Assembly (NCBI GenBank): GCA_037043455.1
Contig: JAWPHD010007150.1
Coordinates: 1-64,000 of the forward strand
Origin: Cyrtodaria siliqua
Lineage: Eukaryota; Mollusca; Bivalvia; Adapedonta; Hiatellidae
DNA: 64,000 nucleotides
Reading direction: 5' to 3'
Shown: piece by piece, positions 1 to 64,000 of the stretch
How the letters are laid out: every line of letters starts with the position of its first letter
Numbering within the stretch: position 1 is the stretch's first letter
Notes under the pieces: model-generated
Database searches by the model: none
What the model was told of the DNA's origin: nothing
The model's input: the letters and a program-made list of their open reading frames with translations, nothing else
Translations under genes and position numbers: made by a program

Positions 1-597
1 GAGCCGACTGGGCCCCCATCTGTGTACCCTCGGAATTCTGCTAACTGTCATCTGTCCTATAGTCTGTAATAACAATCACAGAAAATCATCCAGTTTTTGC
101 ATTTGGAAGCTGAGAGGGTGGGTGCGGTGGCGGTTGAATGGCACGCATGTTTTTGCCTTAAATGGAAATACTTCACAATAAAACAAAATAGGTGAGTGAA
201 GGGGTATTTTTCTATTGCCTCAGTTGGTGACAATCATTTGGACATGGAAACATAACCCAAATGATGTCAATGTTGCATGACTTCAAAGCTCACTCATTGC
301 TTCTTTTATGAAAACCGATCACTTCATCCTTAACGGATGCTAATTGCTTGCTCTTACAGAAAAAGTTAACAAATAATTTATAATTTCCTATAACGTTTTA
401 TCTTTACCAAAACTTGATGAGGACAACAACAATGCCACTCAGGGTGGTGGACAAGTTCTTAATTCTTTTCAAACAGAAGTCAAGTAGATACAAAAAACTC
501 AGATTATAATAGTTCTCATGAAGCTACCAAATCTCATACTCCTCACATGGCTGGGTGGTCACCTCCTCCTTTGTGATTGGAACTGCTTCTGTAGAGT
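1..597. other. Unassigned flank
   Basis: No recognisable gene or repeat is seen. A 23-codon open stretch on the minus strand (about 528-600) is rich in Glu and Thr but lacks good splice sites. The legumain 3' exons are not here. Confidence 0.4.
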
Positions 598-963
598 CTA
601 CTGTTCAAAGGTCCTTCCTGCAATACTATAAGATAAAAGATGTTCCATAGAACAGGGATCGCCCACAGCAAAATAATCAATGACAAACACTATAATTGAA
701 CAACAAATGGGCCGTAACTCCTGAAATACAATTGATTTTCCATGATGAAATGAATGCACATTGACACCATAGGCTAAATTCCAAACAATGGTTGAAAACT
801 GTGAGGAGATAGACACACAAACTATTTCTGATTGAAGACGGGCATGGCTATATGCCCCCTTACCATAAGGTGTTGTGGTGGCATTAGGGATGTATCCTTG
901 CGACATGGATAGCACGCTTTGCATTTGGATAAGCAAAATGGCAGCTATGTTGAAGACCCGCAT
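598..963 (-). CDS. Hypothetical small secreted protein ORF
   Basis: A single-exon ORF of 121 residues starts with a hydrophobic stretch that looks like a signal peptide (MRVFNIAAILLIQMQSVLS) and has a second hydrophobic segment around residues 85-98 (CCSIIVFVIDYF). I do not recognise the family. A GTAAGG donor-like site lies inside (after TTATG), so this may be an exon or chance. It is on the legumain strand, about 2.3 kb past exon 6, but lacks a convincing legumain motif. Confidence 0.25.
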   Translation of the reverse strand: MRVFNIAAILLIQMQSVLSMSQGYIPNATTTPYGKGAYSHARLQSEIVCVSISSQFSTIVWNLAYGVNVHSFHHGKSIVFQELRPICCSIIVFVIDYFAVGDPCSMEHLLSYSIAGRTFEQ

Positions 964-1469
964 TTTTATTTTTTTATGAGAGCACTTATATTGGATAATA
1001 GTATGACTTAATAGTTTTATATAAAATTAAAAGACAATGATACAGGGCAAACAAATCTTAAAGCGCCAGATGAAGATCTACCAAAAGTTCTTAAATGGAA
1101 TCAATGAAGTGTAAAACACAGGTCAACTGGTGTTACCCACCTTATCTGAATCCTGCATCCATTTGACACTATAACACCTCACCCAGGTATGTTTCCTGGC
1201 CTTTGTCCAAATAACAGGCACTATGAGACTCATGCGGGTTGGAGGCTGTGGTGGCAAACACTGGAGAGAAATAAACAACCTGCTATCTAGGATATCAACA
1301 CATCATGGAGTCAAATGAAAACGCTAAAAACTTGCCTATAGAATATAATACTGCTAAAATGTCTCTTAATTGTAATAAGCGAATCTGTTTCATAGAAGCC
1401 ATCTTACCAACTGACCTAAGCCTACACATTAAATCAATTTAACTTATTCGCTAACAAACTTGTTATTTA

Positions 1470-2120
1470 GACATTTATTTTTAGCCGAGGCGGCCACATT
1501 GAATTTCTGGCCAACCTGACATTTTAGCCTCGATCAATAACATCAAGTAGCAACATATCCTGTGAAGTTTCAGGTAAATCCGTCAGTAGTACTTCGGAGA
1601 GTAGTCGCTACCAGTTTTCATTATAATTTCTAAGTAAACCAGAAGATGACCTGAACAGCGAATTAACCCAGATATCAAAACTATTTTGACTAGGACCAAC
1701 AACATGTCATGCTGAACATTTAGACAAAAGTCCTGATATCCTTCACACTTATAGTAATTCAAGTATATCTCACAACTTGTAATTATGAAAATTTATTTTA
1801 TTTCCTATGGCTGCCTCATTAGAATTCCCGCCGACATGAAATTTTGCAAGAACAATTAGACAATCAAGAGCAACATCCTGATAGTCTATGAAAAATCCGT
1901 CAGTACGTTTCTTGAGTAGTCTCTACACATATCATCCTATAACTCTATGTCAAACAAAGATGCCGCTGCAGCCATTTTACTCCCGAATCAAAACGATTTT
2001 CCAACAAGGACCAACATCATGTCATCTGATCATTATTCGAAAAAGTCCCATATCAATAACCTTATAGATTTCAGAAGTAGTCCGCCTACAACTTGTATAT
2101 AACCCAAAAAATTTAGCATT
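1470..2120. repeat. Dispersed repeat, GTAGTCGCTAC family, copies 1-2
   Basis: Two adjacent diverged copies carry the phrases 'gcggccacattgaatttctggcc', 'gaagtttcaggtaaatccgtcagtag' and 'gagtagtcgctacc', with a second round from about 1790. The same family recurs at 38880-39790. No coding capacity is seen. Confidence 0.75.
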
Positions 2121-2439
2121 GCAGCCATCTTGGAAATACACCATCAACCATAATTTTTCTACGATCACTAGACTTCAGTAAAACATAATCTTAAAGTTCA
2201 TAAATCCATCCAGTAGATTCAGACGAAGGTAGCATCTACAATAAAACAAATGATCAGTCTGACTTAAATGCATTTTAGAACAAAATGTAGCAATTTCAGA
2301 ATACTGCAAGAAACAACCAAGAAACACATTTCTTGCATAGCCAAGCCTGACTGAAATTGACATAACCAGAGTATTATCCTTCCCATTGATATCCTTTGCA
2401 GAAGGTCATAGAACATAGATCCAGCTCACATGCCACACA

Positions 2440-2815
2440 TAGACACCATCTTAATTGTACACATACACACACTAAACCTACCAGGTCAAAACTACAATTA
2501 TGTACCCAACCCGATACAAACTAAAAGTACACAATCTCTAATGTACAATACACTTAACACTACAAGACAACATCTGTAAATGACAAAAATACACTAATGT
2601 ACAATATGCATACAGACTAAAGTAACAACCATCTGTAATGTACAATACACAAACTACAATGTCAGAATTAGCAATTATGTACAATAACACAATCCAAGGT
2701 AACTCCATCAGTACAAGTACAATACATACAATATGAACAATAATGCTACAAACTAAAAGTAACAACTTCTGTAATGTACAATAACTCTTAAAACAACAGT
2801 CAAACTACAATAACT
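2440..2815. repeat. Degenerate simple repeat rich in tgtacaata
   Basis: This stretch is irregularly repetitive around 'ctgtaatgtacaata' and 'acactacaa', with no fixed period. It creates spurious minus-strand ORFs of low complexity. Confidence 0.55.
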
Positions 2816-3276
2816 AGAAGGATAAGGTACTGTAAAGGTGTGCCACTTTGAGCGATGTAAAGCCATTGTCCGTGTGCAGGAAGAGGGAGCAATACTTGAG
2901 CACAATAAAAATCTCTCTGAATCTTTGTGTCACCTTTGATCCACGCCATAAACCTAAACATAAATCAGTGTCGAGTTTCCTAGATTCCTTAAAGGGTTTA
3001 GAATATCTGAATAGTTTTACTAATTGTTTGCACATTTTATAGGGCCAATTTTTTGTGGAGCTGCAGACACCCCTCTTTCTCGGTACAAACAGTACTTAAT
3101 ACCCTCCCGCCATCGGTAAGAATCAACACTTCCTCAATTGACAAAGTTGAGCCTAAATGAATTAAGCCACGAGATGTCGAGTCGAGAAAGCTTTACGACG
3201 CCAGCTTATACTTACCCCCGCCCCCTTGGACCCGCATGTGTTTGAAGTAAAAGACAAAGAGAAATAAACTGCCTAC

Positions 3277-3328
3277 CTTGTTGTACTTTTTCCTGGTCAT
3301 GCATGTCCATGATGGCCTTCATCAGATC
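3277..3328 (-). CDS. LGMN: Legumain exon 6 (last seen in window)
   Basis: This exon encodes [17 protein letters not shown], the family helix before the catalytic-Cys strand, and ends in phase 1 at GTAGGC. Two acceptors are possible. The upstream one (exon from 3339) follows the better pyrimidine tract but needs phase 1 and gives a stop from exon 5's phase 0. The downstream AG (exon from 3328) keeps the frame but leaves the protein about four residues short of the family. A missed small exon between 5503 and 3339 is the alternative. Confidence 0.75.
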
Positions 3329-6300
3329 CTGGCTTTCAGCTGATAGGAAGGAAAACACGAGTTTGTTGTAATTCAATTTAGTAAGAAAAAATAGAAAGTC
3401 AATTAAAAACAAACAAAATATTATATATATATATAATCTGTGCTGAATTAGAAATTTCCCTGTTGAGAAAATCTATAACATATCCCTTCCTCACCTTGCA
3501 ATCTCGCCTATGTGCAAGATAGCACAGTAGCAAAAAGTTATGAACTAATCGACAGACTTCCACAGATTACGTCAATAATTGAACGTCATGATATTACTCA
3601 CGTCGTGTCGCCAAAGGAGAGACAGAAGAAGGAATGTCAAAAGACGATTGAAAAGTAATTCATCACAGACTATATATTATATAGTTTACTAAACAAAATT
3701 GTCGCGAACCGGACAAATAATTACATTCGTGAGAAATATCTGAGCAAATAGAACTTGTGCGAAAATGCACTCGTTTCTATATCGCAAGAAGATCTTTCTC
3801 AATCGAGAATTATTTCCCGTATCACTTCACAATGTTAATTACAGGGACACATGGCAATCTTGAGTTTATACAAACCCTTAAAAGTAGTATAAGTTTATTA
3901 TTTTACCTCGCCGTGTGCAACTAGGCTTATTGGCGAGGTTCAAACATTAAACTGTTCCTCTCGATTTAATTATCCTGCGTCCATTTGACATTAAAATGGC
4001 TTGCCATATAATTAAATAACAAAATTGAGATTTCAATTTCTTCACCTTGTTGCCAAATATTTAAGTATACTTATTGGTGCACTACTATAACAAGTGTGTA
4101 CTATGAAAACATTATTTGCTTTGAAATTCTAACAATTAATATTAATGATTGAACAAATGCAAGTTAAGAGAAAAACTAACGGGACGCCATGAGTTTTAAA
4201 AAAAAAACAAGATTGCCGTGTGTCCCTTTAAACTCTAATTATTAAATGCAGAAAAATAAAGCAAGCTTATTAAGATGGGATTTAAAAGACAACCGATTTA
4301 AATGATGAAACACAATATCATAATTATTTAAACTCACCACAACACTGTTTACTGTAACATTTATAACAAAATCTCGTATTTAAATAAATTAAATATTTTT
4401 AGCTTTGTAAAAATAGATCTAGTATGACTTTTAAAAATATTGGACAGGAATAAAGATATTAAGAAAATCTAAATGGTATTTATGGAATAGTTTAAATGGT
4501 AGAGATAATACAAAGCAGAATACAGTATGGCCATAATAAATTAATTGCTAGAATTTCATCTCTGTGAAGACTGATAATGTCTGCTCTGTTTTTGCCCGTC
4601 CTGAAGTTGCTTCCTCTTAAAACACTTTTTTTTTAGATTACTCAGTTACATGAAACTGTATTACAATTTTATTGCCAGTTAAGTATGAGATAACACATAT
4701 AAAATTGCCTATTAGATGTGCATATGAGATGAAAATTCAGCAATTAATGTTTTATAGCCTAATATGTCTCATGTAATTTCTAGATTTTTTATTGAATTTA
4801 AATGCAATGTTACTTTTCTGTAAAAGCCAAAACAAGTGTCAGATTGATGTGTGATTCATTTAGATTAATTAACATTTTGATCTGCTAAATAAAATTTACT
4901 GAAGTATTTTTAGACACGTCACAGGTAAATTTGTTACACAGTGTTTTGCTCAATCCCCATTTCGAATATAAGGTCATTTACACACCGAGCAACTAAACAC
5001 ATTTACAAATGCTATATAGGCATTGTTCATGCAGGCAATGTCTGTAGATGGAATAAAGTTTCCTTTAATATGGTAAATGGCCAAATATGTTATGATTTTA
5101 TATTAGCAGGTGTTTATGGTCTATAAATATATATTTGGTCTACTAGAGTGTTTTCTTCTTTAGTTCTCGAGACCTTCCGTTGATCTTTTGTTTCTGAAAT
5201 TGTCTTTACTACAATGGAGATAATTGGGGCAGGGTTTTTTGTATCAAGTTAGAAGATATATATATATATATATATACAGAACATGCAGTAAAACTTGTCT
5301 TTAGCAAAACACTCCTGCAGGCAAACAGAACTTTTCCAAGCAGTGTAATTAACCTTTTAGCTTAACTAAAATCAAAATATCTTACGATAAAATATTACAG
5401 AGGTAACTTCATACAGAGCAGAATGGTGATACTTTAAAGGATCCATTCATACTAAATTTAGCGACAAATGTTACTGCATGAGGTGGATTGATGTTGACTC
5501 ACTGTCTTTGATCCAAACCCAAGTATACCAGGGGCACCATGATCAACAAAGTTGACAAACACATTATCATTAGGTCCACTGTATAGGGAGCAAACAAGTG
5601 TAACATTATCATTAGGTTCACTGTATAGGGAGCAAACATGTGTAACATTATCATTAGGTTCACTGTATAGGGAGCAAACAGGTGTAACATTATCATTAGG
5701 TTCACTGTATAGGGAGCAAACAGGTGTAACATTATCATTAGGTCCACTGTATAGGGAGCAAACAAGTGTAACATTATCATTAGGTCCACTGTATAGGGAG
5801 CAAACAAGTGTAACATTATCACTAGGTCCACTGTATAGGGAGCAAACAAGTGTAACATTATCATTAGGTCCACTGTATAGGGAGCAAACAAGTGTAACAT
5901 TATCATTAGGTCCACTGTATAGGGAGCAAACAAGTGTAACATTATCACTAGGTCCACTGTATTATCATTAGGTCCATTGTATAGGGAGCAAACAAGTGTA
6001 ACACTATCATTAGGTCCACTGTATAGGGAGCAAACAAGTGTAACATTATCATTAGGTCCACTGTATAGGGAGCAAACAAGTGTAACATTATCATTAGGTC
6101 CACTGTATAGGGAGCAAACAAGTGTAACATTATCATTAGGTCCACTGTATAGGGAGCAAACAAGTGTAACATTATCATTAGGTCCATTGTATAGGGAGCA
6201 AACAAGTGTTAGTCAGGCAATATTTGACAAAGCATTAGAACAGTATATGCAGTCTTTTATACACACATATATGGAGCATTCGAACAGTACCTGCAGTCTC

Positions 6301-9300
6301 CTATACACAGATATGTGACAAAGCATTAGACCAGTAAATGCAGTCTCCCATACACACATATCTCATGGAGCATTAGAACAGTACATGCTGTTTAATATAT
6401 ACATATTGAATAAAGCTTTAGAATACCAGTAGTACATGCTGTTATACACATATCTAATAAAGCAGTAGAACAGTACATGTACATGCTGTTATACATATAT
6501 TAAATAAAGCAGTAGAACATTACTTGCTGTTATATATGTATCTAAAAAAGCATTAAAACAGTACATACGGTCTCCTATATGCAAAAGTTATACTGCCATA
6601 TTGAAAAACAGCAAAAATTAATGTATATACAGAGACACTAAAGACAGAACAAAACAAGAAAAGGCTAATTTCAAAAATGCAGGGCTTTCTTTAATAACCG
6701 GTAGGCAGGTGATTTACTCTACTGCTTTGGTAAGTCGACTGGCTACTTTTAGCAGTCCCCAATACAACAACGAAAGGGAACTATCAATCACCCGCTCACT
6801 TTAAAACTTTCCCTGTCACTCAAAAACAATGGGAAAGCCCTGAAAAAGCAAGCCTCAACTTGTGGTTTGACCTGGACTTCATGGTGCTAGTGGTGTTGAA
6901 ACATGTTTTTATTTTTCACTACCGATACTTCAAAATTCATAAAAACTCATAAAAGGCCATGAATCTCAGGTCTAGAGATCTGGTGAATGCAACTAAAGAA
7001 TAATATGCTTTCTATCTCATATTTTTGTCAGTCGATTTTAAGTTTCTATATATGCTTTGTAAGAAGGAGATAAACCAACACTATGCAAGCTTTTAAGAAA
7101 CAGCAACTAAAATGAATCTGTTTAGTATAAACAAAAAGCTGTTAATGAAACACCAATTACCATAAAGCTAAATAAAGAACATGCTAATGTGGTAACACCA
7201 GTTGAAATACATGTGTAACTACACTGCAAACAAACAAACAAACAGCCATGCTGATTCTTACAAAGCTGTCACCAAATCCCAGTATTCCTGGTGCTCCATG
7301 GTCCACAAAGTTGACAAAAACGTAATCATTTGGTCCACTGTGATAATAAACATAGTATATACTGACATTAATATCTGTAAGACGGCAAATTCAGAGGCAG
7401 TGTGGGCGCAGTACCAGCGTGCGTCCCACCTAAAACCTGACAAGTATTGTTTAAACCTATGGGGGTAAATCATATGCCGGCGGTCAAGGGAGGTTGGAAT
7501 TTAAACCAGTTACATAACAAAGAGTTGTTGGAGAACAGAGCAGCTTGTCTATTACAAATTAAATTTCTTGACAATTATATACTATTAGAAAAAGAGGATT
7601 CTGACCATTCGCTTTTACCATTCAAGATTTCATGCCCTCCTAAACTAAAACCCTGGATCTGCACCTGATGAGAGCCCTGTTTCCGCAGGTCAGATTTGGT
7701 AACAAAATTATCCGGGTACCAATTTGATATTCATTACACTTTCAAAATGGTTAACTACTCAGAACTTGCAATCAAACATTCAAAAAAGAAGGTATCTAAT
7801 TTTGTAAATTTGATTTTTTTTTAACCAACTGTAACTTTTAGAAGAGTAAAAAATATAGCATTCTGACTTTAAATTTATTTTGAACAACTCTCATTCAAAA
7901 AATAAAACCTTTTAGGGGAACGTTTTCATTAATTTGACTAGTAGTATTTCAAATAAAACATGAAGTTGTGACGTAACTGTAGTTCGCTGCATCACAGTGT
8001 TATGCTACGACATGGATAATAATACATAGCAGATCCAGTCTTACTAAATATGAGATCTAAATGCATTCGGGATTAGTTTGAGCAAAAGTATTTCATTAAA
8101 ACCAGTCATTTAAGTTAAATATTTGTTTCAGATGTTAAACGGGTACATCAGGCATTTTGTTGGGGGTCTTGGTGTCCAACTTAAAATTGACAAAATTTTA
8201 ATAGTGATATCATTCTAAAGGACCAAAACATAATGAAATGCGTCTAAAATGACTCGTATTTACAAGAAAATTCATTCTGTACAGAAATATGAGCTATCCT
8301 AACAACGTACCTGTTAATGACTTTGCCATTCACTTTATCTGATTCTCCCTTCAGAACACTGAGGAAAGTTTCTGGGTTAACATCCTGAAATGTAGGAGAT
8401 AAAACATTTAATAGACAAAATATACTTTAAACAAGGATAGACTGTCCTTCTTCGTTTATGATATATACTTTATTAGAACTGAAAATGCAAGGCTGTAACA
8501 AGATTTTAACTTGAATTTTCCAGTGGACAACATGCACTCTAATTAAAAACTAATATGACAGTGTCTGAGAACACGTTTTATTAATATGACGATTCTTTAA
8601 GTTTTTTAAAAATATGATACAATCCCTCTAAAACCATCAATAAATTGTGCACTGTATGCCATGTACTCAGTATAGGGTGTATGTAAATAGATTGGTTTAT
8701 AAGAATTTGTTACTTTCTGTTCACAGAGCTAGCTTTAGTGGTCAAACAGTAAAATGTTTGCTTCATCTGCAAGGTGTTCTGAAGAGCTAGCTTTAGTGGT
8801 CAAACAGTAAAACGTTTGCTTCACCTGCAAGGTGTTCCGAAGAGCTAGCTTTAGTGGTCAAACAGTAAAACGTTTGCTTCACCTGCAAGGTGTTCCAAAG
8901 AGCTAGCTTTAGTGGTCAAACAGTAAAACGTTTGCTTCACCTACAAGGTGTTCCGATTTCAAATGTTGCTGAGTGTACTGATTTTTCCTTGTCTGTGTAC
9001 ATTGGTGCCTTGACCAGGACATTTACTGTTGGATTCTGTTTAGCTGAGGAAACTAAGAACCTGCAGTGTGTGATATTTGTGAGTTACAAATATCAAGTTA
9101 ACGAATGGAGGTATGTACGTAGCAGGACTCAGTCTATGTAAATATACAGGTTTATAAGTGCATTGTTACTGTCTGGTCATAGAGCTAGCCCCTTATTTGT
9201 AAATAGTTTTATGTTTATATTTTACATTAATTTTTAATTACTACTTCATTTATTCATCTTTCATCAGTTTTTGCGCACCATATGTTGACCTGCCGTAAAA

Positions 9301-12300
9301 CACCATTCATTCTTTCATAGAGCTAGCTTAAGTGGTCATATGGTAGAATGTCTGCTTCGACTTCAAACTCCTCTGAGTGTGTACTGATCCACTTCCGTTT
9401 ACATATTCATACCAGACCTTCATGCCTGTTTGGTCAATATGCCAGAAACCCTAGTAATGTAATTATAGCTGAAGACATATTAGCAGTGATTGGTGTTACC
9501 TTGCCCGTGTAATCTTTCAGAACTCCTTTATACACATTTGGCCCATTGGGTTGATTGATAATGTTTCCTTTCACTGGGTTTCTAGAATTAGAAAACAGAA
9601 GAGAATGCATCAATATATATATTAGGGGTGATCGAGAAATAATGAGACTGACGCTGTAAAATCTCAATTATCAAATAGTCAACAATAAAATTTACACACA
9701 ACATTAAGCAATGTTTGTACCATAGCTCTAATAGTTTTCCTTTGTTCTTGCTTATATAATTTTCATATGCTTATGATATAATTTTCATAAACCTGAAGGT
9801 CTGAGCCTAAACCGTGCTATAAATGCCGATATATTTCAGCCGTGCTATAAATGACAGATTCGGCAGTTATACCATGGTCTACTCCATTTTATGTGCGTGC
9901 AGTTGTAATTTACACACAACCTGTCAATCAAAAGAACTAAACCATTACCAAAACAGCACTCCTTGACATTGCATTTGCCCAATAATATACAAAGGCGATT
10001 GGCTGCAATAATCTAAACATGGGTCATGCTCATGCCGCGTGATAACGCTATTTCTTGCTTGGATCAAGCTGTTATTTTTACTGAAAACTGCAACGCCCTA
10101 GAACTTCTTGCACATGCGTAGTTGCATAAATGGCTCTGGTACAAAACATTTATAGGATGTTTTTCTCATATGCGATTTATACTGCACTCTCGGGCCTGCG
10201 GCCCTCGAGAAGCAGTATAAATCGCATATGCTCGAAAAATTATGCTATAAATATTACATCCTTTACAGGACAGTTGACATCAGTTTATAATTAAAATGAT
10301 ATAAAAGCATTTTATACATCGTCATAGTAACCTATTAACGCAAGAGCAGGGCAGTCCAAATAAAGCTTGTTTTTTTAAAAACATAAACTCAAATTTAAAA
10401 TGCCCATTATTTCATATTAAGCGAGTAACCTCTATGCTGTTTCGTTTGCTTCTACAATGGCGTCAATACAGAGTTGATTCATCACCATATAATAATTACA
10501 TAACAAAACAAGTAACCGTTACTTCACCCCTTTGTGGAAAAAATGACATCAAATGAACACATCATCTTCATTATGTGGTTATTAACACTGTATATCTATT
10601 TTCTAAACCAAAAAAGGAGGAAGCAGGGTGGGTGGGGGGATAAGTTGTATAAACGAGAGAGGTGATCGACTTACTCTGAGTTGTGGGCAATATCATCATA
10701 CATCATAACCACAATCTGCTCATCAGGGATCCCGTGGCTGTTTAACACATGGTACGCATGACAAATGTCAGCCTGAAATACATAATCTATAGAAATTACT
10801 TCCCTTTAAACAAACTGCATTAGTACAACTGAACAGGTATTACATGACATATGTCAGCCTAAAATGGGTATCTGGAGGTCAATATATCTATTAATACGCT
10901 TTAAAGAAACTTACCTGCAAAATAACTGCAAAATTACACTACAAAACCGTTCATCAAAACTCTATTTAGGTGTTCAGGTCATAATAATGTATATGTGCTT
11001 AAAATACCCGTGACTGAATATGTGTAAAATGAAATATGAGTAACAGTAAACTGATGAACTGCTTGTAAAATGTGCCTGTTAATGGTGGAATTGGGACTTC
11101 AAACAAATTAATAACAATATCAAAACTTAAACAGTAACCGGTAGTCATACCAAATATTGACATGAAATATGACTAGTCAAGTAATTTAAAATATATATAC
11201 ATTTATACTATCGGTATACCATTCAAGGTCCTTTAGGCAAATTAACTTTATTACACGAGTACTACCTTTCACTGGGCTATCATCATCTACGCATAGATGA
11301 AACACAATGATAGCCAAGTAATAGGTAAATGTAAAATTCACCACCCCGGCAAATAATTCTTATGGGAGTTTTTAGTACCGAGAGTCGGCTGGGAATTTTC
11401 ATATAAAAATCAACACAATGTTAAGTTTTGGGGGAAAATGTATGCGTCTCTTACATAATTACCTGACAACAGTCAAAGAAATGTAATGGTCACCTCTGTA
11501 TGAAACTCAAAACTGTTGCCTGCATATAAAATCATAAACACCGCCCCCACCCCTAACCCTAAATTTTGATCGTGGTATTATTCATGTGGAATGTTAACAT
11601 AAATCATGGATTAACAGTCAGACTTCAGCAGTTTAAACATATTTCTTTTACATCCATTGTGAAACAAGTGCTTTAAACTTGTATTAATCACTCTTGATGG
11701 CTTCCCCGGTAGAACCAGTACTATGCAATATAGATTAATTATCTTGCTCAAGGAGAAAAGTGGTATTTCCCAGGTTCCTACCCATGCGCGAAAAGTGCCT
11801 GAAGGGTCACCTGGGGTCTTAATTCCTCCACCAATGCAAGCTGGAAAGTTTCATATGACCTTAGTTGTTGCTGTGGATGCGACTATAAAATCCAGTTCAA
11901 TTCCAATTAGGATAGTAACATGGCCAAGGTGAGGATCGAACTCAGGATCTTTCGATCTCAAGTCCAAAGCTCTACCACTGACCACGCACTCCACTGCACT
12001 GACTTGTGTAGGGTATGGCTCTCTCTGCAATCAAGACCAACCTCATTACAAATCATATCATGTTACTAGCATTTCCAAAAAATAACTGACCAAGAGCCAT
12101 TGCATCATCATATTGCATCATCATATTACCTGATCAATTAGGGCAATTGTAACATTTGTATGATACTATATGACCTAATTGACATTTGTATGATACTATA
12201 TGACCTAACTGACATTTGTATGATACTAGACCTAAGTGATTTGTTATCTGGGGTGTCAACATGGTATCTGTTTACTGGGCCATATTTACATTCCTAGTTA

Positions 12301-15300
12301 AGAACTAACATGTCGCCAGTTGTCAATCATTTATCCATTTTAACCAATCAAACCGACACTAACCTCTGACAAACAATAGCATGTGCAACAGTATAATAAA
12401 GCACGTGCAACTGTATTATAATATAACCTATTGTCAATATACTCCGACATCGACAAGTTAATTAGGCCAAATAAAATTATACCTGTGTTTACTGTAACAT
12501 TGCTGAAAAAAATTGGGTAGGTAGGTAGGCATTTTATTTTATTTTTTGGCGAAGTTAATTTACTGTGGCGATGAGCTTTGACAAGTGGGAAAATGTGGTA
12601 TTTTAAAAAACTACAATAGATAACAATATGAAATTGTGTTACTGTATGTGTTCATTGTTTCCCAAAAGGCATGGCAACAACTGGCTCTTTTCCCAATCAC
12701 TTGCAATTATTGCAAAGGGGTAAAACAGTTTAATTTATTTTTCGCAAGTCCGGAAGAGAGTCAGTTCCAACAGCAGGACAATGAGCACATGAGTCGGCCG
12801 TGATAGCGTGAACATAATTATTAAAAAAAAAAAAATATTGAGCCTTTTGTCCCCTTTTGTGGAATCCCATTGCAAGTGTATTAACACCAGAAAAAAATTA
12901 GAATAATCCTGAATATATTTACATGTAACTTGCAGTGCAATATGTTTACACTTTTTTCTAGACCGTGCTATGTTTGAATAATAAATACTAACTTGATAAG
13001 TTAATTGACCTATACTCAGTTTATGTAATACTCAAGGTCATGTGTGTATTGACTAATTCACAAATATATCAAGTATGTATTTACAATTCAAGGCTAGCAC
13101 TGCCCAGGTAAATGTGTTAAAAATAGTCGAGTATTTGAGTTCTAATTTTCATCTCTTTCCACTGCAATCTCAATGGGATTACAAAAAAGGGGACATTATT
13201 CTTAAGGTGGGTGTTTCCCCCCACCCACTACACGCCCCCCCCCCCCCCCCCCCCCCCCCCCGCCCCTCACCCACCCTGAGTACTGAATACTCTCTAAGTT
13301 AGAGCTGAGTACTGAATACTCCTTCATTTTAGACCCAAGTACTGAATACTATTTAACATGAATTTCTTAATAAAAAACCAATTTGCTATTTAATCGCCTA
13401 TTTTTATGAAGATATAAAAGGACATTTAAAACTGTATTAAAGGTTGTATCTCACCGTTCTGCTGTTTTTGGGGTCAATCATGAATTTTTTTGCGGATTTC
13501 AAGTTTTTTTAACATAGAAAACAGTTGAAGGCATGTACCTATTTTTTATGCATACTGAATACTAAATAATGTAATTTGCGGGTACTGGTACCTGGGCCGT
13601 GGGTACTGAATACTCTCTAAATTTGCCCTGAATACTGCATACCAAAAGGGGGGAAACACCCCGCTTAAGGGACACAAAAAATGGGTTTTTACGTTCCGCC
13701 TCGTAAACACATCCTATGAGGTTATATTGTGACAGCAACAGATTAATATAAACAGATGCATTTTTGGCAGAGTATAGCCAGGAAGTCTATGAGCTCTTGC
13801 GAGCCCCTCTGAAACCCGAAACAGTATTTGGTTAAGTTTCATAAATTTTAGCTTAGCTGTATACTCATACTGTTCATATGATTATAGGTTTTAGTTGAAT
13901 GTTGAATATTTTTAAGCCAAATGATATTTTTCTTTTTTTTTTAAACAATGAGATGTCCCAGAACTGTTGATTTAATGGGTACAAAAGAAACACTTGCCTG
14001 TGCGAACTTGCTGGTTTGACAGGGTGCTGGGCGGACCATTTTAAGCAGGAACGTGTTAAACATTCCTGTTTTAAGTCATATCTACTCTGCAAACTTTGAT
14101 TAGGAATAAAAAACAAATACCGTTTGACGATTGTGCAGATACCCTGATCACCCTCCGCGAGAACATAGAATGCATGCCTGTGGGCGAGATTTAACACAAA
14201 AATGTGTGTGTCTCACACCCAATGTGTGAGACTTAATATAATTCACCAAGACTAATTTTATTTTAGGAGGATATTTTTTCCATAATTTCTTTTAAAGATG
14301 TTGCTAGTTTTAGAAAAATAAAATATATTTTAAAAAATCAGCTGATTTAAATACAGGGATTAAGAAGAACAAAAGAAAACACATTTAGACTGTTAAACTG
14401 CCATGTGTCCCTTTAATAGGAAAAGTTTATAACTCAACCAATAATTCAGTTACCGGTATACTGTTTTGCACACATGAATAATCTGAACATAATACATGTA
14501 ACCATACTATTTTGTGGGTTGTTTATATTTAGTTACAGCATAATGTTCTGGATAGCCTGTCATGTGCTTCACATGATATACACCAAGCTGTTGTTGTTGT
14601 GATGTCATGTGGACTGTATTAGCCCACTTCTTCTTTGTCATGTTCTATTTAAAACCAAATCATATGACTGTTTATTATATTGCGCACGTATTAGATAAAA
14701 AGTTATTAATGGGACAACTCTTGGTGTTCTGTTTAAAGTAAAAATGATACTTGAAAAATATACAAATGTGCTAGATATAAGACATTTACTCAAATCTGAG
14801 AGCCCTGATCTCCCATATTAATTGTGTATGACACAATTTAAAACTGCAATATCTGATTCTCATTCTTTATTTTCTCTTCTTATATTTAGGACAGACAGAG
14901 AATAATAATAATGTATGTACAGTATTATTTCATCTAAACCCCCCCCCCCCCCCCCCCCCCACCCCCACACACACCCGCAACAGTATATTACAAATCATTG
15001 CACATGTTCTCAGTGATTCATCAGCGCATGCTTTGCACATGCTTTAGCAAAAAAGACATTTAAAAGTACACACAAATATAAACTCTTATCATTACACTAC
15101 CTAGCCAGCAGACGACTTCCCCTCTTGTTTAATTCAGTATAACATAGCAATTTGTGCATGGTCACATTGGTGCATAAGGAGAATATCAAATAAAGATGTA
15201 TATGCCATTCTTTCACCTCTAGCATGTAAACGCAAAACACTTGAAATAATAATAATAATAAAGATTATATTTTAAAACAACAGAACACAATTAAATCTTC

Positions 15301-18300
15301 CATGAGGGCTCTCAAAATAACGAATGTATATGATTATCAATGAGATCATTAAGTTAAATACTACAGGGCTTTTTTCAAGGAAATTGGGAAAAGGCCTCAA
15401 AAGCCTGTGGGAAAAAGAAGCGCGAGACTGTCCAAATTGGGGAAAAAAATAGCGTGATTATCGTTGTTTTGGGAAATGTTTCTTTAAGGGGAAATTTCAT
15501 TCAAATGTAGTTATGGTAAAATATTGATTAGGTTTTAGAACTGAGTTATTTTAACATACACACTATGTAAAGTATGTCACTTAATTACCAAAAAAAAAAA
15601 AAAATGAGGGCAGAGCAGAAGCGATTTACAGATGACAGGAGGTGTACAGTACTGGTTCTACCCAGGAAAAGTGGGTGGTCTGCTTCCACCACAAAAATAA
15701 AACGTCATTTATAACCTTACATATGTTGAAAATGACGTAAAACATCATAGAAACAAACAAACAAATCATATATGGCATATGATTGGTGACATGTAACGGA
15801 CCTCTCCTATATTTATAATTGTGTTCAGTTGTTTTAAAATATAAACTGATATTGTATGCGAAGTGTTTTTATCACTGCAAGGTTTACTAAGTGTTTAATT
15901 CTCACATTACAGCAATTAACATAATAATTATAAGATTTACTATTAATTAATAACAATAAAACGAACGTTTATGCATGCATGTTATTATAAAGTGAACCAC
16001 ACATGATGTTATCATGTGAAACTGTGTCTTCATTCACATGACCAGTACCAGCTGGGTTATAATTATGTGAAATGGTGACTTTATTCACATGACCAGTACA
16101 AGCTGGGTTATAATCATGTGAAAACAATGACTTCCACATGACCAGTACCAGTTGGGTTATAATCATGTGATATAGTGACTTCACATGACCAGTACCAGCT
16201 GGGTTATAATCATGTGATATAGTGACTTCCATGTGACCAGTACCAGCTGGGTTATAATCATGCGATATAATGACTTCCAAATGACCAGTACCAGATGGGT
16301 TATAATCATGTGATATAGTGACTTCCAAATGACAGTACCAGATGGGTTATAATGTGATATAGTGACTTCCAAATGACCAGTACCAGATGGGTTATAAACC
16401 TTAAAAGAATTAATCTCAGATATCTACATGACAGAATTGTTTTCATTGCCTTTCTTTCTTATTTAAAAAAAGGATAAGTGAAGAAAAAGAACCAGACCAT
16501 AGTACATGTAGTTCACTTCCTGATGTAATCGAGATATATCTGGGCTTAAAAGCTCAATGACGTCACATACAGTGTAAACCTCTCAATACGATGACGATGT
16601 CCGACATAATAAACCTATACCTTTGTATATATAGTATTATACCATCAAGTAATGAACTGTTTGTCTAAAATCATTGACCGTTTCAGATTATTTTTTAGAA
16701 CATACTATATCTAAATCATTAGTTTGATATTAAAGAAATAAAAGCAAAAGTTCATGTTTAAGAATGTTGAATGTAAAGTTTGGCATTTACAATTTTTAAA
16801 TATTGGGTATACCATTTAGAGTATATCATATAATTTCATAATCATTAACTAAAACTGAGCTTTCCTCGAAAATATGCAAGGAGTAGTGGCACTTAAAGCT
16901 ACAGAGTCTCTATATCAATCAATTTCTTCTTTGTAGGCCTGTCTTTATTTGTAACTTCATGTTCACCCCGCTCATGTCAAAATCGGCTATTTAAGCGAGC
17001 AAATATAATGCAGGACATCATTTATTGTATCGACCAGTGCATATCAAGAAGAAAAAAAGCGTCTTTCGTGACTCGAACACAAGACCTTCTGATTTCAAGT
17101 CAGCTGCTCTATCCACTGAGCTATAACGCTTCTTGAGAAAATGGTATACAAACTACCATTTATTATGAGTCAAAATAACTTAACATATTTGAACGCAACT
17201 CAAGATGAATCTATAAATATATAGTCCATCTTGTCGGACGTGTAAATTAACATTGCCTGGTGTAATACTATATGTTATCAATATGAAATTAATATTTCGC
17301 CTCAAACAGCCATATCTCCACTTGTTATTTAGCGTTTGATGAGTTTGTGTGTGCGCTACTTATTACGTAATGCCTATTTAATGTTATATAATAATACTAC
17401 AACATACCAATAAATGGATGTGGTGTATGGTTAAACCTACGGCCATCAAAATTTAAAAGCTTCAAATCCCGTTCGGGGCAAGTACTTTTTTTAGCACATA
17501 TATTCTGAAGCCGTATATTTTTATATTTATGTTACCTGTACGAAGGCTAAATAAAAATGTGAGATTTTACGCATCAATTTCTGCCTTACATACGGACTAT
17601 CGGGGTGTTCGTCGTTTTGAAACTTTAAAGATAGAGATGGTTGAGGGAGAGAGTATTTAGTCAGGAAAATATACTAAAGTGTTTAACCTTAACCCGCTAC
17701 ATATATATAATGGTCTGTTCTTTCTTTGAATTAAGACAATTCCATTTATGTGACAAAAGCAGCCAGACATTGTAAACCCTGATCAGCCTGTGAGTTACTC
17801 GCAGGCTGATCTGGGTTTACAATGGACGCAAAGGCTATTATAGTCGTGCTTAGCGGGTTATGGGTTCAAAGAAGTTCAGTTAGTTTTGTCAGTAGGTACA
17901 TGTATATAAATCATTCGGCCACGAAAAGGCTGTTGTTGTAACTTCGTTTATAAAAGCACAAGGTTTCCATATTTAAAACATATGTACATTACTATGTAGC
18001 AATTATGGTTTACATACTGCAAAGTAAAAATGAAGGAAATTTAGATGAATAAATATATGCAATTTTGTCAGTCATGTACCATATAATAAAGATATGTATG
18101 AAAGGAGCCACATGTAATTTTTATATAAAATGTTTCATATGATATTTGTATAATAGAAGTTCCATATAGTTTTCATATGATTTTCATTTTTATGAAAAAA
18201 GATGTATCAACTTTTATATGATTATCATATAATATTTATAAGATTCATAAATAAAAGTTTCATATCAGATTCATTGACTGCTCCTTTTATATTAGTATCA

Positions 18301-20980
18301 TATACCTTATAGGTATCATATGAGAATCATATAAAAATCATATGATACGCATTTATGTATGGCAAAATTGGATGTGTACATGCTTGTCCAAGTAATTTAT
18401 TTCCATTCCCATCGTAGCATGATACAGGGGATTGATATAGGAGATATCAGCCATGGGTGCAGTAAAGAAATTAAATTTATCTTTATTGGATGGTAGATAA
18501 AATTAACAATCCCAATTAAAGGGGGAGTATTTGTGAATGTATAATGAAGTGTCCGTAACATGATCCAAGCGGTACCATACATATGTACACAGAACAGTGA
18601 ACTGATTTACATTGCGCGTTATTCATAAATTATCATAATTTGGTTATATGACCAAGTTTCCACTTAACCCTTAAAGGGAGTACATCAATCTTTTTCTAGA
18701 AAAATCTTAAATTTTAAAAATGTTCAAAATCATGATAAAAATGCCATATATCTACATCAAGATATTATTTTAGCACCATGAAGTTCCGCTCTTAAATTTA
18801 AATTCGCCATATGTTTGAATAAAATCAGACTTGAAATGCTTAAATCAACCCTGGTGCATAACATATGATAGCGCATCATGTGACATATGGCTGTGCAGAA
18901 TAAATTTCTTTAAAAGACCCACTTTTAGGCTCATATAATATGCTTTCTGACCCCTAAAATGGAAAATATTATTTCTCTATTTTAAAGCGGACACCTACAC
19001 CCCATAAAAAAAGCTTCATGTACCCGCCATTAAACATTTTTAAAGGGGACACACCACAATCTTCATTTTTGTAAAACTTTAGCTCTGTTAAATTTTCTGC
19101 ATAGATTGCATTTGTTTGATCATTTATTATAATAATATTACATGTAAGAATTATAGTAAAAAGCAAATTGTTTTTGCATACAGGGATTTTTCTAGGCCCA
19201 ATTTGGGGCTGAATTTCGACCCCATCCCAATCCAAAATATCCTATTGTTTGAAGTCAGAATGATATTAGATTCTCACTAGAAGCTAATTTTATTGCTTGA
19301 TAAAAACTTCAAGATTACCGTGTGGAAGGGAGATTTTTTTATTAGTTTTTTACTATTAAAAACTAGAATAAAATGACAAAACAGTGGCCTGAATCAATGA
19401 CCATTTTTTTGTTGCTATTAAAAATAACAAATCGTTTTTCCAAACGATCAACCCTTTTTATTTTTTGTATTAAGAACCACTTGCATTGTGGGATGGTCAA
19501 GTCTTCAAGTCGACACTCTTCAAGTCTTGCTAAGGGGAGCTTAAATGGATAACCAAATATGTAATAGTAATATCCAAAGGGAAAAATATACATATAACAG
19601 TCTATACATGTACAATGTAAGAGTTTCAAAGTACAAGCCATATTTAGTAATTGTTTTATTGTCATGAGGTTATGACAAATGTTTCTTTGCCCAGACTCAT
19701 ACTGTGAAAGATCAGGAAGTTAACAACAAGGCCATTATTTTTTGTTTATTCGTTTTACGAACCATCAACACGCTGTAGGAGGAGGGAAAACAAAATTGGA
19801 AAATCTATTTTTTATTTTGTTGGGAACGAAAAGAGAATGAAACGTTCATTTAAAATCTGGGAGGAGGTAAAAAAACACAATAAACTATCAAATTCTCTAA
19901 GAAAAATAAAATTCATAAAAAAAATGTTTGTCATATTAGAGTTTGTAAAACAAATTATCAAAATGTCCAACAATGGAGTCAATACAGATTGATTCTTATA
20001 GATAGTGTCATAGATAGTTTCTTACAATGTACATCATTCTGACATCTCTATATTTTATTTTCCTTTACATTTGTCCAGTAAATCACTCCCTCATTTAAAT
20101 GAACAATATTAATGAAACCTCCAGTTAAATTCGACAAGACAAGGTTTATAAAGCTATTACGCTTAAAGGCTCATGAGCCTCCCTGTAATAAATAATTTAT
20201 TAATTAGTGTTTTCAAGAATATAACAAAACAATTACCGCAACACCATTGTTTCTTTCAGGAACATAACCTATACCGTCACAAATGGGAATTTCACTGAGA
20301 TTTTTCTTAAAATTGGGGAGAAAAAGTACCAGTAAACATTAATTTCATAACTGTATCTTCAATACTCTTTACAGTATACCAAGATCAACTGAGGCATTTA
20401 AAAGCATTTCGTACTCAATATTTGTCACATTATTGATATTTTTAAAAAACAATTCAATTGGGATATTCTTTTTTCATGTTTCTTCAAAATTGAAAAAAAA
20501 AAAATTGCCAAATAATGGCTAAAAAATAACACTGAACACCCATGATATATTTTTCTTGAATTTACAGCAGCGAATGTGTGGAAATATTCACTAGCTCAGG
20601 CTCTCAAAAGTTTGTTTTAATAAAAAATGGAATGGTGACATAGTATACCTTTATCACCTTTATCATGCTTAATTGTTTCGTACAGGGCATAATTACTAGC
20701 ATTTCTATATTTTGTATATACAAATTCTGTATCTGTCCATGTTTGTACATTTGGAAACAAACAGTAAGCGGAACAGGTAAAATCATCTCAGTTTGTTTCA
20801 AACTGTAAAATAAATTTATTTGCTTACCTGATGTCTGTAGTTGAAGTATCCATTTGATCCAGCGACCAACAGGGCCCAGTGCTTTCCTCCTTCTTTTAAA
20901 GGTTGTAAAAACTCGAACACATTTTCAGGAAAAGCAAATACAGTCGCAAAAAGCGTCAGGATAACAACAGTTGTTTTCAT
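3277..20980 (-). CDS. LGMN: Legumain (asparaginyl endopeptidase), 5' part of gene
   Basis: Legumain is a lysosomal/secreted C13 cysteine peptidase that cleaves after Asn. Seven exons are seen, 5' to 3': 20828-20980, 10675-10772, 9500-9581, 8311-8384, 7262-7337 (5a), 5503-5578 (5b) and 3277-3328. The translated order matches the family: a signal peptide ([16 protein letters not shown]), then [16 protein letters not shown], then [18 protein letters not shown], then [17 protein letters not shown], then the catalytic-His segment [14 protein letters not shown]. Splice phases agree through exon 4 to either exon 5. Exons 5a and 5b look mutually exclusive. The segment with the catalytic Cys (EACESGS in the family) and the C-terminal prodomain are not in the window and should lie to the left. 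Introns are large and full of repeats. Identity is secure; isoform use is inferred. Confidence 0.93.
3455..3838 (+). repeat. Hairpin-bearing dispersed repeat, copy 1
   Basis: This block of about 385 bp begins 'ttgagaaaatctataacata' and ends 'cccgtatcacttcacaatg'. It is the same element as 44617-45000, in the same orientation. Its right half folds on itself (see the second copy, where the arms are better preserved). It lies just upstream of legumain exon 6 in transcript order. Confidence 0.75.
5503..5578 (-). CDS. LGMN: Legumain exon 5b (catalytic His, copy b)
   Basis: The exon is 76 nt, phase 2 in and phase 0 out, with a CCTATACAG acceptor and a strong GTGAGT donor. It encodes [20 protein letters not shown] and FGSKT. 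Relative to 5a I count about 11 synonymous third-base changes. The replacements are Tyr to Asn and the last three residues (DSF versus SKT). That pattern suggests both copies are under protein-level constraint. Its acceptor is the seed of the 42-bp minisatellite just upstream. Confidence 0.85.
5563..6210 (-). repeat. 42-bp minisatellite made of legumain exon 5b acceptor
   Basis: About 15 units of 42 bp abut and include the 3' splice site of exon 5b. Read on the minus strand, each unit carries a pyrimidine-rich tract ending CCCTATACAG, then the first 17 bases of exon 5b (TGGACCTAATGATAATG), then TTACACTTGTTTG. The unit length is a multiple of 3 and shows no stop in the legumain frame, where it reads [14 protein letters not shown]. 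One truncated unit near 5960-5975 breaks the phase for units farther upstream. Confidence 0.95.
6681..6842. mobile_element. MITE with CAGGGCTTTC ends
   Basis: An approximately 160-bp segment is bounded by CAGGGCTTTC and its complement GAAAGCCCTG (variant GGGAAAGCCCTG). It has no ORF, and I cannot define a clean target duplication. The ends resemble those of a larger element at 40624-41563. Confidence 0.6.
7262..7337 (-). CDS. LGMN: Legumain exon 5a (catalytic His, copy a)
   Basis: The exon is 76 nt, phase 2 in and phase 0 out, with a TATCACAG acceptor and a GTAAGA donor. It encodes [20 protein letters not shown] and FGDSF. The His of VDHG is the family's catalytic His. Exon 5b has the same length, phase and motif. 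Splicing 5a directly to 5b gives TGG ACC TAA, an immediate stop, so a single transcript can use only one. Confidence 0.88.
8311..8384 (-). CDS. LGMN: Legumain exon 4
   Basis: The exon is 74 nt, phase 0 in and phase 2 out, with a TTTCAG acceptor and a GTACGT donor. It encodes [20 protein letters not shown] and KVIN, matching the family's DVTPQNFL...VLRGD region just before the catalytic-His strand. Confidence 0.95.
8726..8957 (+). repeat. Four tandem 58-bp tRNA-like SINE heads
   Basis: Units start near 8726, 8784, 8842 and 8900. Each contains 'gagctagctttagtggtcaa' followed by 'acgtttgcttcacctgcaag' and 'gtgttcc', resembling a tRNA D-arm/box A and anticodon arm. A diverged single copy lies near 9318. 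The array sits in the legumain intron between exons 3 and 4. Confidence 0.75.
9500..9581 (-). CDS. LGMN: Legumain exon 3
   Basis: The exon is 82 nt, phase 2 in and phase 0 out, with a TTCTAG acceptor and a GTAACA donor. It encodes [19 protein letters not shown] followed by VLKDYTGK, the usual legumain segment with the invariant DYTG. Confidence 0.95.
9582..10674. other. Legumain intron 2
   Basis: There is no coding sequence. A strong hairpin lies at about 10168-10231: arms CATATGCGATTTATACTGC and its complement flank a GC-rich loop containing CGGGCCTGCGGCCCTCG. Confidence 0.6.
10675..10772 (-). CDS. LGMN: Legumain exon 2
   Basis: The exon is 98 nt, phase 0 in and phase 2 out, with a TTTCAG acceptor and a GTAAGT donor. 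It encodes [19 protein letters not shown] and then [13 protein letters not shown], near-identical to the family block after the first strand. Intron 1 upstream is about 10 kb. Confidence 0.95.
11933..11992 (-). repeat. tRNA-like SINE head
   Basis: On the minus strand the sequence has a box-A-like GGTCAGTGGTAGAGC, a middle arm GACTTGAGATC and a box-B-like GAGTTCGATCC, followed by no good acceptor stem. It is best read as the tRNA-related head of an old SINE, not a tRNA gene. Confidence 0.55.
13217..13260 (+). repeat. Poly-C tract
   Basis: An almost pure C run of about 40 bases in legumain intron 1. Its length is likely unstable and perhaps mis-assembled. Confidence 0.85.
14939..14960 (+). repeat. 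Poly-C tract
   Basis: A run of about 22 C followed by ACCCCCACACACACCC. A homopolymer microsatellite. Confidence 0.85.
15640..15790. repeat. SINE-like dispersed repeat (copy at 15.7 kb)
   Basis: It shares 'acccaggaaaagtgggtggt', 'ctgcttccaccacaaaa' and 'gaaaatgacgtaaaacat' with an opposite-orientation copy at about 56425-56560 and a partial copy at about 3045-3130. The three copies define one dispersed family. Confidence 0.65.
16022..16393. repeat. Minisatellite of about 45 bp, eight units
   Basis: Units read roughly 'catgtgatatagtgacttcc' plus 'atgaccagtaccagctgggt' plus 'tataat', with indels between units. It lies in legumain intron 1 and creates open minus-strand frames that I regard as non-coding. 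Unlike the 5.6-kb array it does not match a neighbouring exon. Confidence 0.85.
17059..17129 (-). tRNA. tRNA-like gene or pseudogene (UGA-type anticodon loop)
   Basis: The 71 nt start GCGTTATAGCTCAGTGG and end GTTCGAGTCACGAAAGACGC. Box A and box B are good, and the acceptor stem pairs with one mismatch. The anticodon loop CTTGAAA would give UGA (Ser), but there is no long variable arm as tRNA-Ser requires. A T-run (TTTTTTT) follows directly, as a Pol III terminator would. It is probably a tRNA pseudogene or a solo SINE head. Confidence 0.45.
17693..17862. mobile_element. MITE with TTAACCCGCTA ends and inner hairpin
   Basis: The segment is bounded by TTAACCCGCTA and its near complement TTAGCGGGTTA. 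Inside, 'cattgtaaaccctgatcagc' pairs with 'gctgatctgggtttacaatg' around a short loop (about 17769-17824). A partial, disrupted copy of the left half is at about 54308-54425. Confidence 0.7.
20828..20980 (-). CDS. LGMN: Legumain exon 1 (start, signal peptide)
   Basis: This exon has 51 codons and ends in phase 0 at a GTAAGC donor. The ATG at 20980-20978 opens a hydrophobic signal peptide of about 16 residues ([16 protein letters not shown]). A short linker follows, then the first core beta strand of the C13 fold ([17 protein letters not shown]). An upstream in-frame ATG would add residues before the signal peptide, so the internal start is preferred. Confidence 0.92.
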
Positions 20981-21762
20981 CTTGAACACCGAGTCGCCAA
21001 TGAACTTGTCAACAACGAACACCACAGGAGTCACATGTCAGTCACGTGAAATGGGTGATGCTATTCCCCGGTTAATTCCCGGTTATTTCCCGTTACCGAA
21101 ATAAAGGAAAGGGACGGCAATCTTAATTTTTTTTTAAAAAATCACGGCGTCCCGTTAAGTTTTCTCTTCACTTGCATTTGTTCAATAATATTAATTATTA
21201 GAATAGTTCAAAACAAATTATATTTTTACATATTACTAACTTTTTATAAAATTGCTTCAATAATAAATTTTAAAAAGTTGGTAAAGTAGTGAAGAAAATC
21301 ATAATCTCATATGTTTTTTATTTAATTATATGCAAGCAGCTTTAACGTCAAAATGAAACCGGATTAGTAAATCGAGGAGCACATTTTAATGTTTGAATAA
21401 AACTCAAGATTGCCTTGTGTTCCTTTAATGTAAAGAGAACGAAAGAAAGGAAGACTCATATAAGCATAAAAGCATAAAACGTTGCTCAGGTAACACACCA
21501 ATCATGGGTTACTTTGAAAATTATTTCAACATGCCCAATATGTATTGTGAGCAAATGTTTCCAACTACAGATCGTAAACACAATCAGAAATGAAATAAAT
21601 CAGACTTTGAGACAACCTATGACGCAATAAAAGAATCGTTTGAATTCACCGCAGACCTATAATAATTGTCTATGTTGAATTTGACAAATGGGAACATCCA
21701 CATCACAACATTAAAAAAACACATAAACATTTCATACTATCCACATATTATATATAATACAA

Positions 21763-21961
21763 CCCTTGAAGCAATATCAAGCATGAATGACGGGATTCCA
21801 GCGTCGGGACAGACATTGTCAACTCCCTGAATTTGAGAAGACTTTGAAAACAACAGTCTCTCTGCTGCACGATAAACAGCATATGGTGTCACAATTGATT
21901 CATTATGGACACTGACAAACAGTAAGCTAGAATGCCCTTCCCTCAGATATCCCTTCACTAC
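21763..21961 (-). CDS. Unassigned possible exon
   Basis: On the minus strand an acceptor-like CTGTGTAG is followed by about 65 open codons of ordinary protein composition (for example SLLFVSVHNESIVTPYAVYR and VCPDAGIPSFMLDIASR), ending at a GT. I do not recognise the family and see no partner exon. It may be a relic exon or chance. Confidence 0.2.
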
Positions 21962-22097
21962 ACAGAATGAGTCCCTACACAGAATGTGTGTTCACGGAGT
22001 AATACATGTCTCACCGTGATGTTCACGGAGTAATACATGTCTCACCGTGAGTGGTCTGAGATGTTTTTTATTGTAACGTTATTGTGTGTGTGTGTGT

Positions 22098-22172
22098 GTG
22101 TAATTCTAAGGTTTATAGCCAACGAACACGTCAGGGTATACCTGACGCGATGGGCACAATAGAGTCTGGACT
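22098..22172 (+). repeat. Segment shared with the EAPP upstream region
   Basis: About 75 bp beginning 'gtgtaattctaaggtttata' and ending 'cacaatagagtctggacttt' recurs at 28746-28822. The two copies differ by small indels around the phrase CCAACGAACACGTCA. Confidence 0.8.
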
Positions 22173-22549
22173 TTATTGTAACGTTATTAACATATGTACT
22201 CTATCACTTTACTGTGACTTAATTGGTACTAATATAACACGTCTTTGTCTGTGTCAGAGTAAAATCACCTCCGTGGTCGAGGTGTTAACGACGTTGCGAT
22301 GTAAATTGTCTCGCCTCTCAACGGTGCTGGTTCGAATCCCACTTGGAGCTCAACTTGTAAGTGGGAACGTGACGATTCTTACGGATGGAGGGTGTACTGG
22401 AAATATGGGATGGTCTGCCATAAAAAACAACAACAAAAGACAACCTTCATTTATGGTCTAAAATTTGCTAAAAAAAGACGTAAAATACCAAACACCATTC
22501 AAACAAAATAATTGTCAGAGTAGACGCGCCATCAGGGGTTTATTATAGG

Positions 22550-22615
22550 TAGACTGCTCCACAGCCGTCATTAAAATAGTTTGAGTGAACGAGACATGCG
22601 CCGTGGAGCAGTCTA
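22550..22615. mobile_element. 66-bp hairpin element
   Basis: The ends TAGACTGCTCCAC and GTGGAGCAGTCTA are perfect inverted repeats. An ATTATAGG direct repeat flanks the element, offset by 2 bases on the right, consistent with a short non-autonomous insertion. The core TAGACTGCTCCA also occurs at about 50268. Confidence 0.6.
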
Positions 22616-22761
22616 AGATTATAGGAAGATAACATTTAAAGTAGTCAATCGTGAAAGCTCGGCCAATCCCGTCATTCTTCGGGATCCCGCGAAGCAGTGT
22701 ACGAGATGTTGCGAATGTTAAAGTAGTGTGGTGGGTAAAATCCGAGTCATCCACATTTGTA

Positions 22762-22772
22762 AATATGGCTGC
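22762..22772 (+). promoter_or_regulatory. YY1-like site upstream of TEX30
   Basis: AATATGGCTGC matches the YY1 consensus AANATGGCNGC and lies in a CpG-containing stretch about 390 bp before the first coding exon. The TEX30 ATG lies just after a splice acceptor (23151-23152), so an unlocated non-coding first exon near here is expected. Confidence 0.35.
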
Positions 22773-23163
22773 ATCCTCGCGGGAAATCATAAACCTGGAA
22801 AAAGGAAATCATAAACGTGGTTAAATCAGGATCCGTCTATATTACATGTATATGAGTCCCTGGTTAAATCAACATAGTATCTAAATGTGAATAGAAAAGT
22901 TGTTTGAAAAATAGCAGATCATAGCTGTGGCGCGACCCACGGTATAATATATGCTTTGGGATAATGTGCATTATATTGTATTGGCTTGCGGGAGTGATCA
23001 ATATTTAAGAAGGATAGGGAGTGGAAACTAATCTTGTATTTTGAAATGTGTAAGAATTAAAAAAAAATGTTTGTGTTATTTTAGTCACAGGGATTTTGTA
23101 ACTTTCTTTTTAAAGTGTGTGCATTACTCCTACATGTTTTCTTTTCTTTCAGAAATACCAAGT

Positions 23164-23186
23164 ATGGCACAAAATGTCCAATCGGA
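23164..23186 (+). CDS. TEX30: TEX30 first coding exon
   Basis: It encodes MAQNVQS plus two bases of the next codon, with a GTAAGT donor. It follows a pyrimidine tract and AG at 23151-23152, so the exon itself starts at 23153 with 11 bases of 5' UTR. Confidence 0.85.
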
Positions 23187-24803
23187 GTAAGTATATATTG
23201 AACATGATAAATATCCCAGAACGCTGCATCTCGTATTTCCGATTTGACGACGGACCTGTGCTTTTTAGAAGTTCATCATGTGTAAACTGATACTGCCATG
23301 CCTATAAGATATATATGACAACAATTGGGGCAATTTTGAAACTTGTTAGTAAAATCCATTCTCAAAACTCAACCTTACAACGGTCCCCCAGTCGTGCAAG
23401 GGGTACCGTTGTGATGCCCTGGCAAGCGAGAACGGTTGAATCAATTGCATACCTATGTTTACAACAGTTTGGTTTACAATATCATATGTAAGTTGTATAA
23501 CTAGACCAAACTTAATATTTCTTCGTTATGGATTGTCTACTGCTTTACTGTATCCAATGTCACCACTGATAACTCTCCTTTTCAGGCAATTGAATATACC
23601 ATATTTGCAGAAATCAATAGCAGCATGTGTAACAGTGGCAGACGAAGTAGACCCACCAAAATATGGTATCATTCTGACGCATGGTGCTGGAGGAGATATG
23701 AACCTTCCACAGCTTGAGAAGCTTGCTCATTTTTTGGCGGGAAAGGGCTTTCTAGTTTTGAGGTTCACTTGCAAAGGACTTAATCTGGTTTACAGAGTGA
23801 AGGTTTTCACGGAAATTCTTGTAAGATTTAAACAATTAATTCAGTTATTTATGGTCACAATATCATTGTTATCTAACAGTTAATTATGACAGAAATTAAT
23901 TAAGTTTGGAAAACATGGTTTTATAACATTCGTAAAATGCTTGTTTTCATTAAACAATAACATGCGTATTTAAGAGAAGGATTTATGTGTATGGATGGGG
24001 CACAAAGAGGAATATATTTCTATATCATACATTATCAGATATAATATTATATGCTTTCAAATTGGCATTTTAGCAACATTTAGAAACTTTCAGTATAAAC
24101 TTGTATTCTCCCTTTACAGAAATTTATGAAAGACAATTACAAGGGACTAATTGGGTGCTTTATTGGTGGTAAGTTTAATGTTTGTCCGACTCAAGATGTG
24201 TTTTACTTTCGTGTATTAATTGTTTCTTTAAATTTCATTTCGACTTGCACGTATACAACTCCCCAGACATGGATCTTAGATTACAGCCTGAAGCCTAATT
24301 TCGGTAGACCATTCTCGTCATTTGTATTTGCAGGAAGATCCATGGGTTCTAGGGCAGCTGTCGGAGTCGTTAACTCTACAAAAGGGGAACCAATCTCTGA
24401 TTTCGTAAATGGAGTTATCTGTATCTCCTATCCACTTCATACTAAAGACAAGACGTCTGATCTGAGAGATTCGCCATTGTACGAGTTGACTGTTCCACTA
24501 TGCTTCATCAGCGGCACCAGTGATGAAATGTGTGATAAACAGTCATTTACCTGTGTCCTGACACGAATGGCGCAGGCGGAGATTATGTGGGTGGAAAGTG
24601 CTGATCATGGCCTTAAAGTGAATGGTTGTCCAGAGAATGAGGTCGTTAATGACACTGGTAACTTTATCGCACAGTGGTGCCAAAGGATCATATCTGCGTC
24701 GGATGAAACAACGGAAAGTTCACCTGTCACACAAATTAAGGATGCTGAGCAGAAAGAACGACCGAAATCAAGTGGGAGAAAGATAAAGGCTGTTTCTTCG
24801 TAA
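23164..24803 (+). CDS. TEX30: TEX30-like alpha/beta hydrolase (complete)
   Basis: Four coding exons (23164-23186, 23586-23820, 24120-24168, 24334-24803) join in phase to 258 residues; human TEX30 is about 227. Motifs in order: YGIILTHGAGGDMNLPQLEK, GFLVLRFTCKGLN, the nucleophile elbow GRSMGSRAA (Ser at about residue 106), VNGVICISYPLH, the acid-loop SGTSDEMC, and the catalytic-His-like ADHGLKV. The family is a dienelactone-hydrolase-like alpha/beta fold of unproven substrate. The extra length is a charged, Ser-rich C-terminal tail. All splice sites are GT-AG. It is compact, unlike its neighbours. Confidence 0.95.
23586..23820 (+). CDS. TEX30: TEX30 exon with oxyanion-side strand
   Basis: The exon is 235 nt with a TTTTCAG acceptor and a GTAAGA donor, phase 0 out. 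It encodes the THGAGGDMN loop and LVLRFTCKGLNLVYRVK, both highly conserved in TEX30 proteins. Confidence 0.95.
24120..24168 (+). CDS. TEX30: TEX30 small exon
   Basis: The 49-nt exon KFMKDNYKGLIGCFIG has a TTTACAG acceptor and a GTAAGT donor. Its last Gly is completed by the next exon, directly before the nucleophile motif. Confidence 0.93.
24334..24803 (+). CDS. TEX30: TEX30 last exon (Ser, Asp, His)
   Basis: This exon begins with the second base of Gly in GRSMGSR and ends at TAA 24801-24803. It carries the predicted Ser, Asp and His triad residues and a C-terminal tail with SSGRKIKAVSS. ATTAAA at 24973-24978 is a possible polyadenylation signal. Confidence 0.95.
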
Positions 24804-26228
24804 ACATGAACAGAAATACATATATATATATATAAAGTTACCCAGGTTTCTTTGAAACAAAGTTTCAGCGTTTCAGCATATTTAGACACGTTAATTTATC
24901 AAAGTAATATGCATAGTGTTGTTTTTGAGAATAACCTCTTTGTGAAGTGTATTATGATTGATATATATTATAATTAAAGATACTTCTTTCAACAAAAAAA
25001 AGTGCATTTCATCGTTTCCTGTGGCAGAGGGAACTTGTTTTGTTTTGTTTCAGCAGAAACATAATGGAGGCAGAAACATTAAGGAGTGTATGCGTGAAAT
25101 CAAAAATTTAAAGAAGTTAAATATATGTTTCTGTGGCATGGTATTCTAATATGGCAGCACTATGAAGTTGAGTATTGAGGTCAGTGCTATACCTATACGT
25201 ATAAGAATACAATATTGGTAGTTAAACAACACAAATACATTGATTTAACCAGAAATCTTACATAACGCTACATACCCACCTTAAAAAAAGTATTGCAATT
25301 TAAAAACAAAAACACAATTCTTGATGGGGTTATAAATTACATACAGAAGGAAGTTTGACGAATGTGTGAGGTAACAGCAAACATTAACAACTGCTTAGTG
25401 GGCGGTCTTCGGACTTAGTTTTACGGCCATCTAAGAAGCAAAGATGGTTCACTTACTCAAATCTGCCATAATATTTTATGACACAATGATCTCGTTCTTC
25501 ATTTGCTCTTCTTGTATTCAAGACAGAAAGAATATAATGATATCACAACACGACAGGATATAATTCTCTTTAATTTGAGACCGGTTGCAGACTCATGCTG
25601 TGAAAAGAAAATTGACGATTTCTATAGTTCCAGATTTCAACAAAACTACAACAACAACACGAAGTAGCATAAATAGGCCATTGTCGGATTTTTTAAATAA
25701 CGTTGGTTAACATCTTTAGTAAACATAGACATATTTTGGAAATATCTCTACATTCTAAACACAGTTGCCCAATTACAGTATCATCATCTGCGAACCAACG
25801 CCATGTGTGTTGCAGACTATATCTATCATATATGTAAGCCCTGCTAATGTTTTATATATATATAAAATTCAAAATAATACTCTTTGTGTTGACAATCGTC
25901 ATCTCTCTGAAATTTGTCTTCCTTGTTCTAGTTGTAAATACCACAAACCTAAAAATTTCTTCTCAAAAACAACAGCCCTGTTTGTTTCCCGGGCAAAGAA
26001 TAGTACCACCGCAGATCCCGTTAGAGGGGTAGAACCCCCCCCCCCCCCCCCCCCCCCACCACCACACCCCACCGCGCAATTCATGTTCATTTTATCATTT
26101 TTTGTTTATGCTCATTAAAGGCCTTCATCATGACCCCGATCCCTGCATTGTTTCAGGGGCCATCTAGCTCAAATCACTAGAGCAGTGACAGAAAAACAAT
26201 AAACGCGGCTCCAGCGTAAATGGAGTGT
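24804..26228. other. TEX30 3' flank
   Basis: AT-rich, with no gene recognised. It includes the 3' UTR, a short (TA) tract at about 24821-24834 and a poly-C run at about 26035-26057. ORFs here are low-complexity or unsupported. Confidence 0.5.
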
Positions 26229-26243
26229 CTACAATATAATTTG

Positions 26244-26567
26244 AGGGCTGGCGTGGCACAGTCGGTAGCGCGGCGGATTTGTAACCGGAGGCCCCGGGTT
26301 CAATACTCCGTGGTGCCACTGAGTTCCGTCGGTGTGTTCTTGGGCAAGACACGTTCCCTTAGCCTCGTCCGTCGGATGGGGACGTAAACCGGGCGGTCCC
26401 GTGTATCGGTCTATCCTCCGAGCACGTTAAAGAACCATAGGAATCTATTCAATAATAAGAGTAGGGCAGGTTCCCGGATTCCTATGTATCCTTCCTCTCT
26501 CTCTGGGGCGGCTCTAAATAACCTATACTGTGTTGATGAGCCGTTAAACAACATTCAATTATATATA
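26244..26567 (+). mobile_element. tRNA-Thr-like SINE, full length
   Basis: A 324-bp SINE is flanked by a perfect 15-bp target duplication, CTACAATATAATTTG (26229-26243 and 26568-26582). The head GGGCTGGCGTGGCACAGTCG...GGTTCAATACTCC has box A, a UGU anticodon loop (TTTGTAA) and box B. The body holds 'gacgtaaaccgggcggtcc' and 'cggtctatcctccgagcac'. The tail ends 'aacaacattcaattata'. Confidence 0.92.
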
Positions 26568-26819
26568 CTACAATATAATTTGCAGGGGAGAAGGTTCTTG
26601 GCCCATTCTCCATATTGTAAATGAGGATGAGCCTGGCATGTTCATACCTGTTATATAGCATTTCATGTGTTGGTGCGTCTTAAAAGCCAATTCAATTTAA
26701 ATTTAAAAAAAAACACTATACTGAAACGAACTCACTTCAGCATGTGCATGTTCAAATCTAGGCTCCTTCCGACCGTATTCCCATACTTAATGAATTCCAA
26801 ATTAACATAAGCTCAATTA

Positions 26820-27075
26820 ATTTGATTCAATTGAAGAGTGGTTCAATTCAATTGTAGAGGTGTTATTCAATTGAAGAGAGGTCTAATTCGATTGAAGAGA
26901 GGTTTAATTATGCTGGGCTGTAACACTCTTCACTTGAATTGTACCTCTCTTCAATTCAGTTATTTGAAGAGATGTATAATTCAATTGAAGAGAGGTTCAA
27001 TTCAATTGAAGAGAGGTTCAAATCAATTGAAAGGTGTAATTCAATTGAAGAACGGTTCAATTCAATTGAAGAGAC
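26820..27075 (+). repeat. Tandem TTCAATTGAAGAGAGG array
   Basis: About 12 imperfect units of 17-20 bp are built on TTCAATTGAAGAGAGG, each with the 10-bp palindrome TTCAATTGAA. The motif matches the ATTCAATT tail of the SINE family, so the array probably grew from a SINE 3' tail. It runs directly into the 5'-truncated SINE at 27076. Confidence 0.8.
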
Positions 27076-27154
27076 GGTAGCGTGGCGGATTTGTAACCGG
27101 AGGCCCCGGGTTCAATACTCCGTGGTGCCACTGAGTTTCGTTCGTGTGTTCGTG
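27076..27154 (+). mobile_element. SINE, left part (5' truncated, split)
   Basis: This runs from 'cggtagcgtggcggatttgt' through box B and 'ctgagtttcgttcgtgtg' to TTCGTG. The remainder of the same SINE resumes at 28273 after a 1.1-kb insertion. Confidence 0.85.
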
Positions 27155-28272
27155 TATGGCAAGCCAATTGTCCAATAATTACGTGAACCCAGGTTTAATG
27201 TCGAAAAACTAGGATTAACGATCGATAAACTAGGTTTTTCGAACGTAAAAGCATGTTAACCTATACTTTCGAGCAAAAACATAGGATAACGTCCGTAAAC
27301 CATAGTTCACGGTCGTAAACGTAGGTTTACGCTCGTAAACCCAAGTTCACGGTCGTAAACCCAAGTTCACGGTCGTAAACATAGGTTTACATTCATAAAC
27401 TATGGTTCACGACCGTGAACCATAGTTTACGAACGTGAACCTATGTTTACGAGCGTGAACCATAGTTTACGGACGTAAACCTATGTTTACAACCGTAAAC
27501 TATAGTTTACGCTCGTAAACTATGGTTTACGCTCGTAAACATAGGTTCACGTTCGTAAAACCGGGTTTATCGACTTGTAACTATGCTTTCGGACCGGTAT
27601 CTGTGATTTACGAGCAAAGACAATCACGACCGTGAACCATAGTTTACGAACGTGAACTATAGTTTACGAGCGTGAACCTAGGTTTACGATCGTGAACCAT
27701 AGTTTACGGACGTGAACCTAGGTTTACGACCGTGAACCATAGTTTACGGACGTGAACCTATGTTTACGACCGTGAACCATAGTTTACGAACGTGAACCTA
27801 TGTTTACGACAGTGAACTTGGGTTTACGAGCGTGAACCATAGTTTACGAACGTGAACCTAGGTTTACGTTCGATAAACTAGGTTTCTCGAACAAATCTAT
27901 GATTTTCGGTCGTTATCCTATGTTCACCAGCGTGAACCTATGTTCACGGTCGTAAACCCATGTTCACGGTCGTAAACCCAAGTTCACGGTCGTAAACATA
28001 GGTTTACGTTCGTAAACTATGGTTCACGCCAGGTTCACGCCCGTAAACATAGGTTCACGCTCGTGAACTTAGGATAACAACCGAAATTCATAGTTCAATC
28101 GAGAAACCTAGTTTGTCAAACGTAAACATGGGTTCACGAGCGTAAACTATGGTTTACGCCCGTTATCTTATGTTTTCGCTCGAAAATATAAGTTAGTATT
28201 CGATAAACCTGGTTTTATGTTCGAAAAACCTAGTTTATCGATCGTTAATCATAGTTTTTCGACCGTGCCATA
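27155..28272. mobile_element. 1118-bp element made of palindromic 20-mers
   Basis: The segment begins TATGGCA and ends TGCCATA, a 7-bp terminal inverted repeat. TTCGTG stands on both sides as a 6-bp target duplication, and the host SINE is interrupted exactly here. Between the ends are about 54 units of 20 bp with consensus CGNNCGTRAACNNWRGTTYA. The consensus is its own reverse complement in form, with two dyad centres per unit (CGNNCG and AACNNNNGTT). Central units are most regular; edge units are diverged. There is no meaningful ORF. CpG is dense compared with the AT-rich surroundings. Confidence 0.8.
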
Positions 28273-28278
28273 TTCGTG

Positions 28279-28450
28279 GGCAAGACACTTTCCCTTAGCC
28301 TCGTCCGTCGGATGGGGACGTAAACCGGGCGGTCCTGTGTATCGGTCTATCCTCCGAGCACGTTATAAGAGTAGGGCACAGTTCCCGGATTCCTGTATAT
28401 CCTTCCCCTCTCTCTGGGGCCATGAGCCGTTAAACAACATTCAATTCAAT
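28279..28450 (+). mobile_element. SINE, right part
   Basis: It continues 'ggcaagacactttcccttag' through 'cgtaaaccgggcggtcctgt' to 'gagccgttaaacaacattca' and the CAATT-rich tail. It matches the second half of the SINE at 26244-26567. Confidence 0.85.
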
Positions 28451-28690
28451 TCAATTGAAGCAGTTCAATTCAATTGAAGAGAGGTGTAATACAGTGTTAG
28501 TACTGTAGAGCGGAGACGTAATAAACCACTACTTCATAAATCACTGTGTAGGGTCCAATTCAAGCGAGGTGTAATTCAATTGAAGAGCAGTTCAATTCGA
28601 TTGAAGAGAGGTGTAATACAGCGTTATAGTACTGTAAAGTGGAGACGTAATAAACCACTACTTCATAAATCACTGTGTAGTTATCCTCCA
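28451..28690 (+). repeat. Tandem duplication after the SINE tail
   Basis: Two copies of about 130 bp share 'ttgaagagaggtgtaataca', 'gagacgtaataaaccactac' and 'ttcataaatcactgtgtag' (ending near 28556 and 28681). Confidence 0.7.
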
Positions 28691-28745
28691 CCCCTACCCC
28701 GCACCCCCACAGGGCCCCTAACCCCACTCAGTGAAGTAAACTCAT

Positions 28746-28822
28746 GTGTAATTCTAAGGTTTATAGTCCGTCCGCCAACGAACACGTCAATGACGCGATG
28801 GGCACAATAGAGTCTGGACTTT
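28746..28822 (+). repeat. Segment shared with the TEX30 upstream region
   Basis: Second copy of the block at 22098-22172, about 190 bp before the EAPP start codon. This places related sequence upstream of both plus-strand genes. Confidence 0.8.
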
Positions 28823-28920
28823 GAAGTCACTAACGATGGCACACTTACTTTTACAAGTTTTACAGCAAAAAGCAGCTATCGGACATTGATCGATAATATC
28901 CGAAGAAGCCGCATATATCC

Positions 28921-28931
28921 AAAATGGCTGC
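28921..28931 (+). promoter_or_regulatory. YY1-like site upstream of EAPP
   Basis: AAAATGGCTGC fits the YY1 consensus AANATGGCNGC and lies 81 bp before the EAPP ATG, a common position for this element in metazoan housekeeping promoters. No TATA box is obvious. Confidence 0.45.
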
Positions 28932-29011
28932 GCCCATGCGAAAGGTTTTCAAGACGATTTAGTTAGACAACTGTTTCAGAAACATCATTTAACGTTTGAC
29001 AGAATACGACA

Positions 29012-29085
29012 ATGAATAGAGGACGAGATATAGACTTCGATTATCTTGACTTGGACGATGACAGTGACCCAGAGCGGGCAGAAAG
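29012..29085 (+). CDS. EAPP: EAPP exon 1
   Basis: It encodes MNRGRDIDFDYLDLDDDSD plus PERAER, ending in phase 2 at GTTTGT. The start fits the acidic EAPP N-terminus (human also begins MNR). Confidence 0.9.
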
Positions 29086-32000
29086 GTTTGTTTTTTATCA
29101 GTATTCATTTCCCACTGATCTATTTTATTTGAAAACCCAGTAACTTGAGTGATGAAAACAGATCTAGTCCACAGGTGGCTGTATCGGTGTTGGGAACTGA
29201 AACAAAACAAAAATAAAAAATAAAAAAAAGTGTTATTTCTTGAAAACAAACATATTTTTTTCCTGAAAAAATGTCCCAGAGTACAGCAGTTTTGACAGGC
29301 TGGTTATATACAAGGTGTGAATGTCTCTCTGGTCAACATTTGATCCCTACAGTGCATTTCAAGGTGCCTGTACGTCAAAATGAATCAAGCTTCTTTTTTT
29401 ATTGATATATGTTTTCATACCTGATATGGATAATTTATATAGAATGAAAATAGATGCTCCTGGATCTGATTACAATCTTACCATTCATACTGTTCATACT
29501 GATGTCAAAGCCAGTGTTAAGGGGTCATTTCACCAAGGATTGTTTTTTTCCAATCGGCCCGATCTGGACCAGATTGTCCCCGATCAATCAATTTTTTGAT
29601 CTGCCCGATTGTCGTCCTGAATCGCCTCCAATCGCCCCCTTTTTTTGACCCGATTGAGTCCTGACCAATGGACCATGGCGGGGGGACGATTCTCGGACGT
29701 TCCTCGCGCGATCGACACGTTTCCGGGGCGCAAGTATGCGAAAGTTTGCACAAGTACCCGCAGGTACACGGCAAAGGTAGAGACCCGCTTCTCGCGCGCA
29801 AGTGAGCGATCTTCGCGCGTTGTTCGGCCGAGAGAGGCCGAAAATGGGCGATCCCGGCTCGAGAGAGGACGCTTTCGTTCGATTTCCGCCGTTCTTCGCG
29901 CGAGAGTGGCCGAATGTAGGCGTATGTTGACGCAGGTAGCCGAAAGTAAACAGTCTTCGGACGATTTAAACGATCTTCGGACGTTCTTCGGCCGACCAAA
30001 TTTGCCTAGATCGGCCGGAGATCGTGTTTTTAAAGGCCCGACTATACAAACCGCTCAGATCGAAGCCGTTCATCACTTTCTGACCAGCCAGGAAAGGTCA
30101 TGGACCAACAAGCAGTGCTGGGGCTTGTTGTAGCTCTACAACTTTGTTCTGCCATAGCACAGCAAAATGTTATTACATTAGGAAATATGCTGAGGAGGAG
30201 GCCAAGGACCAAGAGAAAATATGCCAAAAAGAATTAAGTTTTTGTGACTTTCTAAAGGGTTTTCAAGTGTGTTTTGTTTCAGTACCTGTTCTGAGAAAAG
30301 TGTGCAGTTTTTATTTTATATTTGGTTTATAATTCTCTGGCATTGGTATTAATTTGTAAATTTATTATTATTTATAATAATTTTGAGTAAATATATGTCT
30401 TGCTGTTGTATTTAGTAACAATTAATTCTTTGTGACATTTTAAAGGATTTTTACATGTGTTTTGTTTCATTAAAACTACGCACGACCCTCGGTAGAGAGC
30501 TGCAGAGGCTATACGAAAGCTCCAGAGGGCGGGCGAGACAAGGGGACCTTCAGGGGACCCTCGGACGACCAAGACGACCCGGGCCGACGGTTTTTGATCG
30601 GCTACTGTTTTTCAACATTTTTAAAAACAGTAGCCGATCACTTTTTCGGTACCCGACCCTCGGAGGACTGAGGCGATCGCGCCAGATCTTCCCCCGAATG
30701 TATAGGGTAGTGCGGGACAGTGCTCGCACGTTCCCGATTATTTTCGCAAAAATGCGGCCGATCGACCAGAAAAAGGATCGGGTACTCTCGGGACCAAAAC
30801 AATCCTTGGTGAAATGACCCCTTAAACCAACAGGTTTCTTAGGCCCTTTATAATATAAACACAGAAACATTTCTCTATCCATGTATGTGAAAGTTTTATA
30901 TATTAGACCGAGGTTTCTATTGGCCTTAGATACTTTACCACTTATATGATAGGAGAACTTTAATTTTGAGTCAAATGTTACTCCCATGTCTTTTTCATGT
31001 ATTACCTTGGTAATTTCTTCTATTTTATTCGAATTATCCTTGATGTAGAATACATTGGATTCTTCATCATTATTACCAATATATAAGTGTTTGCACTTTT
31101 TGGCATTAAATATCATTTGCCATTTTTTAGCCCATTCACATGCAGTGAAGATACTGTCTTGTAAGTCTATCTCACGCTGTGTGCTATTTATGCATGTATA
31201 CAGTTTAGTATCGTCAGCAAAAAGTTTGGCGGTGCAGGACATGGCCATCCGTTATGCTTCACAAAGCCTAAAACTCATTTTGACCCCCTTGTTTATAGTG
31301 TAAAAATTAAAACAACATGGCAGCATTATTTTTAGAAATTGTCGTCTGCGCTTTCTTTTTGTAGGGTTGTATTTAGGATGTACCAAATAAAACATAGGTT
31401 ATGCAGGGTGGTGTTGTTGTTAAATGTTCAGCACCTCCAGCAATCGATCATACTTATCTTTTATTTTGGAATGAAAAACATTATATCTAGCAAATAAAAG
31501 GTTGGTAAATAGTTTACTGCGTTTATATTTTATTATTTACACCATTATTGGTCAACTGATTTTTTAAGTCACCCTTCCCTAGAAAAATGGAATGTTCCAC
31601 TGTCGCCATTTTGGTTGTCAATCAAATTACATGTAAACAGAGGGGGTCAAAATGATTTTTTTGGCTCTGCGAAGCTTAGAGGATGGCTACGCGAAGATTG
31701 CAAAGAGATTCAGGAGTGTCCATTTTCATTCTATTCAATCACAGTTTTTTTTAAGGAAATAGTATAATTGCCTATTATCAATATTTGTTCGCAGTTCCGA
31801 CGATGACATTGACATTTTACTTCATGGCACTCCGGAGCAAAAGCGCAAGTTGTGTAAACTGGGAGCAACAAGAAGTGACAGTCGGTCATCCAGTGAAGAT
31901 GAGTTTGAAAAAGAAATGAACAAAGAGTTAAATGGCACAGTAAAAGCCATAGAAAAGAGAAGAGGATCCGTTACAGGTACTATAGTGCACCACAATCATT

Positions 32001-35000
32001 TAACAATTCAACTTATATACTGTAGCAGTTATTTAATGCATGATTTCGTGGTCATTAGGCCAAATTCCGAGTGCAGTATTTTGCATGGTCCTTTCATGCA
32101 CTGAAGGAAAATAGTTTAACTATTGACTGGGTAATCTATTAAATAACTGCTTTATTATAATTTATTTTAAGCGGTCATAGTCAAAACTTAAGAGATCATG
32201 TAGTAATTGTGTTTTATTGTACTACAAGACTAACTTCCAAGACTAGAACTTACCTGACTAAATATGAGTATATCAGATGTTTTGTGCAGAACTCAATCTC
32301 GTTAAAATCAGACCCTTTATCACGCTACGATACTCAACACTACAAGGATCTGACAACACTGCATTGGAGGTCATGTCAGACTGACCCTACGATTAGCCAA
32401 TCAGATTTCAGTCTCCAAAATTGCTCGACTCACTACGCATGCTCCATTTCAGTTAATCGCTGTGAGGCAGTCTACGCTCGGTATTGAAAGGGATATTGTT
32501 CGTAACTTTTAGCTTATAAAACACAAAATAATTACTTTGACAAAACATAACGCACCAACCATTATTGAATATTTACTGAATAAAACCAAGATTGCTTGAA
32601 AGAATTCAATAGCGGTACAAAAAAAAAGAAGTACTGCTTCATGGGGTTGAACTCACATCCCACACTAAAATTACATTCGCGGATAATAATAACAGGGCCA
32701 AACGCATAAAGTAAGACATACTTAATATAGAAAACCTAATCAATAATCTCGGTAGAATATATATTTTCCAGATACAAATAGAATGTTCTGAATGCACCCA
32801 TGATTTTCCTCGTATTCTTGATGTAAAACATGCCATTTAGTGCATTTCTTTGAATTTATCGTGCAATCCGCAGCAGCAACACACAGCGACTTTTATCTTT
32901 TTTCGGATATATATGTTTATGTGGATTTTCGTTTGTTCAGTTCACTCGAACATCATCTGAAGTGCGTATGAAATGCGTTATTTCACTGGCTGAATTTGGT
33001 TGATCTTCTCATGAATATTGATTAGATGAAAGGTCGATCTGACGTGACCTCCAAGGCAGTGTTGTCAGATCCTAGAAGCGGAGAGTATCAAAACTGTTTA
33101 GGATTTCATTTTAATGAGATTGCACTGACCTTAAACTTTTGTTTTTATCTCAATTTATTATTGTCTAAAATAAATCAGTACAATTGATTTCAAAACATCT
33201 ATACTCAAAACCAGGACGGACCGTATTACAGTCCAAAGGTAAAAGTGGGTGAGGTGACACAAACTTCACTTGTGGCTGCTGCTGTCGGAGAGTTAGTTCA
33301 AAGTCTAGGCTCATTCTGTAGTTTGAAATTTTGTATTTCAAGTAGTCACATATATGAATTACTCCGAAATTAACCAAGAACTATGTCTTTGATATTAAGA
33401 CTTCATTGATATTTATTGTAGAGCCTGGATGTTCCTCGTCCAGTCACTCAGATAACCCTGGAGATAGTACAGAGCCAGAGAAACACTACGACGATGTTTA
33501 CTTTGATTCTGATGAAGAGGAAATGGTCACCAAAGGTAAACAGTGAGATTACAACAGTCAGACTCAGATGTCATGGTTGCAAGCTTGATTCTTAAAATAC
33601 TTATTAGGGCTATTCCATTAAAACGTACATGGGACCCCAGGAAGGCACTTTTGAAATTTAAACACTCACCCATAGATGCAAAATTGAGTTTATAAAAACA
33701 AATTTCGAAAAACAGGGTCCAGCCATAGATATTATTAAATTGCCTTCCTTGGGTCCTGGGTATGTTTTAATGGAATAGCCCTTAACCTTAGTGTTGGGAA
33801 TCGGTTGAAAATGCATAATCGATCATCAGAATTATTAAACATGGCTTACACATAAGACACCCGTGTAAGCCTTTTTCAGACTAGAATGAAGAAAATAAAC
33901 ACATGTCAAGTATGTTCTGGTCATTAAGAAATTGAATGAAACTGACCAAGCATTTATTTTATGCTTATTATCATATGAATAAATTGTAATACCCCTATTA
34001 TAGTATAGATATATATGATTACCGTATATAACCCTAATAAATGCCTCTCCTGTAATAAATGCCCCTCTCGCCCCCACCATTTTTTTTCCATTCACAATGG
34101 AACACACAAAATCACTTGAAAACTTAAAATTCGATGCATTAATTGATTGATTGACATGCAGATTAGTTTTGTTGGTAAAGAAAATCATTAAATAATGTCT
34201 GATTTACTGAAAAGTTACATTATGTATTTTTGGTCTCGAACTTTTCAAAAGGGGGACGTTTCAGTATTTTAGTTACATTTTAGTATATGAGAATGATATA
34301 AGTTATAATTTTGCAACAACTGAGTAAACTCGATCATGAAAAATTGTAATTGATTAATCAGAAAAACGGCTTAACTGACCGATACTTGATCAAATTAATT
34401 AATCGGAATAGAACTAAAAATACCTACATTGCTATGAAATTAACCGAGAAATATTGTTTTTTATCAGATAACCCTGTAAAACGTTTTATTGCACAATATC
34501 AAGACAATTTAGGTTAATTTCCTGTTCAGATTTTATATGAGCCCGCAATAGCATAGGTTATATCCGAGTTTAAATGTTTGAAAAAATACTATCGAGGGCA
34601 AAAATAATGAGATCTGCATATTTAATAGAACAATAGTTGATTAATTATATAATTATAAAAAATAATATTTTAACATTATCAGGAACTTCATTTTCATGAA
34701 CCAGGCTAGATATTTTCAAAAATATTTCATTCTAAGAGGGATATACAAATAACTAACCATAACAGTCTCTGTTTGGTAAAATAAGAAAACGTATTTCAAA
34801 CCACAGTCTTTCTTAAACTAACTATCCAGCCAGATAACAACAACATTTCATTACAAAACCACATATCGTTTATATCAATGTGTCTATATAGTTTGGATTC
34901 TCAAAATATGTGTTATATAATATACCTTGTCATCAGTAGGTTTAGAAATGATGCACATGTACATATGTAATATTTGGCTGTTGTTGGCAGGATAGTTACT

Positions 35001-36264
35001 TTAAGCTGATGCTCAATATAAAACCCCTTTCACAGGTATCTTATTTTTGTGGAAATGTCATCCGCCAAACTATGGTCAAGTGATGTTTTAAAATTAATGA
35101 TAATATAGGTGATGCCAAGGCCAAGCGCAAACAGATGACAAATGATGATCTTCTGTATGACCCCGATATTGACGAAGACAACGAGAAATGGATGGCCAAT
35201 CAGAGGCGATCTCATCTTCCGAAAGCATCTGGTGACAAAGAGAAAAAAGTCAAGCCTCTGCCCCACAGTGATGCTGTACTGGACTGTCCTGCATGCATGA
35301 CTACACTGTGTCTGGATTGTCAAAGGTACTGTAGTTGGGTTGTTAAAGACAGAGAATATACCTATACAAGCTCAAAACTGGTGACTTATGAAATAGCTCT
35401 TGTATAATTAACCTATTTTGAATATATTCATATAAAAACTAAAAAATGTGTCTGGAACACCAATGCCTAACTTTAGAGTTGTTAGTCACAGGAGTAATGG
35501 ACTTAATAAAAAACTTGAATGTAAAATTTGGGACGGATGGGCAAAGGTTAAATGTTATGCCCGCTCCACATTAGGGCACAACAGTTGTATTATTTTGTTG
35601 TTTATATAAAAAAGTATATGAAACATTGTATGAGTTTACTATAAAATACTTAAGTCTAATATTGTAGCCTTTTTTCAGTATTATCAAATATATAGAGGAT
35701 ATTTGTTGGTTTGAAGCGAATATAGGATTTATTTTCATTAAGAAGTAAGAAAACTTGTATTTTCACGAGTGAAAATGTAAGTTTTCTCACAGCCAGGTTT
35801 CTGACTGTTATAAGCAAATGTAGAATGTTATAAGCAAATGTAGAAAAAAGTAGTTCCATTTTTTCCAGCAGTGAGAATATAAGTTCTTATATTCTTACTG
35901 TGAAAATATAAACAATGAGAATATAAGGTTTATTCTAACCATACAATCCACTATTTCACTGGGAAGTATATAATAAATGTGGTTATCAACTTGCAGGCAT
36001 GATGTTTACAATGACCAGTACAGAGCGATGTTTGTTATGAACTGTGCTGTGGATCGGTCCGAGGTGCGCAAATATCCTAAAGCCGGTAAAAATGCTGGAA
36101 AACGAAAGAAAACAAAAGCATCCGATTCAAAAGACACTTCTGATGTAAATGCTGCAGCAGGCGACTTATTCCATGCAGTCAAGTGTACAGAATGTAATAC
36201 TGTTGTGGCTGTATATGACGATGATGAAATTTATCATTTCTTCAATGTTCTTGCCAGTTACTGA
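29012..36264 (+). CDS. EAPP: E2F-associated phosphoprotein (complete)
   Basis: Five exons (29012-29085, 31795-31976, 33422-33535, 35109-35325, 35997-36264) join in phase to 284 residues; human EAPP is about 285. EAPP is a nuclear protein that associates with E2F factors and modulates their target genes. Motifs in order: an acidic N-terminus, DDDIDILLHGTPEQKRKL, SSSEDEFEKEMNKELN, HYDDVYFDSDEEE, NDDLLYDPDIDEDNEKW, the Cys cluster CPACMTTLCLDCQRH, YRAMFVMNCAV, CTECNTVVAVYDDDE and the C-terminal YHFFNVLASY. The two CxxC pairs suggest metal binding. No break is seen. Confidence 0.96.
29521..30821. mobile_element. 1.3-kb TIR transposon flanked by TTAA
   Basis: Perfect 26-bp terminal inverted repeats begin GGGGTCATTTCACCAAGG. 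TTAA stands on both sides (29517-29520 and 30822-30825). TTAA duplications are typical of piggyBac- and Kolobok-type transposons, though TA with a longer TIR is possible. The interior is GC- and CpG-rich compared with the intron. It contains an inner hairpin around GATCGGCTACTG (30596-30640) and no full transposase, so it is non-autonomous. It lies in EAPP intron 1. Confidence 0.88.
30100..30237 (+). CDS. 45-aa ORF inside the TIR element
   Basis: The ORF starts MDQQAVLGLVVALQLCSAIA and ends in a basic cluster RRRPRTKRKYAKKN before TAA. A hydrophobic start followed by Arg runs recalls the N-terminus of HARBI1-like transposases, but the piece is too short to assign and may be chance. The flanking TTAA would be unusual for Harbinger elements (normally TWA). 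Confidence 0.25.
   Translation: MDQQAVLGLVVALQLCSAIAQQNVITLGNMLRRRPRTKRKYAKKN
30840..31248 (-). pseudogene. Non-LTR retrotransposon reverse transcriptase fragment
   Basis: The minus-strand reading holds the RT catalytic motif FADDTKLY, then ACEWAKKWQMIFNAKKCKHL, a DMGVTFDSKLKFS segment and KANRNLGLIYKTF, the usual order in LINE-type RTs. Only the middle of the RT domain remains. It ends close to the right end of the TTAA-flanked element. It is a decayed intronic relic in EAPP intron 1. Confidence 0.9.
31795..31976 (+). CDS. EAPP: EAPP exon 2
   Basis: The exon is 182 nt with a TTCGCAG acceptor and a GTACTA donor. It encodes DILLHGTPEQKRKL and the phosphoprotein-like SSSEDEFEKEMNKELNGTVK. Confidence 0.95.
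31977..33421. other. EAPP intron 2
   Basis: AT-rich; no exon or named repeat recognised. Confidence 0.5.
33422..33535 (+). CDS. EAPP: EAPP exon 3
   Basis: The exon is 114 nt with a TTGTAG acceptor and a GTAAAC donor. It encodes a Ser-rich stretch and HYDDVYFDSDEEEMVTK, matching the family YDDIYFDSDSED block. Confidence 0.95.
33536..35108. other. EAPP intron 3
   Basis: It contains the 33.6-kb MITE. Apart from a phrase 'accgtatataaccctaataa', which resembles ends of other dispersed repeats, nothing is recognised. Confidence 0.5.
33608..33781. mobile_element. PIF/Harbinger-type MITE, copy 1
   Basis: Inverted ends GGGCTATTCCATTAAAAC and GTTTTAATGGAATAGCCC (one mismatch) extend inward through GGGACCCCAGGAAGGCA. 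TTA flanks both sides, the 3-bp TWA duplication typical of PIF/Harbinger. It is about 174 bp with no ORF. Related copies are at 40267-40437 and about 45167-45330. Confidence 0.85.
35109..35325 (+). CDS. EAPP: EAPP exon 4
   Basis: The exon is 217 nt with an ATATAG acceptor and a GTACTG donor. It encodes a basic stretch, NDDLLYDPDIDEDNEKW, LPHSDAVLDCPACMTTLCLD and CQ, the most conserved EAPP segment. Confidence 0.96.
35997..36264 (+). CDS. EAPP: EAPP exon 5
   Basis: It runs from a TTGCAG acceptor to TGA. It encodes QYRAMFVMNCAV, a Lys-rich linker (GKRKKTKASDSK), the second Cys pair CTECN and the C-terminus EIYHFFNVLASY. Confidence 0.96.
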
Positions 36265-37930
36265 CATCTGGAGTGTTGGAGTTCTGTGAATTTGTTACCG
36301 ATTTCTGGGAACAGCTACCGACATCTGACGTCATATTTGGATGATGCACGGATATCTAAGTTTCATTACCAACATCTGGGTCAACTTGACGGAGATACTG
36401 CAACACGAGATGATGTTTGCAATATGTCGGATAACGTTACCATCATCTCAGATAGGAGAACGTTCTTGTATCAGCCACAACTTATGCCCATCTCAGAATT
36501 CCAGAGATACTGTCCGGCATTTAGGATTATTGATGGATAGCATTATTTGTGATATTTAAATGATAGATGCGACTTTTTCTGAAACACAGTGAGGCATCAG
36601 TATAAAACTTTTCTGAAGTGTGGCAGCTCAATATTTTCTGTGTGCTTATTTATACTGTTATATTCCAAGGGAGGGTGAAAGTTTTCAAAGAAATAGGCAT
36701 ATCAGCACTTAAATGGTGACCAAAAGCAGGTGTATAGAATGTTCCGCTTTTTGTAACTGGAGAATCTTTTTTTTTGTATATTTAAAAAAAAAAAAAAAGA
36801 TTTCATGATGCTTTGAAAACCCCAGTTAGGTACAAATGCTTTTTAAAAAGATGAACATTGGCCTAAATCAACAAATCTTTAATCTTTACACAACATAGAC
36901 CTTTACATTTCATTTGTATATTTTGGATTTAAAAATACATTTTTACATGTTAGTAAATGCAAAACATTTCTTTAGATAATGTCATGTTGTTTAATACCAG
37001 TTACAAACAAATCGGGGCGTGATGTAAATAAGTGTGAAGTTGAAAACTTGTACAAATGATAATGTATGGTTTATTATAAACTGAATAATAATCATGTTGA
37101 GTCGTATTTACCTTTCCATTTTTACACTTTTTTTTAATCTAAAGCTTGTCCTATGTTTTTCATCCGATTTTTATGAAACCTCATAGTATAAGTATCAGTA
37201 GCTATTATCAGGACATGCCGGTTGAATGATTTTTGGCAGAGTTACAGGACTTTGTGAAGTTTTTCGAATCTAAAAGTTGCCCACTCATCTACGATTTTCA
37301 TAGGATGTATCAATATGATGTCGGGTAGCGCATATTTTTAGGAGGTTCTGGTTAAATGAATTTTGGCGGAGTGACGGGACTTTCATGTTTTTCGATTTTA
37401 TAGCTTGTCTGCTCAACTCATACATTTTTCGTCGTTTTCATGAAACTATAGAAGTATCACTCTGATGTCTAGTAGTGTAAATCGTCAGAATGTTCCAGTT
37501 AAATGATTCTTGGCAAAGTTGTAGGACTTTTTTCAAATGTGAAGCATTTCCGCTCTACTCCTACATTTTTCATCTGATTATTGTGAAACTTAGTAGGAAG
37601 TTCTACAGATTTCTTGTTGACCATGCAACTTTCTATTACTCTATTTTCAAAGAGCCTCTTTTCTACATAAACATGCTAAACTAGAAATTGTTATTGTCCA
37701 TGGGACAAAAACGTATGGCTCCTCCACTAGCCCGAACAGGCATAATTGATGACTCTAGGTCCAACCGTCATCTATTGATCTGAGATCGTTTTGATATTCA
37801 ATATCCCTGTGAATGTATCTACTATCTGTATCAGTAAGGCCACATAAAAATATGTGTGGTTCAGGTAACCCGACCGACCCTATTTTTTTAAGGGGCCGAC
37901 CCTAAAACTTTTTATGCAAAAATTAAAAAA
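36265..37930. other. EAPP 3' flank and intergenic DNA
   Basis: This includes the EAPP 3' UTR (no canonical AATAAA found) and a poly-A run near 36784. From about 37120 to 37690, three or four diverged tandem blocks share 'ttttcat' plus 'tgaaac' and 'ttggcagagtt', about 120 bp apart. Confidence 0.5.
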
Positions 37931-37944
37931 AAAAATTAAACAAA

Positions 37945-38650
37945 AATAAAAATCAATAGGGGTCATCTACTGGTCATGACCAACCATCCTTCCAAGTTTG
38001 AGGACCCTAGGTCCAACCATTCTCTAGTTATTGATCGGACATCGTTTTGATGGTCAATGTCACCGCAACCTTGACCTTTGACCTAGTGACCCCAAAATCA
38101 ATAGGGGTCATCTACTTGTCATGACCAACCATCCTTCCAAGTTTGAGGACCCTAGGTCCAACCATTCTCTAGTTATTGATCGGACATCGTATTGATAGTC
38201 ATTGTCACCGCAACCTTTGACCTAGTGACCCCAAAATCAATAGGGGTCATCTACTTGTCATGACCAACCATCCTTCCAAGTTTGAGGACTCTAGGTCCAA
38301 CCATTCTCTAGTTATTGATCGGACATCGTTTTGATAGTCAATGGCACCGCAACCTTGACCTTTGACCTAGTGACCCCAAAATCAATAAGGGTCATCTACT
38401 TGTCATGACCAACCATCCTTCCAAGTTTGAGGACCCTAGGTCCAACCGTTCTCTAGTTATTGATCGGACATCGTTTGTGACACAGACAGACCTACAGCCT
38501 TGACCTTTGACCTAGTGATCCCAAAATCAATAGGGGTCATCTACTTGTCATGACCAACTATCCTTCCAAGTTTGAGGACCCTAGGTCCAACCATTCTGTA
38601 GTTATTGATCAGACATCGTTTGTGACACAGACCTACAGACACGCAGACCT
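37945..38650 (+). repeat. Tandem repeat, CAATAGGGGTCATCTACTTG family
   Basis: Five units of about 120-140 bp each hold 'caataggggtcatctacttg', 'ccatccttccaagtttgagg', 'ccctaggtccaacc', 'ttattgatcggacatcgt' and 'ccttgacctttgacctagtg'. Related phrases occur at 54780-55080. Confidence 0.9.
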
Positions 38651-38879
38651 ACAGCCCTACTCAAACAAAAGTTATGGCCCTTTTCCTGTTACTTTTCGAA
38701 CACCACTCGTATATGGGTATATTAGTTTCAAATTTATCATCGGGAATGCGTAATTGTTTCAAAGGTAAAGGCCTTTGACCTAATGACCCTTAAAATAATA
38801 GGGGTGTGGGTCTCAACAAGACAAACATTCTGTGAAGTTTCCAGAGGTTTAACAAGAGGTCAATGACCTGAAGCTCTAC

Positions 38880-39790
38880 TAATAGGTTTTGATAGCTAGA
38901 TCAGCATTCCTGTGAAGTTTCATGAAAACCTGTCGAGTAGTTTCAGAGGAGTAGTCGCTACAAGTTTTTACTATATAACTCTTAGGTAAACAAAGATAGC
39001 CGCTGGCAGCCATGTTTACTGTTGAATCAAAATGATTTTCGACAAGGACCAACGTCATGCTGATCATTTTAGAAAAAGTCCCATATCAATATCACTTATT
39101 TTTTAAGTGTTTTTTTTATAGTTTTCAAGAAGCAGTCGCTACCAAGGGTTGTTTTTTTTTAATCTATTTTTAGCCATGGTGGCCATCTTGAATTTCTGGT
39201 TGAACTGAAATTTTGCTAGGATCAACTAGACACCAAGAATCAAGAGAAACATTCCCGTGAAGTTTCATGAAAGTCCGTCAAGTAGTGTCAGAGGAGTAGT
39301 CGCTACAAGTTTTTACCATATAAACAAAGATGGCAGCTGGCTGTTTAATGTCGAAAATCAAACGGGGGCCAAAAAACATTAGAGTTAGCAACATTCTTGT
39401 GAAGTTTCATGAAAATCTGTCGAGTAGTTTCAATAGAGTAGTCGCTACAAGTTTTTACTATATAACTCCATGTAAACAAAGATGGCTGCTGCAGCCATGT
39501 TTAATGTCGAATCAAAATGATTTTCGACAAGGACCAACATCATGTCATGCTGATCATTTTAGAAAAAGTCCCATATCAATATCACTTGCAGTTTGCAAGA
39601 AGTAGTTACTACAAACTTTTCTTAAAAATCTATTTTTAGCTGTGGTGGCCATCTTGAATTTCCGGCCTACCTAAAGTTCCACTAGGATCAACTAAACATC
39701 AAGAGCAACATTCCCCTGAAGTTTCATGAAAATCCTTCAAGTAGTTTCAGAAGAGTAGTCGCTACAAGTTTTTACCATATAAACAAAGAT
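38880..39790 (+). repeat. Dispersed repeat, GTAGTCGCTAC family, several copies
   Basis: At least four successive copies share 'gtgaagtttcatgaaaa', 'gagtagtcgctacaagtttt' and 'aaacaaagatggc'. This is the same family as 1470-2120. Confidence 0.85.
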
Positions 39791-39824
39791 GGCAGCTGGC
39801 TGTTTAAATGCCGAAAATCAAACG

Positions 39825-40210
39825 GGGCCAAAAAACTCAGAGTTATGGCCCTTGATTTAATGAAAAGTACTACGTGGATATTTAGCCTCGTCAACACTAC
39901 ACCTCCATTTTGCAGCCGATCTTCAGTTACCAAACCTGGTCAGTCTTAATATCGATTAAAGCTTGGACGAGTTTGAAAACCAATATTAGATAATAAACAG
40001 TGTTAAATAAACACAGTTATAGCCCTTGATTTAATGAAAATATTTAGCCTTGCCAACACTACCATTTTGCAGCCTATCTTTGGTTACCAAACTTGGCCGG
40101 TCTTAATATCGACAAAAGCTTAGACGAGTTTGAAAACCACCAATATCGGATAATAAACATCAGAGTTATGGCCCTTGATTTAATGAAAAATGCTATATTT
40201 TGATCATTAA
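39825..40210 (+). repeat. Short tandem block with 'ttatggcccttgatttaatg'
   Basis: Three units of about 150-180 bp repeat 'agttatggcccttgatttaa', 'atatttagcctcgtcaacac' and 'ggataataaacatcagag' with substitutions. Confidence 0.65.
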
Positions 40211-40266
40211 TCTGCAGCTACTTCAATTTTCATCTAATGGCAAACGTGTTCAGAATGTTAATATCC

Positions 40267-40437
40267 GGGCTATTTCATTAAAACATACATGGGACCCCAG
40301 GAAGGCACTTTTAAGATTGGAACAGCCACTCATAGATGTAAAATTAGTTTAAAAACAAATTTCGGAAAACAGGGTTCACACAGATGTTTATTAAATTGCC
40401 TTCCTGTGGTCCTGGGTATGTTTTCATGGAATAGCCC
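40267..40437. mobile_element. PIF/Harbinger-type MITE, copy 2
   Basis: It has the same ends and inner sequence as 33608-33781 (GGGCTATTTCATTAAAAC to GGAATAGCCC). No clean TTA duplication remains, so this copy is older or rearranged. Confidence 0.75.
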
Positions 40438-40623
40438 TCATTAAAAGTTTGGCTCAGATGGCACAGTATGTTAGAGGACCTGGAATTGAGTCTCGGTCAA
40501 GACTAGTTTCACCCATTTTAAGAACCAATACAAAAATTACAGTCTTGACCCAGACCTTGAACATTCAACTTGAATTTGGTGCGCAATACGGTTTACTGTC
40601 GATACATAACACCTTAATTTTCA

Positions 40624-41563
40624 GGGCTTTCCCCAGCCATTTTAGGCGTGGCGGTGCTAATCCTATCAACATTTCAAGTTTGCCCTTCCTAAACAGCTGA
40701 TTACCTGGCTGTGTGTCAACTGCCTGAAGCTACGACGCGCATTGATGCAGTAAAGGCTTTCACGTATTACTAAATACACACGGCTTGTGTTATGTCTGGC
40801 ATGGTATATGCTAAGTGTTAAGTAAACAAAAGATGATTGGGGGAGTGAGTGCCGCTAATTAAATTTGGTTTAATACCCAATTTGGTCATGATTGGTCATG
40901 ATTAAAGGAGAGCAGTATCGCTGATTGGTATTTGTAACGCATGGGGATAAATGACGGGTTTTAATGGATAATTTAATTGAACGTTTATCATGTATTAGTA
41001 GAATGAATTTACGAACACTAATCAACATTTACATCGTCAGCTTTGTCGGTAAGTATAATGAATGAGGTAGATATTTTGTAATTATTTAATAATAACTCAA
41101 TCAAATAATTAAGGTAGCGTATTTAACTGATTTTTTAATTGACACATGGTATGGGGAAAAGACCAGGCATTCTGCTTTGTGAACTTAATAAAGTGCTCCG
41201 ACAGCAAACAGTGTTTGTACTACAGTATAAGAAAGTGCAGTATAAGAAAGTGTTTCGTTGTATGTGCTATATAAGTTAAATAATAGATTGTTCTGTGTCA
41301 GAAACTGTTTCAGTGATTATATGTGCTACGAGATGTCTTTTATTCTGTCAGAAAGTGATTTGCTAGCATTTTTTATTAAAAGATTTTGAAATAAAAATAT
41401 ATAAAATATGTTTTTCTATTATTTCATTCATTCCTTATGATACCAGATATACGCTAAATCTCTTCTTTTCAACTGGCATTTAAAAAAAAAATTGACGCAT
41501 CCATCCCCCTTTTTCCGCAAAAAATGCCACCACTCCTTAAAAAAATCCTGGGGAAAGCCCCGA
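40624..41563. mobile_element. Possible TIR element, AGGGCTTTCCCCAG ends
   Basis: AGGGCTTTCCCCAG near 40624 and CTGGGGAAAGCCCC near 41550 form inverted ends about 940 bp apart. The inner sequence is AT-rich without a transposase ORF. Ends are shared in part with the MITE at 6681-6842. Confidence 0.5.
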
Positions 41564-42623
41564 TTTTTATCCCGTTATCTTGCGCAATTATGAGATCTAC
41601 GCATCTATGATAACACAAACATGCATAATCTTAACATGACAACAAAGTAATTAAAACATTAGACTATCAAAATTACCTTTTATTACAATACATACATTTA
41701 TACGTGGATTCCATCCCTTGTTGAAAATAGGAATGGAAACGGTAATGAACCTTAATTCAACATGAATATGGGACCCTACAATGTAGACTATATTCATGAA
41801 TAGGAATTGAAACTGAATAAGATTTTAATGCACCAACACAACAGGGCTAAAAGCCTATATAGGCTAATACGAATAAACATTTCAGGCCCATCCTCGATTT
41901 ACATCGAAATAAAAATATGCAGAATGGGCCTAGAACACTCTCACCTGCAGAAATGCAGAGTTGCTGCAAATAACTCCATTTATGGCTGTAGCCAAGATCA
42001 TTTTGCAGCTACTGAAGAAGCACCTGAAACACCATAAAGGGGTGATGAAGACCTTAATGAACATGACAAAGACAAATAAGCATGCATTCAGGAGGATTTT
42101 ACCCCTTCGCCTGGTTAAGCTTTTTCCCTATCTTGCCCGGGAACCACACGGGTGCAGCCCTTATTTATATAGGTCATTTAGAGCCAGTTTTAATTTCAGT
42201 TCACATACCTACTTCTAGCTGCTTGTGCTTTAATGTTCTGTATGAGGACATGTCAGTATATATACTAGTCAATATCAAAACTCAGTTCAAGATACAAATA
42301 TTTCAGAAAACCTGCCATTTCTGAATCGTACGTCACATACTACAGGAAGTTTCGAGTTAAAATCCTAGCCTCGCCAGTTATCCTCTCATTTCAAATTCTT
42401 CACAAACTAACAAGAAAATGTTAAGACGAAACAGTTTTAAATACCCTATATAGTATCAAATAATCTTTCCTGTCCACTGTTTTTACATCACTAACACACT
42501 CGCTTTTGATTTTCTAACTCCTTATACTAGTCGGTCATAAATACATGCATGACTGATATGCAAACACGAGCCTAGATGAAGTAGGCTTTGCCGACCAATC
42601 ACAATCTATTTGGTAAATTCTCA

Positions 42624-42789
42624 TCAATGACAACAACCATGACCATGCACATGAGCGTTTGTTTCAGCAGCTGCTGAAGGATTATGTGTTGTCTTGGCAT
42701 TTTTTTGTTTGATAGCTTTGCTGAGTATGTAGTAGTGGAATTCTTCCTCGTAAACGTAGTCTCCTGGTGATATCTCGTCAACTTCATAT
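42624..42789 (-). CDS. NAA40: NAA40 exon 9 (C-terminus)
   Basis: It runs from a TTCACAG acceptor to TGA (42626-42624). It encodes [33 protein letters not shown] and the His/Cys-rich end HVHGHGCCH, the same tail seen in vertebrate NAA40 (GGHCGGCCH). Confidence 0.95.
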
Positions 42790-45700
42790 CTGTGAAGGGA
42801 AAATAAGCATTGTAGATATTAAGTCAGCCATTTTCTGAAAGATTTAGACAAAAGAATAAGTGTGTGAAAACTGAAGTATCTGTTTCACATGGTACAGATA
42901 TGTGATGTACAGTCGATTGCATATCTGACATGTGTCATTGAAAGCTGGCACAGATGGTTAGGTATGCTAGAGGACCTGGATTTGAATCTCGGTCGAGACT
43001 TAATCATCAACTTGTAACATATGGTGTTTCGTTCGGTAATCAACTTTTCATCATATACTTGTACCCAATTACATATGTTTACTAAAGAAACACTTAAAGG
43101 CTCTATAACAGAATTTATATAAACAATTTTGAAAATACCAACATAAATTTATATCATTGGAACTGGAATATTTAGAGGTAATTATCAAGACATTTTTAAA
43201 GGGGTTAATGCACTATTCTCAGACAAGATTTATTTAAAAGGGCTTAAACAACCTTAAAAATAGCTGAACGAATTATCAAAATGCCATGAAAAATAAATGA
43301 GATAGGACCTACTGAAAATTTGCAAAAAACATATATGGAGGTGGCCATCTTGGAACGATGACATCATCGCACCTTTTTACTATATATGGCATATTGACAA
43401 AATATTTTATAAAGCAAAGAAAATCACTGCAAATTGATTAAAAAATAAGTATACAGATGTAAAATGTATAAATTGTATGCCTATTTTTCATTTCCAGTGA
43501 TTTTCTTTGCTTTAAAAGACATTTAATCAGTATGCCATATATGGTAAAAAGGCACATGACATCATCATTCAAAGATGGCTGCCTCCATTTGTGTTTCTTT
43601 GCAAATTTTCAATAGGTCATACCTCCATTATTTTTCATGGTATTTTGATAAATCTTTCAGCTTTTTTCAAGTTTTTCAGACCCCTTTGAAATAAACATTG
43701 TTTGAAAATAGTGCACCAACCCCTTTAAGACAGAGTTCCAGAATCACCAAATTCTCTTTTGAATAGTTTGCTTGTGTTATTTTACATGCTTGGAGTATAG
43801 ACTTTAGAAGATTGTGGGTGTGCAGTTTATGTCCCCTTTCAAAGGATAAGGAATGGATTTGTTTAAGTTCTCTGGGGCAGCATCTAGAAACTGCAATCTG
43901 TCGATGAGCAAATCTGTCAATGAGCAATCTCATTCTACTATTTAATAACTGACACTCAAAGACACTTCTGTATCGAACGCAACATTACTGAATACCTCCA
44001 AAAAATATAAAACTAGACTCACAACCAATACTTTCTGTTTGTATAAAGCCTGTATCACCATCTTAACCATGCTCTTTAACAGTTTTTTTAGCAGTTACAG
44101 TTAGTCTAAAACAATAACAGAACCAAACAAACAGTACCGGCTATAAATTGAACCAAACAAACAGTACCTGCTATACATTGAACCAAACAAACAGTACCGG
44201 CTATACATTGAACCAAACAAACAGTACCGGCTATACACTGAACCAAACAAACAGTACCGGCTATACATTGGTAACCACTGTTATCAATCAGTTCTGCGAC
44301 TATCACTTATTGAACACAATATAGATAGAACAGTGATAGCTTACTTGAGAGCTTCCATAAAGAATTTGGTCGCCGATTCATTGTGTTTGAACGTCGTCAA
44401 CATCACCTTCAGCATCTCTGTCCTGTAAAGATAATTATTAAACTTGAAACATTGTCGTGACAGAACAACAGACTGCGGCAGCCTAAAATCTGATTTGTTC
44501 ATCATTGCCTTTATGTCATACCATTCATGAGAAAATTGAGGTATTTATATACAGCACTCGCTTGTAAGGATCATAAAGTTTTATATTATATATTCTGTGA
44601 TGAATTATAGAAAATTCCCAGATTGAGAAAATCTATAACATATCCCTTCCTCTACTGTGCTATCTCGCCTAGTGTGCAAGATAGCACAGTAGCCAATTGT
44701 TATGAACTAAACGATAGACATCACGATATTACGTCACAAATTGACGTCATGATATTAATCCGCGCTGTCGCCAAAGGAGTGACAGAAGGAATACTTGTGT
44801 CAAAAGACGATTGGAAAGGAATTTGTCACAGAATATATATTATATAGTTTAATTAACATTTTTGTCGTGATACGGAAAATAATTCACTCGTGGGAAATAT
44901 TCTTGCGATATAGAAACTCGTGCGAAAACGCACTCGTTTCTATATCGCAAGAATCTTTCTCACTCGGGAATTATTTCCCGTATCACTTCAACAATGTTAA
45001 TTAAACTCTATGTCTTGTTCAACAAGTGGCTGAAGAGTGCATCAATGTCCGTTTCAAAGTGCTGTAAGTTTACAACCCATGTCAAACTGATGCGTAACAC
45101 ATAAAGACTGCAAAATGATGTGAGGCCCATTAAATCACTCGGCTACAGAGATTACAAAACTTATTAAAACATACCCAGTAACCCAGGAAGACAATTTAAT
45201 AAACTTCTATGGGTGATCCCTATTTTCTGAAATTTGTTTATTGAAACTCAATTTTGCATTTTTGTGTTAGGGTTAATTTCAAAAGTGCCTTCCTGGTGTC
45301 CCGTGTATGGATTAATGGACTAGCCTTTACACAGAAACAGTCATTAGGAACATGTACATTATTTATGTTGCACGCATACATGCTTTGTTTCTTAACATAG
45401 ATTAAGATCGGGTTTTAGTCCAAGTTTGGTATACATCAAAATAAAGTTAGCCTCAGAAACACAAGTTAACACACTGGCATTCTGGAGTCACTTATTAAGT
45501 GTCTCTACAGGACACCACTTCAAATTTGCGCAGTGTTTGGTCATCATTGGCTCAAATTTAGTTGATTTAAAAAAAAAATGTTATGAAAATATTTTTCAAT
45601 TTGCACAATTAATTGTACAATAACACATATTTACAAACAGCAGTTACATTTTCTAAATACATGTTTTAAATACAGAATATAAATCAACAAAATACATGTT

Positions 45701-48700
45701 TTATTTTACACGTGCATCTCTCGAAAAATAAGATTATATAAGATTTCAACTTGAACAAAAGTTACTTCCCGAGTTGTTTAGAGTGCAACACTTATGTAGA
45801 GATTTTTATCTTGAGTGACTATTGCTTCAACCTATCCATATTTGATAGAATATTATCACTGGCTGCCCAATTTTCACTTTTGAAAATAACAGTATCATGA
45901 CCTCTTCAAATTTTAATCTTAATCTGATGGTCTTGATCCATTTGAAGATGAATTCTGAAGTAGACACCCGCCATTCTTTGATCATATTTAAAAGAAGCAA
46001 CATATAGTTTATAGAACCGTAAAATTTTATAATAAATCAAGAGCATCTGCGGTAATGTTTGAGACATGATTTTAATTTAAGGCGTGATTATGCCAGTAAT
46101 TGTAAACTTACTTGTAGGCGAGGAGTTCTAGAATCTGCATTAGAAACTTTCCAAGACCTTTTCGCCTTACACCCTCGGTCAGCTGGATCTCGTAACTGTA
46201 AATGAGGTAGGAAGCATGAACAAATAAGGAAAGTATGACGTACACCCTCGGTCAGCTGGATCTCGTAACTGTAAATGACATAGAAAACATGACATGTTGT
46301 ACACCCTCAGTCAGCTGATCTCGTCTGTAAATGAAATAGAAAGCATGACATGTGTACACCCTCGGTCAGCTGCATCTCGTAACTGTAAATGAAATAGAAA
46401 GCATGACATGCTGTACACCCTCAGTCAGCTGGATCTCGTAACTAAATGCGGTTCGAAGCATGAACATTACAAGAAAAGCGTGACGTACATCCTCGGTCAG
46501 CTGGATCAGTCAGATGAAACATGAACATTTACACGAAAAATATGCTATACACTCAATGTCAAAAGCTGAAAACTGCATCTTGATTTATATTAGTATATAC
46601 TGCCGAGAGTAAATTTTACAGGATTATGTTGTTTGTACGCTGGCACAGACAGCGCGGTTTTTGATTTCGACTGATGGTCAGGAGTGTGCTACCCCCACAC
46701 TCCCACCCTCTCATTTGTTTGTATTTCTAAGATACTGCTCCGAGATGGTTTTTAATTGGAAAGCACTCTCAGCACTATATGGTGTTTCAAAACAGAAATA
46801 TTTTTTGGAATCCACTTTCCTAGCCTCAGGGCAAGTGTATTTTCAAAAGGCAATTGCCCTTCCCAAAACTCACTTGTCCCACATTAAAGTACACTTGGGT
46901 CTTATTTTTGATTGTTTAAGCAGTAGTGTAAGGCCTATGTATCAATTAAACATATTCAAAACTAAACAAATATCTTTTCTTGTGTTATTTTTGGAAATCG
47001 CGAAAACTGGTGACATATGAAAAAAGAAGCATATCGCTAAGTTTTTTTGGGAAAGATGCACATCCATATACATTTAATTTCATACTTATCAATGGAACAC
47101 ATTGAATACCTCATCAAATCGCGTTAATAAACGAGTGCTTAGAGTTTATTAAAAACATTCACATTTTTATCGCAAAACAATCCAGGGCCGGGCCATTGTG
47201 TCCCACCAGACGGCACTTCCACACTCATCTGTGTACTTTCGCTCAAAGAACTATGGGATTTGTTTACAACTGGACTATATCGACTGATCCTCGAGTATGA
47301 ATAGATGCCTTCATTTGTTCTTGTTTAAACAAAAATATATTTGTCTTTAGCTATCTACTATAAATTGCTTCATTATTTGAAACAGTAAAAGTTTCATATA
47401 TTCACGATTTAGAGTCTTAAACATGTATAGTAAAGTAAAATAGTTCCCACCTCTTTACCGCCTACACTAAAGAAAATTTGTTAGTGATGTGCCAAAGCAC
47501 ACAGGTCAGTGTGACGATAGTCACGTGACCAGTGATACAATGGGGCCGTGCATTTTGTTATGATTTACGTTTTTTGTAAAAAAAAATATAAGCTCACGTG
47601 GTGTCAATAAATACAAATTGTTTCTGTATTTCATTGGTCAAAAGTCCATATGACCTAGACATATTTCGGCAAGGCGATGGTTGGGAGGTTGCCGACTTCA
47701 TTGCCCACTATCCCCGAGGCGAAAATGAGTCAAAACTTGTTACTTGGGGAGGTGTATTTCACACAATCTGGCGAGTGACACCGATAAAGGGGCTCTGTAA
47801 GGGTTATTTCAAATACCAATAAGCAAAATTTAAGCAACGCGCTTGGAATTTAAAGGACCGCGCTAATTTAAAGGACAGCGCTAATAGAGATTTTGGATAT
47901 CAGGCACCGCGGTGCTTAAAGGCACTGGGGAGAACCCGGGATTTCATTGTGAAAATTCCCACAATGTAACAACTATATGTTTGTTTAAAATAAATATTTT
48001 TGATGAAAATTAAATGTTAAAACCTATTTATTCTAATTATTTGTTTATATATTAAAAATGTGTATGCGATAAAAAGATTATTAGATTTGTATTGGGATAT
48101 ATGCACTCGTTTTTCTGCGTATAATATTGCACTCCTAAAGTGGCGCAATATTGTTACTCGGAAGAACTTGTGCACATTACAAATACAATACAAATCTAAT
48201 AACCTATAAATCCTAATAAAATATTGGTTTTCATATAAAACTGAACAGATGTATGCAATGATGCCTCAGATCCACAGTGTAAACATATTGGCACTCTGGA
48301 GTCACTGGTATGGTGTCTCTACAAGGTGGCAACTTCAAATTTGCGCAGTGTTTGGTCATCATTGGCTCATATGTAGCCATGTATAAATTCCACTTAGCCG
48401 TCTGAACTTTAAAATGCTAAGCAATGTAAATTTGATGGCAGTATTGAGCCGTAAGGCCATAGTAGGTTTATTTTCAACATTAAAGGGGGTATATCAGACT
48501 TTTTTGGTGTCTAGGGGTCGGACCTAAAACTGACAAATAATCGTATATTCTATTCTAAAGGGTCTAAACATAATACATGAACCTGAAAAGGACCCATGAT
48601 TTACAAGGAAATTCAATTAACACTGTAATATGTGTTATCCTAGTTTACGCACAGGGTTAATTTAATCATTTTACACCCATTTCATTAAATATATATGGTG

Positions 48701-51700
48701 AATTAATGGACAACACATTTCTTCCACCATAATTTGAGTGATATGACAATAGTATAATGAATTGAAACATTTTTAAACAAAATTTAAGATTTTACAAGAA
48801 AAAGCACAATCTGGCGAGTGACACCGATAGATTGGCTCTGTAAGGGTTATTTCAAATATCAACAAGCAAAGTTTTACGCAAGCGTAAAATAGCTGCCGAG
48901 AGGAAATAGCATATATCCGGGTAGGGACTGGAAATGAAGTTTAACATAACATATCAAGTCAAGGGTGTTAAAACAATATTGAACAAAGAAATATCACTGT
49001 AAGTGATAAATGCCCCCGAAGTGTCCTTTGACCTCTAAGTATGGCCTTGACCGTGGAGCCATGGACCTGGATTTTATGCACGACACGTAGTTTGGTTGTG
49101 GTGAGCACTTGTGCCAAGTTATTTGAAAATCTGTCAAGGCATGCAAAAGTTATTGACCCGTCACGATTTGACCTTTGACCTCTAAATGTGACCTTGACCT
49201 TGGGGCCACAGACCTGGATTTTGTGCGCGACACATCGTCGTTGTGGTGAGCACTTGTGCCAAGTTATTTGAAAATCCGTCTATGAATGCCAGAGTTATTG
49301 ACCGGACACAATTTAACTTTTGACTTCCAAGTGTGACCTTGACCTTGAAGACGTGGGTTTTGCGTGCGACACATCGTCTTGTTATGGTGATCACTTGTGC
49401 CAAGTTATTTAAAAATCCCTGCAGGGGTTGTGACGTTACGGTCCAGACACGAAATTGTGTACCTGTTTTTCAACTAGGAACTGCAAGTGTGACCTTGACC
49501 TTTGGGGTACGGACCTGGGATTTGCGCATAACACATCCTCTTGTTATGGTGATCACTTGTGACAAGTTATTTAAAATCCCTGCAGGGGTTGTGACGTTAC
49601 GGTCCGGACACGAAATTGTGCACCTGTTTTTGACCTATGAACTTCAAGTGTGACCTTGACCTTTGAGGGGGCATAAAAAAATAATGTTGACGTAAACACG
49701 CCACGACCGTTTTTCTTCTTACCAGACAAGTTCTTCCCGAGTTTTACCATCACTTGTTCCTGCCAAACATTTTGAATCAAGGTGGGTGACCTCGCTTCTC
49801 TCTGTTCAAATACCTTGATTTGCCTTACATACTGATTACAATTCAACTTTGGAGCACGACGTGCTAGAAGTACACATCAGCACAGAAATACAGGTGTTCA
49901 CATGTAAGGGATGCGTGTGCGTTAGCATGTGCATTACAACAGAGATAAACGTCTCACTGCTACCATGTGTAATTATAAGATTGCGTTATCAAAGTGAAAA
50001 ACTCAAAGAAACTGTTCATTGCTACCTTACCATTGCACGTGCAATTAGGCAGCGAATAAACCCATCGACTAGTATAACACGGCGGTATTTACGAGAATAC
50101 CGCATTATAAATCCATAAAAAGGTATTATTCCATTAAAATACAGATTTGCACTTTTTTCATTCCAAAACTTGCGGTTTCATTCAGTTTCACTTAGGGTTT
50201 CATTATGCTCCGTAAAAAATCCCGGACGTGAAGATCCCGGAAATATTGCTGCATTCTACACTTTAGTAGACTGCTCCAAGAAAACGTCATTTGAGGCAAT
50301 AAAACGGCAAGCTTTGAACATTGAAAATCTATACAAATCTAATAACCTATAAATCCTAAAAAAATATTGGTTTTCATATCAAACTGAACAGATGTATGCA
50401 ATGATGCCTCAGATCCACAGTGTAAACATATTGGCACTCTGGAGTCACTGATATGGTGTCTCTACAAGGTGGCAACTTCAAATTTGCGCAGTGTTTGGTC
50501 ATCATTGGCTCATATGTAGCCATGTATAAATTCCACTTAGTCGTCTCAACTTTAAAATGCTTAGCACTGTAAGTTGGATGGCAGTATTGAGCCTTATGGC
50601 CACAGTAAAAGGCGGTACTTCAGACTTGATTGGTGTCTAAGAGTCGGACCTATAACTGACAAATAATCATATATTCTATTCTAAAGGGTCTAAACATAAT
50701 ACATGAACCTGAAAAGGACCCATGATTTACAAGGAAATTCAATTAACACTGTAATATGTGCTATCCTAGTTTACGCACAGGGTTAATTTTACACCCGATT
50801 TCATTAAATATATATCGTGAATTACTGGACAACACATTCCTTTCACCATAATTTGCGTGATATGACAATATTATAATGAATTGAAACATTTTTTAAAAAA
50901 ATAAAGATTTTACAAGGAAAAGCACAATCTGGCGAGTGACACCGATAGATCGACTCTGTAAGGGTTATTTCAAATATCAATAAGCAAAATTTAAGCACAG
51001 CGCTTGGAATTTAAAGGACAGCGCTAATAGAGATTTTGAATTTCAAGCACCACGGTGCTTAAAGGCGCTGTGGAGGACCCTGGATTTCATTGTGAAAATT
51101 CCCACAATGTAACAACTATATTTTTAAAATAAATATTTTTGATGTTTTTGTTTTTTTATTAACTAGATTGGAACAAGTGTGTAACAAATTCGCCCGAGTA
51201 AGTTTTTGTGAAGATAACAATGAGTATTTAACCCATATAATGACCTTCAGTGTGAACTTGACCTTTATATTTTAGTATGGCCATGTCGATGTTGTCATGA
51301 CAAGTATATATTGAAAGTTTGAAGAAATATCAAGAATGAGAAAGTTACAGCCAAGGTTGTTTTCGTGAAGAAAAAAACGAGTATTTAACTCATATAATGA
51401 CCTACAGTGTGACCTTGACCTTTATATTTTTAGTATGGTCATGTCGATGTTGTCATGATGAGAATATATTGAAAGTCTGATGAATAAATATAAAGAAATG
51501 AAGAAGTTATAACCAACGTTAAGCATTTTAACCCATATAATGACCTTCAGTGTGACCTTGACCTTTATATTTTTAGTATGGTCATGTTGATGTTGTCATG
51601 ATGAGTATATATTGAAAGTTTGATGAAGAAATACCAAGAAATGAGAAAGTTATAGCCAACGTTACGTTTTCGTAAAAAAAAAAAAGAAGAGTATTTAACC

Positions 51701-54700
51701 CATATAATGACCTTCAGTGTGACCTTGACCTTCATTTTTAGTATGGTCATGTCGATGTCATGATGAGTATATATTGAAAGTTTCATGAAGAAATAGCAAG
51801 AAATGAGAGTTATAGCGAACGTTAAGTTTTCGTGAAGAAAAAAAGGAGTATTTAACCCGTATAATGACCTTCAGTGTGATCTTGACCTTCATATTTAAGT
51901 ATGGCATTTTTCTTCGAAAAGGCGACACAAAAATGCGTATGCATAAAAAGGTTATTAGATTTCTATTGGGATATATGCACTCGTTCTTCTGCGTATACAT
52001 ATTGCGCAATATTGTTACTCGGAAGAACTTGTGCATATATCCCAAAACAAATCTAATAACCTATAAATCCTAAAAAAATATTGGTTTTCATATAAAACTG
52101 AACATATGTATGCAATGATGCCTCAGATCCACAGTGTAAACATATTGGCACTCTGGAGTCACTGATATGGTGTCTCTACAACTGAATTGAATTGAATGCT
52201 GTTTAACGGCTCATCAACACAGTATAGGTTATTTAGAGCTGCCCCAGAGAGAGGGGAAGGATACATAGGAATCCGGGAACCTGCCCTACTCTTATTCCTA
52301 TGGTTCTTTAACCTTGCTCGGAGGATAGACCGATACACGGGACCGCCTGGTTTACGTCCCCATCCGACGGATGAGGCTGAGGGGAAAGTGTCTTGCCCAA
52401 GAACACACCGACGGAACTCAGTGGCACCACGAAGGATTGAACCCGGGGCCTCCAGTTACAAATCCGCCGCGCTACCGACTGCGCCACGCCAGCCCTCGTG
52501 TCTCTACAAGGTGGCAACTTCAAATTTGCGCAGTGTTTGGTCATCATTGGCTCACATGTAGCCTCATTGGCTCATATGTAGCCATGTATAAATTCCACTT
52601 AGCCGTCTCAACTTTAAAACACTGTAAGTTGGATGGCAGTATTGAGCCTTAAGGCCACATTAGGTTTATTTTCAACATTAAAGGGGGTATATCAGACTTT
52701 TTTGGTGTCTAGGGGTCGGACCTAAAACTGACAAATAATCGTATATTCTATTCTAAAGGGTCTAAACATAATACATGAACCTGAAAAGGACCCATGATTT
52801 ACAAGGAAATTCAATTAACACTGTATTATGTGCTATCCTAGTTTACGCACCAGGGTTAATTTAAATCATTTTACACCAATTTCATATAAATATATATGGT
52901 GAATTACTAGACTACACATTCCTTCCACCATAATTTGAGTGATATGACATTATTATAATGAATTGAAACATTTTTAAAATTTTAAGTTTCTACAATAAAA
53001 AAGCCTGATGTACCCTCTTTAAAAGAGATGATACAGACTTTGTGTCGAGTATTAGAGTATAATATGATCATCAGGTGTCCTCAAATGAAACAACTAATTT
53101 GAATCTTTCCTTCAGTTAAAAGGTTAATATGTATCTCGTCATACTGTACTATTAATAGCCTATTTAGCCCTGCATGTTATCTGTTTCTGCATCAGTGCAG
53201 AGTTCATGGGACACAATAAACCACTAAATCTATTTAGTTGGCATCGTTTGGAAAGTACATTTCTAATCTAATGGTACTAATTAATAATTTTTTAAAGGGA
53301 TTGATGCACTATTTTCAAACAAGGTTTATTTTAAAGGGCTCTGAAAAACTTGAAAAAAACTGAATGAATTATCAAAATGACGTCATCGCGCCTTCTTACC
53401 ATATATGGCATTTTGAGAAAATGTCTTTTAAAGCAAAGAAAATCACTGCAAATGAAAAATAAGCATACAATTTATACATTTTTTACATCTGTATATTTAT
53501 TTTTTAATCAATTTGCATTGATTTTCTTTGCTTTAAAATATATTTTGTCAATATGCCATATATGGTAAAAAGGCAGATGACATCATCGTTCCAAGATGGC
53601 TGCCTCCGTTTATGTTCTTTGCAAGTTTTGAATAGGTCATATCTCCTTTATTTTTCATGGCATTTTGATAATTCCTTCAGCTTTTTTTAAAAAAGTTCAG
53701 AGCCCTTTTAAGTAAATCTTGTTTAAAAATTGTGCATTAACTTGTAAGGCATACACATATTTTATCAACTGTTTTATTTAATAAGCATATTCTGCCTTTA
53801 AATCTCATTCTTTAATAAGAATTTGATCTTTCATTTGAATTTAATCCCTTATTACAATTCCTTAAAAATCATTCAATATTTCAGAAACCTGCTTTGTCAC
53901 ATCAAAAATCCAAAAGGATTCTAATATTCTGTGTCGGTACTGTTTCAAAAAACAAATCCATCAACACCTACCAGTAAAGGACTTCTTCGTCTATCTCTAT
54001 GTCAAATCTGAAGTGTACAAATGCCACCGGTGTCCGTTCGGCATCCCGAACAATCAGGTACCAGGCGTTGTCTTCCATCATCTCTTCCTTCTTCTCTCGA
54101 TCCTTCCAGCCCCAGTTGGACGCCTCATACCTGGAGTAAATAAACGTGTCCATAGCCGTTTGTGGTGACCTCTTACAACAGAATGTAACCATTTGAGTAT
54201 TTATATGTCCGAGTTATTCCTAATGTTTCCATCTTGTTACGGATATTTGTGGTCTCCATCCAGTAAGGTGTTCTATGTTAAAGATTGAAATAAATTTCTT
54301 TTTTTTTAACCCTTAACCCGCTACATATATAAAATAGACTGTTCTTTCTTTAAATTAAGACCATTCCATTTATGTGAAAAAGGGGTGTTTTGGGGGGGAA
54401 TGACAGATCAGCAGCCAGACATTGTTATTAAATTTGGATTAAAAAACAACACCACCAGTCGAATGTTCCACCATACTTACAGTGCCTGCATGTTTTCCTT
54501 GCACAGTGAAAATACAAACTCTTGTGAGGCTGTGTCCAGTTTAGGGGCTGGCTTGCATTCAATAGTAAGCGACACTCTAAAATGGAATAAACCTTTATCA
54601 ACAATTATGTAACGTCAAATGGTAAAGTGACAATAGAACATAGCAATTCAATGAAGCCAAATTAAGTTAAATTTTAAACTAGAGCGGTCGCCTTTTAAGG

Positions 54701-57700
54701 GCGACAAATATACCCCCGCTACCAGTCCCCCCACATTCCCCATCCTACCGTTTGGTTACAGATTGAGTGGAATGGGATTTTCATGATCAGGTAATGGGGT
54801 CTTGGCCTTTGACCTATCGAACTCGAAACCAATAGGGGCCATCTTTTCATCTGTCTAGTTTCATGAGATTTGCTTCAGGGGAAGAAGAGTTATGGAGCAA
54901 ACAAGGTTTTTCATTATCGGATGCCGGTGACCTTGACCTTTGACCTCAAAATCAATATGGGTCATCCTTTAACCACATGCAGTTCAGCTATGAAGTTTCA
55001 TGAGCTTTGCTTCAGGGGGAGAGGAGTTATGGAGCAGACAAGGTTGCGTGTACAGACAGACAGATGTACGGACAGGGTGAAACCGGGTATATCCACCTAA
55101 ACTTCGTTAGCGGGGGTATATAAAATAAATCGAGAAGCGTTTTAGAAACAGATGCCATATTATATCAAGTCTTCAAGCAAGACTCCAGTGTTTTTTTATG
55201 CCTAGTTTGGGGCCGTTATTCGGCCCCTTCACAATGCCAAAAAGTATACCTTTTTCACAATTATATCCAAAATATACACAAACTGAAAAAACGAAACAAA
55301 AAAACAATAACAAAAAACAAGCAGTAACGATACTAGTCTTAATATAAGCTGGTGTCAAAACTAGTCTGTATTTACCAGAAACAAAACTTAAAACCAAGGG
55401 ATATTAAACTGTGAAAATAAAAGTGAAAAAAAGTTTCTTTTTCTTTTGTTACAATATTTCACAATTTCTTGAAAAATGCCTCTATTTTTCACAATGGCAC
55501 AGGCACAGGCTGCATTCACAAAACACATAAAAAAAACACTGGACCCATCTTTGTAGAAGTAAGATCAACCAAGTTGACTCGGACATTTAATATGTTATAT
55601 GCTCCAACAAAAATTTTGCAAAATCAATCTTGGAAAGTGCAAACAAAATGTATCACATACACACTTGTGGGTGAAGACAGACACATATGAAATAATTTTA
55701 CAGACACATATGAAATAATTTTAACTTCCATGTATTGTGACTAAGTGCCAAGGCCCATATAATACAAACCCATTTCTTTCGAACTTTTGGAAAGGTAACA
55801 GCATTGACATAGGATCTTCCAACTGAAAATACAAATAGGAAAATTCACAGCATTGACAACGGTCACAGCATTGACAACGGTCACAGTCACAGCATTGACA
55901 ACAGTCACAGCACTGACAACGGTCACAGCAGTGACAATGGTCACAGCATTGACAACGGTCACAGTCACAGCACTGACAACGGTCACAGTCACAGCATTGA
56001 CAACGGTCACAGCATTGACAACGGTCACAGTCACAGCATTGACAACAGTCACAGCACTGACAACGGTCACAGCAGTGACAATGGTCACAGCATTGACAAC
56101 GGTCACAGTCACAGCACTGACAACGGTCACAGCACTGACAACGGTCACAGCACCGACAACGGTCACATCACTGACAACGGTCACAGCATTGACAACGGTC
56201 ACATCACTGACAACGGTCACATCACTGACAACGGTCACAGCATTGACAACGGTCACAGTCACAGTCACAGCACTGACAACGGTCACATCACTGACAACGG
56301 TCACATCACTGACAACGGCCACAGCACCGACAACGGTCACAGCACTGACAACGAATGATAGCTGTCCACTGACTAAGATTTTAATACCCATTGGGGTGTG
56401 AAAATACTAAAATGTTCTTTTGTTTATTTGTTTATTGTTTTACGTCATTTTCAACACATGTAAGGTTAAATATGACGGTCGATTTTTTGTGGTGGAGGCA
56501 GACCACCCAGTTTTTCTGGGTATAACCAGTACTGTAAACCTTCCGCCATCCGTAAGAATCTAAATGTTCTACCTAGCAGCAAGAGTATCAACTAGACTTT
56601 CACACTTACTTTGTTGGCAGCATCCACCTTGACCTGGGCCACAGACAACTTGGCATTTTCCTGAAACGATAGAGAAAAACATGAAAAACATGAAGTCTGG
56701 GAAATAAGCAATAACATTACTCCACTTATTGTTGTTTTTTACTAAAGTATTCACAGCAAATATGTTTTAGTATGAAGTATGGATACAACATATACCGTAT
56801 TTCCCCTAACAGTAGCGCCCGGGCGCTATAAAAAGTGCAAAGGGGGCGCTCTTATTATGGTTCAAATTTTAAATATCTTTCCCCTCCTTTCCAGATTGTG
56901 TCCTTATAGAATTACTGTACGGCGATCTTTTACTATGACACCGGCATTGACTAAACCTAAAACCAACTGTATACTGAGTATATCGCTGTCATCACTCTAT
57001 ATCTGTATGATACACATTTCCGTCGAACTTGACGATTACAACACGGGTTGGTTGTGTATGAATTAAATAATAATAAAAGATAAACTAAATATGAAATTGA
57101 AAGAAGGTAAGAAAAGCGGTAATTTGAATTGATGATGACAGCGCTTTAAGGGTTATGTCATAGACCATACCAGTGTCGTAGTAAAAAACCATAGTGGAAA
57201 TTCAAAAAAAAGTTTTCCATAAGCTTTCTACAAAGGTTTGTTCCAATATTTCTTTCCATATAACCTACCTACACATAAAGTTTCACTTCAATATCTCACT
57301 CCTACTGAAGTTATTGCCCAGAAACCATTTTTCTATTTTCAGTAAAAGCAACATGACCTTGACCCTGTGACCTCAAATGCAATCCCATGCTTCCCTTTCA
57401 TATTAACACCCTACACAGCAAGTTTCGTTGCAATATCACATTGCTAATTTAAGTTATTGAGTGGAAACCATAGGTTTGACGCTGCCCATCCGTCAAAGGA
57501 CATTTGCCAATCTAGTAACCAGACTTTTTCAAAGGAAAACCTGGTTAAAAACGAACTCCTTTAGCATAGAACTGAAATACAACTTTGACAGAATTCAAAA
57601 TGGAATATAGACATCTTTACCATGGAACTGAAATATATCAATTTTAAGTAATAATTATTTGATACATGGAATATTATTTAATCCAGTGACTTCGGTAGCT

Positions 57701-60360
57701 CAGAGAATAGGGCCTTGGACTTTATAGCTGCAGACCTCCACTCTGCGTGAGTTCAGTTCCAGTCTGGGTATGTCTGAGGGAATCTTTGAGGTCTTTCCCT
57801 AAATAACCAAATATGTGCCGAAACCACTTTTCATATAATTTCAACCTAATGTAAAGCCAGAAAGTTACAAATTTACGAAAAAGAACAAATATAAAAAGGA
57901 AATGATGACAGATAATGCTAGTCTGCCAACTTCTCAGATTATGGATTTTGGATCAGCGTGACATTATGTACATGTATGCAGTTAATGTCACTTTTAAGAA
58001 TCTTTCAGTCATATCACGACTGTCTACTTGTAGCAGTAAGCTCTATGCTCAACTTTATAGTGCTGTCACACTGAAATGGCATGCTGTAGACACACAGAGA
58101 TTAACTGCTGGGATCGATTATAGGGAAATCCTTCACGAGATGATAGGCGTGTGGTTCTTTTCACAAACGAGCGTAAGAGAGTGAAAAAAAAAAAAAAATA
58201 CCATCAAGTGAAGGATTCCCATATAATCAATCACAACAGTTAATCTATTTATTACATTTTTAATCAGATGATGTATGATTTTAACCAGAATTTTTCGCTT
58301 TATTTAGCGTTACGGCGGATGACGTTGATGTCACCAACACGTTATTGTCATAACTCATCGGTTATTTTTGTGATTGGAGTTAGTTATGAATATTATTTTA
58401 CTGAGAAATTCTAATCTTTCACCTATAGAAAACAGTCTATTAAATCATTTTAGAATTATTTTATTATTAGAATTTTGTGTTTCTGTGTTTCAAGAACCTC
58501 ATTACTCAATGTCCAGTAAAACCTCAGTGTGTTCTGAGAATGTAATGAGCTTTAAATTAACTGGTTTTATTGGTCCAATTTTTATCACTGAACCAATCAG
58601 AATGCTTAATTTTTATTTTCATCTGGTTGCTTCTATCATGAAGCACTTTCTGGTATTATGACATCACACCTTGGTATTATGATGTCACGTCACCATGGTA
58701 TTATGACATCACATCATGCTATTATGACATCACGTCATGCTATTCTGATGAACTCAGTGTGTTCTCAGAACAGAATGAGCCTTTTAATTGCAGTGAGAAA
58801 CAGATTAAGACTGTTTGTATCACTTATTGAGTAATGAGTTTCTTGAAACCAAGAATCACCAAATTCTAAAAAATAAATAATTCTAAATGATTTAATAAAC
58901 TGTTTTCAGAAATGTAATAAATGATAACCCTCTCAGTTTTATTTAATTATACAAAAACTCAGCTGACCAGTCCAAAACTACCCTTTGTATGCTGAATATT
59001 AAGCAAGGGAGCTAATACTTATACCATTTTTATGAAGGGGATTGAACCCACGACCTCCCACATGCAAGGCGCACGCTCTAACATAATGCTATCGTCAGTA
59101 TTCAGGGTGACAGGAACTGAATGTTTTATAAATGTCATTCACTAATTATCTATGAAGTTTGATGACTTCAATTAGGTAGTATTCTGTTTTTAATGGACTG
59201 TTTTTTTGTGGATACCCAAGGACTCAATGAAGTCTGTTTACCTCTTCCTTCTTTGTTTTCTCTCCTTTGCACCTCTTGTTGATTTCCTCTGAAAATAAAG
59301 ATGATAACATTAAGTTAGCTGCTTGACAGGTAACATTCCCGTCTGCTGAATACCCATACATTCCCGTCTGCTGAATACCCAGTGATTAGTTATCAGTTGA
59401 ATCCAACCTCTCAGTTTGACACTCAAAGATCCATTGTTTTTCTTCATCTAGGTAACCAAGTCAAATCGAGCGTTCTGACTGGATGTAAGCCAATAATAGA
59501 GACGGAGCCAACACGTTGATGCCCTATGGTCAATAGACGGAAACTGCTATTTTGAGTTACAACTATCGCTACTGAGTGAGAATAAACAGACGTGTCAAGT
59601 AACAAAGGATTAACACATATTAACCACTAGGATGTCAGTTTTGTGCTTACACTTATGCAGTTATAAAAATTCTGGACCAGTTTTTTAAGCATTTTTCTTG
59701 AGATTGGGATTTTTCTTCCAGAAATTGGGAAAAAATGGAGGCTATTGTTGATTGGGAATGATTCTGTATTTTGATATGTCGGAAAATGCCCTGGTCATAT
59801 ATCCAGAACTCCATGAGACTTGTTCCATTTCCATCGGTCAGTTTTACCTCTGATCTACAATTTTTCATGATCTACTTTACTTGGTTGTTGAAAATTATGG
59901 CTTATTTCATTCTTTTGTACTTAAATATACAAGAAATAAAATTAGTTGTAATTCTGCAACAAGTAGTCACATATCTATAGTGGGTATCACAACTTATTTT
60001 TTTAAATATATGTTGGTCAGTTCTGATCTATAATTTTCATGATCTACTTTGCTTGGTTGTTGAAAATTATGGCTTACTTCATTCTCTTGTACATGTACTA
60101 AAATAAAATTAGTTGTAAATTCTGCAACAAGTAATCACATATTTATAGTGGGTATCACAACTGTGTAAGAATTGACAAAAGCAACACAGAAATTTGTAAA
60201 AAAAAAGAAAAAAGTTTCAAGTTGGTTGGTGTGGGGTGTGGGAGGTTAGAGGCGGTGGGTGGGACCGGTGGTGTGGGAGGGTGGGGGCAACATATATGTG
60301 TAAGAATTGACAAAAGCAAAACAGAAATTTGTAAAAAATATAAAATAGTTTCAAGTTCAT

Positions 60361-60403
<43 letters not shown>

Positions 60404-62670
60404 TGGGGGGGCATGGGGGGGCATGGGGGGATGGGGGGGGCATGCGAGTGGTGTGTTGGGGATGGGAGCAACATATGTGTAAGAATTGACTAAAACAACA
60501 CAGAAATATGTAAAAAAATAATAGAATTTCAAGTGGGGGGGGGGGGGGGGGGGGGCCAGGTTGGGGGGTGGAGGGGGCAACAAATATGTGTAAGAATTGA
60601 CAAAAGCAACACAGAAATTTGTAAAAAAATTAAAATAGTTTCAAGTTCATGGGTGTGTGGTGGTGGGGGGGGGGGGGGGGGGGGGGGCATGCGAGTGGTG
60701 TGTTGGGGAGGGGAGCAACATATGTGTAAGAATTGACTAAAACAACACAGAAATATGTAAAATAAAATAAAATAGAGTTTCAAGTGGGGGGGGGGGGGGG
60801 GCGAGGGTGAGGCGGGGTTGGGGGTGGAGGGGGCAACATATATGTGTAACAATCGACCAAAACAACACAGAAATATGTCACACACAAAAAAAAAGTGGAG
60901 GGGTTGGGGGAGTGGGGGGGGGGGGGGGGGGGGAGGAGGAGCCCATGCCCCAATATGAGTGGCCCATGCCCCAATATGAGTGAAGTTTGATTAAGATACA
61001 TAATGCTATAAGAAATCCCAAACCAAATTTATAGATATATACATGCTTACATGCAAACCTAGATCTGCCTTTATTGCACATTTTATGGGCCATCACAATT
61101 TGGGTTCCATGGAGCCCAGAAATTGCAGAAAACAAAATGTATTACCCAACCCAATAAAACATACTATAAGAAAACCAATTCCAAAATTGGGTTCAGCTAG
61201 GACAAGAAATGCAAGAGATATAGACCTGTAAACACAGCTTACACGCAAAATTTGATGTGAAACCGACACATTTTAAGGGCTATCAGAATGTGGGTTCCAT
61301 GGAAGCCCAGGGGTTACAGGAACCAAAATTAATTAAGCAGCCCTTAAGACAATGCTATAAGGAAGCTAATGGCCAAATAGCACAATGCTAGGGTAAGAAT
61401 AGTAAGAGATATTGACTTGTAAACACAGCTTACACGCTAATTTGATGTGAAATGGGACACATTTTATGGGCTATCATAATTTGGGTTCCATGGGAGCCCA
61501 TGGATTACAGGAACCAAAATTGCTTATTCAGCCCTTAAGATAATGCTATAAGAAAGCCCATGGCCAAATTTGGTTGTGCTACGATAAGAAATGTAAGAGA
61601 TATAGACTTGTAAACACAGCTTACACGCAAACCTTGATGTGGGACGCCAACGCCACGCCGACGCCGACCAAGGGGTGATTACATAAGCTCTCTTATTCTT
61701 CGAATAGTCGAGCTAAAAACTCACTTGCCCCACATTTAAGTCCACTTGGTCTTATTTTTGATTGTTAAGCAGTAGTGTAAGGTCTATGTATCAATTAAAA
61801 GTATTCAGAACTAAACAAATAACTTTTCTTGTGCGTTCATAATTGATCGCGAAAACCGGTGACATATGAAAAAAGAAGCATATCGCTAAGTTTTGCAACG
61901 TTTTTTGGGAAAGATGCACATTCATATACATTTAATTTCATACTTTATCAAGGAAATACTCTGAATACCCCCACCAAATTGCGTTAATAAAAGAGTGCTT
62001 CGAGTTTATTAAAAACGTTCTCATTTTTCTCGCAAAACAATTCAGGGCCACGTATTTTGTTATGATTTACAGTTGTCGTAAAAAATTGTTTCTGTATTTG
62101 ATTCATCAAAAGTTCATATGACCTAGATATATTTTGGCAACGTGACGGTTGGAAGGTTTTGCTTACTGGATATGGGGCAAGTTTCCGTCGAAGACCAGTG
62201 TAAAATTGTTACTCCAAATTACTAAAAAACAGTTTTTAAATGAGAATGACGGAAACTGGTCTTCGACGGAAACTTGCCACATATCCATTAAGCAAAATCT
62301 AAGCAACACGCTTGGAATTTCAAGGACCGCGCTAATGTAAAGGACAGCGCTAAAAGGGATTTTGCATTTCAAGCTCCGTGGTACTTAAAGGCGCTGGGGA
62401 GAACCCGGACTTGGTACTTTTGTATTTTAGCGGACTCAATGGAAGTCAGCTCTCAATTTACTTTTAAAGGGAGCATTACTTGGCGGCGTAAACAGATCAT
62501 CAGTAAGATCATTCCACAGTGGTTTAGTAATATAGATTTTCATAAAGACCGCGAAAACATGTGATATAAAGGATTTGATCAAACGAGTCTTTTGAACAAA
62601 TGCCAAGATTTAAAGCAGTATAAAACAGATTGTTTTCTGTAGATGTAAAACTCTTTATACTTACACCCAT
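42624..62670 (-). CDS. NAA40: N-alpha-acetyltransferase 40 / NatD (complete, possible 1-nt frame problem)
   Basis: NAA40 acetylates the N-terminal Ser of histones H4 and H2A. Nine coding exons: 62665-62670, 59242-59288, 56610-56660, 55770-55822, 54481-54576, 53972-54130, 46112-46195, 44345-44422, 42624-42789. Motifs in order: [57 protein letters not shown], the acetyl-CoA loop [20 protein letters not shown], and the hallmark C-terminus HVHGHGCCH. Exons 3-9 are in perfect phase. Exons 1-2 in the MGRKS frame are 1 nt short of exon 3's frame; an alternative donor in exon 1 restores a frame but loses MGRKS. Length is about 245 residues; human has 237. Confidence 0.95.
43195..43729. mobile_element. 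Fold-back element, copy A
   Basis: About 535 bp in two long inverted arms. The left arm holds 'gttaatgcactatt', 'gaattatcaaaatgccatg', 'gatgacatcatcgc', 'atatatggcat' and 'aaagcaaagaaaatcact'. The right arm has their complements in reverse order, ending 'gtgcaccaacccctttaa'. It lies in NAA40 intron 8 and has no ORF. Confidence 0.85.
44121..44272. repeat. 30-bp minisatellite, five units
   Basis: The unit is 'aaccaaacaaacagtaccgg' plus 'ctatacattg'. It lies about 70 bp past the NAA40 exon 8 donor. It makes an open minus-strand frame with a 10-residue period, which I treat as a by-product. Confidence 0.9.
44345..44422 (-). CDS. NAA40: NAA40 exon 8
   Basis: The 78-nt exon has a TTTACAG acceptor and a GTAAGC donor. 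It encodes [20 protein letters not shown] and FMEAL, matching TQMKKVMLTVFKHN...FFREAL. Confidence 0.96.
44617..45000 (+). repeat. Hairpin-bearing dispersed repeat, copy 2
   Basis: It matches 3455-3838. Two internal hairpins are clear. One is around 'ctactgtgctatctcgcc' with 'gcaagatagcacagtag' (44651-44694). The other is a nested one in which 'cttgcgatatagaaactcg' pairs with 'cgtttctatatcgcaag', and outer 'gggaaat' and 'attatttcccgtatca' extend the fold (about 44868-44990). Confidence 0.8.
45167..45330. mobile_element. PIF/Harbinger-type MITE, copy 3 (decayed)
   Basis: It reads as a reversed, diverged relative of 33608-33781, with 'aaaacatacccagtaaccca', 'gaagacaatttaataaac' and 'agtgccttcctggtgtcccg'. 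The ends are poorly kept. Confidence 0.55.
46112..46195 (-). CDS. NAA40: NAA40 exon 7 (acetyl-CoA loop)
   Basis: The 84-nt exon has a TTTACAG acceptor and a GTAAGT donor. It encodes [20 protein letters not shown] and ILELLAY, with the GNAT signature RRKGLG. Its first 27 bases and acceptor are repeated upstream. Confidence 0.96.
46170..46520 (-). repeat. Tandem copies of NAA40 exon 7 acceptor
   Basis: Five further copies of the exon 7 start lie upstream of the true exon, beginning near 46242, 46299, 46354, 46414 and 46489. Each has, on the minus strand, a CATTTACAG-like acceptor then TTACGAGATCCAGCTGACCG with small changes (two copies have lost the acceptor or part of it). Spacing varies from about 55 to 75 bp. 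Confidence 0.92.
46855..47965 (+). repeat. Dispersed repeat of about 1.1 kb, copy 1
   Basis: It shares with 61705-62410 the blocks 'cttatttttgattgtttaag', 'gacatatgaaaaaagaagca' and 'ttggaatttaaaggaccgcg'. A shorter copy of its end is at 50930-51125, sharing 'gacaccgata' and 'gtgaaaattcccacaatgta'. It is an interspersed element without a recognised ORF. Confidence 0.75.
48230..48830 (+). repeat. Interspersed repeat R48, copy 1
   Basis: Key phrases are 'cactctggagtcact', 'cttcaaatttgcgcagtgtt', 'tggtcatcattggctcatat', 'gtctaaacataatacatgaa' and 'aggacccatgatttacaagg'. Copies are at 50340-50960 and 52060-53015 (the last split by a SINE), and a partial one at 45467-45555. It is preceded by a hairpin around 'aaatctaataacctataaat'. 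Confidence 0.85.
49020..49680 (+). repeat. Tandem GTGACCTTGACC repeat
   Basis: About five units of 140-165 bp share 'gtgaccttgaccttgg', 'gacctggattttg', 'gcgacacatcgtc', 'cacttgtgccaagttattt' and 'gaaaatccgtc'. This type of block recurs elsewhere in the window in shorter form. Confidence 0.88.
50340..50960 (+). repeat. Interspersed repeat R48, copy 2
   Basis: Collinear with 48230-48830 and lightly diverged. It is followed by a copy of the end of the 46.9-kb repeat. Confidence 0.85.
51190..51905 (+). repeat. Tandem repeat of about 150 bp, five units
   Basis: Units carry 'gagtatttaacccatataat', 'gaccttcagtgtgaccttga', 'tagtatggtcatgtcgatgt' and 'tatattgaaagtttgatgaa'. Located in NAA40 intron 6. 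Confidence 0.9.
51944..52063. repeat. Hairpin of about 120 bp
   Basis: GGTTATTAGATTTCTATTGG and GATATATGCAC on the left pair with GTGCATATATCCC and AAATCTAATAACC on the right. The loop contains ATTGCGCAATATTG. A related hairpin is at 48075-48210. Confidence 0.75.
52064..53015 (+). repeat. Interspersed repeat R48, copy 3 (split by SINE)
   Basis: Same family as 48230-48830. It is interrupted at 52182-52497 by a SINE and resumes after it, which shows the SINE is the younger insertion. Confidence 0.85.
52182..52497 (-). mobile_element. tRNA-Thr-like SINE, full length
   Basis: A 316-bp SINE on the minus strand is flanked by a perfect 12-bp target duplication, GTGTCTCTACAA (52170-52181 and 52498-52509). 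It has the same head, body and CAATTCAATT tail as 26244-26567. Confidence 0.95.
53291..53749. mobile_element. Fold-back element, copy B
   Basis: Same inverted-arm element as 43195-43729, with a deletion in the left arm. It lies in NAA40 intron 6, about 220 bp past the exon 6 donor. Confidence 0.82.
53972..54130 (-). CDS. NAA40: NAA40 exon 6
   Basis: The 159-nt exon has a CTCCAG acceptor and a GTAGGT donor. It encodes [40 protein letters not shown] and [13 protein letters not shown], the substrate-binding core of NatD. Confidence 0.97.
54481..54576 (-). CDS. NAA40: NAA40 exon 5
   Basis: The 96-nt exon has a TTTTAG acceptor and a GTAAGT donor. It encodes [13 protein letters not shown] and [13 protein letters not shown], matching VSIECKR...AFDLTKTNMQTM. 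Confidence 0.94.
54640..55110 (+). repeat. Repeat with GACCTTGACCTTTGACC and 'ttatggagcaaacaagg'
   Basis: Two units share 'gtttcatgagatttgcttca', 'gagttatggagca' and the CCTTGACCTTTGACC block. It begins 'gagcggtcgccttttaaggg' and ends 'cttcgttagcgggggtatat', which look like element ends. Located in NAA40 intron 4. Confidence 0.7.
55770..55822 (-). CDS. NAA40: NAA40 exon 4
   Basis: The 53-nt exon [17 protein letters not shown] plus two bases of Gly has a TTTTCAG acceptor and a GTTTGT donor. It matches LGDPLEAFPVFKKYDRNG in human. The bases at 55794-55811 resemble the unit of the neighbouring minisatellite. Confidence 0.92.
55841..56355. repeat. 18/24-bp minisatellite beside NAA40 exon 4
   Basis: About 27 units of GGTCACAGCATTGACAAC, some extended to 24 bp by an extra CACAGT. 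The array starts about 20 bp upstream of the exon 4 acceptor. Exon 4 itself holds GGTAACAGCATTGACATA on the same strand, 15 of 18 bases identical. Both strands are open for long stretches because of the period; I do not call a protein. Confidence 0.93.
56425..56560. repeat. SINE-like dispersed repeat (copy at 56.5 kb)
   Basis: Opposite-orientation relative of 15640-15790, with 'tgtggtggaggcagaccacc', 'tttctgggtataaccagtac' and 'cgtcattttcaacacatgta'. It lies next to NAA40 exon 3. Confidence 0.65.
56610..56660 (-). CDS. NAA40: NAA40 exon 3
   Basis: The 51-nt exon [17 protein letters not shown] has a TTTCAG acceptor and a GTAAGT donor, phase 0 both ends. It matches the family CAKVDAANR segment. 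Confidence 0.92.
57685..57780 (+). repeat. tRNA-like SINE head
   Basis: It has 'cttcggtagctcagagaata' as box A and 'gagttcagttccagtctggg' as a weak box B, with spacing longer than a tRNA. Located in NAA40 intron 2. Confidence 0.45.
58425..58915. mobile_element. Fold-back element with TGACATCA core repeats
   Basis: The left arm ('gaaaacagtctattaaatca', 'tttcaagaacctcattactc') pairs with the right arm ('gagtaatgagtttcttgaaa', 'tgatttaataaactgttttc'). The centre (58650-58745) has about four units of 'ggtattatgacatcac' type, each with a TGACATCA or TGACGTGA-like site. Located in NAA40 intron 2. Confidence 0.75.
59035..59092 (-). repeat. tRNA-like SINE head
   Basis: On the minus strand, TTAGAGCGTGCGCCTTGCAT is followed by GTGGGTTCAATCCCC, a good box B. 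Box A is poor. It is read as an old SINE head. Confidence 0.45.
59242..59288 (-). CDS. NAA40: NAA40 exon 2
   Basis: The 47-nt exon has a TTTTCAG acceptor and a GTAAAC donor. Following ATG GGT it reads [15 protein letters not shown], clearly NAA40-like (human GRKSSKAKEKKQKR). It then ends in phase 2, which does not fit exon 3. In the other frame it reads [16 protein letters not shown], which does fit. Confidence 0.75.
60160..60945. repeat. Poly-G tandem repeat, about six units
   Basis: Units of about 120-180 bp carry 'gtgtaagaattgacaaaagc', 'aacacagaaatttgtaaaaa', 'agtttcaagt', then a G run (up to about 42 G at 60360-60402), then 'gcatgcgagtggtgtgttgg' and 'gagcaacatat'. G runs recur at about 60534-60555, 60666-60687, 60787-60801 and 60914-60933. 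Located in NAA40 intron 1. Pro-rich minus-strand ORFs are an artefact of C runs. Confidence 0.93.
61000..61660 (+). repeat. Tandem repeat of about 185 bp, three to four units
   Basis: Units share 'agagatatagacttgtaaac', 'acagcttacacgcaaa', 'gggctatcataatttgggtt' and 'ccatggagcccatggattac'. The last unit ends in 'gacgccaacgccacgccgac' and 'ttcgaatagtcgagctaaaa', a likely element end. Confidence 0.88.
61705..62410 (+). repeat. Dispersed repeat of about 1.1 kb, copy 2
   Basis: Collinear with 46855-47965, shortened in the middle, and interrupted at 62168-62286 by a hairpin element. It lies close to NAA40 exon 1. Confidence 0.75.
62168..62286. mobile_element. 119-bp hairpin element
   Basis: 32-bp arms (62168-62199 and 62255-62286) match with one mismatch; they begin GGATATGGGGCAAGTTTCCG. 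The segment is absent from the sister repeat near 47810, so it is an insertion. No clean target duplication is visible. Confidence 0.8.
62665..62670 (-). CDS. NAA40: NAA40 exon 1 (start codon)
   Basis: ATG GGT is followed by a strong GTAAGT donor, giving Met-Gly as in NAA40 orthologs (Gly2 is an N-myristoylation site in the family). An overlapping weaker donor (ATGG, then GTGTAAGT) shifts the frame by one. Confidence 0.75.
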
Positions 62671-63392
62671 GCTGATGTTTTAACCTTTGATTTATAGGCC
62701 GCTGGCGACTAATTTCCCAGATTCGCGGGATTTTCCACCTTTTTTCCGATATTTGCGAAGGGACACAACTCTTTAATAATGGGTTGTGGGTAAAAGCCGT
62801 ACCTGAACAGGATAATTTTAATCGTGTAAAAAATGACAAATTTTAAAACGTTATCATTATCAAACAGTTCTCCTATATTATATCGATTTTGATGTATTTG
62901 GAGGGGGGAACAGTAATTACATGCACATTTGAACAGTATTAAAATTAAACACAGACATAATAAAAACAGATAATTAAGCATGTAATACTAATTAATCAAC
63001 ATCTCACAAAGATGAATTTGCAATAAATAATGTGTTACTTTTAAAGAAACACTACACTAGTATGGGTATATAAACATAAAGATATAACAAAGTAGATAAT
63101 AAAGGAATAAAGCCGGTTGAATAAATAATTGCGTAAAAAACACCCGTACCGTAACGTACATTATAAGGTACACATTATAACACTTATAAATACATTACAA
63201 ATGGTACCTTACAGGTATATGGACAGATGTTTTTTCTTTTAAATAAACAGTATAATGAGATAGATATTTAAACATATATACCAAATAATTTATTTAATCG
63301 GTTTGTGTTAAATATACCATATTTATTTAGAAAAGGAGAACAACAATAATACAAACTCGTGAGTCTATAGGTTTGAGCGTTACCAGGGTCCT

Positions 63393-63418
63393 CCAGGGTC
63401 CTTATATAAGGACCCTGG
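63393..63418. repeat. Perfect 26-bp palindrome
   Basis: CCAGGGTCCTTAT followed directly by its own reverse complement. The ten bases before it (63383-63392) repeat CCAGGGTCCT once more. It is about 720 bp upstream of the NAA40 start codon. Confidence 0.9.
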
Positions 63419-63813
63419 CGTTGCCAAAGAGAAATACAATTGTTCTATGTCCATTTATAAACATTTGCAATCAATATTAGCAGTATATGACGTGTGTCAT
63501 TGTAACTATGATCGTTCAAGTTTTAAAACCTTAAAATCGACTGCGGGCGTCTTTAGCTATATCGGGAAAGACTGACATACAGTTGTTCACAAAACATTTG
63601 ACTATATGCGACTTCAACGCATAGTTTTTAAATTCCACACATGTTTCACCTGCGTAACTCTGTCGCAAATGACAACACAGGGTGTAAAATACATAGTGTT
63701 TTCTGTTAGTAACACCTCGAGCGATGATGACAACACTAATTATCACAGCTCGATAACAGAAACATAGTTGAGATAAAATATGTGTAAACTGTCATTTTCA
63801 TTACAGCTTACCT

Positions 63814-63818
<5 letters not shown>

Positions 63819-63854
<36 letters not shown>
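63819..63854. repeat. (TA)n microsatellite
   Basis: An uninterrupted TA run of about 18 dinucleotides. Confidence 0.95.
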
Positions 63855-63855
<1 letters not shown>

Positions 63856-64000
63856 CATAAACATAATTACACCTAATTTGAAATAATATTATTCTGTTAT
63901 GTATATCTACAATAAGCTAAACTATTCACTACTACTCTCGGTAATCCCGTACAATGCGCCTGCTATTTCCGTTATATCTCGGAATGTGCTGCACGGTACG

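Follow-up and report, generated by a model that had tools for sequence, protein, structure and literature searches.

The element at positions 27155..28272 (1118 bp, forward strand) of the window, a 64,000-bp stretch of a Cyrtodaria siliqua contig, belongs, as a copy with a deletion at its right end, to a dispersed family of transposons whose interior is an array of near-palindromic 20-mers. It inserted with a 6-bp target-site duplication, empty sites exist, hundreds of ends of the same family are dispersed in the genome, and the arrays often differ in length by 20-bp steps and run in blocks of one polarity. We consider it probable (about 70%) that the family consists of non-autonomous DNA transposons with terminal inverted repeats, i.e. 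long MITEs, of the IS3EU/GingerRoot type, which would be mobilized in trans, the interior being a 20-bp minisatellite; less certainly, the arms of its units may be kept as binding sites.

An insertion with exact ends and a dispersed family

The element starts with TATGGCA at 27155 and stops with TGCCATA at 28272, with TTCGTG as a 6-bp direct repeat on either side (27149..27154 and 28273..28278, forward strand), exactly as the preliminary description had placed them. Among the 15 TATGGCA/TGCCATA pairs lying 20–6000 bp apart in the window, it alone is flanked by a direct repeat of more than 2 bp. The host sequence is a SINE, the left part of which covers 27072..27154 and the right part 28279..28420 (forward strand). 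Two paralogous SINEs of the window, at 26260..26509 on the forward strand and at 52241..52480 on the reverse strand, align across the joint without the element and read TTCTTG where the filled SINE carries TTCGTG twice; the ends and the duplication are therefore not read from the letters of one site alone. The host had been called a tRNA-Thr-like SINE: that it is a SINE stands, since two paralogues span the joint, whereas the likeness to a tRNA is not confirmed, the single tRNA called in the window by ARAGORN and Rfam being at 17057–17130, with none at the SINE. Two further TATGGCA/TGCCATA pairs, at 43385–43539 and 53404–53560, were rejected as family copies: they belong to a different MITE, forming two similar inverted repeats of about 155 bp with a flanking repeat of TA only, and these elements are longer if the flanking inverted sequence is counted. 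Elsewhere in the window, an open frame at 24099–24800 matches Abhydrolase_11 (PF20408, E 4.8e-20) and probably represents a host-gene exon, and other tandem arrays lie at 5561–6209 (42-bp units), 37949–38621 (145-bp units) and 55845–56353 (18-bp units).

At no more than two mismatches, 537+509 occurrences of the end motif TATGGCAAGCCAATTGTCCAAT were counted in the genome of 2.88 Gb, against 0 for the reversed control, a count that suggests roughly 500 copies with both ends. Searching the genome DNA with the element gave 1492 candidates, 40 of which were scored (window copy included); all 40 match over most of the element. These 40 matches and 20 stretches chosen for neighbouring opposite end motifs make up a set of 60, in which one locus is represented by two half-stretches. 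In 51 of the 60, the two ends are present together with a 6-bp duplication (at most one mismatch), which is exact in 44; among the remaining nine, six are without an end motif and three (L012, L033 and L047) have both end motifs and no duplication. As had been proposed, the locus is thus a mobile element, the alternative of a local satellite expansion fails, and satellite DNA is rejected for the family since the arrays are bounded by transposon ends and a duplication in these 51 stretches. Helitrons and Helentrons, which are not known to have target-site duplications or inverted ends, are ruled out by the duplications and by inverted ends of about 150 bp.

Merging the copies that share flanks leaves 42 independent target sites, with an exact duplication in 35. 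In these sites the duplication has A at position 2 in 30 cases, C at position 3 in 38, G at position 4 in 33 and T at position 5 in 33, so that the preferred target reads NACGTN, the full ACGT core being present in only 18 of the 42; the commonest duplications among the 51 complete copies are TACGTT (6), AACGTG (5) and AACGTA (3). Since the 42 sites share NACGTN, the host SINE is probably an ordinary target. An alternative is that the element belongs to the Dada superfamily, for which the consulted parts of PMC3706591 and PMC8869645 give 6–7-bp duplications and targeting of multicopy small-RNA genes, and that it sought out a tRNA-like SINE here. The 6-bp duplication and the insertion in a SINE first described as tRNA-like agree with such an affiliation, which we nevertheless hold to be hardly tenable: NACGTN is the sole feature common to the 42 independent sites, insertion at a fixed site is not encountered among them, and in an all-against-all comparison of joined flanks the window SINE matches, among the matches listed, the flanks of L040 and L055, never across their joints.

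Complete copies (n = 51) range from 515 to 1725 bp, 29 of them measuring 1300–1430 bp, with a typical length of about 1380 bp. Comparison of printed ends shows that the window copy is atypical in lacking about 36 bp just inside the right TGCCATA; it carries TATGGCAAGCCAAT at its left end only, whereas this sequence starts the left end in 25 and the right end in 22 of the 26 printed copies. The left inverted end (27155..27294, forward strand) comprises about 27 bp of non-array sequence followed by diverged 20/21-mers, and the right one occupies 28158..28272 on the reverse strand. Family-wide, a median of 28 bp separates the left end from the first unit, the last unit falling 24 bp short of the right end, and 91% of the bases of the 51 copies fall in 20-mer rows matching at least 9 of 14 fixed positions (85% at 10 of 14). 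CpG is, as first remarked, unusually dense, with an observed/expected ratio of 2.0 in the window copy vs 0.68 in the window and of 1.79–2.14 across the 51 copies. Units also occur in the 200-bp flanks of three of the 51 complete copies (on both sides of L043 and L051, on one side of L052). At least two of the 51 (L043 and L051) are nested in another copy, a rate that is biased upwards because L051 was chosen for its unusual end spacing; the empty site of L043 is visible in other family copies, e.g. L026 (96.7% identity over 241 bp), among the matches listed.

In foldback-like elements (FB, Galileo, Tetris), tandem repeats are borne on very long inverted ends. Here the units reach into the ends of the element, but high mirrored identity spans only about 150 bp: in 29 copies, the mean identity in successive 50-bp windows is 0.90, 0.93 and 0.88, then at most 0.72, returning in some copies to 0.86–0.90 at 250–350 bp. 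An affiliation with the Mutator or P foldback elements would agree with the inverted ends and the internally repetitive body, which recall Tetris and Galileo as presented in the consulted parts of PMC4079207 and PMC4168063. We judge this affiliation very improbable, since the duplications are 6 bp long here vs 8–10 bp in Tetris and 7 bp in Galileo, according to the same parts of these papers, and since the inverted ends are so short, the mirrored identity beyond them falling on average to the low values just given.

The 20-bp array and its variation

The array was parsed by wrap-around alignment to GTRAACNNNNGTTYACGNNC, a row being counted if at least 10 of the 14 fixed positions match. Such rows contain 90% of the bases of the window element, compared with a mean of 29% (maximum 45%) in 30 first-order Markov shuffles and of 14% (maximum 26%) in 41 other segments of the window, and 33 rows reach 13 or 14 of 14, against at most two in either control. 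The parse yields 58 rows, so that the first count of about 54 units was fair, though 25 of the 58 are below 13/14. No further units were found in the rest of the window, all 41 matches at up to three mismatches being inside the element, and a two-unit pattern gave 0 exact matches in both viral_contigs and the prokaryote collection genome_contigs. Reading along the forward strand, 13 indel-free 20-bp units of mixed polarity (27295..27554) are separated by a degenerate stretch (27555..27631) from 12 indel-free units that are uniformly of the GTGAAC...GTTTAC polarity (27632..27871); a second degenerate stretch (27872..27931) precedes units mostly of the GTAAAC...GTTCAC polarity (27932..28062, with one partial unit at 28031–28042), and a third (28063..28121) follows them. 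A higher-order repeat of the "end plus array" kind was considered and is not claimed, since the best internal matches to the end module (e.g. 27510–27591, 27855–27949 and 28039–28142) score 60–73, a level also attained by pseudo-arrays generated from the unit columns (mean 68, 95% 78, maximum 96); the true opposite end scores 137, and a second null, in which real units, end units among them, were shuffled in order, gives a mean of 92, a 95% value of 111 and a maximum of 147.

Copies that share a site differ in the length of the array. Three copies with flanks 99.8–100% alike (L014, L015 and L021) show single 20-bp unit differences at two places and 1–3 substitutions; differences of this kind between same-flank copies could also stem from duplicated haplotypes or faulty assembly. 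L042, L046 and L057, whose flanks are about 94% alike, are separated by gaps of 20, 60 and 295 bp and of several other lengths, and L031 and L067 differ by 33 bp; L024 and L025 show no gap, nor do the four compared copies of 672 bp (L053, L061, L062 and L063). The latter have flanks 98.7–99.5% alike and therefore probably spread within a larger host repeat. From 350 random pairs of copies longer than 1000 bp we retained the 341 that were less than 6% divergent, in which 818 of the 1607 indels of at least 10 bp are exact multiples of 20; as the compared pairs share history, this fraction is a description and not a test. The good units of the family number 1886, 426 of them distinct. In two other copies, L052 (391–2218) and L060 (436–2801), one left end is followed by two right ends with the same six bases after each (AACGTC in L052, ACTGCA in L060), as if a partial copy or its flank had been tandemly duplicated.

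Within the unit, the preliminary description had contrasted constant arms with free centres. This is borne out by parsimony on the 29 indel-free units of the window copy, which require 4 Fitch steps over the 12 arm columns and 27 over the six centre columns, a value reached by a fraction of 5.4e-5 of six-column draws; note that the indel-free blocks were picked for good parsing, which biases this comparison in favour of the arms. One correction is needed, in that two R/Y positions of the arms do vary, these two columns taking 7 steps in the same units. The arm/centre contrast is repeated in the family-wide composition (units filtered at 12/14), and an alignment of 29 copies gives, per non-CpG cell, 0.0083 singleton changes in the arms and 0.0151 in the centres, a contrast that misaligned repeats could cause.

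Recent amplification of a few founders could by itself leave the arms constant. A serious, if tentative, alternative is accordingly a neutral one, in which the transposon is the same and its array is a passive minisatellite, a few founder units having been amplified by slippage or unequal exchange and the arms being kept by neither a protein nor selection. The 20-bp length steps and the small number of distinct units speak for it, as do the polarity blocks and the anti-complementary arm variants described below. Set against it are the 27 centre changes vs 4 arm changes on the same units, as well as the lower singleton rate of the arms, with the reserve on misalignment given above.

Dyad symmetry and unit polarity

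The constancy of the arms had been taken as a sign that dyad symmetry is the object of selection or copying, with compensatory changes between the two arms as the preset test. At the two R/Y positions, covariation of the dyad type is absent. The common forms of the unit are GTGAAC...GTTTAC and its reverse complement GTAAAC...GTTCAC, and the variable positions are mismatched in both. More specifically, the R/Y pair within the unit is complementary in 127 of 391 distinct family units vs 190.5 expected, and the R/Y pair across the CGNNCG dyad in 208 of 721 distinct unit pairs vs 347.4 expected; in the window copy, the corresponding values are 8/32 vs 16.0 and 7/27 vs 13.3. Distinct units are linked by descent and so are not independent trials, the observed direction being opposite to that predicted by pairing. 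These positions are anti-complementary because the unit is polar. The outer pairs of the centres behave likewise, columns 7–10 being complementary in 118 of 426 units (165.6 expected) and columns 18–19 in 25 of 426 (128.8 expected), whereas the innermost pair of the N4 centre favours pairing (278 of 426 vs 156.6 expected). Double arm deviations at dyad 1 of the window copy also favour pairing, being complementary in five of seven cases (shuffle mean 2.0, with 4.8% of shuffles reaching 5); at dyad 2, one of four is complementary (shuffle mean 1.8). Selection or copying acting on dyad symmetry as such is thus not supported, the R/Y changes being anti-compensatory, and a dyad-rich consensus unit can mislead, the covariation count contradicting pairing at the variable arm positions.

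Polarity is organized along the array. Neighbouring polar units are of like polarity in 1060 of 1333 cases, against a shuffle mean of 703 and a maximum of 765. At the turns from > to <, perfect palindromes are longer (six distinct cases, mean arm 8.5) than in the 322 same-polarity pairs (mean arm 2.5) or at the five opposite turns, from < to > (mean arm 3.8).

These palindromes bear on another explanation, namely that the near-palindromic unit folds back on itself while the DNA is repaired or replicated and is amplified as a hairpin or cruciform, dyad symmetry being kept in the process. The strong self-complementarity of a single strand points the same way, with a predicted RNA fold of −408.3 for 27155–27950 vs −205.4 after shuffling (sd 6.6, 20 shuffles) and a DNA fold of −391.4 for the whole element (a single, shuffle-free value); an array of near-palindromes is necessarily self-complementary. 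Hairpin copying should leave complementary arms, whereas they are anti-complementary at both variable positions, and merely seven > to < turns occur among the neighbouring units of the 51 copies. We therefore regard this route as unlikely: beyond self-complementarity, the cruciform-based amplification first envisaged finds no positive evidence. The suggestion that a protein may bind each palindrome, made at the same time, is compatible with the kept arms.

Superfamily, putative mechanism and known relatives

GingerRoot elements have inverted ends of 100–150 bp, which those of the present family, at about 150 bp, resemble. The TA...TA ends, combined with 6-bp duplications, indicate the IS3EU/GingerRoot group, which is the most likely superfamily judging from sequence features: in the consulted parts of PMC10045372, IS3EU elements have TA..TA termini and usually 6-bp duplications, and GingerRoot elements have 6-bp duplications and mostly TA..TA termini. 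The present element differs from them in being non-coding and in having a 20-bp minisatellite as its body, a structure that those parts of the paper do not describe.

No transposase was found between family ends, every end pair in the 20 end-chosen stretches enclosing unit arrays (12–78 units). In searches for transposase domains, PF13683 had 4569 candidates, of which 150 were scored and 120 matched, many of them in frames of more than 1000 codons, and NF033577 had 11553 candidates, of which 68 were scored and all 68 matched, each below the cut-off; neither set is linked to the ends. About a hundred of the 1046 end positions were compared by eye with the NF033577 matches, and none of these lies near one. 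Sequences like TGCCATA close to rve_3 hits were rejected as ends: they fall within the long coding frame of the hits themselves and were put down to chance. Autonomous copies were also considered for end pairs 4.9–5.0 and 10.3 kb apart; these are copies interrupted by other elements, with frames that look, by eye, mariner-like in L051 and gag-like in L049. The copy in L051 (555–5572, duplication TCCGTG) contains two tandem sets of mariner-looking frames (by eye) and, close to the right end, another copy of the family at 4781–5458 with the duplication AACGTA. One of the NF033577 matches, L081, encodes at 1478–3104 an integrase core (rve, E 1.3e-14) as well as a frame that matches an OTU-type protease (E 8.7e-6), a combination seen in Ginger-type transposons, to which the locus possibly belongs; no family end motif was found at up to three mismatches within 4.5 kb of it.

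In the reading that we prefer, a transposase acting in trans and making 6-bp duplications, preferably at NACGTN, would move the element, in which polar, imperfectly palindromic 20-mers run from inside the inverted ends through the entire body. Whole units would be gained and lost through slippage, unequal exchange or gene conversion. With less confidence, and by analogy with Galileo, each 20-mer may be a repeated site for the transposase or for a host protein; arrays with broken arms would then be mobilized less and the arms kept. That the arms are constant as repeated binding sites is our favoured guess, and dyads spaced by 10 bp, roughly a helical turn, would let bound proteins line up along the same side of the DNA. 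An extension of this model, which we hold to be rather doubtful, pictures the body as a ladder of putative transposase dimer sites, with two helical turns per unit, forming a scaffold whose CGNNCG centres would also attract further copies: with TT or AA, these centres read TACGTT or AACGTA/AACGTG, so that copies may attract copies. ACGT is denser in the elements (13.4 per kb) than in the rest of the window (1.8 per kb); it is no more frequent there than the dinucleotide composition predicts (observed/expected 0.84).

In kind, the element belongs with the non-autonomous transposons that carry tandem repeats internally, and it has known architectural relatives in Galileo, Tetris and the repeat-bearing MITEs of bivalves. 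Galileo (PMC4168063, PMC3688188) and Tetris (PMC4079207) are, in the consulted parts of these papers, likewise internally repetitive, with non-coding copies and arrays of variable length, and two tandem repeats at the Galileo ends bind a transposase domain (PMC3688188). Their repeats, of about 140 or 220 bp, lie inside long ends and their duplications are 7–10 bp long, whereas here 20-bp near-palindromes fill nearly the whole element and the duplications are 6 bp long. Pearl-type repeat-bearing MITEs and the Helentrons of bivalves also carry short tandem arrays on a mobile element, and DTC84 shows palindromes near its repeat junctions; as far as the consulted parts of PMC5139131 and PMC8268682 go, their arrays are satellite-like, with up to about six monomers, and form one module only, and Helentrons use a rolling-circle mechanism. 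Two oyster satellites, CgiSat35 (690 bp) and CgiSat47 (129 bp), are labelled IS3EU in Repbase according to the consulted part of PMC8268682; they share tandem repeats and this label with the present family, their monomers being much longer. Among the matches listed, IS3EU and a palindrome word co-occur in the matched text of PMC8268682, PMC12730594 and PMC9587614, and, again among the matches listed, the titles and abstract openings of the open-licence literature contain no transposon made wholly of palindromes of about 20 bp. What is likely to set the family apart is an array that takes up nearly the whole body, a 20-bp near-palindrome as the unit and IS3EU/GingerRoot as the probable superfamily.

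Altogether, the family provides a natural series of mobile copies, each built from a different number of one short near-palindromic unit; their ends are exact, duplications flank them, and length variants occur at the same site. Two questions thereby become testable: whether the tandem repeats inside foldback-like transposons act as sites for the transposase, and by what route minisatellites arise from transposons.
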